A DNA stretch of 64,000 nt, taken from NCBI GenBank assembly GCA_021823525.1, contig JAKANY010000001.1, forward strand, positions 62,001-126,000. Direction: 5' to 3'. Both the position numbers and the translations under genes were made by a program. Each line of letters begins with the position of its first letter. Position 1 is the stretch's first letter. This stretch comes from Actinomycetes bacterium. GTDB taxonomy: Bacteria > Actinomycetota > Acidimicrobiia > Acidimicrobiales > RAAP-2. Of the stretch, positions 1 to 64,000 are shown piece by piece. The notes under the pieces were generated by a model that did no database searches, had not been told where the DNA came from, and was given only the letters and a program-made list of their open reading frames with translations.

Positions 1-977
1 GGGCCGTGGGCGAGAAGAAGATCACCCAGACGACGCGCTACCTCACGATCGGCCTGGCCCTGCTGCAGTCCACGGGCCTGATCTACGCCTTCCACGGCCA
101 CGACCAGGCGCTGCTGGGCTTCAACATCGACCTGATCCCCAAGTTCAACCTGGCCCTCGGGCTGTTCATGGTGGCCGTCCTCACCGCGGGGACCGCCTTC
201 GTCATGTGGCTGGCCGAGCTGATCACCCAGCGCGGCGTGGGCCAGGGCATGAGCCTGCTCATCTTCGCCAACGTCGTGGCCGGCCTGCCCTCGGGGGGCC
301 GCGCCGTCTACGCCGAGGGCGGGGCGGTCAAGTTCGCCACCCTGGTGATCGTCTCGATCGCTCTGCTGGTGCTGATCGTCTTCATGGACAACGGCCAGCG
401 GCGCATCCCGGTGACCTTCGCCCGGCGCGTGGTGGGCCGGCGCGAGATGGGCGGGAACTCCACCTACATCCCGCTCAAAGTGAACCAGTCGGGCGTGATC
501 CCGATCATCTTCGCCTCCTCGGTCCTCTACATCCCGGTGCTGCTGAGTAACGTGGTGCCCTGGGCGGGCTTCCAGCACTTCGTCAACTCGTCGCTGCAGC
601 CCACCAGCTTCTTCTACATTGTCTCGGACTTCGTGCTGATCATGGCCTTCACGTTCTTCTACGTGTACATCGCCTTCGAGCCGCACCAGCAGGCCGAGCT
701 GCTGCGCCAGCAGGGCGGCTTCGTGCCGGGCATCCGGCCGGGCCTGCCCACCGAGCGCTACTTCGCCAAGATGCTCTCGCGCCTGACCACGGTGGGCTCG
801 GTCTTCCTGGCCGGGGTGGCGGTGGTGCCGGCGATCCTCATGTCGCTGTGGAGCATCAACCGCTTCCCCTACTACGGCACCACCCTGCTGATCGCGGTCG
901 GCGTGGCCCTCGAGACCATGCGCCAGATCGACTCCCAGCTGATGATGCGCAACTACGAGGGATTCCTGCAGCGCTGA
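1..977 (+). CDS. secY: Preprotein translocase subunit SecY (5' truncated by window edge)
   Basis: Multi-TM protein with TQRGVGQGMSLLIFANV, RRIPVTFARRVVGRR, YIPLKVNQSGVIPIIFASSVL and FVPGIRPGLPTERYFAKMLSRLT; followed by adk and map as in the spc operon. Confidence 0.97.
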   Translation, partial: AVGEKKITQTTRYLTIGLALLQSTGLIYAFHGHDQALLGFNIDLIPKFNLALGLFMVAVLTAGTAFVMWLAELITQRGVGQGMSLLIFANVVAGLPSGGRAVYAEGGAVKFATLVIVSIALLVLIVFMDNGQRRIPVTFARRVVGRREMGGNSTYIPLKVNQSGVIPIIFASSVLYIPVLLSNVVPWAGFQHFVNSSLQPTSFFYIVSDFVLIMAFTFFYVYIAFEPHQQAELLRQQGGFVPGIRPGLPTERYFAKMLSRLTTVGSVFLAGVAVVPAILMSLWSINRFPYYGTTLLIAVGVALETMRQIDSQLMMRNYEGFLQR

Positions 978-978
978 C

Positions 979-1635
979 ATGGGCCGCCTGATCCTCGTCG
1001 TGCTCGGCAAGCAGGGGGCGGGCAAGGGCACGCAGTGCGAGCGGCTGTCGGCCGCCTACGGGCTGCCCCACGTCTCGACGGGTGACATCCTGCGCGCCGC
1101 GGTGCGCGCGCGCAGCGCCCTCGGGCTCGAGGTGGCCGCGGTGCTCGAGTCCGGGGCCCTGGTCTCCGACGACCTGGTGAACCGGCTGGTCGCCGAGCGC
1201 CTGGGCGAGCCCGACGCGGCGCCCGGCGTGCTGCTCGACGGCTACCCGCGCACCCGGGGCCAGGCCGAGGCCCTCGACGCGATGATCGCGCCCGACGCGG
1301 TCACCGCGTGCCTGGACCTGGCGATCGACCTCGAGGTGGCGACCGCGCGCCTGGCCGCCCGGCGCGTGTGCTCGACGTGCGGGGCCATCTACAAGGTGGG
1401 CGACCCCGAGGCCGACAGCGGCGTGTGCTCCATCGACGGGGGCCCCGTCGTCCAGCGCGCCGACGACCAGCCCGAGGCCATCGCCCAGCGCCTGGGGGCC
1501 TACGAGCGCGACACCGCGCCGCTGCTCGACTACTACCGCGACCGGGGGGTGCTGGCGACCGTCGAGGGCGCCGCCGGGCTCGACGAGGTCACCGCGGCGC
1601 TGCGCGCCGCGATCGACGCGCGGGCGGGCCGATGA
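979..1635 (+). CDS. adk: Adenylate kinase
   Basis: GKQGAGKGTQ P-loop, VSTGDILRAAV, LLDGYPRT, zinc-type lid CSTCGAIY. Confidence 0.97.
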   Translation: MGRLILVVLGKQGAGKGTQCERLSAAYGLPHVSTGDILRAAVRARSALGLEVAAVLESGALVSDDLVNRLVAERLGEPDAAPGVLLDGYPRTRGQAEALDAMIAPDAVTACLDLAIDLEVATARLAARRVCSTCGAIYKVGDPEADSGVCSIDGGPVVQRADDQPEAIAQRLGAYERDTAPLLDYYRDRGVLATVEGAAGLDEVTAALRAAIDARAGR

Positions 1636-2372
1636 GGCGCTCGGCCGACGAGCTGGCCAAGATGCGCCGCGCCGGGCGCGTCGTGGCCGAGATCCACGAG
1701 GCCACCCGGGCGGCGATCCGCCCCGGGGTCACGACCGCGCGGCTCAACGAGGTCGCCGCCGAGGTGCTCGAGCGGCGCGGGGCGCGCTCCAACTTCCTGG
1801 GGTACCACGGGTTCCCCGCGGTGATCTGCACCAGCCCCAACGACATGATCGTCCACGGGATCCCCGGCGAGACCGTGCTCGCCGAGGGCGACATCATCTC
1901 GGTGGACTGCGGGGCCATCGTCGAGGGCTACCACGGCGACGCCGCCTACACCGTGGGTGTGGGCACCATCGACGCCGCCTCGGCGCGCCTCATCGAGGTG
2001 ACCGAGCGCTCCTTGTGGGCGGGCATCGCCCAGATGGTGCCGGGCCACCGCCTCTACGAGGTCGGCCGGGCCGTGCAGGAGGTCGCCGAGGCGGCCGGCT
2101 ACTCGGTGGTGCGCGAGTACGTGGGCCACGCCATCGGCACCGCCATGCACGAGGACCCCCAGGTCCCCAACTACTGGCCCGGCACCCCGGGCCCGATGCT
2201 CAAGACCGGGATGGTCTTCGCCATCGAGCCGATGGTCAACATCGGGGGCGCCGCGACCTACGAGCTCGAGGACGGCTGGAGCGTCGTGACCGCCGACGGG
2301 TCGCGCTCGGCCCACTTCGAGCACACCGTCGCGGTCACCGACGACGGGCCCGAGGTCCTCACCAGGCTGTAG
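1632..2372 (+). CDS. map: Methionine aminopeptidase type I
   Basis: ATGA overlap with adk; ELAKMRRAGRVVAEIH, VDCGAIVEGYHGDAAYTVGVG, GHAIGTAMHEDPQVPNY, EHTVAVTDDG. The longer ORF from 1308 is an upstream extension inside adk. Confidence 0.96.
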   Translation: MRRSADELAKMRRAGRVVAEIHEATRAAIRPGVTTARLNEVAAEVLERRGARSNFLGYHGFPAVICTSPNDMIVHGIPGETVLAEGDIISVDCGAIVEGYHGDAAYTVGVGTIDAASARLIEVTERSLWAGIAQMVPGHRLYEVGRAVQEVAEAAGYSVVREYVGHAIGTAMHEDPQVPNYWPGTPGPMLKTGMVFAIEPMVNIGGAATYELEDGWSVVTADGSRSAHFEHTVAVTDDGPEVLTRL

Positions 2373-3027
2373 CCGCGAGGCGCGCCCGGGCCGCGGGGGT
2401 GCGCGCCCCCCACCAGAACAGGTCGCGCCCCTCGACCAGGCGCACCGGCGCGACGACCGACAGCTCGGCCACGTGGCGCGGGCCGAAGGGGTAGGGCTCG
2501 GAGGGCGCGAGCAGGAGGTCGGGCCCGCGCGCGGCGACCGCGGCGAGGTCGCGGCGGGGGTAGGGGCCCGCTCCGGCCAGCACGTTGGCCAGGCCGAGCT
2601 CGCCGAGCAGGGAGGTCGCGTAGGTCGGGGCGCCCAGGAAGACGAAGGGGCGCCGCCAGATCACGACCGCGACGCGCCGGGTCGGGCGCGTCGGTGCCGG
2701 GCGCGCCGGCGCCACCCAGGCGACCCCGACGGCGCGCGCCAGGGTGTCCAGGGCCCGATCGAGGCTGTCGAGGTCCCGCACGGCCAGCGCCAGGGTCGCC
2801 ACGCCGCGCGCCGCCAGGGCGGCCGCGTCGGGCGCGCGGTTCTCCTCCTCGTCGAGCACGACCAGGTCCGGGGCCAGGGCCGCGATGGCCGCGACGTCGG
2901 GGTCCTTGGTGCCCCCCACGACCGCCGCCCCGGCGACTGGCGGGCAGAACCGGGTGATCCCCACGGGAGGCCGCCCCCAGGCCACCAGCGTCTCGGTGAC
3001 CGAGGGCACCAGGCTGACCAGGCGCAC
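2359..3027 (-). CDS. BtuF-like helical-backbone metal/cobalamin receptor protein without obvious signal peptide
   Basis: RLVSLVPSVTETLVAWGRPPVGITRFCPPV...VGGTKDPDVAAIAALAPDLVVLDEEENR pattern of BtuF/FecB-type binding proteins; start GTG at 3027 overlaps the response-regulator stop. Confidence 0.8.
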   Translation of the reverse strand: MRLVSLVPSVTETLVAWGRPPVGITRFCPPVAGAAVVGGTKDPDVAAIAALAPDLVVLDEEENRAPDAAALAARGVATLALAVRDLDSLDRALDTLARAVGVAWVAPARPAPTRPTRRVAVVIWRRPFVFLGAPTYATSLLGELGLANVLAGAGPYPRRDLAAVAARGPDLLLAPSEPYPFGPRHVAELSVVAPVRLVEGRDLFWWGARTPAARARLAATAW

Positions 3028-3713
3028 TAGCCCTCGAAGTGCGTGCGGTCGTGGTAGCGCTGGGCGAAGAGGGCCGCCTCGGTGCGCCGCTGGAAGCCGA
3101 GCTTGGCCAGCAGGTTGGACACGTAGTTCTTCACCGTCTTCTCGGCGAGGAACATCTCGCTGGCGATCTCGCGGTTCGAGAGGCCCTCGGCCAGCAGCTC
3201 GAGGATGCGGTGCTCCTGGTGGCTGAGCGACTCGAGGCGCATGTCCTCGCTGATCTGGCGGCGCAGGCGCTCGCGGGCCCGCTCGACCTGGTCGGGGGTG
3301 AGCAGCATCTCGCCGGCCGCCGCGCGGCGCACCGCGTCGATCAGGTCCTCGCCCCGGACGTTCTTGAGCACGTAGCCGCGCGCGCCGGCCAGCACCGAGG
3401 CCGAGAGCGCCTCGGAGTCGGCGAAGGAGGTGAGCATCAGGCACGCCAGGTCCACCCGGCGGTCGCGCAGGCTCCGGCACAGGTCGACCCCGCTGCCGTC
3501 GGGCAGGCGCACGTCGAGCACGGCCACGTCGACCTCGTCCAGGGGCAGGGCCTCGGCCTCGGCGACCGAGCCGGCCTCGGCGCTCACCACCAGGTCGGCT
3601 TGCGTCTCGAAGAGCTCGCGCAGGCCGCGGCGCACGATCTCGTGGTCGTCCACGAGCAGGATGCGCGTCACCTCAGGCCAGTCGCCGGGCGGTCCACCGC
3701 ACCAGTGTGCCAC
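3027..3713 (-). CDS. NarL/LuxR-family response regulator (start possibly internal, at VTRILLVDDHE)
   Basis: RILLVDDHEIVRRGLRELFE receiver, VAVLDVRLPDGSG phospho-acceptor region, LSHQEHRILELLAEGLSNREIASEMFLAEKTVKNYVSNLLAKLG HTH. Confidence 0.93.
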   Translation of the reverse strand: MAHWCGGPPGDWPEVTRILLVDDHEIVRRGLRELFETQADLVVSAEAGSVAEAEALPLDEVDVAVLDVRLPDGSGVDLCRSLRDRRVDLACLMLTSFADSEALSASVLAGARGYVLKNVRGEDLIDAVRRAAAGEMLLTPDQVERARERLRRQISEDMRLESLSHQEHRILELLAEGLSNREIASEMFLAEKTVKNYVSNLLAKLGFQRRTEAALFAQRYHDRTHFEG

Positions 3714-4824
3714 GGCCCGGCTCCGAGGCGATCTCCATCGCCCCGCCCAGCTCGCGGGCCCGCTCGCGCAGGTTGCGCAGGCCCCGCCCCGGCCCGATGG
3801 GGGCGACGAAGCCCACGCCGTCGTCGCGGATCTCGAGCACCAGGAGGTCGCCGCGCGTGCCCAGGTGCACCGTGAGGGTGCTGGCGCGCGCGTGGCGCGC
3901 GACGTTGGCCAGCATCTCGCGCAGGGCCTGGAGGGTCTGGCGCGCCACCCGGCTCGAGACCTCGGGCGCCGGCTCCTCGAGCGAGAGGCTCACCGCGACC
4001 CCGAGGCGCGTGGCCACCTCGTCGACCATCGCGCGCAGGCGGGGCGTCAGCTCGGAGCCGTCGACCTCGTCGGCGTCGATGGCGAAGATGGTGGTGCGGA
4101 TCTCCTGGATCGTGGCGTCGAGCTCGTCGACGGCCCGGTCGATGCGCTCCCGGTCGGCCGCCGACAGCGTCGAGGCGAGCGTCACCTGGAGGGCCAGCCC
4201 CACGGCGAAGAGGCGCTGGATGACGGTGTCGTGCAGCTCGCGGGCCAGGCGCTCGCGCTCGGCGGTCAAGGTGAGCTCGTGCTGGCGCTCGCGCAGGGAG
4301 GCCTGGTCCACGGCCAGGCCCGCGGCGCGCCCGAAGGCCTCGAGCAGGTCCTCGTCCTCGGCGCTGAAGGGCTCGTCGTCGAGGCGGTCGGCCAGGTAGA
4401 GGTTGCCAAAGACGTGCCCGTCGCCCGCGCGCACCGGCACGCCGCAGAAGCGGCGCATCACCGGGTGGCCCGGGGGGAAGCCCGCGGCGCCGGCCTCGGC
4501 GGCCAGGTCCTCGATGCGCACGCCGGCGGCCTGGGCGATGACGCGCCCGAGCACCCCCCGGCCGCTGGGCGGGGCGCCGATGGCCCGCGCGGCGTCCTCG
4601 TCGAGCCCCGAGGTGACGAAGCGCGCCAGGTGGTGCCCGTCGGGCCCCAGCACCCCGAGGGCCCCGTAGCGGGCGCGCACCAGGTGGCGCGCGCGGTCGA
4701 CGATCAGGGTCAGCAGCTCGGTGAGGTCGGCACCCGCCTCGATGGCGAGGATCGCCTCGATGAGGCCGTGGAGCCGCTCGGGGTCGCGGATCCGGTCAAG
4801 GGACACCGTCCCAGCCTGGCACAC
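3673..4824 (-). CDS. GAF-domain sensor histidine kinase (DevS/NarX-like, HisKA_3)
   Basis: GAF-like N-terminus; RERLARELHDTVIQRLFAVGL dimerisation/phosphoacceptor; EIRDDGVGF and GRGLRNLRERARELGG ATPase boxes. Confidence 0.93.
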   Translation of the reverse strand: MCQAGTVSLDRIRDPERLHGLIEAILAIEAGADLTELLTLIVDRARHLVRARYGALGVLGPDGHHLARFVTSGLDEDAARAIGAPPSGRGVLGRVIAQAAGVRIEDLAAEAGAAGFPPGHPVMRRFCGVPVRAGDGHVFGNLYLADRLDDEPFSAEDEDLLEAFGRAAGLAVDQASLRERQHELTLTAERERLARELHDTVIQRLFAVGLALQVTLASTLSAADRERIDRAVDELDATIQEIRTTIFAIDADEVDGSELTPRLRAMVDEVATRLGVAVSLSLEEPAPEVSSRVARQTLQALREMLANVARHARASTLTVHLGTRGDLLVLEIRDDGVGFVAPIGPGRGLRNLRERARELGGAMEIASEPGRGTLVRWTARRLA

Positions 4825-4826
4825 GC

Positions 4827-5222
4827 TCAGCCGACGCGCTCTCCCGACAGGACGGTCAGGGGCAGCGCGATGACCGAGGCGCCCGCGGCCACCGCCCGGG
4901 TGAGCGACTCGGTCAGGGGGACCTCGCCGTCGAGGGTGCTCGCGATCCCCGATCCCATCACCGACCAGGTCGAGCCGTCGTCCTCGAGCCCGTCGATCTG
5001 GACGCTCAGGACGTCGCCGCGGGCGGCGGCGGTGAGCACCGCGTCCTCGGCGCTGGCCAGCAGGAGGTGGTGGTCGTCGGTCACCGCGATGCGGGCGGGC
5101 AGCGCGGCGGGCAGGCAGCGCACCGAGATCACGACGCGGGCCAGCGCGGCCCGACGCAGCCGGGCCAGGCAGTCGCTGCGGGGCAAGGTGATCCGCCGCA
5201 CACGCCGGGACGGTCCGGTCAT
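4827..5222 (-). CDS. Pyridoxamine 5'-phosphate oxidase-fold (FMN split-barrel) protein, putative
   Basis: [68 protein letters not shown] layout resembles PNPOx-like proteins. Confidence 0.6.
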
Positions 5223-5296
5223 GGTCCCAGCATGAAGGTCTTCGCGCGCGGGCTGGTAGGGTCAGGGGTCACATTTCCGCCCCGCGGTGGGCGCTT

Positions 5297-5324
5297 TTGC
5301 GTTGCCGCGAAAAAACGGTAGAAT
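5297..5324 (+). promoter_or_regulatory. Putative promoter of infA-rpmJ-rpsM-rpsK-rpsD-rpoA-rplQ operon
   Basis: -35 TTGCGT (5297-5302), 16-bp spacer, -10 TAGAAT (5319-5324), in the divergent intergenic region. Confidence 0.55.
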
Positions 5325-5395
5325 GTTCAGCCGACCCGTGGCGACCTCGGTCGCCGGTTCGGGGTCGTCCACGTCGCACCGAGAAGGAGAAAGAC

Positions 5396-5620
5396 CTGAG
5401 CAAGCCGAAGGAGGACGCGTTCACCGTCGAGGGGACCGTCGTGGAGCCCCTGCCCAACGCCATGTTCCGCGTCGAGCTGGAGAACGGGCACACCGTGCTC
5501 GCCCACTCGTCGGGCAAGATGCGCATGCACCGCATCCGGATCCTGCCGGGGGACAAGGTGCAAGTCGAGATCACCCCCTACGACATGTCGCGTGGGCGCA
5601 TCACCTATCGGTACAAGTGA
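5396..5620 (+). CDS. infA: Translation initiation factor IF-1, apparent CTG start
   Basis: (L/M)[58 protein letters not shown] at 5386-5389, 6 nt before CTG; no ATG/GTG/TTG in frame near the conserved N-terminus. Confidence 0.93.
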
Positions 5621-5631
5621 GGTCAGCAGAG

Positions 5632-5745
5632 ATGAAGGTTCGCGCCAGCGTCAAGACCATGTGTGAGAAGTGCAAGGTGATCCGTCGGGCCGGCACGGTC
5701 CGGGTCATCTGCGAGAACCCCCGGCACAAGCAGCGCCAGGGTTAG
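5632..5745 (+). CDS. rpmJ: 50S ribosomal protein L36
   Basis: [37 protein letters not shown]. Confidence 0.97.
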
Positions 5746-5753
5746 GAGAGAAG

Positions 5754-6131
5754 ATGGCCCGTATCGCCGGAGTCGACATCCCGCGTGAGAAGCGCACGGT
5801 GATCGCCTTGACCTACATCTACGGGGTGGGCCCCACGACGGCCACCCAGATCTGCGCGGCCACCGGGGTCGACGAGTCGACCCGCGTGCGTGACCTGACC
5901 GACGGTGACGTCAACAAGCTGCGCACCTACATCGACCAGAACGTGACCGTCGAGGGCGACCTGCGCCGCGACGTCGCCCAGGACATCAAGCGCAAGATGG
6001 AGATCAACTGCCTGCAGGGCATTCGGCACCGCAAGGGCCTGCCCGTGCACGGCCAGCGGACGCGGACCAACGCGCGCACGCGCAAGGGTCCCAAGCGCAC
6101 CGTGGCCGGCAAGAAGAAGGTGACCAAGTAA
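5754..6131 (+). CDS. rpsM: 30S ribosomal protein S13
   Basis: [14 protein letters not shown]...[34 protein letters not shown]. Confidence 0.98.
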
Positions 6132-6532
6132 TGGCCAAGCCCACCCCCGCCGCCGCGCGCAAGACGCGCCGGCGCGACCGCAAGAACGTCGCCTTCGGTG
6201 TCGCGCACATCAAGAGCTCGTTCAACAACACGATCGTCTCGATCACCGACCCCGAGGGCAACGTGCTGTCGTGGGCCTCGTCGGGCAACGTCGGCTTCAA
6301 GGGCTCGCGCAAGTCGACGCCCTTCGCCGCCCAGCTGGCCGCCGAGAAGTGCGCGCGCGCGGCCATGGAGCACGGCGTCAAGAAGGTCGACGTGCTGGTG
6401 CGCGGGCCCGGCTCGGGCCGCGAGACCGCGATCCGCTCGATCGCGGCCGCCGGCATCGAGGTCGTGGCCATCAAGGACGTGACGCCGCTGCCCCACAACG
6501 GGTGCCGGCCCAAGAAGCGGCGGAGGGGTTAG
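6131..6532 (+). CDS. rpsK: 30S ribosomal protein S11
   Basis: [22 protein letters not shown]...[22 protein letters not shown]...[18 protein letters not shown]. Confidence 0.98.
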
Positions 6533-6536
6533 GTCC

Positions 6537-7181
6537 ATGGCTCGCTACACCGGACCCGTCTGCCGCCTGTGCCGCCGTGAGCGGACCAAGCTCTACCTGA
6601 AGGGCGAGCGCTGCTTCTCGCTCAAGTGCCCCGTCGCCGAGAACTCCGACCGCCAGGCGCGGGCCTACCCGCCGGGCATGCACGGCCGCGACCGCCAGCG
6701 CCAGGGCTCCGAGTACCTGGTCCAGCTGCGCGAGAAGCAGAAGGCCCGCCGCACCTACGGCCTGCTGGAGAAGCAGTTCCGCAACCTCTACGAGGAGGCC
6801 AACCGGCGCCCCGGCGTGACCGGGACCAACCTGCTGCAGTTCCTCGAGCTGCGCCTGGACAACGTGGCCTTCCGTGCCGGGTGGGGTGCCTCGCGCGCCC
6901 AGGCCCGCCAGCTGGTGCGCCACGGGCACGTCACGGTCAACGGCAAGCGGGTGACCATCCCGAGCTTCCGGGTGCGCCCGGGTGACGCGGTGTCGCTCAA
7001 GGCGGTCACGCGCAACAACTTCAACGTGCGGCGCAACCGCGACGTCCTGGATCGCTCGGTGCCCGGGTGGCTCGAGACGAGCGAGGACGGCTTCGCGGTG
7101 ACCATCCGCATCGTGCCCCAGCGCGAGCAGATCGACGAGTCGATTCGCGAGCAGCTCATCGTCGAGCTCTACTCCAAGTAG
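6537..7181 (+). CDS. rpsD: 30S ribosomal protein S4
   Basis: MARYTGPVCRLCRRERTKLYLKGERC...YPPGMHGRDRQR...ASRAQARQLVRHGHVTVNGKRVTIPSF. Confidence 0.98.
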   Translation: MARYTGPVCRLCRRERTKLYLKGERCFSLKCPVAENSDRQARAYPPGMHGRDRQRQGSEYLVQLREKQKARRTYGLLEKQFRNLYEEANRRPGVTGTNLLQFLELRLDNVAFRAGWGASRAQARQLVRHGHVTVNGKRVTIPSFRVRPGDAVSLKAVTRNNFNVRRNRDVLDRSVPGWLETSEDGFAVTIRIVPQREQIDESIREQLIVELYSK

Positions 7182-7197
7182 TCCGGAGAGGTACCTC

Positions 7198-8139
7198 ATG
7201 CTCATCATTCAACGACCCACCATCGAGGCGCTCGGCGAGGAGGAGGGCAACCGCCAGAACTTCGCCGTGGGCCCGCTGGACCCCGGCTTCGGGCACACGC
7301 TGGGCAACGCGCTGCGGCGCACGCTCCTGTCGTCGATCCCCGGTGCCGCGGCCACGCGCGTCAAGTTCGACAGCGTGCTCCACGAGTTCGGGGTGATCGA
7401 GGGCGTCAAGGAGGACGTCCAGGACATCTGCTTGAACCTGAAGGACCTGCTGGTGCGCGTCCACAGCGACGAGCCCGTCGTGCTGCGCCTCGACAAGCGC
7501 GGCGAGGGCGCGGTGCTGGCCTCGGACCTGTCCACGACCGCCGACGTCGAGGTCCTCAACGGCGACCTGCACCTGGCCTACCTGACCGGGGCCAAGTCGG
7601 CGCTCGGCTTCGAGCTCACCGTCGAGCGCGGCAAGGGCTACGTCGGCGCCGAGTTCAACAAGTCGGGCGCGGCCATCGGGGTCATCCCGCTCGACGCGAT
7701 CTTCTCGCCGGTGCGCCGCGTGAGCTTCCACGTCGACCCGGTGCGCGCGGACCAGTCCAAGGACTTCGACCGCCTGGTCCTCGAGATCGAGACCGACGGG
7801 TCGATCAGCCCCTCGGAGGCCCTGGCCTCGGCGGCCAAGACGCTGGGCTCGCTGGTCGAGCTCATCGCCAGCTTCGACGAGGCCGCCCCGGCCCTGGAGC
7901 TGGGCGACGTGGGCTCGGCCCAGGCCGCGGCCAGCGAGCTCGACGTGCGCATCGAGGAGCTCGGGCTCACCGAGCGCTCGCGCAACTGCCTCAAGCGCGC
8001 GGGCATCAACACCGTGGCCCAGCTGGTCAACGCGACCGAGCGCGACCTGACCTCGATCACCAACTTCGGCGCGACGTCGCTGCGCGACGTCGTCGACCGC
8101 CTGGGCGAGCGGGGCCTGGGCCTGCGAGTGGAGGACTGA
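7198..8139 (+). CDS. rpoA: DNA-directed RNA polymerase subunit alpha
   Basis: PLDPGFGHTLGNALRRTLLSSIPGAAAT...; C-terminal LTERSRNCLKRAGINTVAQLVNATERDL. Confidence 0.98.
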   Translation: MLIIQRPTIEALGEEEGNRQNFAVGPLDPGFGHTLGNALRRTLLSSIPGAAATRVKFDSVLHEFGVIEGVKEDVQDICLNLKDLLVRVHSDEPVVLRLDKRGEGAVLASDLSTTADVEVLNGDLHLAYLTGAKSALGFELTVERGKGYVGAEFNKSGAAIGVIPLDAIFSPVRRVSFHVDPVRADQSKDFDRLVLEIETDGSISPSEALASAAKTLGSLVELIASFDEAAPALELGDVGSAQAAASELDVRIEELGLTERSRNCLKRAGINTVAQLVNATERDLTSITNFGATSLRDVVDRLGERGLGLRVED

Positions 8140-8140
8140 C

Positions 8141-8503
8141 ATGCGAGCCATCCCCAAGCGCGGCCGCCGCTTCGGCGGCGACAGCGCCCACCAGAAGGCC
8201 ATGTTCGCCAACCTCGTCGCCTCGATGATCGCCGCCGAGTCGATCGTCACCACCGAGGCCAAGGCCAAGGCCCTGCGCCCGGTGGTCGAGAAGGTCGTCA
8301 CCACCGCCAAGAACGCGCCGGCCGACTCGGTCGCCGCGCACCGGCGCGTCGTGGCCCTGATCCGCGACAAGGACATGGCCAAGAAGCTCTTCGACGAGAT
8401 CGCGCCGCGCTACGCCGACCGTCCCGGCGGCTACACGCGCATCCTCAAGCTCGGGCCGCGTCTGGGCGACAACGCCCCGATGGCGCGCATCGAGTTCGTC
8501 TGA
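8141..8503 (+). CDS. rplQ: 50S ribosomal protein L17
   Basis: GRRFGGDSAHQKAMFANLVASMIAAESIVTTEAKAKALRPVVEKVVT. Confidence 0.97.
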   Translation: MRAIPKRGRRFGGDSAHQKAMFANLVASMIAAESIVTTEAKAKALRPVVEKVVTTAKNAPADSVAAHRRVVALIRDKDMAKKLFDEIAPRYADRPGGYTRILKLGPRLGDNAPMARIEFV

Positions 8504-8507
8504 TCCC

Positions 8508-9323
8508 GTGGCCGCCACCCACCGGTGGCGGCTGGATCTCTCCTACGACGGGGCCGGGTTCTCCGGCTTCGCGCCCCAGCCCGGCCGCCGCACGGTGGTG
8601 GGCGAGCTGGCCGCCGCCCTGGTGCGCGTGGCGCGCCTCGAGGCCGCGCCCTTCCTGACGGGTGCCGGGCGCACCGACACTGGGGTGCACGCGCTCGCCC
8701 AGGTGGTCTCGGTCGACCTGCCCGAGATCGCCCTCGACGGGGAGGCGTTGGCGGCCCGGCTGAGCGGCCTGACCCGACCGGACCTCGTCGTGACGGCAGC
8801 GCGGATCCTCGAGGGTTTTGACGCCCGGCGTGACGCCCTCTGGCGGGCCTACCGCTACCGCGTGGTGGCGGCTCCCGCGACGAGCCTGGTGCGCGCCCAC
8901 GCCTGGGTGGTGCCCGGGTCCCTGGACGTGGCCGCGATGGACGCGGCGGCCCAGCTCCTGCTCGGTGAGCACGACTTTCGCGCCTTCTGCCGGCGCCCGC
9001 CTGACAAGGACCCGGGTGAGGCGCTCGTGCGCCGCGTCGAGGACGCGCACTGGCGCGCGGCGCCTGACTCGCTCGGCCTCCACCCCACGGGGTATGCGCT
9101 CTTCGAGATTCGGGCGAACGCCTTCTGCCACCACCAGGTCCGCACGCTGTGCGCGTTCCTGGTCGAGGTGGGCCGGGGCCGCCGGAGCGCCGACGAGCTC
9201 GCCGAGCGGCTGGCGTCGGGCGTGCGCTACGGCCTGCCGGCCCTCGCCCCGCCCGAGGGGCTCAGCCTGCTCGCCGTGGGCTACGACGCGTCGCGTGGTG
9301 GTCCCTCAGCGAGCGCTGGCTGA
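8508..9323 (+). CDS. truA: tRNA pseudouridine(38-40) synthase TruA
   Basis: LDLSYDGAGFSGFAPQP, FLTGAGRTDTGVHALAQV, ANAFCHHQVRTLCAFLVEVGRG. Confidence 0.95.
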   Translation: MAATHRWRLDLSYDGAGFSGFAPQPGRRTVVGELAAALVRVARLEAAPFLTGAGRTDTGVHALAQVVSVDLPEIALDGEALAARLSGLTRPDLVVTAARILEGFDARRDALWRAYRYRVVAAPATSLVRAHAWVVPGSLDVAAMDAAAQLLLGEHDFRAFCRRPPDKDPGEALVRRVEDAHWRAAPDSLGLHPTGYALFEIRANAFCHHQVRTLCAFLVEVGRGRRSADELAERLASGVRYGLPALAPPEGLSLLAVGYDASRGGPSASAG

Positions 9324-9337
9324 CCACTCCGGTCCAG

Positions 9338-9359
9338 GGGCGAGGCACGGGCCTCGCCC
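9338..9359 (+). terminator. Hairpin downstream of truA
   Basis: Perfect 9-bp inverted repeat GGGCGAGGC-acgg-GCCTCGCCC. Confidence 0.55.
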
Positions 9360-9528
9360 GCCAGGCGCCGCGACGTGCCGCGGTCTTCACCCGCCACCGG
9401 GTCAGCGAGACGACCCGGTCCGACGCCCCCGCCGATGCGGGCGCGGTCCTGTACCTGCCGGTGGGTGCGGGCGCACCGCCTCGAGGAGGTCATCGTCGCG
9501 GCGGTGGTCCGAAGGCGCGCCAGTTCGC

Positions 9529-10800
9529 TCAGGGACCCAGGAGGGCGAGGGGCACGACGCCAATGCCGTCGCTGCGTCGGTAGGCCGTGGTGCCCGTCGT
9601 CAGCACGAGGCCATCGAGCAGATCGTCGCCGAGCTGCGCCCGGAGCCAGAGAAGGTGCTTCACGTCGACATCGTCCACCGACGCGCCGAGCTTCACCTCG
9701 AGTGCGATGACCCGCTGGTCGCCGCGCTCGACGATGAGGTCCACTTCGTGCTGCCCGGCATCGGTTCGCAGGTGGAACGTGCGGGCCTCACCGGCCTGCG
9801 CGAACACGCGAACGCTCAGCGCCGCCAACGACTCGAACAGGGCACCGAGAAACGTCCCGTCGCGGGGGACACGGTCCGGGCCCTGCCCGCGCAGGAGGGC
9901 ATCGATGTCCAAGCCGACGAGCCGAGCGGCGAGGGACGGGTCGGCCAGGTGGTGTTTCGGGGCCCCCACGAGCTTGTGGAGATGACTGCGCGTCGGCGTC
10001 CAGGCGGGAATCGCGTCGAGGATCCAGATCCGCTCGAGAGCCTCCCGATAAGGAAGGGCGGTGGTTCGCGCCGGCGATGGCTCATCACGGCCCACGGCGG
10101 CCATGCGGATCTTCTCGAGCGACGTGGTCGTGGCCGTCGCTGCGCCGTAGGCCCGAATCCAACGTCGCAGAGTGTTGGGGCGACGAATCGCGACACCGAG
10201 CTCGGGGAGGTCGGTGTCGATCATCCTCTCGAGGTAGCCGTCGAGCGCGGCGCGCTGGGCTCGAGGCTGGCCGAACCGCATTCCCGGGAAGCCCCCGGCG
10301 AGGATCTCGACCGCGTAGTCCGACAGGACCGCCGTGGTGCTCCCCTCGAGATCGGGGCGACTCCCCATCAGCAGCTGGCCGAGCGAGACGGTCGGTGAGT
10401 CGAAGTCGCGCTCGACGAGGGTGAGCGGGCGCATCCGAAGGGGGACGATTCGCGACGCCCCCGAGTGCGCTGGTGCTCGTGTGGGGGTCGCCGACCCGGT
10501 GAGGAGGAAGCGGCCCGGAGAGGGATCGTCGTCAACGGCTCGTCGCACGACATCCCACGAGGCGGGGAAGCGCTGCCACTCGTCGACGAGAGCCGGGCTC
10601 GGGCCACGCGTAAGCAGGCTGGGCTGAGCGCGGACGATCTCCAGGGTCGCGGGCTCGTCGAGTCGGAACTCCACCGCCGCTCGGCGCTGGGCGGTTCGCG
10701 TCTTGCCCACGCCCTTGGGACCCTCGAGGCTCAGCGCGGGCAGGCTCTGGATCAGCGCGTCGATCTCGTCGTCGACCACGCGTGGCACGTACGTGCTCAT
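9529..10800 (-). CDS. AAA ATPase with C-terminal DUF4143 domain
   Basis: LSLEGPKGVGKTRTAQRRA Walker A, PALVDEWQRFP Walker B-like, GRFLLTGSATPT, C-terminal nuclease-like QHEVDLIVERGDQRVIALEVKLG; RBS GGGGAGG before ATG at 10800. Confidence 0.88.
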   Translation of the reverse strand: MSTYVPRVVDDEIDALIQSLPALSLEGPKGVGKTRTAQRRAAVEFRLDEPATLEIVRAQPSLLTRGPSPALVDEWQRFPASWDVVRRAVDDDPSPGRFLLTGSATPTRAPAHSGASRIVPLRMRPLTLVERDFDSPTVSLGQLLMGSRPDLEGSTTAVLSDYAVEILAGGFPGMRFGQPRAQRAALDGYLERMIDTDLPELGVAIRRPNTLRRWIRAYGAATATTTSLEKIRMAAVGRDEPSPARTTALPYREALERIWILDAIPAWTPTRSHLHKLVGAPKHHLADPSLAARLVGLDIDALLRGQGPDRVPRDGTFLGALFESLAALSVRVFAQAGEARTFHLRTDAGQHEVDLIVERGDQRVIALEVKLGASVDDVDVKHLLWLRAQLGDDLLDGLVLTTGTTAYRRSDGIGVVPLALLGP

Positions 10801-11005
10801 CGGCTCAATCCTCCCCATCCTCGCCAGGACGATCCTCGAACTCCACGTTCTACGCTACTGATTCTCCATTACGGACGCTACTAGATCTCCACACCGACTG
10901 TCCCACGGGCGAGCGTGCGGCGCCCGCCACCCGATCGCACCCCTCTCTGGATATCGTCGTCGATGGGGAGCCCTCGGTGTCGCGCGAGGGCGGGGAGGGG
11001 GGCCA

Positions 11006-12934
11006 ATGGTCACCGAGCAGCAGCACACACCCGCGTCCGATCACGAGGCGACCGATCGCCAGCTGCGACGAGTCCTGTCGCGCAGCCAGCTGCTGATGCT
11101 CTCGCTGGGGGCGATCATCGGCTCGGGCTGGCTCTTCTCGGCCATGACCGCCGACACCCTGGCCGGCCCGGCCTCCTACGTGTCGTGGATCGTGGGGGGC
11201 CTGCTGGTCCTGCTCATCGCGCTGGCCTACGCCGAGGTGGCGACCATGCTGCCGCGCTCGGGGGCCATCGTGCGCTACCCGCACCTCACCCACGGCGGCT
11301 ACACCGGGTTCATCCTGGGCTGGGCCTACCTGCTCGCCAGCGCCTCGGTGCCGGCCATCGAGGCGATCGCCACGGTCCAGTACATCGGGCCCCAGGCCCC
11401 CGCCAGCTGGCACCTGCTCCAGTCACCGGTCACCACGTCGTCGATCCTGCACTTCCCCGAGGGCTGGCTCTTCACCGTCTTCTTGCTGGTGGTGTTCTTC
11501 TTCATCAACCTCTACGGGGCCCGCTTCCTGGGGCGCCTGAACAACACGGTGATGGTCTGGAAGATCGCCCTGCCGGTGCTGACCTTCATCCTGATCTTCT
11601 TCCTGTCGTTCCACTCCCACAACTTCTCGCCCCCCGGGGGCCAGGCGATCGCCGGATGGCACGAGGTCTTCTACATCATCCCGGGCGCCGGGATCATCTT
11701 CTCCTACCTCGGGTTCCGCCAGGCGCTCGACTTCGGCGGCGAGGCGCGCAACCCCCAGCGCGACATCCCCTACGCGACGGTGGTCTCGGTCGTGATCGGC
11801 ATCGTGATCTACACCCTGCTCCAGATCGCCTTCACCGGGGGGATCGTCTGGCACTACTTCGGGATCAAGGTCAACGACTACGCGGCCCTGGGGGCGCCCT
11901 CGAGCGCGGCTTCCCACGTGCTGGTCACCGCGAGCCCGTTCTTCGCCATCATGAAGGCCTCGGGCGTCGCCTTCCTGGTCTCGGTGCTGTCCTACCTGCT
12001 CATCGCTGACGCCTTCGTGTCGCCCGTGGGGACCGGGTACATCTACCTGGGCACCGGCGGGCGCACCATCTACGGGATGGGGGTGAGCGGCTACTTCCCG
12101 AAGGCCACGACGCGCGTGAGCGAGCGCACCCGGATCCCCTGGGTCGCGCTGCTCGCCTCGTTCCTGGTCGCGGTGGCCTTCGCCACGCCCAACAAGAGCT
12201 GGTTCTCCCTGGTGGGCATCATCACCTCGATGACGGTCTTCACCTACATCATGGGCGGCATCAGCCTGCCGATCTTCCGCAAGACGGCCCCCGACCTGGT
12301 CCGGCCCTTCCGCCTGGGCGGGGCGGCCGTCTTCGCGCCGCTGGCCTTCCTCGCGGCCACGGCCATCGTCTACTGGTCGGGATTTGCCACCGACATCGAG
12401 CTGGTGGCCCTGCTGTTCATCGGGCTGCCGCTCTACGCCTGGTTCTTCGCCGGGCCGCGCGGCTACATGAACCGGGCGGCCGCGGGGGCGGTCGGCGTGG
12501 TGTTCCTCGTCGGGTGGATCCTCCTGATGCACTGGGGGCACTGGGTGCTCTCCTCGGCACTCGCGACCAACCCGGCCGAGCACGCGCCCTTCACCGAGTG
12601 GTACGCGCTGGTGGTGATCGCGGTCTACGGGTTCACCGCGCTGTGCTGGCTCTTCGGCACCGCCGAGGGGCGCCACCTGATCAACCGCACCTGGTGGCTG
12701 ATCACCTACATCCTGGCCGAGGTGCTGCTCGCCTACTACGGCGCCTTCGGGGTCACCGCGCACGTCCCCAAGCTCCTGAGCTTCCCGATCGACACGATCT
12801 GGGCCCTGGTGATCGGGCTCGTCTGCTACTACTGGGCCGTCCACAGCGGCTACGAGACCGACGAGATCCGCGCGATCACCGCGACGGGCTCGGGCCTGGT
12901 CGCCGAGAGCCCCGCGGCGGTGGACGAGGGCTAG
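11006..12934 (+). CDS. APC-superfamily amino acid permease
   Basis: QLLMLSLGAIIGSGWLFSAMTADTLAGPASYVSWIVGG, multi-TM, FGGEARNPQRDIP, GRTIYGMGVSGYFP. Confidence 0.9.
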   Translation: MVTEQQHTPASDHEATDRQLRRVLSRSQLLMLSLGAIIGSGWLFSAMTADTLAGPASYVSWIVGGLLVLLIALAYAEVATMLPRSGAIVRYPHLTHGGYTGFILGWAYLLASASVPAIEAIATVQYIGPQAPASWHLLQSPVTTSSILHFPEGWLFTVFLLVVFFFINLYGARFLGRLNNTVMVWKIALPVLTFILIFFLSFHSHNFSPPGGQAIAGWHEVFYIIPGAGIIFSYLGFRQALDFGGEARNPQRDIPYATVVSVVIGIVIYTLLQIAFTGGIVWHYFGIKVNDYAALGAPSSAASHVLVTASPFFAIMKASGVAFLVSVLSYLLIADAFVSPVGTGYIYLGTGGRTIYGMGVSGYFPKATTRVSERTRIPWVALLASFLVAVAFATPNKSWFSLVGIITSMTVFTYIMGGISLPIFRKTAPDLVRPFRLGGAAVFAPLAFLAATAIVYWSGFATDIELVALLFIGLPLYAWFFAGPRGYMNRAAAGAVGVVFLVGWILLMHWGHWVLSSALATNPAEHAPFTEWYALVVIAVYGFTALCWLFGTAEGRHLINRTWWLITYILAEVLLAYYGAFGVTAHVPKLLSFPIDTIWALVIGLVCYYWAVHSGYETDEIRAITATGSGLVAESPAAVDEG

Positions 12935-12971
12935 GCGCGCCGCGCCCGGCGCCGTCGGTAGGCTCGCTCGA

Positions 12972-14894
12972 GTGAGCGACTCGAGCATTCCCCGCATCCA
13001 GGACGACCTGTTCCGGCACGTCAACCACGACTGGCTGGAGGCGACGACCATCCCGCCGGACCGGTCGCGCTACGGCTCCTTCCACGAGCTGGCCGACGCG
13101 GCCGAGATCGCCGCACGCGCCATCCTCGAGGAGTGCGCCCAGGCCGCGGAGGGCACCGAGGCGCGCAAGATCGGCGACCTCTACGCGAGCTTCCTCGATG
13201 AGGAGCGCGTCGAGGCCCTGGGGGCCGCGCCGATCGCGGTCAGCCTGGCCGAGGTGGCCGCCGCGGCCGACCTCGACGAGCTCGTGTCGCTCCTCGGCCG
13301 CCTCGAGCGCAGCGAGGTCGGCGGCTTCTACGGGGCCTTCGTCGACCAGGACCCCGGCGACCCCGAGCGCTACCGGATCCTGCTCGAGCAGGGCGGGATC
13401 TCCCTGCCCGACGAGAGCTACTACCGCGAGGAGCACTTCGCGAGCGTGCGCGAGGCCTTCGTCGCCCACGTGGCGCGCTCGCTCGCCCTGGCGGGGCTGA
13501 GCGACACCGAGGCGCGGGCGGCCCGGGTCATGGAGCTCGAGACGGCGCTGGCCTCGGGCCACTGGGACCAGGTCGCCTCGCGCGACGCGGTCAAGACCTA
13601 CAACCTGATGGCCTTCACCGATCTGGAGAAGGTCGTGGGGCCGCGCCTGGGCCTCTGGCGCGAGGCGGTGAGCGCACCGGCGGGCGCCCTCGACGAGGTC
13701 GTCGTGCGCCAGCCCAGCTACGCGCAGACGCTGGGGTCGCTGCTGGTGGACGAGCGCCTCGAGGCGTGGCGCGACTGGCTGGCCTGGCGGGTCGTGCGCG
13801 CGGCCTCGCCCTACCTCTCGTCGGCCTTCGTCGAGGCCCACTTCGACTTCTACGGGCGCACCCTGACCGGCCAGCCGGAGCAGCGCGCGCGCTGGAAGCG
13901 CGGCGTGGCCCTGGTCGAGGGAGCCCTCGGCGAGGCGCTCGGCCGCCTCTACGTGGCGCGCCACTTCGCGCCCGCGGCCAAGGCGCGCATGGACGAGCTG
14001 GTCGCCAACCTGCTCGAGGCCTACCGGCGCTCTATCGCGGACCTGGCCTGGATGGGCCCGGCGACGCGCGAGCGGGCCCTGGCCAAGCTCGCGACCTTCA
14101 CCCCCAAGATCGGCTACCCGGTGCGCTGGCGCGACTACGACGCGCTGGAGATCGACGCCACGGACCTGATCGGCAACGTGCGCCGCGCGGCGGCCTTCGA
14201 GTTCGCCCGCCAGCTGGGCAAGATCGGCGGCCCCGTCGACCGCGACGAGTGGTTCATGCTGCCCCAGACCGTCAACGCCTACTACAACCCGGGCATGAAC
14301 GAGATCGTCTTTCCCGCGGCGATCCTCCAGCCCCCCTTCTTCGACCAGGCGGGCGACGACGCGTCCAACTACGGGGCGATCGGCGCGGTGATCGGCCACG
14401 AGATCGGCCACGGCTTCGACGACCAGGGCTCGCGCTACGACGGCGCCGGGCGACTGGCCGACTGGTGGGAGCCCGCCGACCGGGAGGCCTTCGAGCAGCG
14501 CACGACGGCCCTGATCGGCCAGTACGACGCGCTGGTGCCCGAGGGCTCGACGAACCACGTCAACGGCGCCCTGACGATCGGCGAGAACATCGGGGACCTC
14601 GGGGGCCTGGGGATCGCCTGGCAGGCCTACCAGCTCTCCCTGGGCGGCGCGCCCGACCCCGAGATCGACGGGCGCAGCGGCGCCCAGCGCTTCCTCATCG
14701 CCTGGGGGCGGGCCTGGCGCTCGCTGTCGCGGCCCGAGGAGACCGAGCGGCTGCTCGCGATCGACCCGCACAGCCCGCCCGAGTTCCGCTGCAACCAGGT
14801 GGCCCGCAACCTCGAGGTCTTCTACGAGGCCTTCGGGGCGGCCCCCGGGGACGCCCTGTACCTCGCGCCCGAGGAGCGCGTGACCATCTGGTAG
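12972..14894 (+). CDS. M13-family zinc metallopeptidase (neprilysin/PepO-like)
   Basis: DLFRHVNHDWLE N-terminus, VNAYYNPGMNEIVFPAAILQPPFFD, HExxH motif VIGHEIGHGFDDQGSRYD, GENIGDLGGL, YRC/FRCN C-terminus. Confidence 0.95.
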   Translation: MSDSSIPRIQDDLFRHVNHDWLEATTIPPDRSRYGSFHELADAAEIAARAILEECAQAAEGTEARKIGDLYASFLDEERVEALGAAPIAVSLAEVAAAADLDELVSLLGRLERSEVGGFYGAFVDQDPGDPERYRILLEQGGISLPDESYYREEHFASVREAFVAHVARSLALAGLSDTEARAARVMELETALASGHWDQVASRDAVKTYNLMAFTDLEKVVGPRLGLWREAVSAPAGALDEVVVRQPSYAQTLGSLLVDERLEAWRDWLAWRVVRAASPYLSSAFVEAHFDFYGRTLTGQPEQRARWKRGVALVEGALGEALGRLYVARHFAPAAKARMDELVANLLEAYRRSIADLAWMGPATRERALAKLATFTPKIGYPVRWRDYDALEIDATDLIGNVRRAAAFEFARQLGKIGGPVDRDEWFMLPQTVNAYYNPGMNEIVFPAAILQPPFFDQAGDDASNYGAIGAVIGHEIGHGFDDQGSRYDGAGRLADWWEPADREAFEQRTTALIGQYDALVPEGSTNHVNGALTIGENIGDLGGLGIAWQAYQLSLGGAPDPEIDGRSGAQRFLIAWGRAWRSLSRPEETERLLAIDPHSPPEFRCNQVARNLEVFYEAFGAAPGDALYLAPEERVTIW

Positions 14895-14899
14895 CCAAC

Positions 14900-14929
14900 T
14901 TGCCCGGGGCCCTCGCCAGCCGGTAGGCT
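14900..14929 (+). promoter_or_regulatory. Putative promoter of rplM-rpsI
   Basis: TTGCCC (14900-14905), N18, TAGGCT (14924-14929), in the pepO-rplM gap. Confidence 0.5.
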
Positions 14930-14974
14930 GGAACCCCTGGCACGCCCGTCGCGGCCGCCCCAAAGGAAGTCATC

Positions 14975-15421
14975 GTGCGTACGTACAGTCCCAAAGCCTC
15001 GGAGATCACCCGCGCCTGGCACGTGATCGACGCCCAGGACCTGGTCCTGGGCCGCATGGCGACCGTCGTGGCCTCGCTGCTGCGCGGCAAGCACCGCCCG
15101 ACCTTCGCGCGCCACCTCGACACCGGGGACTACGTGATCGTGGTCAACGCCGGGAAGGTCGTCCTCACGGCCAACAAGGCGGCCCAGAAGTTCGCCTACC
15201 GGCACTCGGGCTACCCGGGTGGCCTGCGCCAGACCTCGTGGGCGACGCTGCTGGCCGACGACCCGGTCGCCCTGGTCACCAGCGCCGTGCGCGGCATGGT
15301 GCCCAAGACGCGACTGGGCCGGGCCCAGATGCGCAAGCTGTTCGTCTACGCCGGACCCGACCACCCCCACGCGGCCCAGCAGCCCGTGGCCTACGACACG
15401 TCGGCGATCCGCCACGGGTAA
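14975..15421 (+). CDS. rplM: 50S ribosomal protein L13
   Basis: [30 protein letters not shown]...[19 protein letters not shown]...[29 protein letters not shown]. Confidence 0.97.
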
Positions 15422-15431
15422 GGAGATCGCC

Positions 15432-15821
15432 GTGACCACCCCCATCCAGACCACCGGTCGGCGCAAGGAGGCGGTCGCCCGCGTGCGGCTGCGCCCGGGC
15501 ACCGGCGTCATCACGGTCAACGGGCGCACCTTCGAGGACTACTTCACCTCGGCGACCCACCGCCAGATGGTCCAGGAGCCCCTGCGCCTGCTCGACCAGG
15601 TCGAGGCCTTCGACGTGGACGCCACCATCGAGGGCGGGGGCGTGGCCGGCCAGGCCGGCGCCCTGCGCCTGGGGATCGCCCGGAGCCTGGTCGAGGCCGA
15701 CGAGACCAGCCGTCCGGCCCTCAAGAAGGGCGGCCTCCTGACGCGCGACGCGCGCAAGAAGGAGACCAAGAAGTACGGCCTGAAGAAGGCCCGCAAGGCG
15801 CCCCAGTACTCGAAGCGCTAG
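15432..15821 (+). CDS. rpsI: 30S ribosomal protein S9
   Basis: [32 protein letters not shown]...[32 protein letters not shown] start at 15432. Confidence 0.97.
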
Positions 15822-15823
15822 AC

Positions 15824-17149
15824 GTGGCCGTGCGCTTCGGCACGGACGGCATCCGCGGACGGGCCTACGAGGAGGTCTCCGAGGCCCTCGCCTACCGGCT
15901 CGGCCGGGCCGTGGCCTCGGTCTTCGCGGCCCCGGTCGTGGTGGGCTACGACACGCGCGAGAGCTCCTGGCCACTGGCGGCTGCCGTGCTGGCGGGCCTG
16001 CGCGCGGGCGGCGCCCAGGGTTACGACTTGGGGGTCCTGCCGACACCGGGCGTCGCGACCGTGGCGCGCGAGCGCGCCGCCGTGGGCGTCGTCGTCTCGG
16101 CGTCGCACAACCCCTACACCGACAACGGGCTCAAGGTCTTCGGCCCGGGCGGGGCGAAGCTCGACCTGGCGACCGAGGCGACGCTGGCTGCGGCCCTGGA
16201 GGCCGCGCCGCTGCCCGACGCACCGCTCGGGGGCGACCCCAACCCCGACCTCGGCGCTCTCGAGGTCTACCTCAACGTCCTGCGGGGACTCGTGCCGGTG
16301 CGCGCGAGCGGGCTGCACGTGGTCGTCGACTGCGCCAACGGCGCCGCGAGCGTCGGCGCCCCGGCGCTGCTGGCGTCGCTCGGCGCGCGCGTCACCGCCA
16401 TCCACGACCGGCCTGACGGGCGCAACATCAACGCCCGGTGCGGCTCGACGAACGTGGCCGACCTGGTCGCGGCGGTGTGCGCGTCGCGCGCCGACGTGGG
16501 CCTGGCCCTCGACGGCGACGGCGACCGGCTGATCGCGGTGGATCGCACCGGCACGGTGCGCGACGGCGACGACCTCCTCGTCCTGTTCGCCGAGGACCTG
16601 GCCGAGCGCGGCGAGCTGCACGGCGGGGTCGTCGTCACCTCGATGGCCAACCTCGGGCTCCACCGCGCGCTGGCCGCGGCCGGCATCGAGATCGCCACCA
16701 CCGACGTGGGCGACCGCCACGTCACCGCCGAGCTCGAGAGCCGCGGCTGGCGCCTCGGGGGCGAGCAGTCGGGGCACCTGGTCTTCGCGGACCTGGCGCC
16801 CACGGGCGACGGCCTGCTCACGGCGCTGCGCCTCCTTGACCTCATCGTGCGGCGCGGGCCCCTCGACGTGGTGGCCGCGCGCGGCTGGCAGCGCGTGCCC
16901 CAGGCGCTGGTCAACGTGGCGCGCGACGCCTACGACGCGCAGCGCCTGGGGGCGCTGCGCGCGGACCTCGAGGCGCGCTTCGCGCTGGTCCCCGACGAGT
17001 GGCGCCTGGTGGTGCGGCCCTCGGGGACCGAGCCGGTGGTGCGCATCATGGTCGAGGCGCTGCGCCCCGGCGTCGTCGAGCAGTTCACCAGCGACGTGGT
17101 GGCCGCCTTCGGGGTCGTGGCCGGCGGTGGCCCGGAGGGTGCCGAGTAG
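15824..17149 (+). CDS. glmM: Phosphoglucosamine mutase
   Basis: VRFGTDGIRGRAYEEV, VVVSASHNPYTDNGLKVFGPGG, ALDGDGDRLIAVD, GEQSGHLVF, VRPSGTEPVVRIMVE. Confidence 0.96.
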   Translation: MAVRFGTDGIRGRAYEEVSEALAYRLGRAVASVFAAPVVVGYDTRESSWPLAAAVLAGLRAGGAQGYDLGVLPTPGVATVARERAAVGVVVSASHNPYTDNGLKVFGPGGAKLDLATEATLAAALEAAPLPDAPLGGDPNPDLGALEVYLNVLRGLVPVRASGLHVVVDCANGAASVGAPALLASLGARVTAIHDRPDGRNINARCGSTNVADLVAAVCASRADVGLALDGDGDRLIAVDRTGTVRDGDDLLVLFAEDLAERGELHGGVVVTSMANLGLHRALAAAGIEIATTDVGDRHVTAELESRGWRLGGEQSGHLVFADLAPTGDGLLTALRLLDLIVRRGPLDVVAARGWQRVPQALVNVARDAYDAQRLGALRADLEARFALVPDEWRLVVRPSGTEPVVRIMVEALRPGVVEQFTSDVVAAFGVVAGGGPEGAE

Positions 17150-17159
17150 GCTCGCTGCC

Positions 17160-19000
<1,841 letters not shown>

Positions 19001-19001
<1 letters not shown>

Positions 19002-19375
19002 TGGCGGTCGTGGGCGTGGGGGTCGACGTGGTAGACGTGGCCCGCTTCGCCCGCGTGCTGGCGCGCCGGCCCCGCATCGTCGAGCGCCTCTTCACGCCGG
19101 GCGAGCAGCGCGACGGGCGCGGGCGCCCCGAGCGCCTGGCGGCGCGCTTCGCGGCCAAGGAGGCCGTGATGAAGTCGCTCGGGGTGGGTGTGGGCTCGGT
19201 GCCCTGGACGACGATCGAGACGGTGAAGGACCCGAGCGGCGAGCCCCACGTGGCGCTGCACGGGCCGGCCGAGGGGCTGGCCGCGCGCCGCGGCGCGGCG
19301 CGCTTCTCCCTGTCGCTCACCCACAGCGACCTGAGCGCGATCGCCCTGGTCGTCGCGGAGGACGCGCGTGGTTGA
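19001..19375 (+). CDS. acpS: Holo-[acyl-carrier-protein] synthase
   Basis: VGVGVDVVDVARFARVL...ERLAARFAAKEAVMKSLGVG...FSLSLTHSDLSAIALVV. Confidence 0.94.
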
Positions 19376-20516
19376 GGGCGTGCGCCGGCCCGCCTGGGCC
19401 GAGATCTCCCGGGGCGCGCTGGCCGCCAACGCGGCGGCCCTGCGCCAGGTGCTCGGGTCGAGCGCCCTGTGCGCGGTCGTCAAGGCCAACGGCTACGGCC
19501 ACGGGGCCCCGCTCGCGGCGCGTGCGGCCGTCGAGGCGGGCGCCGATGCGCTGGCGGTGGCCATCGTCGACGAGGGCATCGAGCTGCGCGAGGCCGGCGT
19601 CGAGCGCCCCATCCTGCTGCTCGCCGAGGTCCCGGCCGCCACGCTGCCCGACGCCCTGGCCGCGGGCCTGACGGTCACGGTGGGGTCGCGCGCCGGCGCG
19701 CGGGCCGTCGTCGCGGCCGCCGAGCGCCTCGGCGGGGTCCACCGGGCGCACCTCAAGGTCGACACCGGCATGCACCGCCAGGGCGTGGCCCCCGGCGAGG
19801 TCGACGAGGTCGTCGCCGCCCTGCTCGCCAGCGGCGCCGTCGACCTCGAGGGTGTCTACACGCACTTCCCGGTCGCCGACGGCACGAGCGACGAGGACCG
19901 GGAGTTCACCGCCGGGCAGGTCCGCGCCCTGGGTGCGGTCGTGGCGCGCCTGGAAGGTCGCGGCGTGCGACCCCGCGTCGTGCACGCGGCCAACTCCGCG
20001 GGCGCCCTCGGCCACCCGGCCTCGCGCCTCGACATGGCCCGGATCGGCCTGGCCCTCTACGGGTACCTGCCCGAGCCCGGGCTCGGCGCGCCGCTGGCGG
20101 CCGCGGGCGCGCAGCTGCGCCCGGTGCTGACGCTGCGCGCGCGCGTCGTGGCCTCGCGGCGCGTGGCGGCCGGCGAGCGCCCCAGCTACGGCCGGCGCCG
20201 CGCGCTGGAGCGCGAGGCGACCGTCGTGACGGTGCCCTTCGGCTACGCCGACGGCTACCCGCGCCGGCTCTTCGAGGCGGGTGCCGAGGTCCTCATCGGT
20301 GGCCGGCGCTACCCGCTGGCCGGGGTGGTCACGATGGACCAGTTGCTGGTGGACGTCGGCGACGACGAGGTGGCCCTCGGCGAGGAGGTGGTCCTGCTCG
20401 GGTGCCAGGGCGACGAGTGCATCGGCGCCGACGAGTGGGCCGCGCGGGCGGGCACCATCACCTGGGAGATCCTGTGCGGGATCGGGGCCCGGGTGCCGCG
20501 CGTCGTGGTGCCGTGA
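19368..20516 (+). CDS. alr: Alanine racemase
   Basis: WAEISRGALAANAAAL...CAVVKANGYGHGA PLP-lysine motif; LKVDTGMHRQGV; MARIGLALYGYLP; TVVTVPFGYADGYPR. Confidence 0.96.
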   Translation: MVEGVRRPAWAEISRGALAANAAALRQVLGSSALCAVVKANGYGHGAPLAARAAVEAGADALAVAIVDEGIELREAGVERPILLLAEVPAATLPDALAAGLTVTVGSRAGARAVVAAAERLGGVHRAHLKVDTGMHRQGVAPGEVDEVVAALLASGAVDLEGVYTHFPVADGTSDEDREFTAGQVRALGAVVARLEGRGVRPRVVHAANSAGALGHPASRLDMARIGLALYGYLPEPGLGAPLAAAGAQLRPVLTLRARVVASRRVAAGERPSYGRRRALEREATVVTVPFGYADGYPRRLFEAGAEVLIGGRRYPLAGVVTMDQLLVDVGDDEVALGEEVVLLGCQGDECIGADEWAARAGTITWEILCGIGARVPRVVVP

Positions 20517-21058
20517 GCTTCGACCCGGCCCCGGTGCGCGCGTGTACGCGCTGCGCCCTGGCCGCGACGCGCACCCACGTGGTCGTGGGCTCGGGCGCGC
20601 TGGACGCGCGGCTGCTGGTGATCGGCGAGGCGCCCGGGCGCGACGAGGACGAGCAGGGCGCACCCTTCGTCGGGCGCTCGGGCCAGCTGCTCTTCCGCCT
20701 GATCGCACAGGAGGTGGGCCTCGCGCGCGAGGACTGCTACGTGACCAACACCCTCAAGTGCCGCCCTCCCGGCAACCGGGTGCCGACGGGCGACGAGCTG
20801 GCGGCCTGCCGCCCGTGGCTCGAGGCCCAGCGCGCGGAGTCCGGCGCGGCCGTCACGCTGGTGGTCGGCCTGACCGCGGCGCGCGAGGTCCTCGGGGCGA
20901 CCCTGCCCATGGGGCGCATCCATGGGCGTCCCCGGCACCTGGGCGCGAGCGCGGGCCTGGCCACGTACCATCCCGCGGCCGCGCTGCGCAATCCCGAGAT
21001 CGTCGACGTGATGCGGGCCGACCTGCGCGTCGTCGCCGCGCTGCTGGGGTCCGCGTGA
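20513..21058 (+). CDS. Uracil-DNA glycosylase, family 4-like
   Basis: CTRCALAATRTHVVVGSG...LLVIGEAPGRDEDEQGAPFVGRSGQLL; YVTNTLKCRPPGNR; ATYHPAAALRNP; Fe-S cysteines. Confidence 0.93.
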   Translation: MSFDPAPVRACTRCALAATRTHVVVGSGALDARLLVIGEAPGRDEDEQGAPFVGRSGQLLFRLIAQEVGLAREDCYVTNTLKCRPPGNRVPTGDELAACRPWLEAQRAESGAAVTLVVGLTAAREVLGATLPMGRIHGRPRHLGASAGLATYHPAAALRNPEIVDVMRADLRVVAALLGSA

Positions 21059-21522
21059 GCGTGCGCCGCTGCGCGACACCCGCGGACACGTTCGCCGCGG
21101 GCCATCGCCTTGCGGGCTGGCTCGTTGCGGGCGACGTGGTGGTGCTCACCGGGCCCCTCGGGGCGGGAAAGACCGTCTTTTCGACCGGGGTCGCGAGCGC
21201 GCTCGGGGTGCGCGAGCGCGTGACCAGCCCGACCTTCACCCTGGTGCGCCCGCACCGCTGCGCCAACGACCAGGGGATCGTGACTCTCTACCACGCCGAC
21301 CTCTACCGCACGCAGCGCCTCGACGAGGTGGCCGACCTGGCGCTCGGCGAGCTGGTCGAGGAGTCGGCGGTCGCCCTCGTCGAGTGGGGCGAGCGAGGCG
21401 ACGCCCTCTGGGGCCCCGAGCACTGGCGGGTGCGCTTCTCCCTCGCGCCCGACGAGGCGCGCACCTTGGAGCTGGCAGTCCCGGCGGGCCGGGCGGTCGA
21501 CGTCGCGGAGTGGGCCGCGTGA
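21055..21522 (+). CDS. tsaE: tRNA t6A biosynthesis ATPase TsaE
   Basis: VVVLTGPLGAGKTVFSTGVASALGV...VTSPTFTLVRPH; LYHADLYR; VALVEWGERGD. Confidence 0.95.
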   Translation: MSVRRCATPADTFAAGHRLAGWLVAGDVVVLTGPLGAGKTVFSTGVASALGVRERVTSPTFTLVRPHRCANDQGIVTLYHADLYRTQRLDEVADLALGELVEESAVALVEWGERGDALWGPEHWRVRFSLAPDEARTLELAVPAGRAVDVAEWAA

Positions 21523-22187
21523 TCCTGGCCATCGAGACCGCGACGACCGCCTGCGCGATCGGCCTGGCCGACGGGGACCGCGTCGTCGAGGCGCTGCTCG
21601 CCGAGGACCGGCGCCACGTCGAGGTGCTCACCCCGGGCATCGGCGCGCTGCTCGCGCGCGCGGGCGCCGACGCGTCCGCGCTCACGCGCATCGTCGTCGA
21701 TCGTGGCCCGGGTCTCTACACTGGGCTGCGCGTGGGCGTGGCCACGGCGATCGCTCTGGCCGACGCGACCGGCGCCGAGCTGGTCGCGGTCACCTCGCTC
21801 GAGGTCTACGCGGCCGCGGCCGCCGCGCGCGGCGTGTGCGGGGCTCTCGTCGCGGTCGTCGACGGGCGGCGCGGCGAGGTCTTCGCCCAGCGCTTCGCCC
21901 TCGACGACGAGGTCGTGGCGCTCGACGCGCCCCGGGTGCTGCGCCCCCGGGACCTGGCGATCGCCTGGGCGACCGACGGGACGCCGGTGACCTTCGTGGG
22001 CGACGGGGTGGTGCGCTACGCGAGCGACCTGGGCGCGGTGCCCAACGCCACGGGCCTCGCGCTCGCCTGGCCCCCGCCCGCGAGCGCGCTGGCCCGGGCG
22101 GCGGGGCGCGCGAGCGGGCCGGTCCACCCGCTCTACCTGCGCGAGGCCGACGCCGTGGCCAACTTCACCACGCGGGACCGGCCGTGA
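21519..22187 (+). CDS. tsaB: tRNA t6A biosynthesis protein TsaB
   Basis: ILAIETATTACAIGLADGDRV...VVDRGPGLYTGLRVGVATAIALA; GTG at 21519 overlaps tsaE stop. Confidence 0.93.
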   Translation: MILAIETATTACAIGLADGDRVVEALLAEDRRHVEVLTPGIGALLARAGADASALTRIVVDRGPGLYTGLRVGVATAIALADATGAELVAVTSLEVYAAAAAARGVCGALVAVVDGRRGEVFAQRFALDDEVVALDAPRVLRPRDLAIAWATDGTPVTFVGDGVVRYASDLGAVPNATGLALAWPPPASALARAAGRASGPVHPLYLREADAVANFTTRDRP

Positions 22188-22663
22188 CCTGGCGGATTCG
22201 CGTCGCCGAGCGCCGCGACGTGCCCGGGATCCTCGAGATCGAGGAGGCCCAGTTCCCCGAGCCCTGGAGCCGGGGGATGCTGCTCGACGAGATGGCCAAC
22301 GTCGCCACCCGCCGCTACACCGTGGCCGAGGAGGACGGGATCATCCTGGGGTACTGCGGGGTGATGTTCGTGCTCTCCGAGTTGCACGTCAACACGCTGG
22401 GGACGCGCCCGGGCCACGAGGGGCGCGGCGTGGCGACGGCCCTGCTCCAAGACGCCCTCGCCGACGCGGCCACCCGCCAGGTGGCGACCGCGCTGCTCGA
22501 GGTCGCGGTCTCCAATCAGCGCGCCCAGCGCCTCTACCAGCGCTTCGGCTTCGCGCCGGTCAGCGTGCGCAAGCGCTACTACCAGAAGACCGGGGAGGAC
22601 GCCCTGGTGATGTTCGCCCACCTGACGGGGGCGCCCGCGGGCGGTCCTACGCTGGCCCCGTGA
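22184..22663 (+). CDS. rimI: Ribosomal protein S18-alanine N-acetyltransferase (GNAT)
   Basis: RDVPGILEIEEAQFPEPWSRGMLLDEM; LHVNTLGTRPGHEGRGVATALL; LEVAVSNQRAQRLYQRFGFAPVSVRKRYYQ. Confidence 0.93.
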   Translation: MTWRIRVAERRDVPGILEIEEAQFPEPWSRGMLLDEMANVATRRYTVAEEDGIILGYCGVMFVLSELHVNTLGTRPGHEGRGVATALLQDALADAATRQVATALLEVAVSNQRAQRLYQRFGFAPVSVRKRYYQKTGEDALVMFAHLTGAPAGGPTLAP

Positions 22664-23655
22664 GGGTGCTGGGCATCGAGACGAGCTGTGACGAGACGGG
22701 CGCGGCCGTCGTCGCGACCGGCTGGCGCCTCGAGAGCTCGGTCGTGGAGTCCTCGATGGATCAGCACCGCGACTTCGGCGGCGTCGTGCCCGAGCTCGCC
22801 GGGCGGGCCCACGTGGCCACCATCGGGCCCACCGTGCGCGCGGCCCTGGCCGGCGCGGGACTCGACGCGCGCCACCCGGGCCTCGACGCGGTGGCCGTGA
22901 CGACCGGGCCGGGGCTCGTGGGCTCGCTGCTCGTGGGCCTGGCGGCCGCCAAGGCCTACGCACTGGCCTGGGGGGTGCCCCTGGTCGCGGTCAACCATCT
23001 CGAGGGCCACCTCTACGCGCCCCTGCTCGAGACGCCCGACCTCGCCTGGCCGGTGCTGACCCTGCTGGTGTCGGGGGGCCACACCCAGCTGGTCCTGGTC
23101 GAGGGGCCCGGACGATTCCGGGTGCTCGGCGAGACGATCGACGACGCCGCCGGCGAGGCCTACGACAAGGTCGCCCGGTGGCTGGGCCTGGGCTACCCCG
23201 GTGGTCCGCCCATCGACGCCCTGGCGGCCGGTGGCGACCCGCACGCCCTGGCCCTGCCGGTCTCGATGACCGGCGAGGGGCTCGACTTCTCCTTCTCGGG
23301 GCTCAAGTCGGCCGTGGTGCGCGCCGGCGAGCGGCACCCGGTCGCGGCCGCCGACGTCGCGGCCGCCTTCCAGGGCGCCGTCGTCGAGCAGCTGACCCGC
23401 AAGCTGCGCCAGGCGCTCGGCCGGGTCGAGGTCGCGGGCGTGGCCCTGGCCGGAGGGGTCGCGGCCAACCGGGCCCTGCGCGCGGCCACGGCGGCCCTGG
23501 CCGCGGAGTTTGGTGTCGCGGCCCACCTGCCCAGCCCCGCCTACTGCACCGACAACGGCGCGATGATCGCCGCGGCGGGCCTGGTGCACCTGGGGGCCGG
23601 GGACCTCGCCGACCCGGCCTGCGGGGCCGACCCGAACTGGGCGCTCGGGGCGTGA
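22660..23655 (+). CDS. tsaD: tRNA t6A threonylcarbamoyltransferase TsaD
   Basis: VLGIETSCDETGAAVV; NHLEGHLYAPLLE; LVSGGHTQLVLVEG; LAGGVAANRALR; YCTDNGAMIAAAG. Confidence 0.97.
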   Translation: MRVLGIETSCDETGAAVVATGWRLESSVVESSMDQHRDFGGVVPELAGRAHVATIGPTVRAALAGAGLDARHPGLDAVAVTTGPGLVGSLLVGLAAAKAYALAWGVPLVAVNHLEGHLYAPLLETPDLAWPVLTLLVSGGHTQLVLVEGPGRFRVLGETIDDAAGEAYDKVARWLGLGYPGGPPIDALAAGGDPHALALPVSMTGEGLDFSFSGLKSAVVRAGERHPVAAADVAAAFQGAVVEQLTRKLRQALGRVEVAGVALAGGVAANRALRAATAALAAEFGVAAHLPSPAYCTDNGAMIAAAGLVHLGAGDLADPACGADPNWALGA

Positions 23656-24260
23656 TGGCGACCTGGGAGCCCCTGGATCTCGCCGCGTGCGACCCGGACC
23701 CGATGGTCCAGTTCGCCCGGTGGTTCGATGACGGGCGCGTCATGGCCGATCGCGAGGCGATCGCCCTGGTGACCGCGACCCCCGACGGGCGCCCGAGCGC
23801 GCGCATGGTGCTGCTGCGGCACCTCGACGCGGAGGGATTCGGCTGGTACACGAACTACGAGAGCCGCAAGGGAGCGGAGCTCGCGGCCAACCCGGTCGCC
23901 GCCCTCCTGTGGTACTGCGAGCCGCTCGGCCGCCAGGTGCGCGCCGAGGGGCCTGTCACGCGCCGGAGCGCGGCCACGTCGGACGCCTACTTCGCGCAGC
24001 GCCCCCGCGGCCACCAGATCGGGGCCTGGGCCAGCCACCAGAGCGCCCCCCAGGTGTCGCGCGCGGACCTCGAGGCGCGCGTCGCCGCCCTCGAGGAGCG
24101 CTACGCCGGCCGGGACGTCCCGCGCCCGCCGCACTGGGGCGGCTACCGGCTCACCCCCACGCGCGTCGAGTTCTTCCAGCAGCGCCCCGACCGCCTCCAC
24201 GACCGCGTGCTCTATGAGCGCGACGGGGCGCGCTGGCGGCTCGCGCGCCTCGACCCCTAA
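23655..24260 (+). CDS. pdxH: Pyridoxamine 5'-phosphate oxidase
   Basis: DPMVQFARWFDDG, RPSARMVLLRHLDAEGFGWYTNYESRKGAELAANPVAALLWYCEPLGRQVRAEG, RPPHWGGYRLTPTRVEFFQ. Confidence 0.94.
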   Translation: MATWEPLDLAACDPDPMVQFARWFDDGRVMADREAIALVTATPDGRPSARMVLLRHLDAEGFGWYTNYESRKGAELAANPVAALLWYCEPLGRQVRAEGPVTRRSAATSDAYFAQRPRGHQIGAWASHQSAPQVSRADLEARVAALEERYAGRDVPRPPHWGGYRLTPTRVEFFQQRPDRLHDRVLYERDGARWRLARLDP

Positions 24261-25474
24261 GCGGGCGGCGCGTCGCGGCGCGCCGCCCGCAGCGCGGCGG
24301 CCCCGAAGACCAGCGCGGCCGCCGTCGAGGCCACGCCGCCCAGCGTGTAGACGGTGCGCGGGGCGATCACCGAGAGCACGGCGCCTCCCGCCACCGTCGC
24401 CGCGATGTCGGCCGTGGTGGTGATGGCGCTCAGCGCCGCGAAGACCCGCCCGTGCAGGGCGGGGTCGGTGCGCTGGGTGAACAGCGCGACGGCGATCACG
24501 TTGGCGACGCCCACCGCCACCCCGGCCACCACCATCGGCGGGTACACCTCGTCGACGCGCGTGGACAGGCCCACCGCGGCGACCGCGACGCCCACCACGA
24601 CGACCGAGCCGCACAGCCACGCGACGCGGGCGCGCACGCTGGCCCCCAGGCGCGCCGCGAGCAGCGACCCCACGACCAGGCCCGCGCCAAAGGACGCGCC
24701 GAGCGCCCCGTAGGCGAGGGCCGAGCCGTGGAGGGTCTGGGTGACGAAGAAGACCTCGGCGACGTTCGCCATGCCGAGCGTCGCGAGGAACGCGAAGATG
24801 TCCACGGCCAGCGCGCGCAGCAGCGCGTCGTGGGCGACCAGGGCCAGCCCGGCGAAGGGGGAGGGGTGCTCGCCCCGGTCGTGGTGCACCGGGCGCCGGT
24901 CGTGGGCGAGAAGCGTGGTGCCCGCTCCCGCCAGCGCGAAGCTCAGCGCGTCCAGGGCGAGGGGCCAGTGCTGGCCGACCAGGCTCACGAGGAGGCCCCC
25001 GAGCATCGGGCCGATCACCATGGCGAGGCCCCGCACCGCCTGGAGGGGCGCTTGGGCGCGCTGGACCCGCTCGGGTCCCGCGATCGCGGCCACCAGGGCC
25101 GTGAAGCCGGGGACCGAGACCGCGACCAGGCAGTTCAGGGCGAAGAGCAGCCCGAGGGCCGCGCCCACCCCGGTCCACCGGGCCAGCCCAGCGCAGACCA
25201 GCGCCTCGGCGAGCCCCAGGGAGACGAGCAGGGGCTTGGCGCGTACGCGGTCGACCAGGTGGCCCGCGAGGGGGGCGAGCAGCACGAAGGGCAGGGAGCC
25301 CGCGATCGCCAGGCCCGCGACGGCCCACGCGTGGCCGAGCGGCGCGACGCGCAAGAAGAGCGCCACCAGGGCGATACCGTCGCCGACGTACGAGACGCCC
25401 TGGAGAACGACGAGTAGCGCGATGTCGCGGCGCTGGGTCGCGTCAAACACGTCTGACGTCCCCTGCAGCGACAC
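24257..25474 (-). CDS. MFS transporter
   Basis: Multi-TM; LAPLAGHLVDRVRAKPLLVSLGLAEALVCAGLARW motif A-like loop. Confidence 0.85.
   Translation of the reverse strand: MSLQGTSDVFDATQRRDIALLVVLQGVSYVGDGIALVALFLRVAPLGHAWAVAGLAIAGSLPFVLLAPLAGHLVDRVRAKPLLVSLGLAEALVCAGLARWTGVGAALGLLFALNCLVAVSVPGFTALVAAIAGPERVQRAQAPLQAVRGLAMVIGPMLGGLLVSLVGQHWPLALDALSFALAGAGTTLLAHDRRPVHHDRGEHPSPFAGLALVAHDALLRALAVDIFAFLATLGMANVAEVFFVTQTLHGSALAYGALGASFGAGLVVGSLLAARLGASVRARVAWLCGSVVVVGVAVAAVGLSTRVDEVYPPMVVAGVAVGVANVIAVALFTQRTDPALHGRVFAALSAITTTADIAATVAGGAVLSVIAPRTVYTLGGVASTAAALVFGAAALRAARRDAPPA
24261..24290. terminator. Bidirectional hairpin at the convergent pdxH/MFS end
   Basis: Perfect 12-bp inverted repeat GCGGGCGGCGCG-tcgcgg-CGCGCCGCCCGC. 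Confidence 0.6.
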
Positions 25475-25562
25475 GATCTCCCACCCTACGCCGGGCCGAC
25501 GGGCTGCCGACAGGGGTCCCGAGCGAGGAATTACATAGTCACATTTAAGAATTGCGTTCGTC

Positions 25563-25591
25563 TTGACCAGATTCTGTGCGTTCTCTTATGT
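25563..25591 (+). promoter_or_regulatory. Putative promoter of the TasA-like gene
   Basis: TTGACC (25563-25568), N17, TTATGT (25586-25591) in an AT-richer intergenic region. Confidence 0.5.
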
Positions 25592-25705
25592 TCATCGGCG
25601 GGAGCGAGCAGTGCTGCCGCCGTACAACGCGGTCGTCAGGTGGGTGGCAGAGTGCGAGTGACGAGACCGGCGCCTCCATGGATAGTGCAACAAGGAGGAG
25701 AGGTC

Positions 25706-26608
25706 TTGAAGATACACACGTCACGACTCGTCATCGCCGCGGCCGCGCTCGGTCTCGCGTCGCTGACGTTCGTCGGTGTTGGCGGATATGCCGCGTTCAC
25801 CTCGCAGGTGACCGCCAGCGCGCAGGTGACCTCGGGGGAGTTCAACCTCGTGGTGCAGACGGGGACGACGGCCCTTGGCTGCACGGCGGGAGGTCTCCAG
25901 CAGAATGCTCAGCAGTTCGGCAACCCGGGGTGCTTCGAAGGCTCCGCCGTCAACGGCGTGTGGCAGTGGGGCGACGGGTACAACGCTCCCGTGGAGCAAC
26001 TCAACGGGCAGGACAACGGGTTCAGCCTGACGGTGCCCAACATGTCGCCGGGCGTCGCCTACTCGGCGAACTTCAGCGTCGAGGACTTCGGCACGCTGCA
26101 GGGCCTGGTCACCCAGGTGACCTACACCCCACCGACCTTCACGTCGTCGAACGACGGGCTCGCGCAGGGATCCGAAATCTACCTCTACCAGCCGGCCGGC
26201 TCCTACGAGGTGTATCCCAACGGTGGACCCGTGTACGGAACCCAGGACTGCACGGCTGTCGGGGACAGTTCCACGCCCAGCACCACGCTGGGCTCCCAGT
26301 GCTACCAGGGCGCCACGACGACGAAGACCGACCAGTGGACGCACCCGTACCAGAACACCACGTACTGGGAGCTCATCGGCTCGTTCAACGCCACGCAGGC
26401 CGGCGTCGCCAAGGTTCGCGAGGGATTCGTCCAGCCGTGGTACCCCGATGGGCCCAACGGCGGGCAGAAGGCGCCCGGTGACGAGGGCGGCGTGACGCTC
26501 AAGGCGGTTGTCGCGGTCCATGACGCGCTCGCCAATGGCGGCTCCAACGTCAATGAGGAGACGACCTTCGCACCATCATTCGCGGTGCAGGGGACGTCCC
26601 TGCCGTAG
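25706..26608 (+). CDS. TasA/CalY-like secreted protein with SipW-type signal peptide (TTG start)
   Basis: AAGGAGG RBS then TTG; KIHTSRLVIAAAALGLASLTFVGVGGYAAFTSQVTASAQVTSGEFNLVVQ; adjacent to SipW-like peptidase. Confidence 0.75.
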   Translation: MKIHTSRLVIAAAALGLASLTFVGVGGYAAFTSQVTASAQVTSGEFNLVVQTGTTALGCTAGGLQQNAQQFGNPGCFEGSAVNGVWQWGDGYNAPVEQLNGQDNGFSLTVPNMSPGVAYSANFSVEDFGTLQGLVTQVTYTPPTFTSSNDGLAQGSEIYLYQPAGSYEVYPNGGPVYGTQDCTAVGDSSTPSTTLGSQCYQGATTTKTDQWTHPYQNTTYWELIGSFNATQAGVAKVREGFVQPWYPDGPNGGQKAPGDEGGVTLKAVVAVHDALANGGSNVNEETTFAPSFAVQGTSLP

Positions 26609-26618
26609 TCGTCCGCGA

Positions 26619-26668
26619 TCGCCACTCGCCCGGGGATTCGCGGCAGCAGATCCCCGGGCGAGTGGCGA
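26619..26668. repeat. 18-bp perfect inverted repeat between the TasA-like and signal peptidase genes
   Basis: TCGCCACTCGCCCGGGGA (26619-26636), 14-nt loop, TCCCCGGGCGAGTGGCGA (26651-26668). Confidence 0.9.
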
Positions 26669-26684
26669 GCACCCGAGAAGGACC

Positions 26685-29400
<2,716 letters not shown>

Positions 29401-29421
29401 CCGCAGTTCCGAACACGTGGT

Positions 29422-29459
29422 CGCACGGCGCCGGGTCCCGGGAGACCCGGCGCCGTGCG
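29422..29459 (+). terminator. Strong hairpin after groEL
   Basis: CGCACGGCGCCGGGTC-ccggga-GACCCGGCGCCGTGCG, 16-bp stem, no U-tract. Confidence 0.75.
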
Positions 29460-29635
29460 CATGACGAGCCTCGGGATGGTCAGCCGATCGGCAGGCCCGT
29501 GCGGCGTGGGTGCTGGGGGGCGAGGTCGGGTGAGCCCCGGCCCGGGACGCGAGAGGAGTGAGCCACCTCACGTGCGCGGGACGCGACCGGCAGGAAGTCT
29601 CTCGGTGCCCCTCGGGACTCGTCGGTAGAAATCAC

Positions 29636-29664
29636 TTCAATTCCCTGGTGCGGTGCGGTAGTGT
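29636..29664 (+). promoter_or_regulatory. Putative promoter of the giant repeat-protein gene
   Basis: TTCAAT (29636-29641), N17, TAGTGT (29659-29664). Confidence 0.4.
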
Positions 29665-29738
29665 CGGGTCGACGTCCCGCAGCGTCGGGACGGGGTCGTG
29701 CCGTGCCTTACGGGCGGCGTACCGAGCAGGGAGGCGAC

Positions 29739-32700
29739 ATGGGTCTCGGGATCAATGGGCAGTCGAGGCGGACGCGGCACTGGGGCCGGCCGGTCCTTCG
29801 CGCACTGGTCGCCGTCGTGGCGGGTCTCGTCTCGATTGTCGGGCTCGCCCTGCCCGCGGGCGCCACGTCTGTCGCCTCGGTGAGCTTCTGGACGTCGCAG
29901 TATCCCCAGGCGGTCGGCACCGGCTTCAGCGCCTCCAACGACGCGTACGGGAATACGCCGCAGTTCTGGCAGGTGGAGTTCACGACATCAGCGACGGGCG
30001 CACTCAGCGCTTATAACAGCGTCACGGTCACGTATCCCACGGGCTTCGCCGTCCCGGCAACGGGAATTGGCTTCACCCTCTCGGGCGGATTCGCCGGCTG
30101 CTCATCGTTCACCGGCACCGCGTCCGCCACTGGAACGACCATCACTGTCACGCTCCCGTCGGGCTGCACGCTCGCCGCCAGCACCCAAGGGGTGATCCAG
30201 TTCACGACCGGGAGCCTCATCACGAGCCCGCCGGTGACCGACTCGGCGTACACGGCGTCCAACTTCACGGTCGCCACGTCCGCCGACACGACCCCCGTCG
30301 TCGCGTCGTCACTGTCGTCGCTGACTTACTCGGGCTCGAACGTCAACTCGGTCTCGGCTCCCGGGACGTACCTCGCCCACGAGACCCAGCCCTGGACCGT
30401 CGACTTCACGACCTCCACCTCGGCCGCGCTGACGGGCGCCGGCCCCTACGGCGGCGCCCTGGTGGCAGGAGACACCGTCTCGGTCGCCTTCCCCGCCGGA
30501 TTCACGCTGCCGACCGGCCCGACCGCGATCACGCTCAACACGGGTTTCACCTCGTGCAGCGCGAGCGGCACGTCGGCGTCCACCACCGAGACGATCACGC
30601 TGAGCGGCTCGGGCTGCTCGCTGCTCGCGAGCGCTGCGGCGTCCCTCACGATCCCCGGGGTGACGAACCCGATCGTGGGCTCCTACACGATCGGGGTGAC
30701 GACCTCGGAGGATCCCACCACGGTCGCCGGGACGACGACCACGCTCGTCACCGTCTCGCCAGCGGGCACCGCGGTCACCGGCGTCGCCTTCAGCGCCTCC
30801 TCGTACAAGGGCAACGCCACCACCACCTGGACCGCCGACTTCACTCCGACGTCCCCGGGGCTGCTGACAGCGGGCGACACGGTCACCGTCACGATGGCGT
30901 CGCCCTTCACCCTCGCGTCGCCGACGGTGGTCACGTTCGCCCAAGGCTTCACTGGCGGAACGAGCTGCGCCCCCCAGTCGGTGACCCCGGCGGGCACCTC
31001 TCTCACCGTGACGCTCGCGACGGGCTGCTCGCTCTCGGGCGGGGTGCCGGCTGCGCTGTCCTTTGCCGCGACGAACCCGCCCGCGACTGCGACCTACGCT
31101 GGCGCGAACTTCAGCGTCGTGACCTCGGAGGACCCGACGGCGACCTCCCCCACGTCGGTCGACGCCATCGTCGCCTCGGGCAGCGCGGTGACTGGCGTCA
31201 CGTTCGCGGGCGCCACGAACAAGGCCAACGTCACGGAGACCTGGACTGTCGGCTTCACGCCCTCGAGCGCGGGGCGCCTGGTCGCTGGTGACACGGTGAC
31301 GGCCTCGTTCCCGAGCGGCTTCGTGATCAGCGCGTCGCCGACGGTCACCTTCGCCTCCGGGTTCGTCGGCTGCACCAACGTGACCGGTGTGCTCACCGGG
31401 TCGACCGAGGTCACCGCGACGCTCCCGTCGGGCTGCTCGCTCGCCGACTCGCAAGCGGCGACGATTACCTTCTCGGTCACCAATCCTGGGCCCGGAACCT
31501 ACCCGGCGAGCGGATTCACGGTGGCGACCTCGGAGGATCCGGCGGCGGTTGCCGCCTCGTCGTCGGTGACGATCCTGACGTCGGTGACCCAAGTCCAGAA
31601 CGTCACCTTCTCCGCCTCGACGTATCACGGCAACACGCCCGCCACGTGGACGGTCGACTTCACGTCGTCGAGCAGTGGGTCCCTGGCCAGTGGCCAGAGT
31701 GTCACGGTCGTCTTCCCGGTTGGCTTTGGCGTGCAAGCGAGCCCGACCGTGTCCCTGGTATCGGGGTTTACCGGCGCCAGCTGTTCGGGGTACACCACGG
31801 CCAGCGCCTCGGGGACCACGGTGACCCTGACCCTGCCCAACACCTGCACGCTGGCGGCGAGCACGCCGGCGAGCGTCTCGATCGACGTGACGAACCCGCC
31901 AGTCACCGACCCGAACTACGCAGCTTCGAACTTCAGCGTCTCCACCTCGTCGGACGCCGTGCCCGCCAGCCCCTCGTCGGTGCAGGCTCTCTCGGTCTCC
32001 GGTACCGCAGTGTCCAATGTCACTTTCGCCGGTGCGACCAACAAGGGCAACGTGACCGAGACCTGGACGGTCGGGTTCAAGACGTCGGGCGGGGGAGCGC
32101 TGGTCGCCGGTGACACGGTGACGGTGGCCTTCCCGTCGTCCTTTGCGATCAGCCCGAGTCCGGTGGTCGCCCTCACGTCGGGATTCGTGGACTGCGCGGG
32201 ACTGCCCGCCCTCAGCGGCTCGACGCTCACCGTGACCCTGGTCAACAGCGGCGGGACCTGCGCGCTCGCCGACTCGACAGCGGCGACGTTGACGATCACC
32301 TCGGTCACGAACCCGCCCGCTGGCACGTACGCCGCGAGCGGCTTCAGCGTCAACACCTCCGAGGACCCGACGCCGGTGCACCCGAGCAGCGATGTCGTCA
32401 TCGGCCCGTCGGGGACGGCGGTGTCGGCGGTCTCCTTCTCGGCCGTCTCGTACGCCGCCAACACCTCGACGACCTGGACCGTCGGCTTCACGCCCTCGGT
32501 GCCGGGCACGCTGGTCGCCGGCGACTCGGTGACGGCGACGTTCCCGACCACGGGGGGATCGAGCGACTTCGGCATCCCGAACAACCCCGCTGTGACCTTC
32601 GCGTCGACCTTTGCGGGCGGGCCCGCCTGCTCGCCGGCGTCGGGGACGTACACCAGCGGGACGGGAGTCCTCAAGGTCGTGCTGCCGAGCGGCTGCTCGC

Positions 32701-35700
32701 TCGCGGGCGGCTACGCGGCGACCATCACCTTGAGCGCGAAGAACCCGTCAGCGACGACCACCTACAGCGCCAGTCAGTTCTCGGTCTCCACCTCCGAGGA
32801 CCCGACGCCCGTCAGCCCCACCGGCGTGGCCGCGATCGGATCGTCGGGCTCGGCCGTGTCAAGTGTCGAGTTCAAGGTGGGCAACCCGCCCCAGTCGGGC
32901 ACCTATTTCAGCTCGCCTGGCTCGTACGCGACGACCAACGCCGCCTACGGCAACCTCCCGACATCCTGGGCGGTTGCCTTCCAGGCCTCGGGGGGGGGCA
33001 GCCTCGTGCCGGGTGACACGGTCACCGTGACCTTCCCGCTCGGCTTCAGGATGTCCAACCCCTCTGTGACCTTCGCCGGCAACATGTCGGCGTGCGGCAC
33101 GGTCACGGGTTCCGCATCGTCGAACGTGCTGCGCGTGACGATCCCGAACCTGAACACCTGCGGGCTGTCGGGTGGCTCCACGGGAGCCCTGAGCTTCACC
33201 GTGACCGATCCACCCGTGACCACGACCTATTCCGGGAGCGAGTTCTCGGTCTTCACCTCCGAGGACCCGACACCCGTCAGCCCGACCTCGGGGAACTACG
33301 TGGCGAGCCTCACGCACTCGGGCTCGACGCCAACGGCCGGCACCGTGTCGGTCTCGCCAGCGACCGGTGACGTGAGCGCGACGCTCACCATGAGCTTCAC
33401 CCCGTCCTCGGCCACGTCACTGTCCGGTTCCGCGCCCTACAGCGGCGCCCTGACGCCGGGGGACACGATCACCGCGTTCATCCCGGCCGGCTTCGTCGTC
33501 ACGACGCCCACGGCAGCCGTGACCCTCTCGGGCTGCGCAGCACTCACCACGGGCGCCGTCACGGGCAGTGTGGGCTCGGGCTGGCACGTTACGCTGACCG
33601 TGCCGAGCGGCTGCTCGCTGGCCGCGGGCAACCCGGCGACGCTCACCGTCGCGGTGACAACGCCGCCCGCCGGCTCCTACAGCGGCTTCCAGGTGTCCAC
33701 CTCCGAGGACCCGACGCCGGCGACCTCCGCGTCGTCGGTCAGTCTGAGCGCGGCCGGCTCCGCGGTCTCGGGCGTGACCTTCGCGGCCCAGACCTTCGCC
33801 GGCAATCAGACGACCACCTGGACGGTCGGCTTCACTCCCTCCCTCCCGGGCGGCCTGGCGGCCGGTGACACCGTCACGGTCGAGATGCCGAGTGCCTTCT
33901 TCCCGGCGACTCCGACGGGCAAGGTCACCTTCGCCTCCGGCTTTGCCGGCGGCGCGGCGTGCATCCCGACGCTGCCGACCTACGCGAGCGGAGCGGGCGA
34001 GGAGACGATCACCCTGACCCTGCCCGCGGGCTGCTCGCTCGCCGGTGGCCAGCGGGCGACCCTCACCCTGTCGCTGACCAACCCGCCAGAGACCTTCCTG
34101 TACGCACCGTCGCAGTTCGGGGTCAAGACCTCGGCCGACGACGTGGCGCTGGTGATCCCGGGCACCGTGCACGCCCTGGTCCCGTCGGGCTCGGCGGTTC
34201 TGGGCGGTGGGAGCGCCCCAACCTTGGGTGCAGCCTCGACCAAGGCCAACACCTCAACCACGTGGACGGCAACGTTCACGCCGTCGCTCCCGGGCACACC
34301 GGTCGGCTCCTTTGGGGGGGCGCTGGTGGCCGGCGACACCGTGTCGGTGTCTTTCCCGGCAGGCTTCGTCGCGACGGCGACCCCAACCGTCTCGATGGCG
34401 TGCGGCAGCCCCGGGAGCTCGGCGACGGGCTCGGTCGCGACGGGCTGGACCGTGACCGTGACGGTGCCCAGTGGGTGCTCCTACGTCGCGGGAAACGCGG
34501 TCACGCTGCAGGTGGGCATCACCAACCCGCCCGTCACCGACGCCTACACGACGAGCCAGTTCGCCGTGTGGACCTCGGAGGACCCGATGCCCGTCCCGCC
34601 CGTCACCGTGTCGACGATCACGCCCTCGGGAACGGTGGTCACCGGCGTCACCTTCGCGGGTGCGACCAACAAGGCCAACCTGACCGAGACCTGGACGGTC
34701 GGCTTCACGCCCTCGGGTGCGGGAGAGCTGGTGGCCGGTGACACGATCACCGTGACGTTCCCGTCGAGTTTCGGGCTCGTCGCGACCCCGGTCATCGGCC
34801 TCAACGCCAACTTCGGCGGGTCGTGCACCGCGACCGGCTCGACGGTGGGCAGCGCCGTGACGGTGGTCCTCCACGGGACCTGTGACCTCCCGAGCTCGAC
34901 GGTCACGACCCTGACCGTGTCCTCGGTGACGAACCCGCCCGCGGGCACCTACCCGCTGAGTGACTTCTCCGTCGCGACGTCGGAGGACCCGAGTGCTGCT
35001 CATCCCGCATCGGACATCGTCATCGCCCCGACGGGGGGCCAGGTGAGCGCGGTGACCTTCACGGCGGGCACCTACGCGGGCAACACGTCGACGACCTGGA
35101 CCGCGGGATTCACGGCGACCCCCGGAGGGGACCTGTTCCCGGGTGACACGGTCACCGTGACGTTCCCGACAGCGGGGGGCACGAGCGTTTTCTTGATCTC
35201 GCCGACGCCCACGGTCAACTTCACCGCGGGATTCACCGCCGGGTTCCTCGGCTGCAACCCCACGGTGGGAGCCTTCACCGCGGCGACCGGGACCCTGGTC
35301 GTCACGCTGCCGGCCAAGTGCACCTTGGCCGCGGGCGTGTCTGCTGCCATCTCGGTGACTGCGGTGAACCCGCCGGTGACGACCACCTACACGGCGAGTC
35401 AGTTCACCGTGGCGACCAACGAGGACTTCACGCCCAACAGCCCGGCCGTCGTGCACGCCATCGTGCCCTCGGGCACCGTGGTCAATGGGGTGACCTTCAG
35501 TGGCTCAACGCTCAAGGGCAACCAGGCCGCGACCTGGACCGTGCACTTCAACGCCTCGATCGTCGGCACGCCGCCGCCCTACGGCGGAGCGCTGGTGGTC
35601 GGCGACACCGTATCGGTGTCCTTCCCGGCGGGCTTCGTGATGGCGGCGACACCCGCAGTGACCCTCAGTGGCTGCGCGGCCCTGACGGCGGGCAGCGCGG

Positions 35701-38237
35701 TGGGCTCGGCGCTCACGGGATGGTTCGTGACCCTGACCCTGCCCAGCGGCTGCTCGGTGGCGACCGGGGAGGCCGTGACGGTCACGGTCGACGTGACCAA
35801 CCCGCCGGTGACCGACCTCTACAGTGCGGGCCAGTTCACGGCCTCGACCTCCGAGGACCCGGGCCTCGTCAGCCCGGCCACCGTGTCACCGATCGTGGCC
35901 TCCGGCCACGCGGTCACCCTGACCGGCTTCACCGCCGGCACGTACAAGGGCAACCAAACCACGACCTGGACGGCCACCTTCACCACGTCCAACAGCGGTG
36001 GCTACGTCGGGGGCCTGGTGGCCGGCGACACGGTGACTGCCACGTTCCCCACGACGTTCCTCATGGGCGCGCCCTCGACCGTACGCTTGACGGGCGCGTT
36101 CGCGGGCGGGTCGTGCCTCAACGTGGCGCTGCCCGTGGGCGACGTGACGATCACGGGGACCGTGCTCACGGTCACCCTGCCCGCTAGCTGCACACTGGCC
36201 AACGGAGCCACGGGCGCACTCAACGTGACGATCACCAACCCACCGGTCACCGAGCCCTACGCGGCGAACCAGTTCAGCCTGGCGACCTCGGAGGACCCGG
36301 TGATCGTCTCCGCGAGCAGCGTCTCGCCGCTGGTGGCCTCGGGCAATGCGGTGTCGGGTGTGACCTTCGTCCCGGGAACCTACGGCGGGAACCAGGCGAC
36401 CACGTGGACGGCGAGCTTCACCACGTCCAATAGCGGGACGACCGTCGGGGGCCTGGTGGCCAACGACACCGTGACCGTGACCTTCCCGACGACGTTCATC
36501 ATGGGCGCGGCCTCGACGGTGACCCTCGGCGGGGCCTTCACCGGCACCTGCTCGCTGCCACCGAGTGATGCCACGATTACCGGACACGTGGTCGGGGTGA
36601 CGTTGCCGGCGGGCTGCACGCTCGCCAACGGCGCCACGGGGACCGTCACGGTGGGGATCACCAATCCGCCCGTGACCACCACCTACGCCACCACCGACTT
36701 CGCCGTCAGTACCAGTGAGGACCCGACCACCGTCCACCCGAGCTCGGTCGCGCCGCTGGTTCCCGGTGGCGTCCAGACCTCCAACGTGACCTTCGTGGCC
36801 TACTCCAACGTCTCGAGCACTGCCACCTTGTGGACACTGGGCTTCACGACCGACGCGACGGGGCAGCTGGTGGCGGGCGACACGATCACGGCGACCTTCG
36901 CCTCGGGATTCACCATGGCGAATCCCAGCACGGTGACGTTCTCGACGGGCTTCGTGGGCTGCACCACGGCGAGTGCGTCGTTCTCGTCGAGCACGCTGTT
37001 CTTCACGCTGCCTTCGGGGTGCTCGCTCGCAGCCTCGACCAATGCCACCTTCACCTTGACCGTCACGACGCCGATCCTGCCGGGGGTCTACCCGGGCTCG
37101 TCCTTCAGCATCTTCACCTCCGAAGACCCGGCGCCCGCGCACCCGACCTCGGTCGCGGTGGTCGGGGCGATCTCACCCACCACGGGTGGCGGCTCAGGAC
37201 CGGGCACCGGATCGGGCACGAGCTCGGGCGGCAGCACCGGTGGCACTACGACGTCGACACCAGCACCGCCTCCTGCGGGCATCGCGCCCAGTGCGCTGGG
37301 CACGCCCGAGTCGGCCATCGTGGGCACGACGGCACTGTCGGTGGTGCTGGTCTCGGGATCGTCGATCTTCGAGGTGACCGCCCCGCAGAGCACCCTGCCC
37401 GCGGGCACGACCATCAGCCTGTACCCGATCACGACGACGACCTCGCTCTCCTCGCAACTGCCCACGGGCGCCTCGTTCCTGGTGTCCCTGGCGGTGTCCT
37501 GGCAGACCGCCGGTGGCGCCACGCCGCCGTCGGCTACGCCGCTCACCCTCACGGTGAGCGACCCGTCGATCGTGCCCGGTGACGTGATCTACATGGTCAC
37601 GCCCACGGGGCTGCAAGCTGTCGGCGTGGCCACCACGAGCGACACGGTCACGATCACCTTCAGCACCGACCCGGTTTTCGTCGTGGCTTCGGCGGTCGCC
37701 CCGCAAGCACAGGCCGCTCTCAGCCTGAGCGGCGCGAGCGTGACTATCGGTCACGCCCTCACCCTGTCGGCCTCGGGCGGATCCGGGTCTGGGGCGCTCA
37801 CCTACGCCATCGTTGGCGGGACGGCCAACGGCTGCTCGCTCAACGGTGCGACGCTGACGAGCGCCGGGCTGGGGACGTGCGTTGTGCAGGTGACCAAGGC
37901 GGGAGACCTCACGTACGAGTCGGCGACCACGACCGCGACGTTCACCTTCGCGCGCGCGCTGCCGGCGCGTCCGGCGATGGTGCAGGTGGTCTTCGCCTCG
38001 GGTGGCTGGTCGCTGAGCGCGACCGCGCGCACGCAGCTCGCCGGGCTCGCGCACCGACTGGTTCGCGGCGCGCTGATCCGCATCGTCAGCTACGGCTCGG
38101 GCAGTGCCGCGCTGGCGCATCGGCGGTTCGCGACCATCGAGCGCTACCTGCTCGGACTCGTGCGGGTGCGGGTTCAGGCGGTGTTCGCGACCAAGGCGCG
38201 GGCCGCCGTGGGCCGCATCCTGACCCTGGCGCAGTGA
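29739..38237 (+). CDS. Giant (~2,830 aa) secreted multi-repeat protein with C-terminal Ig-like and OmpA-like regions
   Basis: RBS GGGAGG, signal peptide (RHWGRPVLRALVAVVAGLVSIVGLALPAGATS); 17 repeats each ending in a (F)(S/T)V.TSEDPTP-type motif; C-terminal VQVVFASGGWSLSATARTQLAGLAHRL... Confidence 0.93.
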   Translation: MGLGINGQSRRTRHWGRPVLRALVAVVAGLVSIVGLALPAGATSVASVSFWTSQYPQAVGTGFSASNDAYGNTPQFWQVEFTTSATGALSAYNSVTVTYPTGFAVPATGIGFTLSGGFAGCSSFTGTASATGTTITVTLPSGCTLAASTQGVIQFTTGSLITSPPVTDSAYTASNFTVATSADTTPVVASSLSSLTYSGSNVNSVSAPGTYLAHETQPWTVDFTTSTSAALTGAGPYGGALVAGDTVSVAFPAGFTLPTGPTAITLNTGFTSCSASGTSASTTETITLSGSGCSLLASAAASLTIPGVTNPIVGSYTIGVTTSEDPTTVAGTTTTLVTVSPAGTAVTGVAFSASSYKGNATTTWTADFTPTSPGLLTAGDTVTVTMASPFTLASPTVVTFAQGFTGGTSCAPQSVTPAGTSLTVTLATGCSLSGGVPAALSFAATNPPATATYAGANFSVVTSEDPTATSPTSVDAIVASGSAVTGVTFAGATNKANVTETWTVGFTPSSAGRLVAGDTVTASFPSGFVISASPTVTFASGFVGCTNVTGVLTGSTEVTATLPSGCSLADSQAATITFSVTNPGPGTYPASGFTVATSEDPAAVAASSSVTILTSVTQVQNVTFSASTYHGNTPATWTVDFTSSSSGSLASGQSVTVVFPVGFGVQASPTVSLVSGFTGASCSGYTTASASGTTVTLTLPNTCTLAASTPASVSIDVTNPPVTDPNYAASNFSVSTSSDAVPASPSSVQALSVSGTAVSNVTFAGATNKGNVTETWTVGFKTSGGGALVAGDTVTVAFPSSFAISPSPVVALTSGFVDCAGLPALSGSTLTVTLVNSGGTCALADSTAATLTITSVTNPPAGTYAASGFSVNTSEDPTPVHPSSDVVIGPSGTAVSAVSFSAVSYAANTSTTWTVGFTPSVPGTLVAGDSVTATFPTTGGSSDFGIPNNPAVTFASTFAGGPACSPASGTYTSGTGVLKVVLPSGCSLAGGYAATITLSAKNPSATTTYSASQFSVSTSEDPTPVSPTGVAAIGSSGSAVSSVEFKVGNPPQSGTYFSSPGSYATTNAAYGNLPTSWAVAFQASGGGSLVPGDTVTVTFPLGFRMSNPSVTFAGNMSACGTVTGSASSNVLRVTIPNLNTCGLSGGSTGALSFTVTDPPVTTTYSGSEFSVFTSEDPTPVSPTSGNYVASLTHSGSTPTAGTVSVSPATGDVSATLTMSFTPSSATSLSGSAPYSGALTPGDTITAFIPAGFVVTTPTAAVTLSGCAALTTGAVTGSVGSGWHVTLTVPSGCSLAAGNPATLTVAVTTPPAGSYSGFQVSTSEDPTPATSASSVSLSAAGSAVSGVTFAAQTFAGNQTTTWTVGFTPSLPGGLAAGDTVTVEMPSAFFPATPTGKVTFASGFAGGAACIPTLPTYASGAGEETITLTLPAGCSLAGGQRATLTLSLTNPPETFLYAPSQFGVKTSADDVALVIPGTVHALVPSGSAVLGGGSAPTLGAASTKANTSTTWTATFTPSLPGTPVGSFGGALVAGDTVSVSFPAGFVATATPTVSMACGSPGSSATGSVATGWTVTVTVPSGCSYVAGNAVTLQVGITNPPVTDAYTTSQFAVWTSEDPMPVPPVTVSTITPSGTVVTGVTFAGATNKANLTETWTVGFTPSGAGELVAGDTITVTFPSSFGLVATPVIGLNANFGGSCTATGSTVGSAVTVVLHGTCDLPSSTVTTLTVSSVTNPPAGTYPLSDFSVATSEDPSAAHPASDIVIAPTGGQVSAVTFTAGTYAGNTSTTWTAGFTATPGGDLFPGDTVTVTFPTAGGTSVFLISPTPTVNFTAGFTAGFLGCNPTVGAFTAATGTLVVTLPAKCTLAAGVSAAISVTAVNPPVTTTYTASQFTVATNEDFTPNSPAVVHAIVPSGTVVNGVTFSGSTLKGNQAATWTVHFNASIVGTPPPYGGALVVGDTVSVSFPAGFVMAATPAVTLSGCAALTAGSAVGSALTGWFVTLTLPSGCSVATGEAVTVTVDVTNPPVTDLYSAGQFTASTSEDPGLVSPATVSPIVASGHAVTLTGFTAGTYKGNQTTTWTATFTTSNSGGYVGGLVAGDTVTATFPTTFLMGAPSTVRLTGAFAGGSCLNVALPVGDVTITGTVLTVTLPASCTLANGATGALNVTITNPPVTEPYAANQFSLATSEDPVIVSASSVSPLVASGNAVSGVTFVPGTYGGNQATTWTASFTTSNSGTTVGGLVANDTVTVTFPTTFIMGAASTVTLGGAFTGTCSLPPSDATITGHVVGVTLPAGCTLANGATGTVTVGITNPPVTTTYATTDFAVSTSEDPTTVHPSSVAPLVPGGVQTSNVTFVAYSNVSSTATLWTLGFTTDATGQLVAGDTITATFASGFTMANPSTVTFSTGFVGCTTASASFSSSTLFFTLPSGCSLAASTNATFTLTVTTPILPGVYPGSSFSIFTSEDPAPAHPTSVAVVGAISPTTGGGSGPGTGSGTSSGGSTGGTTTSTPAPPPAGIAPSALGTPESAIVGTTALSVVLVSGSSIFEVTAPQSTLPAGTTISLYPITTTTSLSSQLPTGASFLVSLAVSWQTAGGATPPSATPLTLTVSDPSIVPGDVIYMVTPTGLQAVGVATTSDTVTITFSTDPVFVVASAVAPQAQAALSLSGASVTIGHALTLSASGGSGSGALTYAIVGGTANGCSLNGATLTSAGLGTCVVQVTKAGDLTYESATTTATFTFARALPARPAMVQVVFASGGWSLSATARTQLAGLAHRLVRGALIRIVSYGSGSAALAHRRFATIERYLLGLVRVRVQAVFATKARAAVGRILTLAQ
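29880..37170 (+). repeat. 17 tandem ~140-aa (~430 bp) protein repeats
   Basis: Counted TSEDP-like motifs (NFTVATSADTTP ... SSFSIFTSEDPAP); each unit usually has TWTV.FT, AGDTVTV.FP..F, G(F)..C and a second GC(S/T)LA cysteine. Confidence 0.88.
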
Positions 38238-38242
38238 GCAGC

Positions 38243-38278
38243 CTGGCCCGCTGGCGGCTCGGGCCGTCAGCGGGCCAG
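38243..38278 (+). terminator. Hairpin downstream of the giant gene
   Basis: CTGGCCCGCTG ... CAGCGGGCCAG (11 bp) with further inner pairing. Confidence 0.65.
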
Positions 38279-38298
38279 ACGGGCCGCCGCGCAGCGAG

Positions 38299-39054
38299 GT
38301 GTCACCGCCCCGAGGTACGTTCGCAGAGCGCGGCCAAGTCTCGTCGCGCGGAGCGGGGGAGGTGGGCGTGGCGACTACGGTCAACCACACGCGCGATCAC
38401 ATCCTGATCAGTGCGCAGGCGCTCCTGAGAGAAACGGGCTCGGCGGGGCTTCGGGTCGCCGACCTCGCTCGGAGGGCTCACGTGGGCGTGCCGACGATCT
38501 ACTACCATTTTGCTTCGCGCGAGCAGGTCATCGCCCAAGCCCGGCTGCGCGTGTACCGCGAGATGTCGCGCCCGATGGCCACCTACCTCGAGGAGATGTC
38601 GGCGGCGCTCGATCGGGGTGACCCCGAAGCCTTCCGCGCCGGCTTGGTGGGAGATGTCGCGACCGCGTGGGAGGCCGGTGTGCTCGATGCGGAGGCCGGC
38701 GTGATGAGCCTCTTGCTTGACATCTGGGCTGATGGGGCCACGCGCCAGGAATTCCGCGCCTTGGTCGGCCAGCGCTTCGAGCGATGGGTCGAGATGATCG
38801 AGCGAGCTCAGCACCGCGGATGGGTCGCGCCGGGGTCCCACGTGGCGACCGGTGTCGCGGTGTTCTGGGCGGCATCGGTGGGCGCGGCTGTCGTTCCCGA
38901 AGCGTCCGATTGGGGAGTCACCGCCACCAGTGTCGCCGAGCTATGCGGGCACCTCCTGGGCGTCACGTCGCGCGGCGCGCCGCCGTACTCCTCGGCCGCG
39001 GCAGCCGCAGGAGACAGGGACGCCACGGCACCGCACCCAGCGCCCGCGACTTGA
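38299..39054 (+). CDS. TetR-family transcriptional regulator (true start probably within the first ~25 codons)
   Basis: HILISAQALLRETGSAGLRVADLARRAHVGVPTIYYHFASREQVIAQA HTH. Confidence 0.88.
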   Translation: MSPPRGTFAERGQVSSRGAGEVGVATTVNHTRDHILISAQALLRETGSAGLRVADLARRAHVGVPTIYYHFASREQVIAQARLRVYREMSRPMATYLEEMSAALDRGDPEAFRAGLVGDVATAWEAGVLDAEAGVMSLLLDIWADGATRQEFRALVGQRFERWVEMIERAQHRGWVAPGSHVATGVAVFWAASVGAAVVPEASDWGVTATSVAELCGHLLGVTSRGAPPYSSAAAAAGDRDATAPHPAPAT

Positions 39055-40123
39055 GGATCACGCTCACGCCGGCGGACAGGCCGGCGGCACAGTCTCTCGC
39101 CAGTGATCCGGTGTACTCGACGTCGTAGACGGCCTTGTGCGCTCGCACGAAGGGGGCCAGCTCGGGGCACTGGTGGTACGCGACGCACTGCTCATCGATG
39201 GCGAAGTCGAAGACGGGCTCGAGTTCGGCGACCTGACCCAGGTCGTTCTTCAGACCCACGGCCAGGTGGTCACGGTGCGCGAGAGCAGCCAGGCCGCGGT
39301 TGTAGCGCAGCTGGTCGGCTGGCGTGAGCGGGAAGCCCGTCACGTTCGCGTACCCGTCGACGTTGTCGAAGTCGACGGCATCGAAGCCGGCGGAGGCGCA
39401 GCGGGCGACCCGGCGAGCCATGATTGGCATCAACGTCCCTACCGCGCGAATGTCGAGCCATCGCTCCCCGGGCCAGCCGTTGGGTCGTCCGCGAAGCCTT
39501 GCGGGAAAGAGTCGGGCGTCAGGTCGCCAGCGCTCCCAGGTCCCGGCGTCGACGTAGCAGATCGCGTAGTCGCCCCGGGCGTGGATCGCGCGCACCGCCG
39601 CGGCGTTGGGCGTGGTTCCGTTGGGACCGTCGAGGTCGATGTCGAAGATCGTGGGGTGATGGCACGGACCGCGTGCTCCCGTCGCGCAGACGTTCAGGTC
39701 GATGCCGCCCGGACCCTGCGGGCCCGTCGAGAGCTGATACTGGAAGAGAGCGCCGATGGGTGGACCGGGCGCAGCGCCGGCGCGCGCGGTGGGGGCGACT
39801 GCCTCGAGCGTGATCAGCACGATCGCCGATGCGAGAAGGACGAGATGGCACCGGCGGGGGTGGTACCGGCCCCGAGGTGTGCCACCGCCGCGGCGTCGCC
39901 TCGTCTCCGTCCGGGGGCCATCACGCTGAGGAGCCCGTTGGCAGCCAGTATCGCGAAACCGTCGCCGGCAACTTCCCGCGTGTATCGGCCAGCGGTGCGA
40001 GCGACTGGTGGGTGGCTCCTCTCGTCTTCGCACGAGGATGGCCCCGCTGCGCGCGTGCTCCATCGTGAGGACGTCCTCGGTTGCGCGCCTCGTCCCTACA
40101 GGCGTCGCCGGCACTGTGGTCAC
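38963..40123 (-). CDS. Secreted GH114 (endo-alpha-1,4-polygalactosaminidase-like) protein
   Basis: GALFQYQLSTGPQ, IFDIDLDGPNG, GDYAICYVDAGTWERWRPDARLFP, AGFDAVDFDNVDGYANVTGFPLTPADQLRYNRGLAALAH, GLKNDLGQVAEL; GTGA overlap with upstream gene; Arg-rich N-terminus then hydrophobic segment. Confidence 0.82.
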   Translation of the reverse strand: MTTVPATPVGTRRATEDVLTMEHARSGAILVRRREEPPTSRSHRWPIHAGSCRRRFRDTGCQRAPQRDGPRTETRRRRGGGTPRGRYHPRRCHLVLLASAIVLITLEAVAPTARAGAAPGPPIGALFQYQLSTGPQGPGGIDLNVCATGARGPCHHPTIFDIDLDGPNGTTPNAAAVRAIHARGDYAICYVDAGTWERWRPDARLFPARLRGRPNGWPGERWLDIRAVGTLMPIMARRVARCASAGFDAVDFDNVDGYANVTGFPLTPADQLRYNRGLAALAHRDHLAVGLKNDLGQVAELEPVFDFAIDEQCVAYHQCPELAPFVRAHKAVYDVEYTGSLARDCAAGLSAGVSVILKSRALGAVPWRPCLLRLPRPRSTAARRAT

Positions 40124-40626
40124 GCCAAGAACGCGCTGAGTCCCGTGGACCGGGATGCCTCCGTGATCTCATCGTCGGCGGCTGCGAGAACTCGCAAGAG
40201 GTCATTTGACGTCACGGTGTCGAACAGCGGGACGTACCACGAGAATCCGACCGCGTCACCGTGCGACTTCCAGGTTGTGCAGTACAGCGACACGCTGTTC
40301 ATCGCGGCAATGGTTGATTCGATGTCCCTCCGCTCGACGCGTAGTTTGGCGATCTTGAAGTACACGCGACACAGGATGGCACGTTCCGCTGTGCTTACCG
40401 TGAGGAGCAGTGTGTATCGCTCCGGATGTGTGCAGCGCAGTTGGGGAGCCTCATCGGGGTCGCTGATGACCTCGGTCTCGAATCCGCCAGTCCCGAGGAC
40501 CCCCTGGATCCACTCGACGGTGACCTGTTCTCCGGCAGTCGTCAGGGGTGGCGGGAACCGCTGGCCACACGAACGACAGAAGATGTCGGCTGGTTCTCGC
40601 GTGGCACCGCATTCCTCACATCTCAT
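40120..40626 (-). CDS. Zinc-ribbon protein with YbjN-like domain
   Basis: MRCEECGATREPADIFCRSCGQRF zinc ribbon; remainder YbjN/chaperone-like alpha-beta pattern (tentative). Confidence 0.65.
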   Translation of the reverse strand: MRCEECGATREPADIFCRSCGQRFPPPLTTAGEQVTVEWIQGVLGTGGFETEVISDPDEAPQLRCTHPERYTLLLTVSTAERAILCRVYFKIAKLRVERRDIESTIAAMNSVSLYCTTWKSHGDAVGFSWYVPLFDTVTSNDLLRVLAAADDEITEASRSTGLSAFLA

Positions 40627-40975
40627 GGCTGCCTCCCTGCGATCGACGTACCGAAGGCGCGAGGAGGAAGGTCGTTGCGATCCACTCTTCGATCGCGTGG
40701 TCCCACGGGAACAGGGACCGTTCCGAGAGGATCGTCGCGCGCAGTTTTCTGCTCACGGCAGAGCAGCGAGCCACACCGATGGTTGGGGAATCCTCGATCC
40801 AGCTCCCCCCGGGCTCGGACCGAGGTGATTCCGGGTCAGAGCGCGTGTGGAGCTCCTTGCATGTTCTCCCTTGGCTCACCCTCCGGAGGAAACACCAACT
40901 CTCGGGCACGGCACCGTCGACGCCGTGGCGATCGAACAGCAACGCGAGCTGATCAGCGGTCATGCTGTGTGCCAT
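40616..40975 (-). CDS. Hypothetical protein
   Basis: 119-aa ORF overlapping the next gene start by 11 nt in the same direction; no recognised motif. Confidence 0.45.
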   Translation of the reverse strand: MAHSMTADQLALLFDRHGVDGAVPESWCFLRRVSQGRTCKELHTRSDPESPRSEPGGSWIEDSPTIGVARCSAVSRKLRATILSERSLFPWDHAIEEWIATTFLLAPSVRRSQGGSHEM

Positions 40976-41030
40976 CGGGGCACTGGCGCCATCAGCACGA
41001 GTTGAGTGCCACGCAGTGACGAAGGCGTTC

Positions 41031-41879
41031 TCAGTTCCATTTGTCCGTCTGTCGTGCGACTTCGCGCATGGAGAGAGCCACGGGAGTCAACAGCTCGAGA
41101 ACTCTCTGCTGCTCGGACACGGGAACCTCCACCTCATAGCGCCAACCCAGGGGTGTTCCGAGGTGCCGCGCAATGGCGCTCAAGAGGCCGGACCCTGCGG
41201 GCGTCGCATGAAGAGGAATGAGGAGGACGGTCTTTCGCGGCCGAACGCGGAGCGCCGCGATCGCCAAGATGAAGACGATGACTCCAACCACCGTGCTGTG
41301 TGTCGCGCTGCTGATCGCACCGGCGACCGCGAGGGCGACAAGAATGAACCAGTACATTCCGAGTGCTGCGAGGCAGCCGATTGCCTGTTGAGAGGCTGAC
41401 GTATTACGCGACCTGCGAATCTTGAATATGTGCTGCTTGATCTCGACGGCCCCGAGAAACGGGATCTGCGAGATTTCCGCGATCTGACCCACATTCGCTC
41501 GCGCATCGGAGAGGACCGCACTGTCGGTCTCCATCTGCATGAGCACCTCGTCACTGTCGTTCACAACCACGACGCGGCGATCGGTCACGATGAGCTCCTT
41601 GGCCGCCATCGGCGTGAACTTGCGCACTGTACGGCCCGACGAACCGGTAACGCGCTCGCTCTCCTCCCAGATGCGGGTGGCTGGGACGCGCAGCTGCTCC
41701 ATCTCCTTCGAGTCGCGCGTTTCGGAGCCCGAAGGGCGACGCGCCGTCACACGGGGCTCACCACTGTGGATGCTGCGTTCTGCTCCTCCCACTCGCAACT
41801 GCGCTCCGCAGCGCGCGCAGAACTCGCCCCCGTCAGGAGCGGGTGCGCCGCACTGTGTGCAAAAAGAAGCCTCGGACAT
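41031..41879 (-). CDS. Zinc-ribbon membrane protein
   Basis: FCTQCGAPAPDGGEFCARCGAQL ribbon; AAKELIVTDRRVVVVND PH-like segment; two TM stretches. Confidence 0.65.
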   Translation of the reverse strand: MSEASFCTQCGAPAPDGGEFCARCGAQLRVGGAERSIHSGEPRVTARRPSGSETRDSKEMEQLRVPATRIWEESERVTGSSGRTVRKFTPMAAKELIVTDRRVVVVNDSDEVLMQMETDSAVLSDARANVGQIAEISQIPFLGAVEIKQHIFKIRRSRNTSASQQAIGCLAALGMYWFILVALAVAGAISSATHSTVVGVIVFILAIAALRVRPRKTVLLIPLHATPAGSGLLSAIARHLGTPLGWRYEVEVPVSEQQRVLELLTPVALSMREVARQTDKWN

Positions 41880-42181
41880 GTACGACTCCCACAGCCTTCG
41901 GTCACATCTTTCGGGACAGTATCACCTGCTGCGGAGGGGCGGAAAGGGAGATATACCTTCGAACCGACTCCCCAACGTCGAGTCGTACGGAAGGGGTGTG
42001 ATCCGTGCAAGTCGATCGCCTCAAGGATCACATTCCGTCGATCTTTCATCTCACCTATACATGGATCTATTGGCACCGATAGCCCAGTGACCCGGACGGC
42101 CCCGAACGAAGCGCTTGCGTTCGCGTCAAGGTGGGAGGTTGTCGCGTTGGTCCACCCATCATCGTGCGACATTGTGTGACG

Positions 42182-44359
42182 TCAGTCGGGAACGCCGTCG
42201 AAGGCCAGGTCCTCCTCAGTCGCCTCGACGGCGATGTGAGGGACGGACCGCTCGAGCCAGCGCGGCATGTACCAGTTGGCCCGGCCGAGGAAGTGCATCA
42301 GGGCGGGCACCAGCGCGGTGCGCAGCACGAAGGCGTCCAGCAGCACCGCGCCGCCCAGGCCCACCCCGAACTCGGCGATGATGCGCTGCCCCCCGAAGGC
42401 GAAGGACAAGAAGACCGAGATCATGATCAGGGCGGCCGCGGTGATCACGCGGCCGGTCGTCGCCTGGCCGCGCACCACGGCCTCCTCGTTGTCCCCGGTG
42501 TTGAGCCACTCCTCGTGCATGCGCGAGACCAGGAACACCTGGTAGTCCATCGAGAGCCCAAAGAGGATCGCGACCATGATCACGGGTAGGAACGACTCGA
42601 CCGGGCCGATCCCCGAGTTGAGCAGCACGCTGCCCCAGCCCCACTGGAAGACCGCAACCACGAGGCCAAAGGACGCCCCGACGGCGAGAAGGTTCATCAC
42701 CGCGGCGACGAGCGGCACCACCACGCTGCGGAAAGCCACCATCAGCAGCAGGCACCCCAGGAACACGATGACCCCGATGAACAGCGGGAGCTTGGATCCG
42801 AGCACCGTGGCGAAGTCGGCGTAGATGGCGGTGATCCCCCCGACGTAGATGGCGGTGTGGCTGGCGGCGGTGGCGTGCGGGATGGTCTGGTCGCGCAAGC
42901 GCCCGAGAAGGTTCGTGGTGGCCGACGACTGGGGACTCGAGGCGGGAATGACGCTGATCACGTCCACGGTGCCGTTCGCGAGGGGGATCACCGGACCGAC
43001 CGAGGCCACGTCGGGCACGGCGCGCAGCGCGGCGTCGAGATGCGTCACAGCCGCCGCGTCGGCGGATCCGCGGATCCGCGCGACGACGCTGAGCGGCCCG
43101 TTGAAGCCCGGGCCGAAGCCCTGCGCCAACAGGTCGTAGGCCTGGCGCGTCGTGCTGCCGGGCGGGTTGGACCCCTGGTCCGAGCTGCCCAGGCGCAGCG
43201 AGAAGAACGGAATGGCCAGCACTGCCATGATCACGAGGGCGACTCCCGTGAGCACCGCGGGCCGGCGCGCCACCAGGTGCGCCCAGCGCTGCCAGGGACC
43301 GGCCACGACGACGGGCTCGGGTCCGTGGGCCGCGAGCGCCCGGCGCTCGCGGCGCCCGAGCACGCGTGGCCCGAGGAATCCCAGCAGCGCCGGCAGCAGG
43401 GTAATGGCCGCCGTCATGGTGATGGCGACCGTGACGGTCGCCGAGACGGCCACGCCGTTGAGGAACGACAGGCGCAGCACCAGCATGCCGAGCAGCGCGA
43501 TGGCGACCGTCGCGCCCGCGAAGAGCACGGCGCGCCCCGCGGTGTTGATGGCGGTCGCGACGGCGTCGGGGACACTGAGGCCGCGCTTCAAGCCCTGGCG
43601 CGTGCGTGTCACGATGAACAGCGCGTAGTCGATCCCGACGCCCAGTCCGATCAGTGAGCCCAGGATCGGGGCGAACTGGGCGATGGTGAGCACGTGGCTG
43701 AGCAGCGCCGTCGCCCCCGAGGCGATGCCCAGGGCGAAGAGGGCGACCCCGAGGGGCAGGAGCATCGCGAGCAGCGAGCCGAAGGCGAGCAGCAGGATGC
43801 CCGCGGCCACGAGGATCCCCACCAGCTCGCCGGGGCTCGAGGCGGGGCTGTCGAGCTGGCCGAAGGCGTTGCCCCCAAACTGGACCGCGAGGGTGGCCGA
43901 GCGCGCCCGCGCCCCGACCTGCTCGACCGCGCGGATGGCGCTCGCGGGGAGCCGGTAGCCCGGCAGGGAGAAGTGCACCAGGGCGTAGGCAACGCGACCG
44001 TCACGGCTGATCTGGGCGGCGGCCGCACAGGGGGCGGCGCTGGCGCAGAAGGGGGAGGTGACGCTGGCGACGTCGGGCAGCGTCGCGACCTCGCCCAGCA
44101 CGTGGGTGATGGCGGCCCGATGGTCGGCGATCGTGCCGGACCTCGTGGCGAACACGATCTGGTCGGTGTCGCCCCGGGCGCTGGCCACGCCGCTGAGGAG
44201 CTGCTCGGCGTGCGCGGAGTTGGTGCCGGGCAGCGAGAAGGCGTTGGCGTAGGCCGAGCCGCTGGTGCGCGCCAGGGCCAGCACCGCGACGAAGATCGCG
44301 ATCCAGGCCGTCAGCATCCACCAGCGACGACGTACGGCGAGGCGACCGAGCCGCTCCAT
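42182..44359 (-). CDS. MMPL-family RND transporter
   Basis: MERLGRLAVRRRWWMLTAWIAIFVAVLALAR; GLGVGIDYALFIVTRTRQGLKRG; LFGLSMDYQVFLVSRMHEEWLNTGDNEEAV; RBS GGAGG. Confidence 0.92.
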   Translation of the reverse strand: MERLGRLAVRRRWWMLTAWIAIFVAVLALARTSGSAYANAFSLPGTNSAHAEQLLSGVASARGDTDQIVFATRSGTIADHRAAITHVLGEVATLPDVASVTSPFCASAAPCAAAAQISRDGRVAYALVHFSLPGYRLPASAIRAVEQVGARARSATLAVQFGGNAFGQLDSPASSPGELVGILVAAGILLLAFGSLLAMLLPLGVALFALGIASGATALLSHVLTIAQFAPILGSLIGLGVGIDYALFIVTRTRQGLKRGLSVPDAVATAINTAGRAVLFAGATVAIALLGMLVLRLSFLNGVAVSATVTVAITMTAAITLLPALLGFLGPRVLGRRERRALAAHGPEPVVVAGPWQRWAHLVARRPAVLTGVALVIMAVLAIPFFSLRLGSSDQGSNPPGSTTRQAYDLLAQGFGPGFNGPLSVVARIRGSADAAAVTHLDAALRAVPDVASVGPVIPLANGTVDVISVIPASSPQSSATTNLLGRLRDQTIPHATAASHTAIYVGGITAIYADFATVLGSKLPLFIGVIVFLGCLLLMVAFRSVVVPLVAAVMNLLAVGASFGLVVAVFQWGWGSVLLNSGIGPVESFLPVIMVAILFGLSMDYQVFLVSRMHEEWLNTGDNEEAVVRGQATTGRVITAAALIMISVFLSFAFGGQRIIAEFGVGLGGAVLLDAFVLRTALVPALMHFLGRANWYMPRWLERSVPHIAVEATEEDLAFDGVPD

Positions 44360-44431
44360 GGACCTCCTGAGGGTGTCGGGCCCGAAGTCGCCGGTACGCT
44401 GCGAGGGGCCGTTCGATTCTAGGGGACACGG

Positions 44432-45226
44432 GTGCGTGACGAGGCGACGCGGGAGCGATTTCCCGGACTCGTCGCGCCCCAGGTCCTCCCCGTGCCCGCC
44501 GAGATCCTCCCGGGCCAGCCCGCCCCCTGGGCCCACCTCGACCCCGCCAGCCGGCGCGGGCTGAGCGTGGGGGTCATCGCCGAGCGCCTGCGCGCCGCGG
44601 GCCAGCACCTGGCCGCCGGACCGCCGGTCCCGGTCCTCGAGGAGCCCGGGGCCCGCGCGGACGCGGAGTTGCGCACGTCGGCGGTGCTGGTCGCGCTCTT
44701 CGATGCCGGTGGCGAGGCGCACGTTGTGCTCACGCGCCGGGCGCGCCACCTGCGGGTGCACGCGGGCGAGGTAGCCCTGCCGGGCGGGCGCGTCGAGGCC
44801 GGCGAGTCGCTGATCGTCGCAGCCCTGCGCGAGGCCGACGAGGAGGTGGGCCTGGACGCGACGCGCGTGCGCCCCCTGGGGTGGCTGACCCCGCTCACCA
44901 CGCGGGTGTCGGGATCGATCATCTGGCCCATCGTCGCGGCCCTCGAGGAGCCGCCGTCCCTGGTGCCCAGCCCGGCCGAGGTGGAGACAGCCTTCGACGT
45001 CGCCCTGGCCGACCTGGCCGCCGAGGGTGGCTACCTCGAGGAGATGTGGCGGCGCCCGCGCGCGGGCGCGGGATCCGACGCCCAGCTGGTGCCCATCAGC
45101 TTCTTTCGCGGTCCGGCCGACCTGATCTGGGGGGCGACCGCGCGCGTGCTGGTGGACCTGGTCGCCCTGGCGCTCGGCGTGGCGCCCCGGGCCCCGGAGC
45201 CGCTCGACGACGGTCCGGTAGATTAG
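44432..45226 (+). CDS. NUDIX hydrolase, CoA pyrophosphatase-like
   Basis: VHAGEVALPGGRVEAGESLIVAALREADEEVGL. Confidence 0.88.
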   Translation: MRDEATRERFPGLVAPQVLPVPAEILPGQPAPWAHLDPASRRGLSVGVIAERLRAAGQHLAAGPPVPVLEEPGARADAELRTSAVLVALFDAGGEAHVVLTRRARHLRVHAGEVALPGGRVEAGESLIVAALREADEEVGLDATRVRPLGWLTPLTTRVSGSIIWPIVAALEEPPSLVPSPAEVETAFDVALADLAAEGGYLEEMWRRPRAGAGSDAQLVPISFFRGPADLIWGATARVLVDLVALALGVAPRAPEPLDDGPVD

Positions 45227-45245
45227 AGGGAACCTCGGAGGGATC

Positions 45246-46405
45246 ATGGCGGAAGTGGAGATCGGCATCTACAAGTCGGCCCGGCAGGCCTACGGCTTCG
45301 ATGACATCGCGATCGTGCCCTCGCGGCGCACGCGCGACCCCGAGGACGTGGATATCTCCTGGCAGATCGACGCCTACAAGTTCGAGCTGCCGATGCTGGG
45401 CTCGGCGATGGACGGGGCCGTCTCGCCGGCCACGGCGATCGAGATCGGGCGCCTCGGGGGCCTGGGCGTGCTCAACCTCGAAGGCCTGTGGACCCGTTAC
45501 GAGGACCCGATGCCGCTCTTCGACGAGATCCGCGAGCTCGACGACGACAAGGCGACCGCGCGCATGCAGCAGATGTACGCCGAGCCCATCCGCCTCGAGC
45601 TGGTGGCCGCGCGCATCGCCGAGATGAAGGCGGCGGGCGTGACGACGTCGGCCTCCGTGACGCCCCAGAAGGCGGCCTGGATGGCCGACACGATCCTGCG
45701 CTCGGGCCTCGACATCCTCGTCGTCCAGGGCACCGTGGTCTCGGCCGAGCACGTCTCCCAGACCGTCGAGCCCCTCAACCTGAAGAAGTTCATCCGCGAG
45801 TTCGAGATCCCCGTGATCGTGGGCGGCTGTGCCAGCTACCAGGCGGCCCTCCACCTGATGCGCACCGGCGCGGCCGGGGTGCTGGTGGGCGTGGGCCCGG
45901 GTCAGGCCTGCACGTCGCGCGCGGTGCTGGGCATCGGGGTGCCCCAGGCGACGGCCATCGCCGACGTCGCGGGGGCCCGCATGCGCCACCTCGACGAGAC
46001 CGGGGTCTACGTCCAGGTGATCGCCGACGGGGGCATGTCCAAGGGTGGCGACATCGCCAAGGCGATCGCCTGCGGCGCCGACGCCGTGATGATCGGCTCG
46101 CCGCTCTCGAGCGCCGTGGAGGCGCCGGCCCGCGGCTTCCACTGGGGCATGGCGACGTTCCACCCGACGCTGCCGCGCGGGGCGCGCGTGCGCACCCAGG
46201 TGCGCGGCACGCTGCGCGAGATCCTTCTCGGCCCGGCCCACGAGAACGACGGGCGCCTCAACCTCTTCGGCGCCCTGCGCACCTCGATGGCGACCTGCGG
46301 CTACGAGTCGGTCAAGGAGTTCCAGAAGGCCGAGGTGATGCTGGCGCCCTCGCTCCAGACCGAGGGCAAGTCGCTCCAGCGCGCTCAGCACGTGGGCATG
46401 GGGCG

Positions 46406-46409
<4 letters not shown>
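45246..46409 (+). CDS. guaB3: GuaB3-family IMP dehydrogenase-related protein
   Basis: [70 protein letters not shown]; upstream of guaA. Confidence 0.92.
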
Positions 46410-50241
<3,832 letters not shown>

Positions 50242-50300
50242 CTAAGAAAGAGCTGGGCACGCGTCGGGATCGGGGTCCCGTCCTGCGAGAATGGTCTCTC

Positions 50301-51551
50301 ATGGACGACGCCCGACCCGCGTACCGGCCGCCGCTCGCACCGCGTCGCCCACGGCTCCCCGAGCGGGTCTACTGGGTGCGGCGCGCCGTGGTGGGCCTGG
50401 CGTTCCTGACGGTCGGCTACGTCGGGTACCTGGGCGGCACGCTGGTGATGGCCCTGCGCAACCCCACCTACGGCGTCACGCTGCTCGCCCGCGGGGCCGA
50501 GTGGGGCCGCCAGCACGGCATGGGGCCCGTCGTCACCTGGATCGAGACCGAGTACTACCGGCTCAACCCGGCCAAGGTCGGGGGCAAGCCGCCGGCCAAG
50601 TCCTTCGGCTCGGGCCCGACGGCCGTCGCGGTGCCCGCCTCGGGCCACCTGCCCATGCCCCCCCGCGTGATCACCCCGGCCGCGCACCCCCTGCCCGGCG
50701 AGGGCGTCTGGCACGTGGCCGGGCGCACCGACCACGGGATCCCGACCGTCTACGAGTCCTTCATCCGCCCCGACGCCATCCACACCAGCTACGTCGTGGG
50801 CATCGCCTGGATGGACCCGACGCTGCTGCGCGCCCAGCTCTACTCGGGCTCCTTCATCCCGGGTGGTTCGACCCACTTCATCTACTCCGCGCCCATCACG
50901 CCGCTGGCCAGCCGCACGCTGGTGGCCGCCTTCAACGCGGGCTTCCGCATGCAGGACGCCAACGGCGGCTACTACACCCAGGGCACGACGATCATCCCGC
51001 TGCGCCGCGGGGCCGCCTCGGTCGTGGTGGACAAGAACGGCCTCATGACCGTGGGCGCCTGGGGCAGCCCGGGCTTCACGATGTCCTCCTCGGTCGCCTC
51101 GGTGCGCCAGAACCTCAACCTGCTCGTCGTCAACGGTCACCCGGTCAGCGACCTCAACAACCCCGCCCTGTGGGGCGCGACCCTCGGGGGCACCTTCAAC
51201 GTGTGGCGCTCGGGCCTCGGGGTGACCAAGGACGGGGCCATCGTCTACGTGGGCGGTCCGGCCCTGTCGATCAGCGACCTGGCCAACGTGCTGGTGCGCG
51301 CCGGAGTGGTGACGGGCATGCAGCTCGACATCAACACCGACTGGGTCCAGTACTCGACCTTCACCGGGGCGCCCGGCGCCATCGTGACCGGGAGCAACGG
51401 CACGAGCCTGCTGCCGGGCATGGTGGGCTCGCCCTCGCGCTACTTCGCCACCTGGTGGAACCGGGACTTCTACACGATGTCGCTGCGCTCAGGGTCAGCG
51501 ACGGCTCCGTCCGGCCTCGGGGTCACGACCACGTCCCCGGCGGCCGGCTAG
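50301..51551 (+). CDS. Membrane-anchored phosphodiester glycosidase (NAGPA-domain) family protein
   Basis: N-terminal TM; AFNAGFRMQDANGGYYTQGTTIIPLRRGAASVVVDKNGLMTVGAWG; GVTKDGAIVYVGG; GVVTGMQLDINTDWVQYSTF. Confidence 0.8.
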   Translation: MDDARPAYRPPLAPRRPRLPERVYWVRRAVVGLAFLTVGYVGYLGGTLVMALRNPTYGVTLLARGAEWGRQHGMGPVVTWIETEYYRLNPAKVGGKPPAKSFGSGPTAVAVPASGHLPMPPRVITPAAHPLPGEGVWHVAGRTDHGIPTVYESFIRPDAIHTSYVVGIAWMDPTLLRAQLYSGSFIPGGSTHFIYSAPITPLASRTLVAAFNAGFRMQDANGGYYTQGTTIIPLRRGAASVVVDKNGLMTVGAWGSPGFTMSSSVASVRQNLNLLVVNGHPVSDLNNPALWGATLGGTFNVWRSGLGVTKDGAIVYVGGPALSISDLANVLVRAGVVTGMQLDINTDWVQYSTFTGAPGAIVTGSNGTSLLPGMVGSPSRYFATWWNRDFYTMSLRSGSATAPSGLGVTTTSPAAG

Positions 51552-51567
51552 TCGCCTTGCGGACGCC

Positions 51568-51593
51568 CGACCGCACCGGAGAGGGTGCGGTCG
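51568..51593 (+). terminator. Hairpin downstream of the phosphodiester glycosidase gene
   Basis: CGACCGCACC-ggagag-GGTGCGGTCG, perfect 10-bp stem. Confidence 0.65.
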
Positions 51594-52168
51594 CGTGACG
51601 TCCGCTCGATGACGGCGCCACGCGTGCCCCAACCGAGCGACGCCGGGAGCGTCTCGAGCCAGAAGGAGCTCCGGGACGTGGGCGAGCCCGCGCCGCACGT
51701 CGTGCCCTTGACGGTGATCGCTTCGGTCGGCGCAGTCCACGAGTCGCCCGCGATGAACGAGGGATGTCCGTCCGGGGAAGTGTGCGTCGCTCCATGAGGC
51801 CGTCTGCGCCAAGGTTGCCCGCCGCGATCCCCGCGAGCCTGAGCGTGCCGCGCGGAAGCCGCCGACGCCCCTGTCGTGGCTGCTCGAGCGGTTGTCGCTG
51901 TCGTTGGCGGCGAAGTCGACGACGGTCGCGTGCGGGCCGCTCACCGTGAAGAACACCGGCACCCACGCTGGTCGTCTCGCCGTCGCGTCGCGCGACGGGC
52001 CCGGCGGCTCGTGGGGCGCACCGTGATGGGCGCCGATGTCAGATGCCCTGTCATGCTCGGAAGATCGACCTGGGCTTGGTCAGTGCCGGCAGGGAGGAGC
52101 GGCCTGACGCTCTATCGGGCAACGAGGTACGTTCCGTGCGCGGGAGCGCTGGGCAACGGTGGTCAGAC

Positions 52169-52819
52169 CTACGGTCCCAGCAGCGTACGGAGCATGTGGG
52201 CGAAGACTCGGGCCATGGAGTCGTCACGGTCCTGACCCTGTTGGGGCGATCCCATCGAGATCTGTGCGGCCGCCGCGTAGTCCGAGGCGGTCGGCCGAGG
52301 CGTGATGTTCAGGAACACGGGCAGGTTGTAGCGCAGGGCGAGCCACGCGACGATGACCCGGGCTGTGCGTCCGTTTCCGTTCGCGAAAGGATGAATGCGC
52401 ACCCACTCGCCATGGACGCGAGCGCCGAGCAGGAGGATCGCCCGAATCTCGGCCCTGTCCGGCACGGTTTCCACGCGGATCTGTGCATCGAAGCCTGCCA
52501 GTGCCTGACTCAGCGCCGTGAGCAGGCTCCCGACACGGGTCTCGACCACTGCCGCGCGGGCTCCGAGGATGCCGTCAACCTGTACCTCATAGTCGACGAG
52601 CTCGGGAACACCCGAGTCCCCTCGGAAGTGTCCCACGTACCCTGGAACAGGGACGGAGCAGCCTGCGTACAGGCGCCGATGCCAGTCCCTCAGCACCTCC
52701 GGCGTGAGCGAGGCTCGCGCCGACGAGTCGGCATGGATCTGGCGCACCAGAGCAAGTGCGTTGGCCGCGATCACTCCGGCGTCAGCCGGGTCGTCATCGT
52801 TCCAGGGCACCCCCGCCAC
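52169..52819 (-). CDS. Fic-domain protein (putative AMPylator/toxin)
   Basis: WVRIHPFANGNGRTARVIVAWLALRYNLPVF: canonical HPFx(D/E/A)GNGRxxR motif. Confidence 0.93.
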   Translation of the reverse strand: MAGVPWNDDDPADAGVIAANALALVRQIHADSSARASLTPEVLRDWHRRLYAGCSVPVPGYVGHFRGDSGVPELVDYEVQVDGILGARAAVVETRVGSLLTALSQALAGFDAQIRVETVPDRAEIRAILLLGARVHGEWVRIHPFANGNGRTARVIVAWLALRYNLPVFLNITPRPTASDYAAAAQISMGSPQQGQDRDDSMARVFAHMLRTLLGP

Positions 52820-52833
52820 GGTCCGGGCGGTTC

Positions 52834-53412
52834 CTAGACGGATCCGCCGCGAAAAGTCGCGGCACTTTGTCCCGTCGAACCCGATCCCTCGTTGTCGGAG
52901 GGAAGGTTGGCTCCTGTCTCCGGCGCGCCAACCCCCCCACGGCCGGCGAAGATGGCGAGGGCCTCCGCCAGGGCAGGGCTCAGGCCCTCTTCCATCGTGA
53001 CACCGGGCGTCGCGTGACGTGCCTGAGCCCTGATCGGCTCGCCCTGGGACTCACCCTCGGCGAACTCGACGATGCTTCGCTCCATGAGCTGCCGGTACGC
53101 GTGGGGGCGCAGAGCGCGAATCCTCCTCGCGGCTTCCTCCAGGTCGCTCACGAGGCGAGCACCGCGGAAGAGCAGATCTCTCGCGACCGCCTCCTCGATG
53201 AGCTCGCGCTGGGAGAGACCGGCGGCGTCGGACACTTCACGGAGCATCTGTCGGATCGCGGGGTCGCGGAAGCGCACCGAGGTTGACGGAGCTGGCTGAC
53301 TCGACGTGCTGGCGGTCGTGGCACCAGCCTCGGGGCTCTCCTTCACGCCCGACGAGGAACTGGGCTTGGGGTGCGGCAGGCGCACACGGGGGACTGTCCC
53401 GACTCTCTTCAT
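52834..53412 (-). CDS. Ribbon-helix-helix-type protein, putative antitoxin/regulator of the Fic gene
   Basis: STSVRFRDPAIRQMLREVSDAAGLSQRELIEEAVARDLLFRGAR RHH pattern; 14 nt upstream of the Fic ORF; ATG at 53412 is 6 nt after TATACT. Confidence 0.75.
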   Translation of the reverse strand: MKRVGTVPRVRLPHPKPSSSSGVKESPEAGATTASTSSQPAPSTSVRFRDPAIRQMLREVSDAAGLSQRELIEEAVARDLLFRGARLVSDLEEAARRIRALRPHAYRQLMERSIVEFAEGESQGEPIRAQARHATPGVTMEEGLSPALAEALAIFAGRGGVGAPETGANLPSDNEGSGSTGQSAATFRGGSV

Positions 53413-53623
53413 GATGCCAGTATAAGTGTTTGGCATCAGTTGCACACTACAGGTTTCTCCGTGTGCATTGCCTGGACGTGGGTGGGCGCGACACCTGCAG
53501 ATGCGGAGGGACCCGGCGCGACTCCCACCCAAGGGCCGCTCCGGCGCCTTCGTGCGTCGCGCCAGCCGAGAGGTGGGGCGAGGTGGCACGCTCGCGCCGG
53601 GAAGCCGCCTCCGGGACCGGACG

Positions 53624-54394
53624 CTACCGGTCCATCACCCGGCGCCACAGCCCGGCGGGCAGGTGGCGCAGCACCAGCATCGCGGGGCGCAAGATCGGCG
53701 GGCTCCAGATCACGCTCTGGCCCGTCGCCAGGCCCCGCACCACGGCCTCGGCGACCGGCTCGACGCCGGTGGTGAGGGGGGGCTCGGGCTCGCCGGCCGT
53801 CATCTTGGTGCGCACGAAGCCCGGGCGCAGCAGCACCAGGCTCACCCCGGTGCCCGCGAGCGAGTCGGCCAGGCCCCCGCATAGCCGGTCGAGTCCGGCC
53901 TTGGCGCCGCCGTAGAGGTAGGCGCTCGGGCGCACGCGGATGGCCGCGACCGAGCTCATCACGAGGATCCGGCCGTGGCCCTGGGCGACCAGGCGCGCGC
54001 GCACGCCGGCCAGCGCCGCGACCGGCCAGGCGAAGTTGACGAGCGCCCCCTCGCCCGCGGCGACCGGGTCGTCCTCGTCGGCTCCCTGGTGCCCGAGGCG
54101 CCCGACGGCCACGATCACGAGGTCGACCTCGCCGCCGGCGGCGGCGAAGCAGTCGGCGACCGCGCGCCCGGCGTCGGCGACGTCGGTGGCGTCGAAGGTC
54201 ACGAGCGGGGTCGCCGTCGCCCCGAAGTCGCGGGCCTCCTCGGCGGCGCGCGCCAGGGCCTCGGGGTCGCGCCCGGCCAGCACCACGGTGTCGGCCCGCG
54301 CGCTGGCCAGGCGGCGCACCACGGCCCGGGCGAGGTCCGAGGTCCCTCCCAGCACCACGACGGTCTGGGGCTGCCCGAAGGCGTTGTCCATCAT
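53624..54394 (-). CDS. dprE2: SDR oxidoreductase, DprE2-like (decaprenylphospho-ribose epimerase reductase subunit)
   Basis: QTVVVLGGTSDLARAVVRRLA; SAYLYGGAKAGLDRLCGGLADSL; RPGFVRTKMTAG; overlaps dprE1. Confidence 0.85.
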   Translation of the reverse strand: MMDNAFGQPQTVVVLGGTSDLARAVVRRLASARADTVVLAGRDPEALARAAEEARDFGATATPLVTFDATDVADAGRAVADCFAAAGGEVDLVIVAVGRLGHQGADEDDPVAAGEGALVNFAWPVAALAGVRARLVAQGHGRILVMSSVAAIRVRPSAYLYGGAKAGLDRLCGGLADSLAGTGVSLVLLRPGFVRTKMTAGEPEPPLTTGVEPVAEAVVRGLATGQSVIWSPPILRPAMLVLRHLPAGLWRRVMDR

Positions 54395-55704
54395 CCCTCC
54401 CTGAGGCGCAGGCGCCGGTCCAGATCGCTGGTGAGTCGATGCGCGGGGTCGAAGTCGGCGGCCAGGCGAGCGAACTCGCCCAGGCGCGGGTACATCGCGC
54501 GCGCGCTCGCGGGCGCCAGGCGTGCGTCCTTGGCCAGGTAGACGCGTCCCCCGGCCTCGGTCACGAGCCCGTCGAGCCCGTCGAGCAGCGCGGGCAGCCC
54601 CGGGGGCCCGACCGGCAGGTCCAGGGCCAGGGTCCACCCGGGCTGGGGGAAGGACAGGGGCGCCGGGTCGGCCGGGCCGAAGCGCTTGAGCACGGCGAGG
54701 AAGCTCGGCACGCGCGAGACCGCCAGGCGCGCCACGGCGACACGCACCGTCTCGGCCGCCGCGTCGGGCACGGCGAACTGGTACTGGACGAAGCCGCGCG
54801 GCCCGTAGAGGCGGTTCCAGTCGCGCAGGCCGTCGAGGGGATGGAAGAAGGTCCCGAGGCGCTGCACCTCGCCCACGCGGTGGCGCGGGGCCCGCCGGAA
54901 CCACAGCTCGTTGAAGGCCGCGACCGTCGCCCCCGACAGCAGCCCCGGCGGGGCGGTGACCGGTACGGCGAGGAGCGCGGGGCGCGGGGGCTCGAGGCTC
55001 GCCGAGCCCAGGTCGGCGCCCTCGGCGTGGTCGCCGCGGGTCAGCACCGCGCGCCCGCGCCCGCCGCGGGCCGCGCAGTCGACCCAGGCGACCGAGTAGC
55101 GGTAGCGGTGGTCGCCCTCGACCATGGCCGCCATGACCCCGTCGAGGTCGGAGAAGCGCTCGGTGTCCACGAGCACCCGGTCGCTGGTCACGCGCAGCAG
55201 GCGCAGCGTGACCTCGGTGAGGACCCCCGTCAGGCCCATCGCGCCCAGGTGGACCCAGAAGCGCTCGCCGTCGGCGGGGGTGAGCTCGTGGACGCCCGTC
55301 GGGCTGACCAGGCGCAGGCGCGTCACGTGGGCCCCCAAGGTCCCGTCGCGGTGGTGGTTCTTGCCGTGCACGTCGGCCGCGAGGGCCCCACCGAGCGTCA
55401 CCTGGCGGGTCCCGGGGGTCACGGGCAGGAACCAGCCCGCGGGCAGCGTCGCGCGCACCAGGGCGTCGAGGCTCACCCCGGCCCCCGCGGTCACGAGGCC
55501 GTCGGCGTCGACCTCGGAGATCCCCCCGAGGCCCGTGAGGTCGCCGACCCGCCCGCCGGCCAGCTGGGCCGCGTCGCCGTAGCTGCGCCCGAGCCCCCGG
55601 GGCGCGAGGGGCGCGCTGAGCAGCTCGGCCAACTGCGCCTCGGAGCTGACGCGCACCACCTCGCTCGTCGCGGGCGCCGTGCGGCCCCAGCCGGTCAGCC
55701 TCAC
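54391..55704 (-). CDS. dprE1: FAD-linked oxidase, DprE1-like
   Basis: LTGWGRTAPATSEVV; APRGLGRSYGDAAQLAGG; PVTPGTRQVTLGGALAADVHGKNHHRDGTLGAHV; YLAKDARL. Confidence 0.92.
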   Translation of the reverse strand: MRLTGWGRTAPATSEVVRVSSEAQLAELLSAPLAPRGLGRSYGDAAQLAGGRVGDLTGLGGISEVDADGLVTAGAGVSLDALVRATLPAGWFLPVTPGTRQVTLGGALAADVHGKNHHRDGTLGAHVTRLRLVSPTGVHELTPADGERFWVHLGAMGLTGVLTEVTLRLLRVTSDRVLVDTERFSDLDGVMAAMVEGDHRYRYSVAWVDCAARGGRGRAVLTRGDHAEGADLGSASLEPPRPALLAVPVTAPPGLLSGATVAAFNELWFRRAPRHRVGEVQRLGTFFHPLDGLRDWNRLYGPRGFVQYQFAVPDAAAETVRVAVARLAVSRVPSFLAVLKRFGPADPAPLSFPQPGWTLALDLPVGPPGLPALLDGLDGLVTEAGGRVYLAKDARLAPASARAMYPRLGEFARLAADFDPAHRLTSDLDRRLRLREG

Positions 55705-56606
55705 GCGTAGATCCCGATCCACAGCAGCACCGCCCAGATCACGCCCAGCACCTGGACGGTGTGGTTGCGCGCGAGCAGGTCCTCGGGGGACTGGCCCTGG
55801 GGGCTCTCGGCGGCGCGCATGACGAACAGGATCGCGTAGGCGACCGGGATGACCGTCAGGCGCACCGGCACGATGTGGTGGCGCGCGAGCGACAGGCCGC
55901 CCGAGGAGGTGTCGAAGGCCCACAGGCAGTAGGTGGTCACGACGACGGTCGCCGACATGGTCAGGGCCGAGTGGAGGAACTCGGGGCTGTAGTCGGAGAG
56001 CACCCGGCGCGCCTGGCCGGCCCCCACGTGGCGCAGCTCGCTCGAGCGCTTGCCCACCACCACGAACAGCGCCCCGAAGCCGATCACGACGAGGAACCAG
56101 GTCGACACCCCGATGTGGTCGGCCGCCGCCCCGGCGTAGGCGCGCAGGAAGAAGCCGGCCGCGACCGCGCCCAGCTCGATCACCGGCACGTGCTTGAGGC
56201 CGAGAGAGTAGGCGATGTGGATCCCCAGGTAGAGCGACATGATCAGGTAGAGGCCCTCGGGCTGCCACAGGGCGATCGGGATGGCGTAGGCGATCAGGGC
56301 GAGCACGATCGCCGCGCCCAGGGCCACGGCGGGGCGCAGCTGGCCGGCCGCTAGCGCGCGGTGGCGCTTGTCGGGGTGGCGCCGGTCGGCCTCGAGGTCC
56401 ATGACGTCGTTGAGCAGGTAGACCGACGAGCTCAGCGCGCAGAAGCACAGCACCGCGGCGCCGGTGTGGCGGATGATGTCGGGGCGCGTGGCCACGCCCG
56501 CGGCCGCCGGGGCCACGCCGATGAGGACGTTCTTGAGCCACTGGACGGGGCGCATCGCCGAGATCAGCGCGCGCACCGGCCCGCGCTGGACGGCCGCAGA
56601 GCTCAC
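55701..56606 (-). CDS. ubiA: UbiA prenyltransferase, decaprenyl-phosphate phosphoribosyltransferase-like
   Basis: ALISAMRPVQWLKNVLIGVAPAAAG; YLLNDVMDLEADRRHPDKRHRALAAGQL; GTGA overlap with dprE1. Confidence 0.9.
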   Translation of the reverse strand: MSSAAVQRGPVRALISAMRPVQWLKNVLIGVAPAAAGVATRPDIIRHTGAAVLCFCALSSSVYLLNDVMDLEADRRHPDKRHRALAAGQLRPAVALGAAIVLALIAYAIPIALWQPEGLYLIMSLYLGIHIAYSLGLKHVPVIELGAVAAGFFLRAYAGAAADHIGVSTWFLVVIGFGALFVVVGKRSSELRHVGAGQARRVLSDYSPEFLHSALTMSATVVVTTYCLWAFDTSSGGLSLARHHIVPVRLTVIPVAYAILFVMRAAESPQGQSPEDLLARNHTVQVLGVIWAVLLWIGIYA

Positions 56607-56703
56607 GAGACCACGCTACTCGCGCCCACCCGCGCGGTCCCGGCGTCCCGGCTGCGGCGCCCGCGGGGGAGGCTCGCGGGCCGCGTTCTATGCTTAGAGC
56701 CCG

Positions 56704-57123
56704 ATGAACCGTCTCTACCGCGTGGTCGTGGCCAAGCCGGGCCTCGACGGCCACGACCGGGGGGCCAAGGTCATCGCGCGCACGCTGCGCGACGCGGGAT
56801 TCGAGGTCGTCTACACCGGGCTGCACCAGACGCCCGAGCAGGTGGTGGCGGCCGTCGTGGACGAGGACGCCGACGCCCTGGGGCTGAGCCTGCTCTCGGG
56901 CGCCCACGGGGTGCTCGTGCCGCGGATCCTCGAGCTGCTGGGGGCGGCGGGGCGCGACGACGTGGTCGTGGTGGTCGGTGGCATCATCCCCGAGGCCGAC
57001 ATCGCGGGCCTCGAGTCCGCCGGCGTCGCCCGGGTCTTCACCCCCGGGGCGTCCCTGGAGGAGATCGGTCGGTGGCTCGAGGCGGCCCTGGACGGCCGAC
57101 CCCGCGCGGTGCCGGCCTCGTAA
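56704..57123 (+). CDS. Stand-alone cobalamin-binding domain, methylmalonyl-CoA mutase small-domain-like
   Basis: [42 protein letters not shown]: DxHxxG motif; [20 protein letters not shown]. Confidence 0.93.
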
Positions 57124-57140
57124 CACAGAAAGCGACGGAG

Positions 57141-58295
57141 ATGGATCTGTTCGAGTACCAGGGAAAGCAGTACTTTGCGCGCTACGGGATCCCCGTGTCG
57201 CCCGGCGGCGTCGCCGACACGGTCGACGAGGCCGTCGCCGTCGCGCAGCGGGTGGGCTACCCGGTCGTGCTCAAGGCCCAGGTCAAGGTCGGGGGCCGCG
57301 GCAAGGCCGGCGGCGTGAAGCTGGCCTCCGACGCCGCCGAGGCGGCGACCCACGCGGGCGCCATCTTGGGCCTGGACATCAAGGGCCACGTCGTCAAGCG
57401 CCTGTGGGTCGAGCACGCCAGCGACATCGCCCGCGAGTACTACGCCTCGTTCACCCTGGACCGGCCCAACAAGGTGCACCTGGGGATGCTGAGCGCCCAG
57501 GGCGGCGTGGAGATCGAGACCGTGGCCGTCGAGAGCCCCGACGCCATCGCGACCCTGGCCATCGACCCGGTGGTGGGCCTCGATGTGGCCACGGCGCGGC
57601 GCTGGTGCGCCGAGGCGGGCCTGGACGAGGAGGCGCGCGCGGGCGCGGCCGACCTGCTGGTCGCGCTGTACCGCTGCTACACCGAGGGCGACTGCGACCT
57701 GGCCGAGGTCAACCCGCTGATCCTGACCCCCGAGGGACGGGTGCACGCGCTGGACGCCAAGGTGACCCTCGACGACAACGCCGCCTACCGCCACCCCGAG
57801 TGGGAGGAGTTCCGCGCCACCGAGACCGACGACCCGCGCGAGCGCATGGCGCGCGAGCGCGGCCTCAACTACATCGGCCTGTCGGGGACCGTGGGCATCA
57901 TCGCCAACGGCGCCGGCCTGGCGATGTCGACCCTGGACGTGGTGAACCAGGTGGGCGGCAGCGCCGCCAACTTCCTGGACATCGGCGGGGGCGCCGACGC
58001 GGGCGTCATGGCCGCGGCGCTCGAGGTGATCAACCACGACCCCTCGGTGCGCTCGATCTTCGTCAACATCTTCGGGGGCATCACCCGGGTCGACGAGGTC
58101 GCCCGCGGGGTCCTCGAGGCCCTGGGGCGCGTCGAGATCACCGCGCCCATCGTGCTGCGCCTGGACGGCACCAACGCCGTCGAGGGCCGCGCGATCCTGG
58201 CCCCGCACCTGAGCGAGCGCCTCGTCACCGAGCCGACCATGCTGGACGCCGCCCGCCGCGCGGTGGCGCTGGCCAACCCCCAAGGAGAGTCATGA
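57141..58295 (+). CDS. sucC: Succinate-CoA ligase subunit beta
   Basis: [23 protein letters not shown]...[15 protein letters not shown]...[21 protein letters not shown]...[13 protein letters not shown]. Confidence 0.97.
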
Positions 58296-59176
58296 GCATC
58301 TTCGTCGACGAGTCCACCAAGGTCATCGTCCAGGGCCTGACCGGCAGCCAGGGGCGCTTCCACGGGCTGCGCAACCGCGACTACGGCACCCAGGTGGTCG
58401 CCGGGGTGACGCCGGGCAAGGGCGGCACCGACGTCGAGGGCATCCCCGTCTACGACACCGTGGCCGAGGCGGTCGCGGCCACAGGCGCGACGGCCTCGTT
58501 CGTCGTGGTGCCCCCGGCCTTCGCCTCCGCGGCGATCGTGGAGGCGGCCCAGGGCGGCATCACCTTCATCGTGTGCATCACCGAGGGCATCCCGGCCCAC
58601 GACGAGGCCCGCACCTACAACCGCCTGGTCGAGGAGTTCCCCGGCGTGCGGCTGCTGGGCCCGAACTGCCCGGGCGTGATCAGCCCGGGCAAGTGCAACA
58701 TCGGCATCACCGCGGGCGAGATCGCCCTGCCCGGGGGGCCCGTCGGCATCGTCTCGCGCTCGGGCACCCTGACCTACCAGGCCCTCTACGAGCTCAGCCG
58801 CCAGGGCGTGGGCCAGACGACCTGCGTGGGCATCGGGGGCGACCCGGTCCCGGGCACCAACTTCATCGACTGCCTGAGCGCCTTTGAGGACGACCCCGAC
58901 ACCAAGGCGGTCATGATGATCGGCGAGATCGGCGGCTCCGAGGAGGAGCGCGCCGCCGAGTGGATCGCCGCCCACATGACCAAGCCGGTCGTCGCCTACA
59001 TCGCGGGGGTCACCGCCCCGGCGGGGCGCAAGATGGGCCACGCCGGCGCCATCATCTCGGGATCGAAGGGGACCGCCCAGGCCAAGATGGCCGCGCTGGC
59101 CGCGGCCGGGGTGCACGTGTGCCAGAACCCGACGGAGGCCGGCGAGAAGATGGTCGAGCTGGTCCGGGCGCTCTAG
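58292..59176 (+). CDS. sucD: Succinate-CoA ligase subunit alpha
   Basis: [36 protein letters not shown]...[19 protein letters not shown]...[18 protein letters not shown]. Confidence 0.97.
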
Positions 59177-59179
59177 GGC

Positions 59180-59794
59180 GTGGGCGCGCGCCTGGCCGTC
59201 TTGGTGTCGGGCTCGGGGACGATCCTCGAGGCCATGGTCGCCGCGGGCCTGGAGGTCGCGGTCGTCGCGGCCGACCGGCCGTGCCGGGGCGTCACGTGGG
59301 CCCAGGAGCGGGGCCTCGCGACCCGGGTGCTCGACCGCGCCCCCTACGGCGGGTACACGCCCAAGTTCGCGCGCGAGCGCTACAGCGCCGACCTGGCGGC
59401 CCTGCTCACCGGCCTGCGCGTGGACCTGGTCGCCATGGCCGGCTTCGGCACGGTGCTCGCGGCGCCCTTCCACGCGGCCTTCCCGGGCCGGGTGCTCAAC
59501 ACCCACCCGAGCCTCCTGCCGGCCTTTCGCGGCTGGCACGCGGTGCCCGCGGCCCTGGCGGCCGGGGTGGTCGAGACCGGCTGCACCGTCCACGTCGCGA
59601 CCGAGGCCCTCGACGACGGGCCGATCCTCGCCCAGCGCCGCGTCCCGGTCGAGGCCGGCGACACCGTCGAGAGCCTGCACGAGCGCATCAAGGAGGTCGA
59701 GCGCCGGCTCTACCCTGAGGTGGTGGCCCGGGTGCTCGCCGCGCTGGCCTCCGGTGCCGAGCCCGGTAGCGTGGCCGAGGTCGAGGAGGGCTGA
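59180..59794 (+). CDS. purN: Phosphoribosylglycinamide formyltransferase
   Basis: LAVLVSGSGTILEAMV; MAGFGTVLAAPFHAAFPGRVLNTHPSLLPAFRGWHAVPAAL; GCTVHVATEALDDGPILAQRRV. Confidence 0.94.
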   Translation: MGARLAVLVSGSGTILEAMVAAGLEVAVVAADRPCRGVTWAQERGLATRVLDRAPYGGYTPKFARERYSADLAALLTGLRVDLVAMAGFGTVLAAPFHAAFPGRVLNTHPSLLPAFRGWHAVPAALAAGVVETGCTVHVATEALDDGPILAQRRVPVEAGDTVESLHERIKEVERRLYPEVVARVLAALASGAEPGSVAEVEEG

Positions 59795-61332
59795 TGCGCG
59801 CACTGCTGAGCGTCTGGGACAAGGCGGGGCTCGTGGAGCTGGCCGGCGGGCTGAGCGCGCTCGGCGTGGAGCTGGTCGCCTCGGGCGGCACGGCCATGGC
59901 CCTGTCGGCCGCGGGCGTCGCGCACCGCGACGTCGCCGAGCTGACCGGGTTCCCCGAGATGCTGGGGGGGAGGGTCAAGACCCTCCACCCGGCCATCCAC
60001 GGGGGGATCCTCGCCGATCGGGACCGCCCCGAGCACCTGGCGGACCTCGCGGGCCACGGCATCGGCCCCATCGACCTGGTGGTGTGCAACCTCTACCCCT
60101 TCGCCGCCGACCCCTCGATCGAGCTCATCGACGTGGGCGGGCCCACCATGGTGCGCGCCGCGGCCAAGAACCACGCCCACGTGGCCGTCGTGACCAGCCC
60201 GCACCAGTACGAGCCGGTGCTCGAGGAGCTGCGCGACGCCGGCCAGCTGAGCGCGGCCACCCGGCGCGAGCTGGCCCGCCAGGCCTTCGCCGCGACCGCC
60301 GCCTACGACGCCCAGATCGCCGCCTGGCTGGCGGCGGGCGCGGGCGAGGAGACGCCCGACGAGCTCGACGCGGCCCTGCCGGTCCTCTGGCAGCCCACGC
60401 TCGAGCGCGTCGCGGTCGCCCGCTACGGCGAGAACCCTCACCAGCGCGGCGCCCGCTATCGCGTGGCCGGTGGCGACCCCTGGTGGGACCACGTGACCCA
60501 GCACGCCGGCACGGCCCTCTCGTACCTGAACCTGCTGGACGCCGACGCCGCGTGGCGCCTGGCCCACGAGCTCGCCTCCGACGTCCCGGGCCGCGCGGTC
60601 GCCGTCATCGTCAAGCACGCCAACGCCGCGGGCGCGGCCCTGGCCGACGACCTGGCCGCCGCCTACCGCGAGGCCCTGGCCGCCGACCCGCTGAGCGCCT
60701 TCGGCGGCGTGGTCGCGCTGCTCGGCGAGGTCGACGAGTCCGTCGCCGAGGCGGTCGCCGCTGGCCCGCAGGCCGACGTCGTGGTCGCCGGCGCCTTCAC
60801 CGAGGCCGCCGTCGAGCGCCTGCGCACGCGGCGCAAGGCGACCCGGCTCCTCTCGGGGCCGGCCCCCGAGCCCCTGGCGCGCACCGTGCGCACCATCGGG
60901 GCCAGCGCCTTCGTCCAGAGCCCCGACGAGCTGGTGGTCCCGCCCGGATCGTGGCGCTGCGTGACGGCGGTCGCGCCCACGCCCGAGCAGCTGGTCGACC
61001 TGGTCGTCGCCTGGCGGGTCTGCGCGCGCACCACCTCCAACGCGATCGTGCTGGCCAACGGCGGCGTCGCGGTGGGCGTGGGGGCGGGCCAGCAGTCGCG
61101 CGTCGTCTCGGCCGAGATCGCCGTCGCCAAGGCCGGCTCCCGGGCGGCGGCCGCCGCGGCCGCCTCGGACGCCTTCTTCCCCTTCGCCGACGGGCTCGAG
61201 GCACTCGTCGCGGCCGGTGTGCGCGCCGTCGTCCAGCCGGGCGGCTCGGTGCGCGACGCCGAGGTCATCGCCGCGGCCGACGCGGCGGGCATCGCCCTGC
61301 TGCTCACCGGTGAGCGGCACTTCCGGCACTAG
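59794..61332 (+). CDS. purH: AICAR transformylase/IMP cyclohydrolase
   Basis: ALLSVWDKAGLVELAGGLSALGVELVASGGTA; GGRVKTLHPAIHGGIL; YGENPHQRGARY; VKHANAAGAA; FPFADGLE. Confidence 0.97.
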   Translation: MRALLSVWDKAGLVELAGGLSALGVELVASGGTAMALSAAGVAHRDVAELTGFPEMLGGRVKTLHPAIHGGILADRDRPEHLADLAGHGIGPIDLVVCNLYPFAADPSIELIDVGGPTMVRAAAKNHAHVAVVTSPHQYEPVLEELRDAGQLSAATRRELARQAFAATAAYDAQIAAWLAAGAGEETPDELDAALPVLWQPTLERVAVARYGENPHQRGARYRVAGGDPWWDHVTQHAGTALSYLNLLDADAAWRLAHELASDVPGRAVAVIVKHANAAGAALADDLAAAYREALAADPLSAFGGVVALLGEVDESVAEAVAAGPQADVVVAGAFTEAAVERLRTRRKATRLLSGPAPEPLARTVRTIGASAFVQSPDELVVPPGSWRCVTAVAPTPEQLVDLVVAWRVCARTTSNAIVLANGGVAVGVGAGQQSRVVSAEIAVAKAGSRAAAAAAASDAFFPFADGLEALVAAGVRAVVQPGGSVRDAEVIAAADAAGIALLLTGERHFRH

Positions 61333-61340
61333 GAGGACAC

Positions 61341-62195
61341 GTGAGCGCGATCACCCTCGACGGCCAGGCCCTGGCCGCCCGCATCAAGATGCGCCTGGCC
61401 GACCGGGCGGCCCAGCTGGCCGCCGTCGGCCGGCCCGTGGGGCTCGGGACCATCCTGGTGGGCGACGACCCGGCGAGCGCGGCCTACGTGGCCATGAAGC
61501 ACGCCGACTGCGCGCAGGTCGGCGTCACCTCCTTCCACGAGCACCTCCCGGCCAGCGCCACCCAGGAGCAGGTCGAGGCGGTCATCGACGCGATGAACGC
61601 CGATCCCCGGGTCCACGCGATCCTCCTCCAGCTGCCCCTGCCGGCCGGCCTGGACGAGGAGCGCGCCCTGCGCCGCGTCGACCCCGACAAGGACGTCGAC
61701 GGGCTGCACCCGGTGAACCTGGGCCGCCTGGTCATGGGGAGGCCCACCGTCGTCGCGTGCACGCCCGCGGGCATCGTCGAACTGCTCGCCGCCTACGACG
61801 TGCCCGTCGAGGGCCGCCACGTGGTCGTGATCGGCCGCGGCCTGACGATCGGGCGGCCCCTGGCCCTGCTGCTCGCCTCCAAGCGCCCCGGCTGCAACGC
61901 GGCGGTCACCGTCGTGCACACCGGGGTCGAGGACCTCGGAGCCCTCACCCGCCAGGGCGACGTGGTCGTGGCCGCGGCCGGGCGGGCCGGCCTGGTGACC
62001 GCCGACATGGTCAAGCCCGGGGCGGCCGTCGTGGCCGCGGGCACCAGCTGGGCCGGGCGCAAGCTGCTCAGTGACGTCGACGAGTCGGTCGCCGAGGTCG
62101 CCGGATGGCTGAGCCCCCGCATCGGCGGGGTCGGGCCCATGACGCGCGCGATGCTCGTGCGCAACGCCGTCGCGGCCGCGGAGCGGGTGCGATGA
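61341..62195 (+). CDS. folD: Methylenetetrahydrofolate dehydrogenase/cyclohydrolase
   Basis: GLGTILVGDDPASAAYVAMKHADCAQVGV; ILLQLPLPAGLD; VPVEGRHVVVIGRGLTIGRPLALLL. Confidence 0.95.
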   Translation: MSAITLDGQALAARIKMRLADRAAQLAAVGRPVGLGTILVGDDPASAAYVAMKHADCAQVGVTSFHEHLPASATQEQVEAVIDAMNADPRVHAILLQLPLPAGLDEERALRRVDPDKDVDGLHPVNLGRLVMGRPTVVACTPAGIVELLAAYDVPVEGRHVVVIGRGLTIGRPLALLLASKRPGCNAAVTVVHTGVEDLGALTRQGDVVVAAAGRAGLVTADMVKPGAAVVAAGTSWAGRKLLSDVDESVAEVAGWLSPRIGGVGPMTRAMLVRNAVAAAERVR

Positions 62196-62563
62196 GCACG
62201 CGCGACGCGCGCGGGCGCGAGCGCGACGAGCGCCCCTGGGGCAGCTACGTGGTCCTCGACGACGAGGAGGCCACCCACAAGGTCAAGCGCATCGTGGTGG
62301 ACCCGGGCCAGCGCCTGAGCTACCAGCGCCACCGCTGGCGCGCCGAGCACTGGTTCGTCGTGGCGGGCCGGGGCCGCGCGATCATCGACGACGTCGCCCA
62401 CGACCTGGTCGCGGGTGCGAGCGTCGACATCCTGGTCGGCCAGGCTCACCGGGCCGAGAACCCCGGGAACGAGCCGCTGGTCTTCGTCGAGGTCCAGACC
62501 GGCACCTCCTTCGGCGAGGACGACATCGAGCGCCTGAGCGACGACTACGGGCGGGCCGGCTAG
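62192..62563 (+). CDS. Cupin, mannose-6-phosphate isomerase type II-like
   Basis: ERPWGSYVVLDDEEATHKVKRIVVDPGQRLSYQRHRWRAEHWFVVAGRGRAIIDD. Confidence 0.88.
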   Translation: MSTRDARGRERDERPWGSYVVLDDEEATHKVKRIVVDPGQRLSYQRHRWRAEHWFVVAGRGRAIIDDVAHDLVAGASVDILVGQAHRAENPGNEPLVFVEVQTGTSFGEDDIERLSDDYGRAG

Positions 62564-62567
62564 ACCC

Positions 62568-63539
62568 GTGCGCATCGACGAGCTGCTCGCGCGCGGGTCG
62601 ACCCGCTCCTTCGAGTTCTTCCCGCCGCACTCGGCCGAGGAGGCCGCGACCCTGGCGGCGACCATCGAGGACCTCGCGGACCTGGACCCCTCCTTCGTCT
62701 CGGTGACCAACCGCGGCGGGTCCGCGGCGCGCGAGCGGACCTTCGAGCTGGTGACCGCGATCGAGCGCCAGGGACGCCTGACGACGATGGCCCACCTGAT
62801 CGCGCGGGGCCAGCGGCGCGACGACGTGGCCGACCTCCTCGTCCGCTACCGCGACGCGGGCGTCGCCAACGTGCTGGTGCTCGGGGGCGACCCGCCGACC
62901 GAGGGCCCCGACGTCCCGGGCGACTTCGCCCACGCGTGCGACCTGGCCGACCTGGTGCGCGAGGTCGGCGGCTTCGCGATCGGGGTGGCCGCCCATCCCG
63001 CGGGCCACCCCGCCTCGGCGGACCGGGCCGCCGACCGCGACCGCCTCGCCGCCAAGCTCGCGGGGGCCGACTTCGCCATCACGCAGTTCTTCTTTCGCGC
63101 CGACGAGTGGAGCTCTCTCGTGGCCGACCTCGCCGAGCGGGGCGTCACCCGACCGGTCCTGCCCGGCCTGATGCCCGTGACGGCGCTCTCGAGCATCGGG
63201 CGCATGGCGACCATGGGGGCGCCCGTCCCCACCGAGCTGGTGGCGCGCCTCGAGGCCGCCGACCGGGCGGGCGGCGCGAGCGCGGTGCGCGCGGCCGGCA
63301 TCGCCGCGGCGACCGACCTGGCCGCTGAGCTGCTGGCGCGCGGCGCGCCGGGGCTGCACTTCTACACGCTGAACCGCTCGAGCGCGACGCGCGAGATCCA
63401 TCAGGCACTCGCGACGTCGGACCGGGTGGCCCACGTCGCAGAGTCGGGGCCTCGTCGCTCCCCGGCGGACCTCCCCCGGCCGGCGCGCGCGCAACGGCGG
63501 ACGTCCGAGATGCTCGACGGGCTCCGCGACGAGGGGTAG
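62568..63539 (+). CDS. metF: Methylenetetrahydrofolate reductase
   Basis: SFEFFPPHSAEEAATL; FVSVTNRGG; NVLVLGGDPP; DFAITQFFF; GLHFYTLNRSSATREI. Confidence 0.92.
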   Translation: MRIDELLARGSTRSFEFFPPHSAEEAATLAATIEDLADLDPSFVSVTNRGGSAARERTFELVTAIERQGRLTTMAHLIARGQRRDDVADLLVRYRDAGVANVLVLGGDPPTEGPDVPGDFAHACDLADLVREVGGFAIGVAAHPAGHPASADRAADRDRLAAKLAGADFAITQFFFRADEWSSLVADLAERGVTRPVLPGLMPVTALSSIGRMATMGAPVPTELVARLEAADRAGGASAVRAAGIAAATDLAAELLARGAPGLHFYTLNRSSATREIHQALATSDRVAHVAESGPRRSPADLPRPARAQRRTSEMLDGLRDEG

Positions 63540-63748
63540 CTCCCGTCCCTTCCGGTCTCGCACCGTACCCGCGGTCGGTGGCGAGTCGACGGCGCGACGT
63601 GGTGGCGACGCGTGCCGCCCCGCGCGCGTGGCCGCGATGGGTGGCGGGCGAGCAGCGCGGGTCGACGGTGCGCGACGTCCGTGCCGGCCCGCCCCTAGGG
63701 TCTTAGGTCCCCGAGAGGGCCTTTCGGGACCGTCGTAGGATGGCGATC

Positions 63749-64000
63749 ATGGCTGAGAAGATCACGATGAGCGCCCAGGGCGTCCTGCAGGTCCCCGACA
63801 ACCCGATCATCCCCTTCATCGAGGGTGACGGCACCGGAGTCGACATCTGGCCCGCCGCCAAGCTGGTGCTGGACGCGGCGTCCAAGAAGCACGGCAAGAC
63901 CATCGAGTGGCGCGAGGTCCTCGCGGGCGAGAAGGCCTTCAACGAGACCGGCGACTGGCTCCCCGAGGAGACCGTCACGACCTTCCGCGACTACCTCATC
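63749..64000 (+). CDS. icd: Isocitrate dehydrogenase (NADP), 3' truncated by window edge
   Basis: [64 protein letters not shown]. Confidence 0.93.

Follow-up and report, generated by a model that had tools for sequence, protein, structure and literature searches.

Domain organization of a giant secreted protein

What kind of protein is encoded by an 8.5-kb gene made up largely of one repeated unit, and how could such a long secreted chain be held at a cell surface? The question is raised by a locus in the 64,000-nucleotide stretch of DNA analyzed here (the window), which comes from an actinobacterial genome of 1.83 Mb that is 95% complete. The gene is one open frame of 2,832 codons on the forward strand (29739-38237), with its ATG at 29739 and its stop codon at 38235-38237. 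It encodes a protein that we named P0001, with the following features.

29730-29734 (+): Shine-Dalgarno sequence GGAGG, 4 nt upstream of the ATG, read directly
29739-38237 (+): secreted giant protein P0001, 2,832 aa, an open frame with an ortholog of similar length in the same genomic place (locus L033)
29739-29867 (+): signal peptide, aa 1-43 (...GLALPAGA), with a basic N terminus, a hydrophobic core and small residues at the expected cut
29868-37163 (+): 17 Ig-like repeats with two Cys each, from alignment, HMM and an AF2 model of repeats 3-4
Repeats 1-6: aa 44-195, 196-337, 338-477, 478-612, 613-751, 752-888
Repeats 7-12: aa 889-1033, 1034-1188, 1189-1336, 1337-1479, 1480-1627, 1628-1762
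Repeats 13-17: aa 1763-1908, 1909-2052, 2053-2198, 2199-2340, 2341-2475
35025-35462 (+): repeat 13, the best-conserved unit and a candidate functional unit, 87% identical to the ortholog (adjoining repeats 51-63%, other repeats 46-78%)
37164-37298 (+): Gly/Ser/Thr/Pro-rich linker, aa 2476-2520, from the sequence
37299-37673 (+): extra domain, aa 2521-2645, probably beta-rich from by-eye sequence comparison, 74% identical to the ortholog
37674-37970 (+): Ig-like domain with two Cys (2699 and 2714), aa 2646-2744, from AF2, PDB neighbors and recurrence
37971-38234 (+): compact cationic OmpA-like C-terminal module, aa 2745-2832, with a net charge of +11, a pI of ~12, the TD loop deleted and the Arg kept

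The signal peptide (aa ∼1-43) was called from sequence features, without a dedicated predictor. By eye, stretches similar to the extra domain also precede the Ig/OmpA module in three other proteins of the genus (L073, L079, and L080). The P0001 sequence has neither an LPXTG motif nor a transmembrane C-terminal tail, and Pfam searches detect in it no SLH, CWB2, or LysM match and no enzymatic or known ligand-binding domain. Matches to META and AAA (E 0.03-0.08) lie far under the cut-off and were taken as chance. No upstream control element common to related genes was seen, and a promoter/terminator scan scored no better than shuffles.

The repeats are divergent bacterial Ig-like domains

The 17 repeats are 135-155 aa long and each closes with a TSEDP-type motif (aa 180 to 2460). 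Within P0001 they share 34-68% identity (mean 43%). Because a profile built from repeats 1-8 alone recovers repeats 9-17 at E values of 2e-24 to 4e-43, whereas the best of 180 shuffled controls reaches 0.34, the repetition is not due to chance. P0001 contains 36 Cys, of which 34 are distributed exactly two to a repeat and the remaining two sit in the Ig-like domain. The ortholog likewise has two Cys in all 17 of its repeats; in other relatives the number is nearly always two or 0, close ones nearly always having two per domain and more distant members of the same order mostly lacking Cys. Given this pair and a VKOR-type oxidase encoded in the source genome (E 4.7e-26), one disulfide in each repeat is likely. 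The array has a pI of about 4 and a low-charge composition rich in Thr, Ser, Ala, and Gly. Stabilization of the repeats by isopeptide bonds was rejected, Lys making up only about 0.6% of the residues, at positions that are not conserved.

Searching solved structures with the sequence of the repeat returned nothing significant. We therefore relied on an AF2 model of repeats 3-4, with an input of 32 two-repeat rows from the P0001 gene and its ortholog, which is almost entirely beta (pLDDT 94.2, pTM 0.83). Its top PDB neighbors in Foldseek include the collagen adhesin CNA (E 1.4e-6), SdrE, SdrC, FnBPA, and ClfA, and the neighbors at E<=1e-3 also include integrin alpha chains and transglutaminase-type beta-sandwiches. 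Whole-query TM-scores of the two-domain model against such neighbors are low (0.25-0.34), which therefore supports the Ig-like class rather than membership of the MSCRAMM family. In Pfam, Big_8 (PF17961) is absent from P0001 itself; it scores 30.2 bits in the ortholog and 26.9 bits in a paralog from a relative (G033), against a cut-off of 22.9, these scores being sums over weak repeats with no single stretch passing the cut-off. The repeat is a divergent member of the bacterial Ig-like domains to which a Cys pair has been added. P0001 resembles the N-domains of Big_8/MSCRAMM proteins (CNA, SdrE, ClfA, and FnBPA) in its Ig-like sandwich, MSCRAMMs being among its top structural neighbors, and differs from them in its 17 tandem copies and conserved Cys pair.

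These results bear on an initial annotation, made from the DNA sequence alone, which had described an 8.5-kb open frame with a signal peptide and 17 repeats. Its coordinates prove exact, and so does its report that LPXTG and a C-terminal transmembrane segment are missing. Its statement that the repeats "mostly" carry two Cys recognized a real pair and understated it. Its view that the TSEDP unit fits no family that can be named is nearly right: P0001 matches nothing, but in the ortholog and one paralog Big_8, summed over repeats, exceeds the cut-off. It had also proposed structure predictions, which gave a confident beta-sandwich for the repeat; the outcome for the C terminus is described below.

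The array is old and lies in a variable surface-protein island

The closest relative carrying the gene is Actinomycetes bacterium isolate JA1.bin36 (G026, contig JAJZBX010000004.1). Gene order is the same in both genomes (MFS transporter, groEL, giant protein, TetR, MMPL, NUDIX, guaB, guaA), and the ortholog (L033) has 2,824 aa, 17 repeats, and 62% identity to P0001 across aligned residues. In BLAST comparisons, the positional counterpart is the best match for 14 of the 17 repeats (1-13 and 17), the exceptions being repeats 14, 15, and 16, of which 15 and 16 are nearest each other. Divergence from the ortholog is 31, 24, and 49% at the three codon positions. Because most repeats match one by one and divergence follows codon position in this way, the array is old and selected as protein. 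The repeat is patchily distributed, occurring in 10 of the 61 genomes of the relatives set (source genome included) and in 8 of 296 genomes of the class. An S-layer role for P0001, which the initial annotation had entertained, is made less likely by the lack of SLH, CWB2, and similar domains and by the patchy occurrence of the gene.

Conservation along the protein also bears on whether the array has a target. It could be mainly a passive spacer or a protective coat without a ligand, of which the N-terminal repeat only, or nothing, touches a target. The low-charge composition and the absence of any enzymatic or known ligand-binding domain in the Pfam searches would fit this, and no result points to ligand binding by the repeats. 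However, repeats 7 and 13 are 78-87% identical to their counterparts in the ortholog, against 46-71% for the remaining repeats, which suggests specific work by some units, and we regard a mainly passive array as rather unlikely.

The slot between groEL and MMPL also holds a 1,612-aa Fn3-type secreted protein in G026; in G033 it holds a 5-repeat protein together with a stand-alone protein consisting of a signal peptide, an Ig-like, and an OmpA-like part. Because different secreted proteins occupy it in relatives, this slot is a variable surface-protein island. Very large extracellular proteins, a small genome, and a cluster of surface-protein genes are also found in Apilactobacillus with its Giant1-5 proteins (PMC12863079). 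However, giants 1-4 begin with a beta-solenoid domain (PMC12863079), whereas P0001 strings Ig-like beads together and ends in a part derived from OmpA.

Two further features of the surroundings were recorded. Between the MFS gene and groEL, the source genome carries two overlapping genes (25640-27386, +). The first encodes a secreted protein resembling TasA/camelysin (NCBIfam TasA, E 7e-4), and the second a signal peptidase I of the SipW/archaeal type (TIGR02228, E 2e-16). A functional link between this pair and the giant protein was considered but is not supported: the pair is missing from the orthologous locus, where MFS and groEL are adjacent, and the TasA-like protein is rare among relatives. 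Downstream, in a patch of lower GC (63%), lie genes for two proteins with N-terminal zinc-ribbon-type CxxC motifs (40120-40626 and 41031-41879, both on the reverse strand; MRCEECGATREPADIFCRSCG; MSEASFCTQCGAPAPDGGEFCARCG).

The C-terminal module descends from OmpA and has lost its Asp-bearing loop

The Ig-like domain that precedes the C terminus was modeled by AF2 as a beta-sandwich with a pLDDT of 82-90 across most of the domain, it has Ig-like PDB neighbors in Foldseek (LigA, Big_2), and it recurs together with the C-terminal module in other proteins. For the OmpA-like part, the AF2 model has the order strand-helix-strand-helix-strand, but the pLDDT is mostly 46-74 with an input of three sequences only. 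This part has no Foldseek match of its own, a model of both domains gave only Ig-like neighbors, and a sequence search of the C terminus against solved structures returned nothing significant.

The relationship to OmpA is seen at the level of the family. Although the P0001 copy alone has no Pfam match to PF00691 (OmpA), 22 of the 34 members of the module family match it at E<=0.01 (best 1.9e-9), and no other Pfam family matches the 34 members at that threshold. In genome scans, some compact copies exceed the OmpA cut-off of 27.2 bits in G014:C62 (32.5), G012:C64 (29.4), and G017:C82 (29.0). Profile-profile alignment by hhalign of 28 compact copies with seven canonical OmpA copies of the same order gave a probability of 95 and an E value of 3.8e-8 over 68 columns. 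Judged by its sequence, the C-terminal module is of OmpA origin.

It is a much altered descendant. None of the 28 compact copies has the TD loop, a deletion of about six to eight residues that bear the diaminopimelate (DAP)-binding Asp; the DAP-binding Arg (R286 type) that follows is kept in 27 of them, including that of P0001. All 28 are strongly basic (net charge +6 to +15, median +11), in contrast to the seven canonical domains, whose median charge is -10. Compared with PF00691 domains (OmpA C-terminal/Pal/MotB-type), the module shares the sequence profile (at the level of the family), the near-invariant Arg, and, in a model of low confidence, the order of strands and helices, but lacks the TD loop with its Asp and the NRRV-type end, has its charge reversed (+11 versus about -10), and serves an actinobacterial lineage on giant proteins that are exported. 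Some copies in the genus (L093 and L089) retain a TD or SD loop.

Acinetobacter OmpA binds DAP through D271 and R286, and the Asp was shown to be critical (PMC6572160). As the module lacks the Asp loop and is basic, its classical Asp/Arg clamp is unlikely to be intact, and peptidoglycan binding by it cannot be assumed. There is a precedent for retention of a protein by such a domain: RFP carrying the C-terminal domain of Escherichia coli OmpA attaches to particles of Gram-positive wall (PMC11150769). Specific binding of DAP-type peptidoglycan, with other residues substituting for the Asp, would be in keeping with the conserved Arg and with the loops of L093 and L089, but is improbable for a module that has lost the whole Asp-bearing loop in every compact copy and reversed its charge relative to canonical OmpA.

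These comparisons uphold two proposals of the initial annotation, namely an Ig-like domain and a degenerate OmpA-like C terminus. The TD segment that it had found missing is a real deletion common to the compact copies, and its notion of an unusual, OmpA-like attachment to the wall gains strength from the wide use of the module in the genus.

The module ends many unrelated secreted proteins

Of the 61 genomes in the relatives set, 26 contain the module by a six-sequence profile, and nearly all of these belong to the genus. About 39 proteins of the genus end in it, and the tail that follows is <=5 residues in 35 of 39 proteins and <=28 in all 39. The N-terminal partners are unrelated to each other and include GH16, GH26, RCC1, pentapeptide repeats, Fn3, BNR/sortilin-like, and SdrD_B-like/CarboxypepD_reg domains, and CHAP with a possible carbohydrate-binding domain. 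This distribution is that of an anchoring or sorting module. One module on many different secreted proteins is also the pattern of the non-covalent wall-binding modules of Gram-positive bacteria (LysM, WxL, SH3, CWB2, and SLH), a 2018 review of which does not mention OmpA (PMC5817068).

Three proteins with OmpA-like ends were recorded in their own right. A small secreted protein in G033 (L024, 12846-13534) consists of a signal peptide, a two-Cys Ig-like domain, and the compact OmpA-like module, and represents the minimal form. The source genome has a second carrier (L151, 1809-4490, contig C17 of G000) with a weaker compact OmpA-like end, a BNR/sortilin-like propeller, and Fn3. In G298, which belongs to the same genus, a 4,383-aa frame (L152, 1573-14721) encodes a secreted repeat protein that has an OmpA-like end with its TD motif intact.

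Anchoring of P0001 by sortase was rejected. Unlike MSCRAMM adhesins, the protein has no LPXTG tail, and no sortase candidate (PF04203) was found in the 95% complete source genome. Sortase is present in most genus members searched and in all 18 other families sampled; therefore, across the lineage the module would be an addition to sortase rather than a replacement.

The same distribution could reflect a sorting or export signal that some factor in secretion or processing recognizes and that may be cleaved, so that P0001 would be released as a matrix or S-layer-like protein. Its exact C-terminal position on otherwise unrelated secreted proteins, the loss of the Asp needed for DAP binding, and its fast drift (at 39% identity to the ortholog, its 88 aa are less conserved than any other part of P0001) are all compatible with this idea. 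However, the conserved Arg and the OmpA core pattern suggest that a binding fold has been retained, and the stand-alone protein with only a signal peptide, an Ig-like, and an OmpA-like part makes little sense as a pure tag. We therefore give this possibility little weight.

A model for P0001

The gene, its repeats, their homologies, and the C-terminal position and charge of the module are directly supported. We favor, with a probability of roughly 0.62, the reading that P0001 is a long stalk of Ig-like beads, an adhesin or a matrix component, which a cationic anchor derived from OmpA holds in the wall without sortase. The chain would be exported by Sec and its signal peptide cleaved. The 17 Ig-like beads, each probably locked by one disulfide, would then make up an extended acidic rod of weak charge, with a length of roughly 70 nm if each bead measures ∼4 nm. 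At its base, the C-terminal Ig-like domain and the compact OmpA-like module would stay in the cell wall. Because the module retains the core pattern of OmpA and the DAP-contacting Arg but has lost the Asp-bearing loop and become strongly basic, it would probably hold the wall through this Arg together with electrostatic attraction to peptidoglycan or to anionic polymers of the wall. Judging from its architecture, the rod would most likely mediate adhesion, to surfaces or between cells, or serve as a matrix fiber.

More tentatively, and as a plausible extension that we hold with less confidence than the reading of P0001 itself, the Asp-less cationic descendant of OmpA may be a sortase-independent C-terminal anchor used throughout the genus, for exported enzymes, adhesins, and giant Ig-stalks, and held to anionic wall polymers rather than to DAP.

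Taken together, these findings connect a family of giant repeats that had no name with the Ig-like fold of bacterial adhesins, and the module would predict surface-located proteins in an uncultured actinobacterial lineage with small genomes. OmpA is known mainly as a tether between the outer membrane and peptidoglycan. If the module binds walls, a deletion and a reversal of charge would have remodeled OmpA for display in a lineage of the Gram-positive type.
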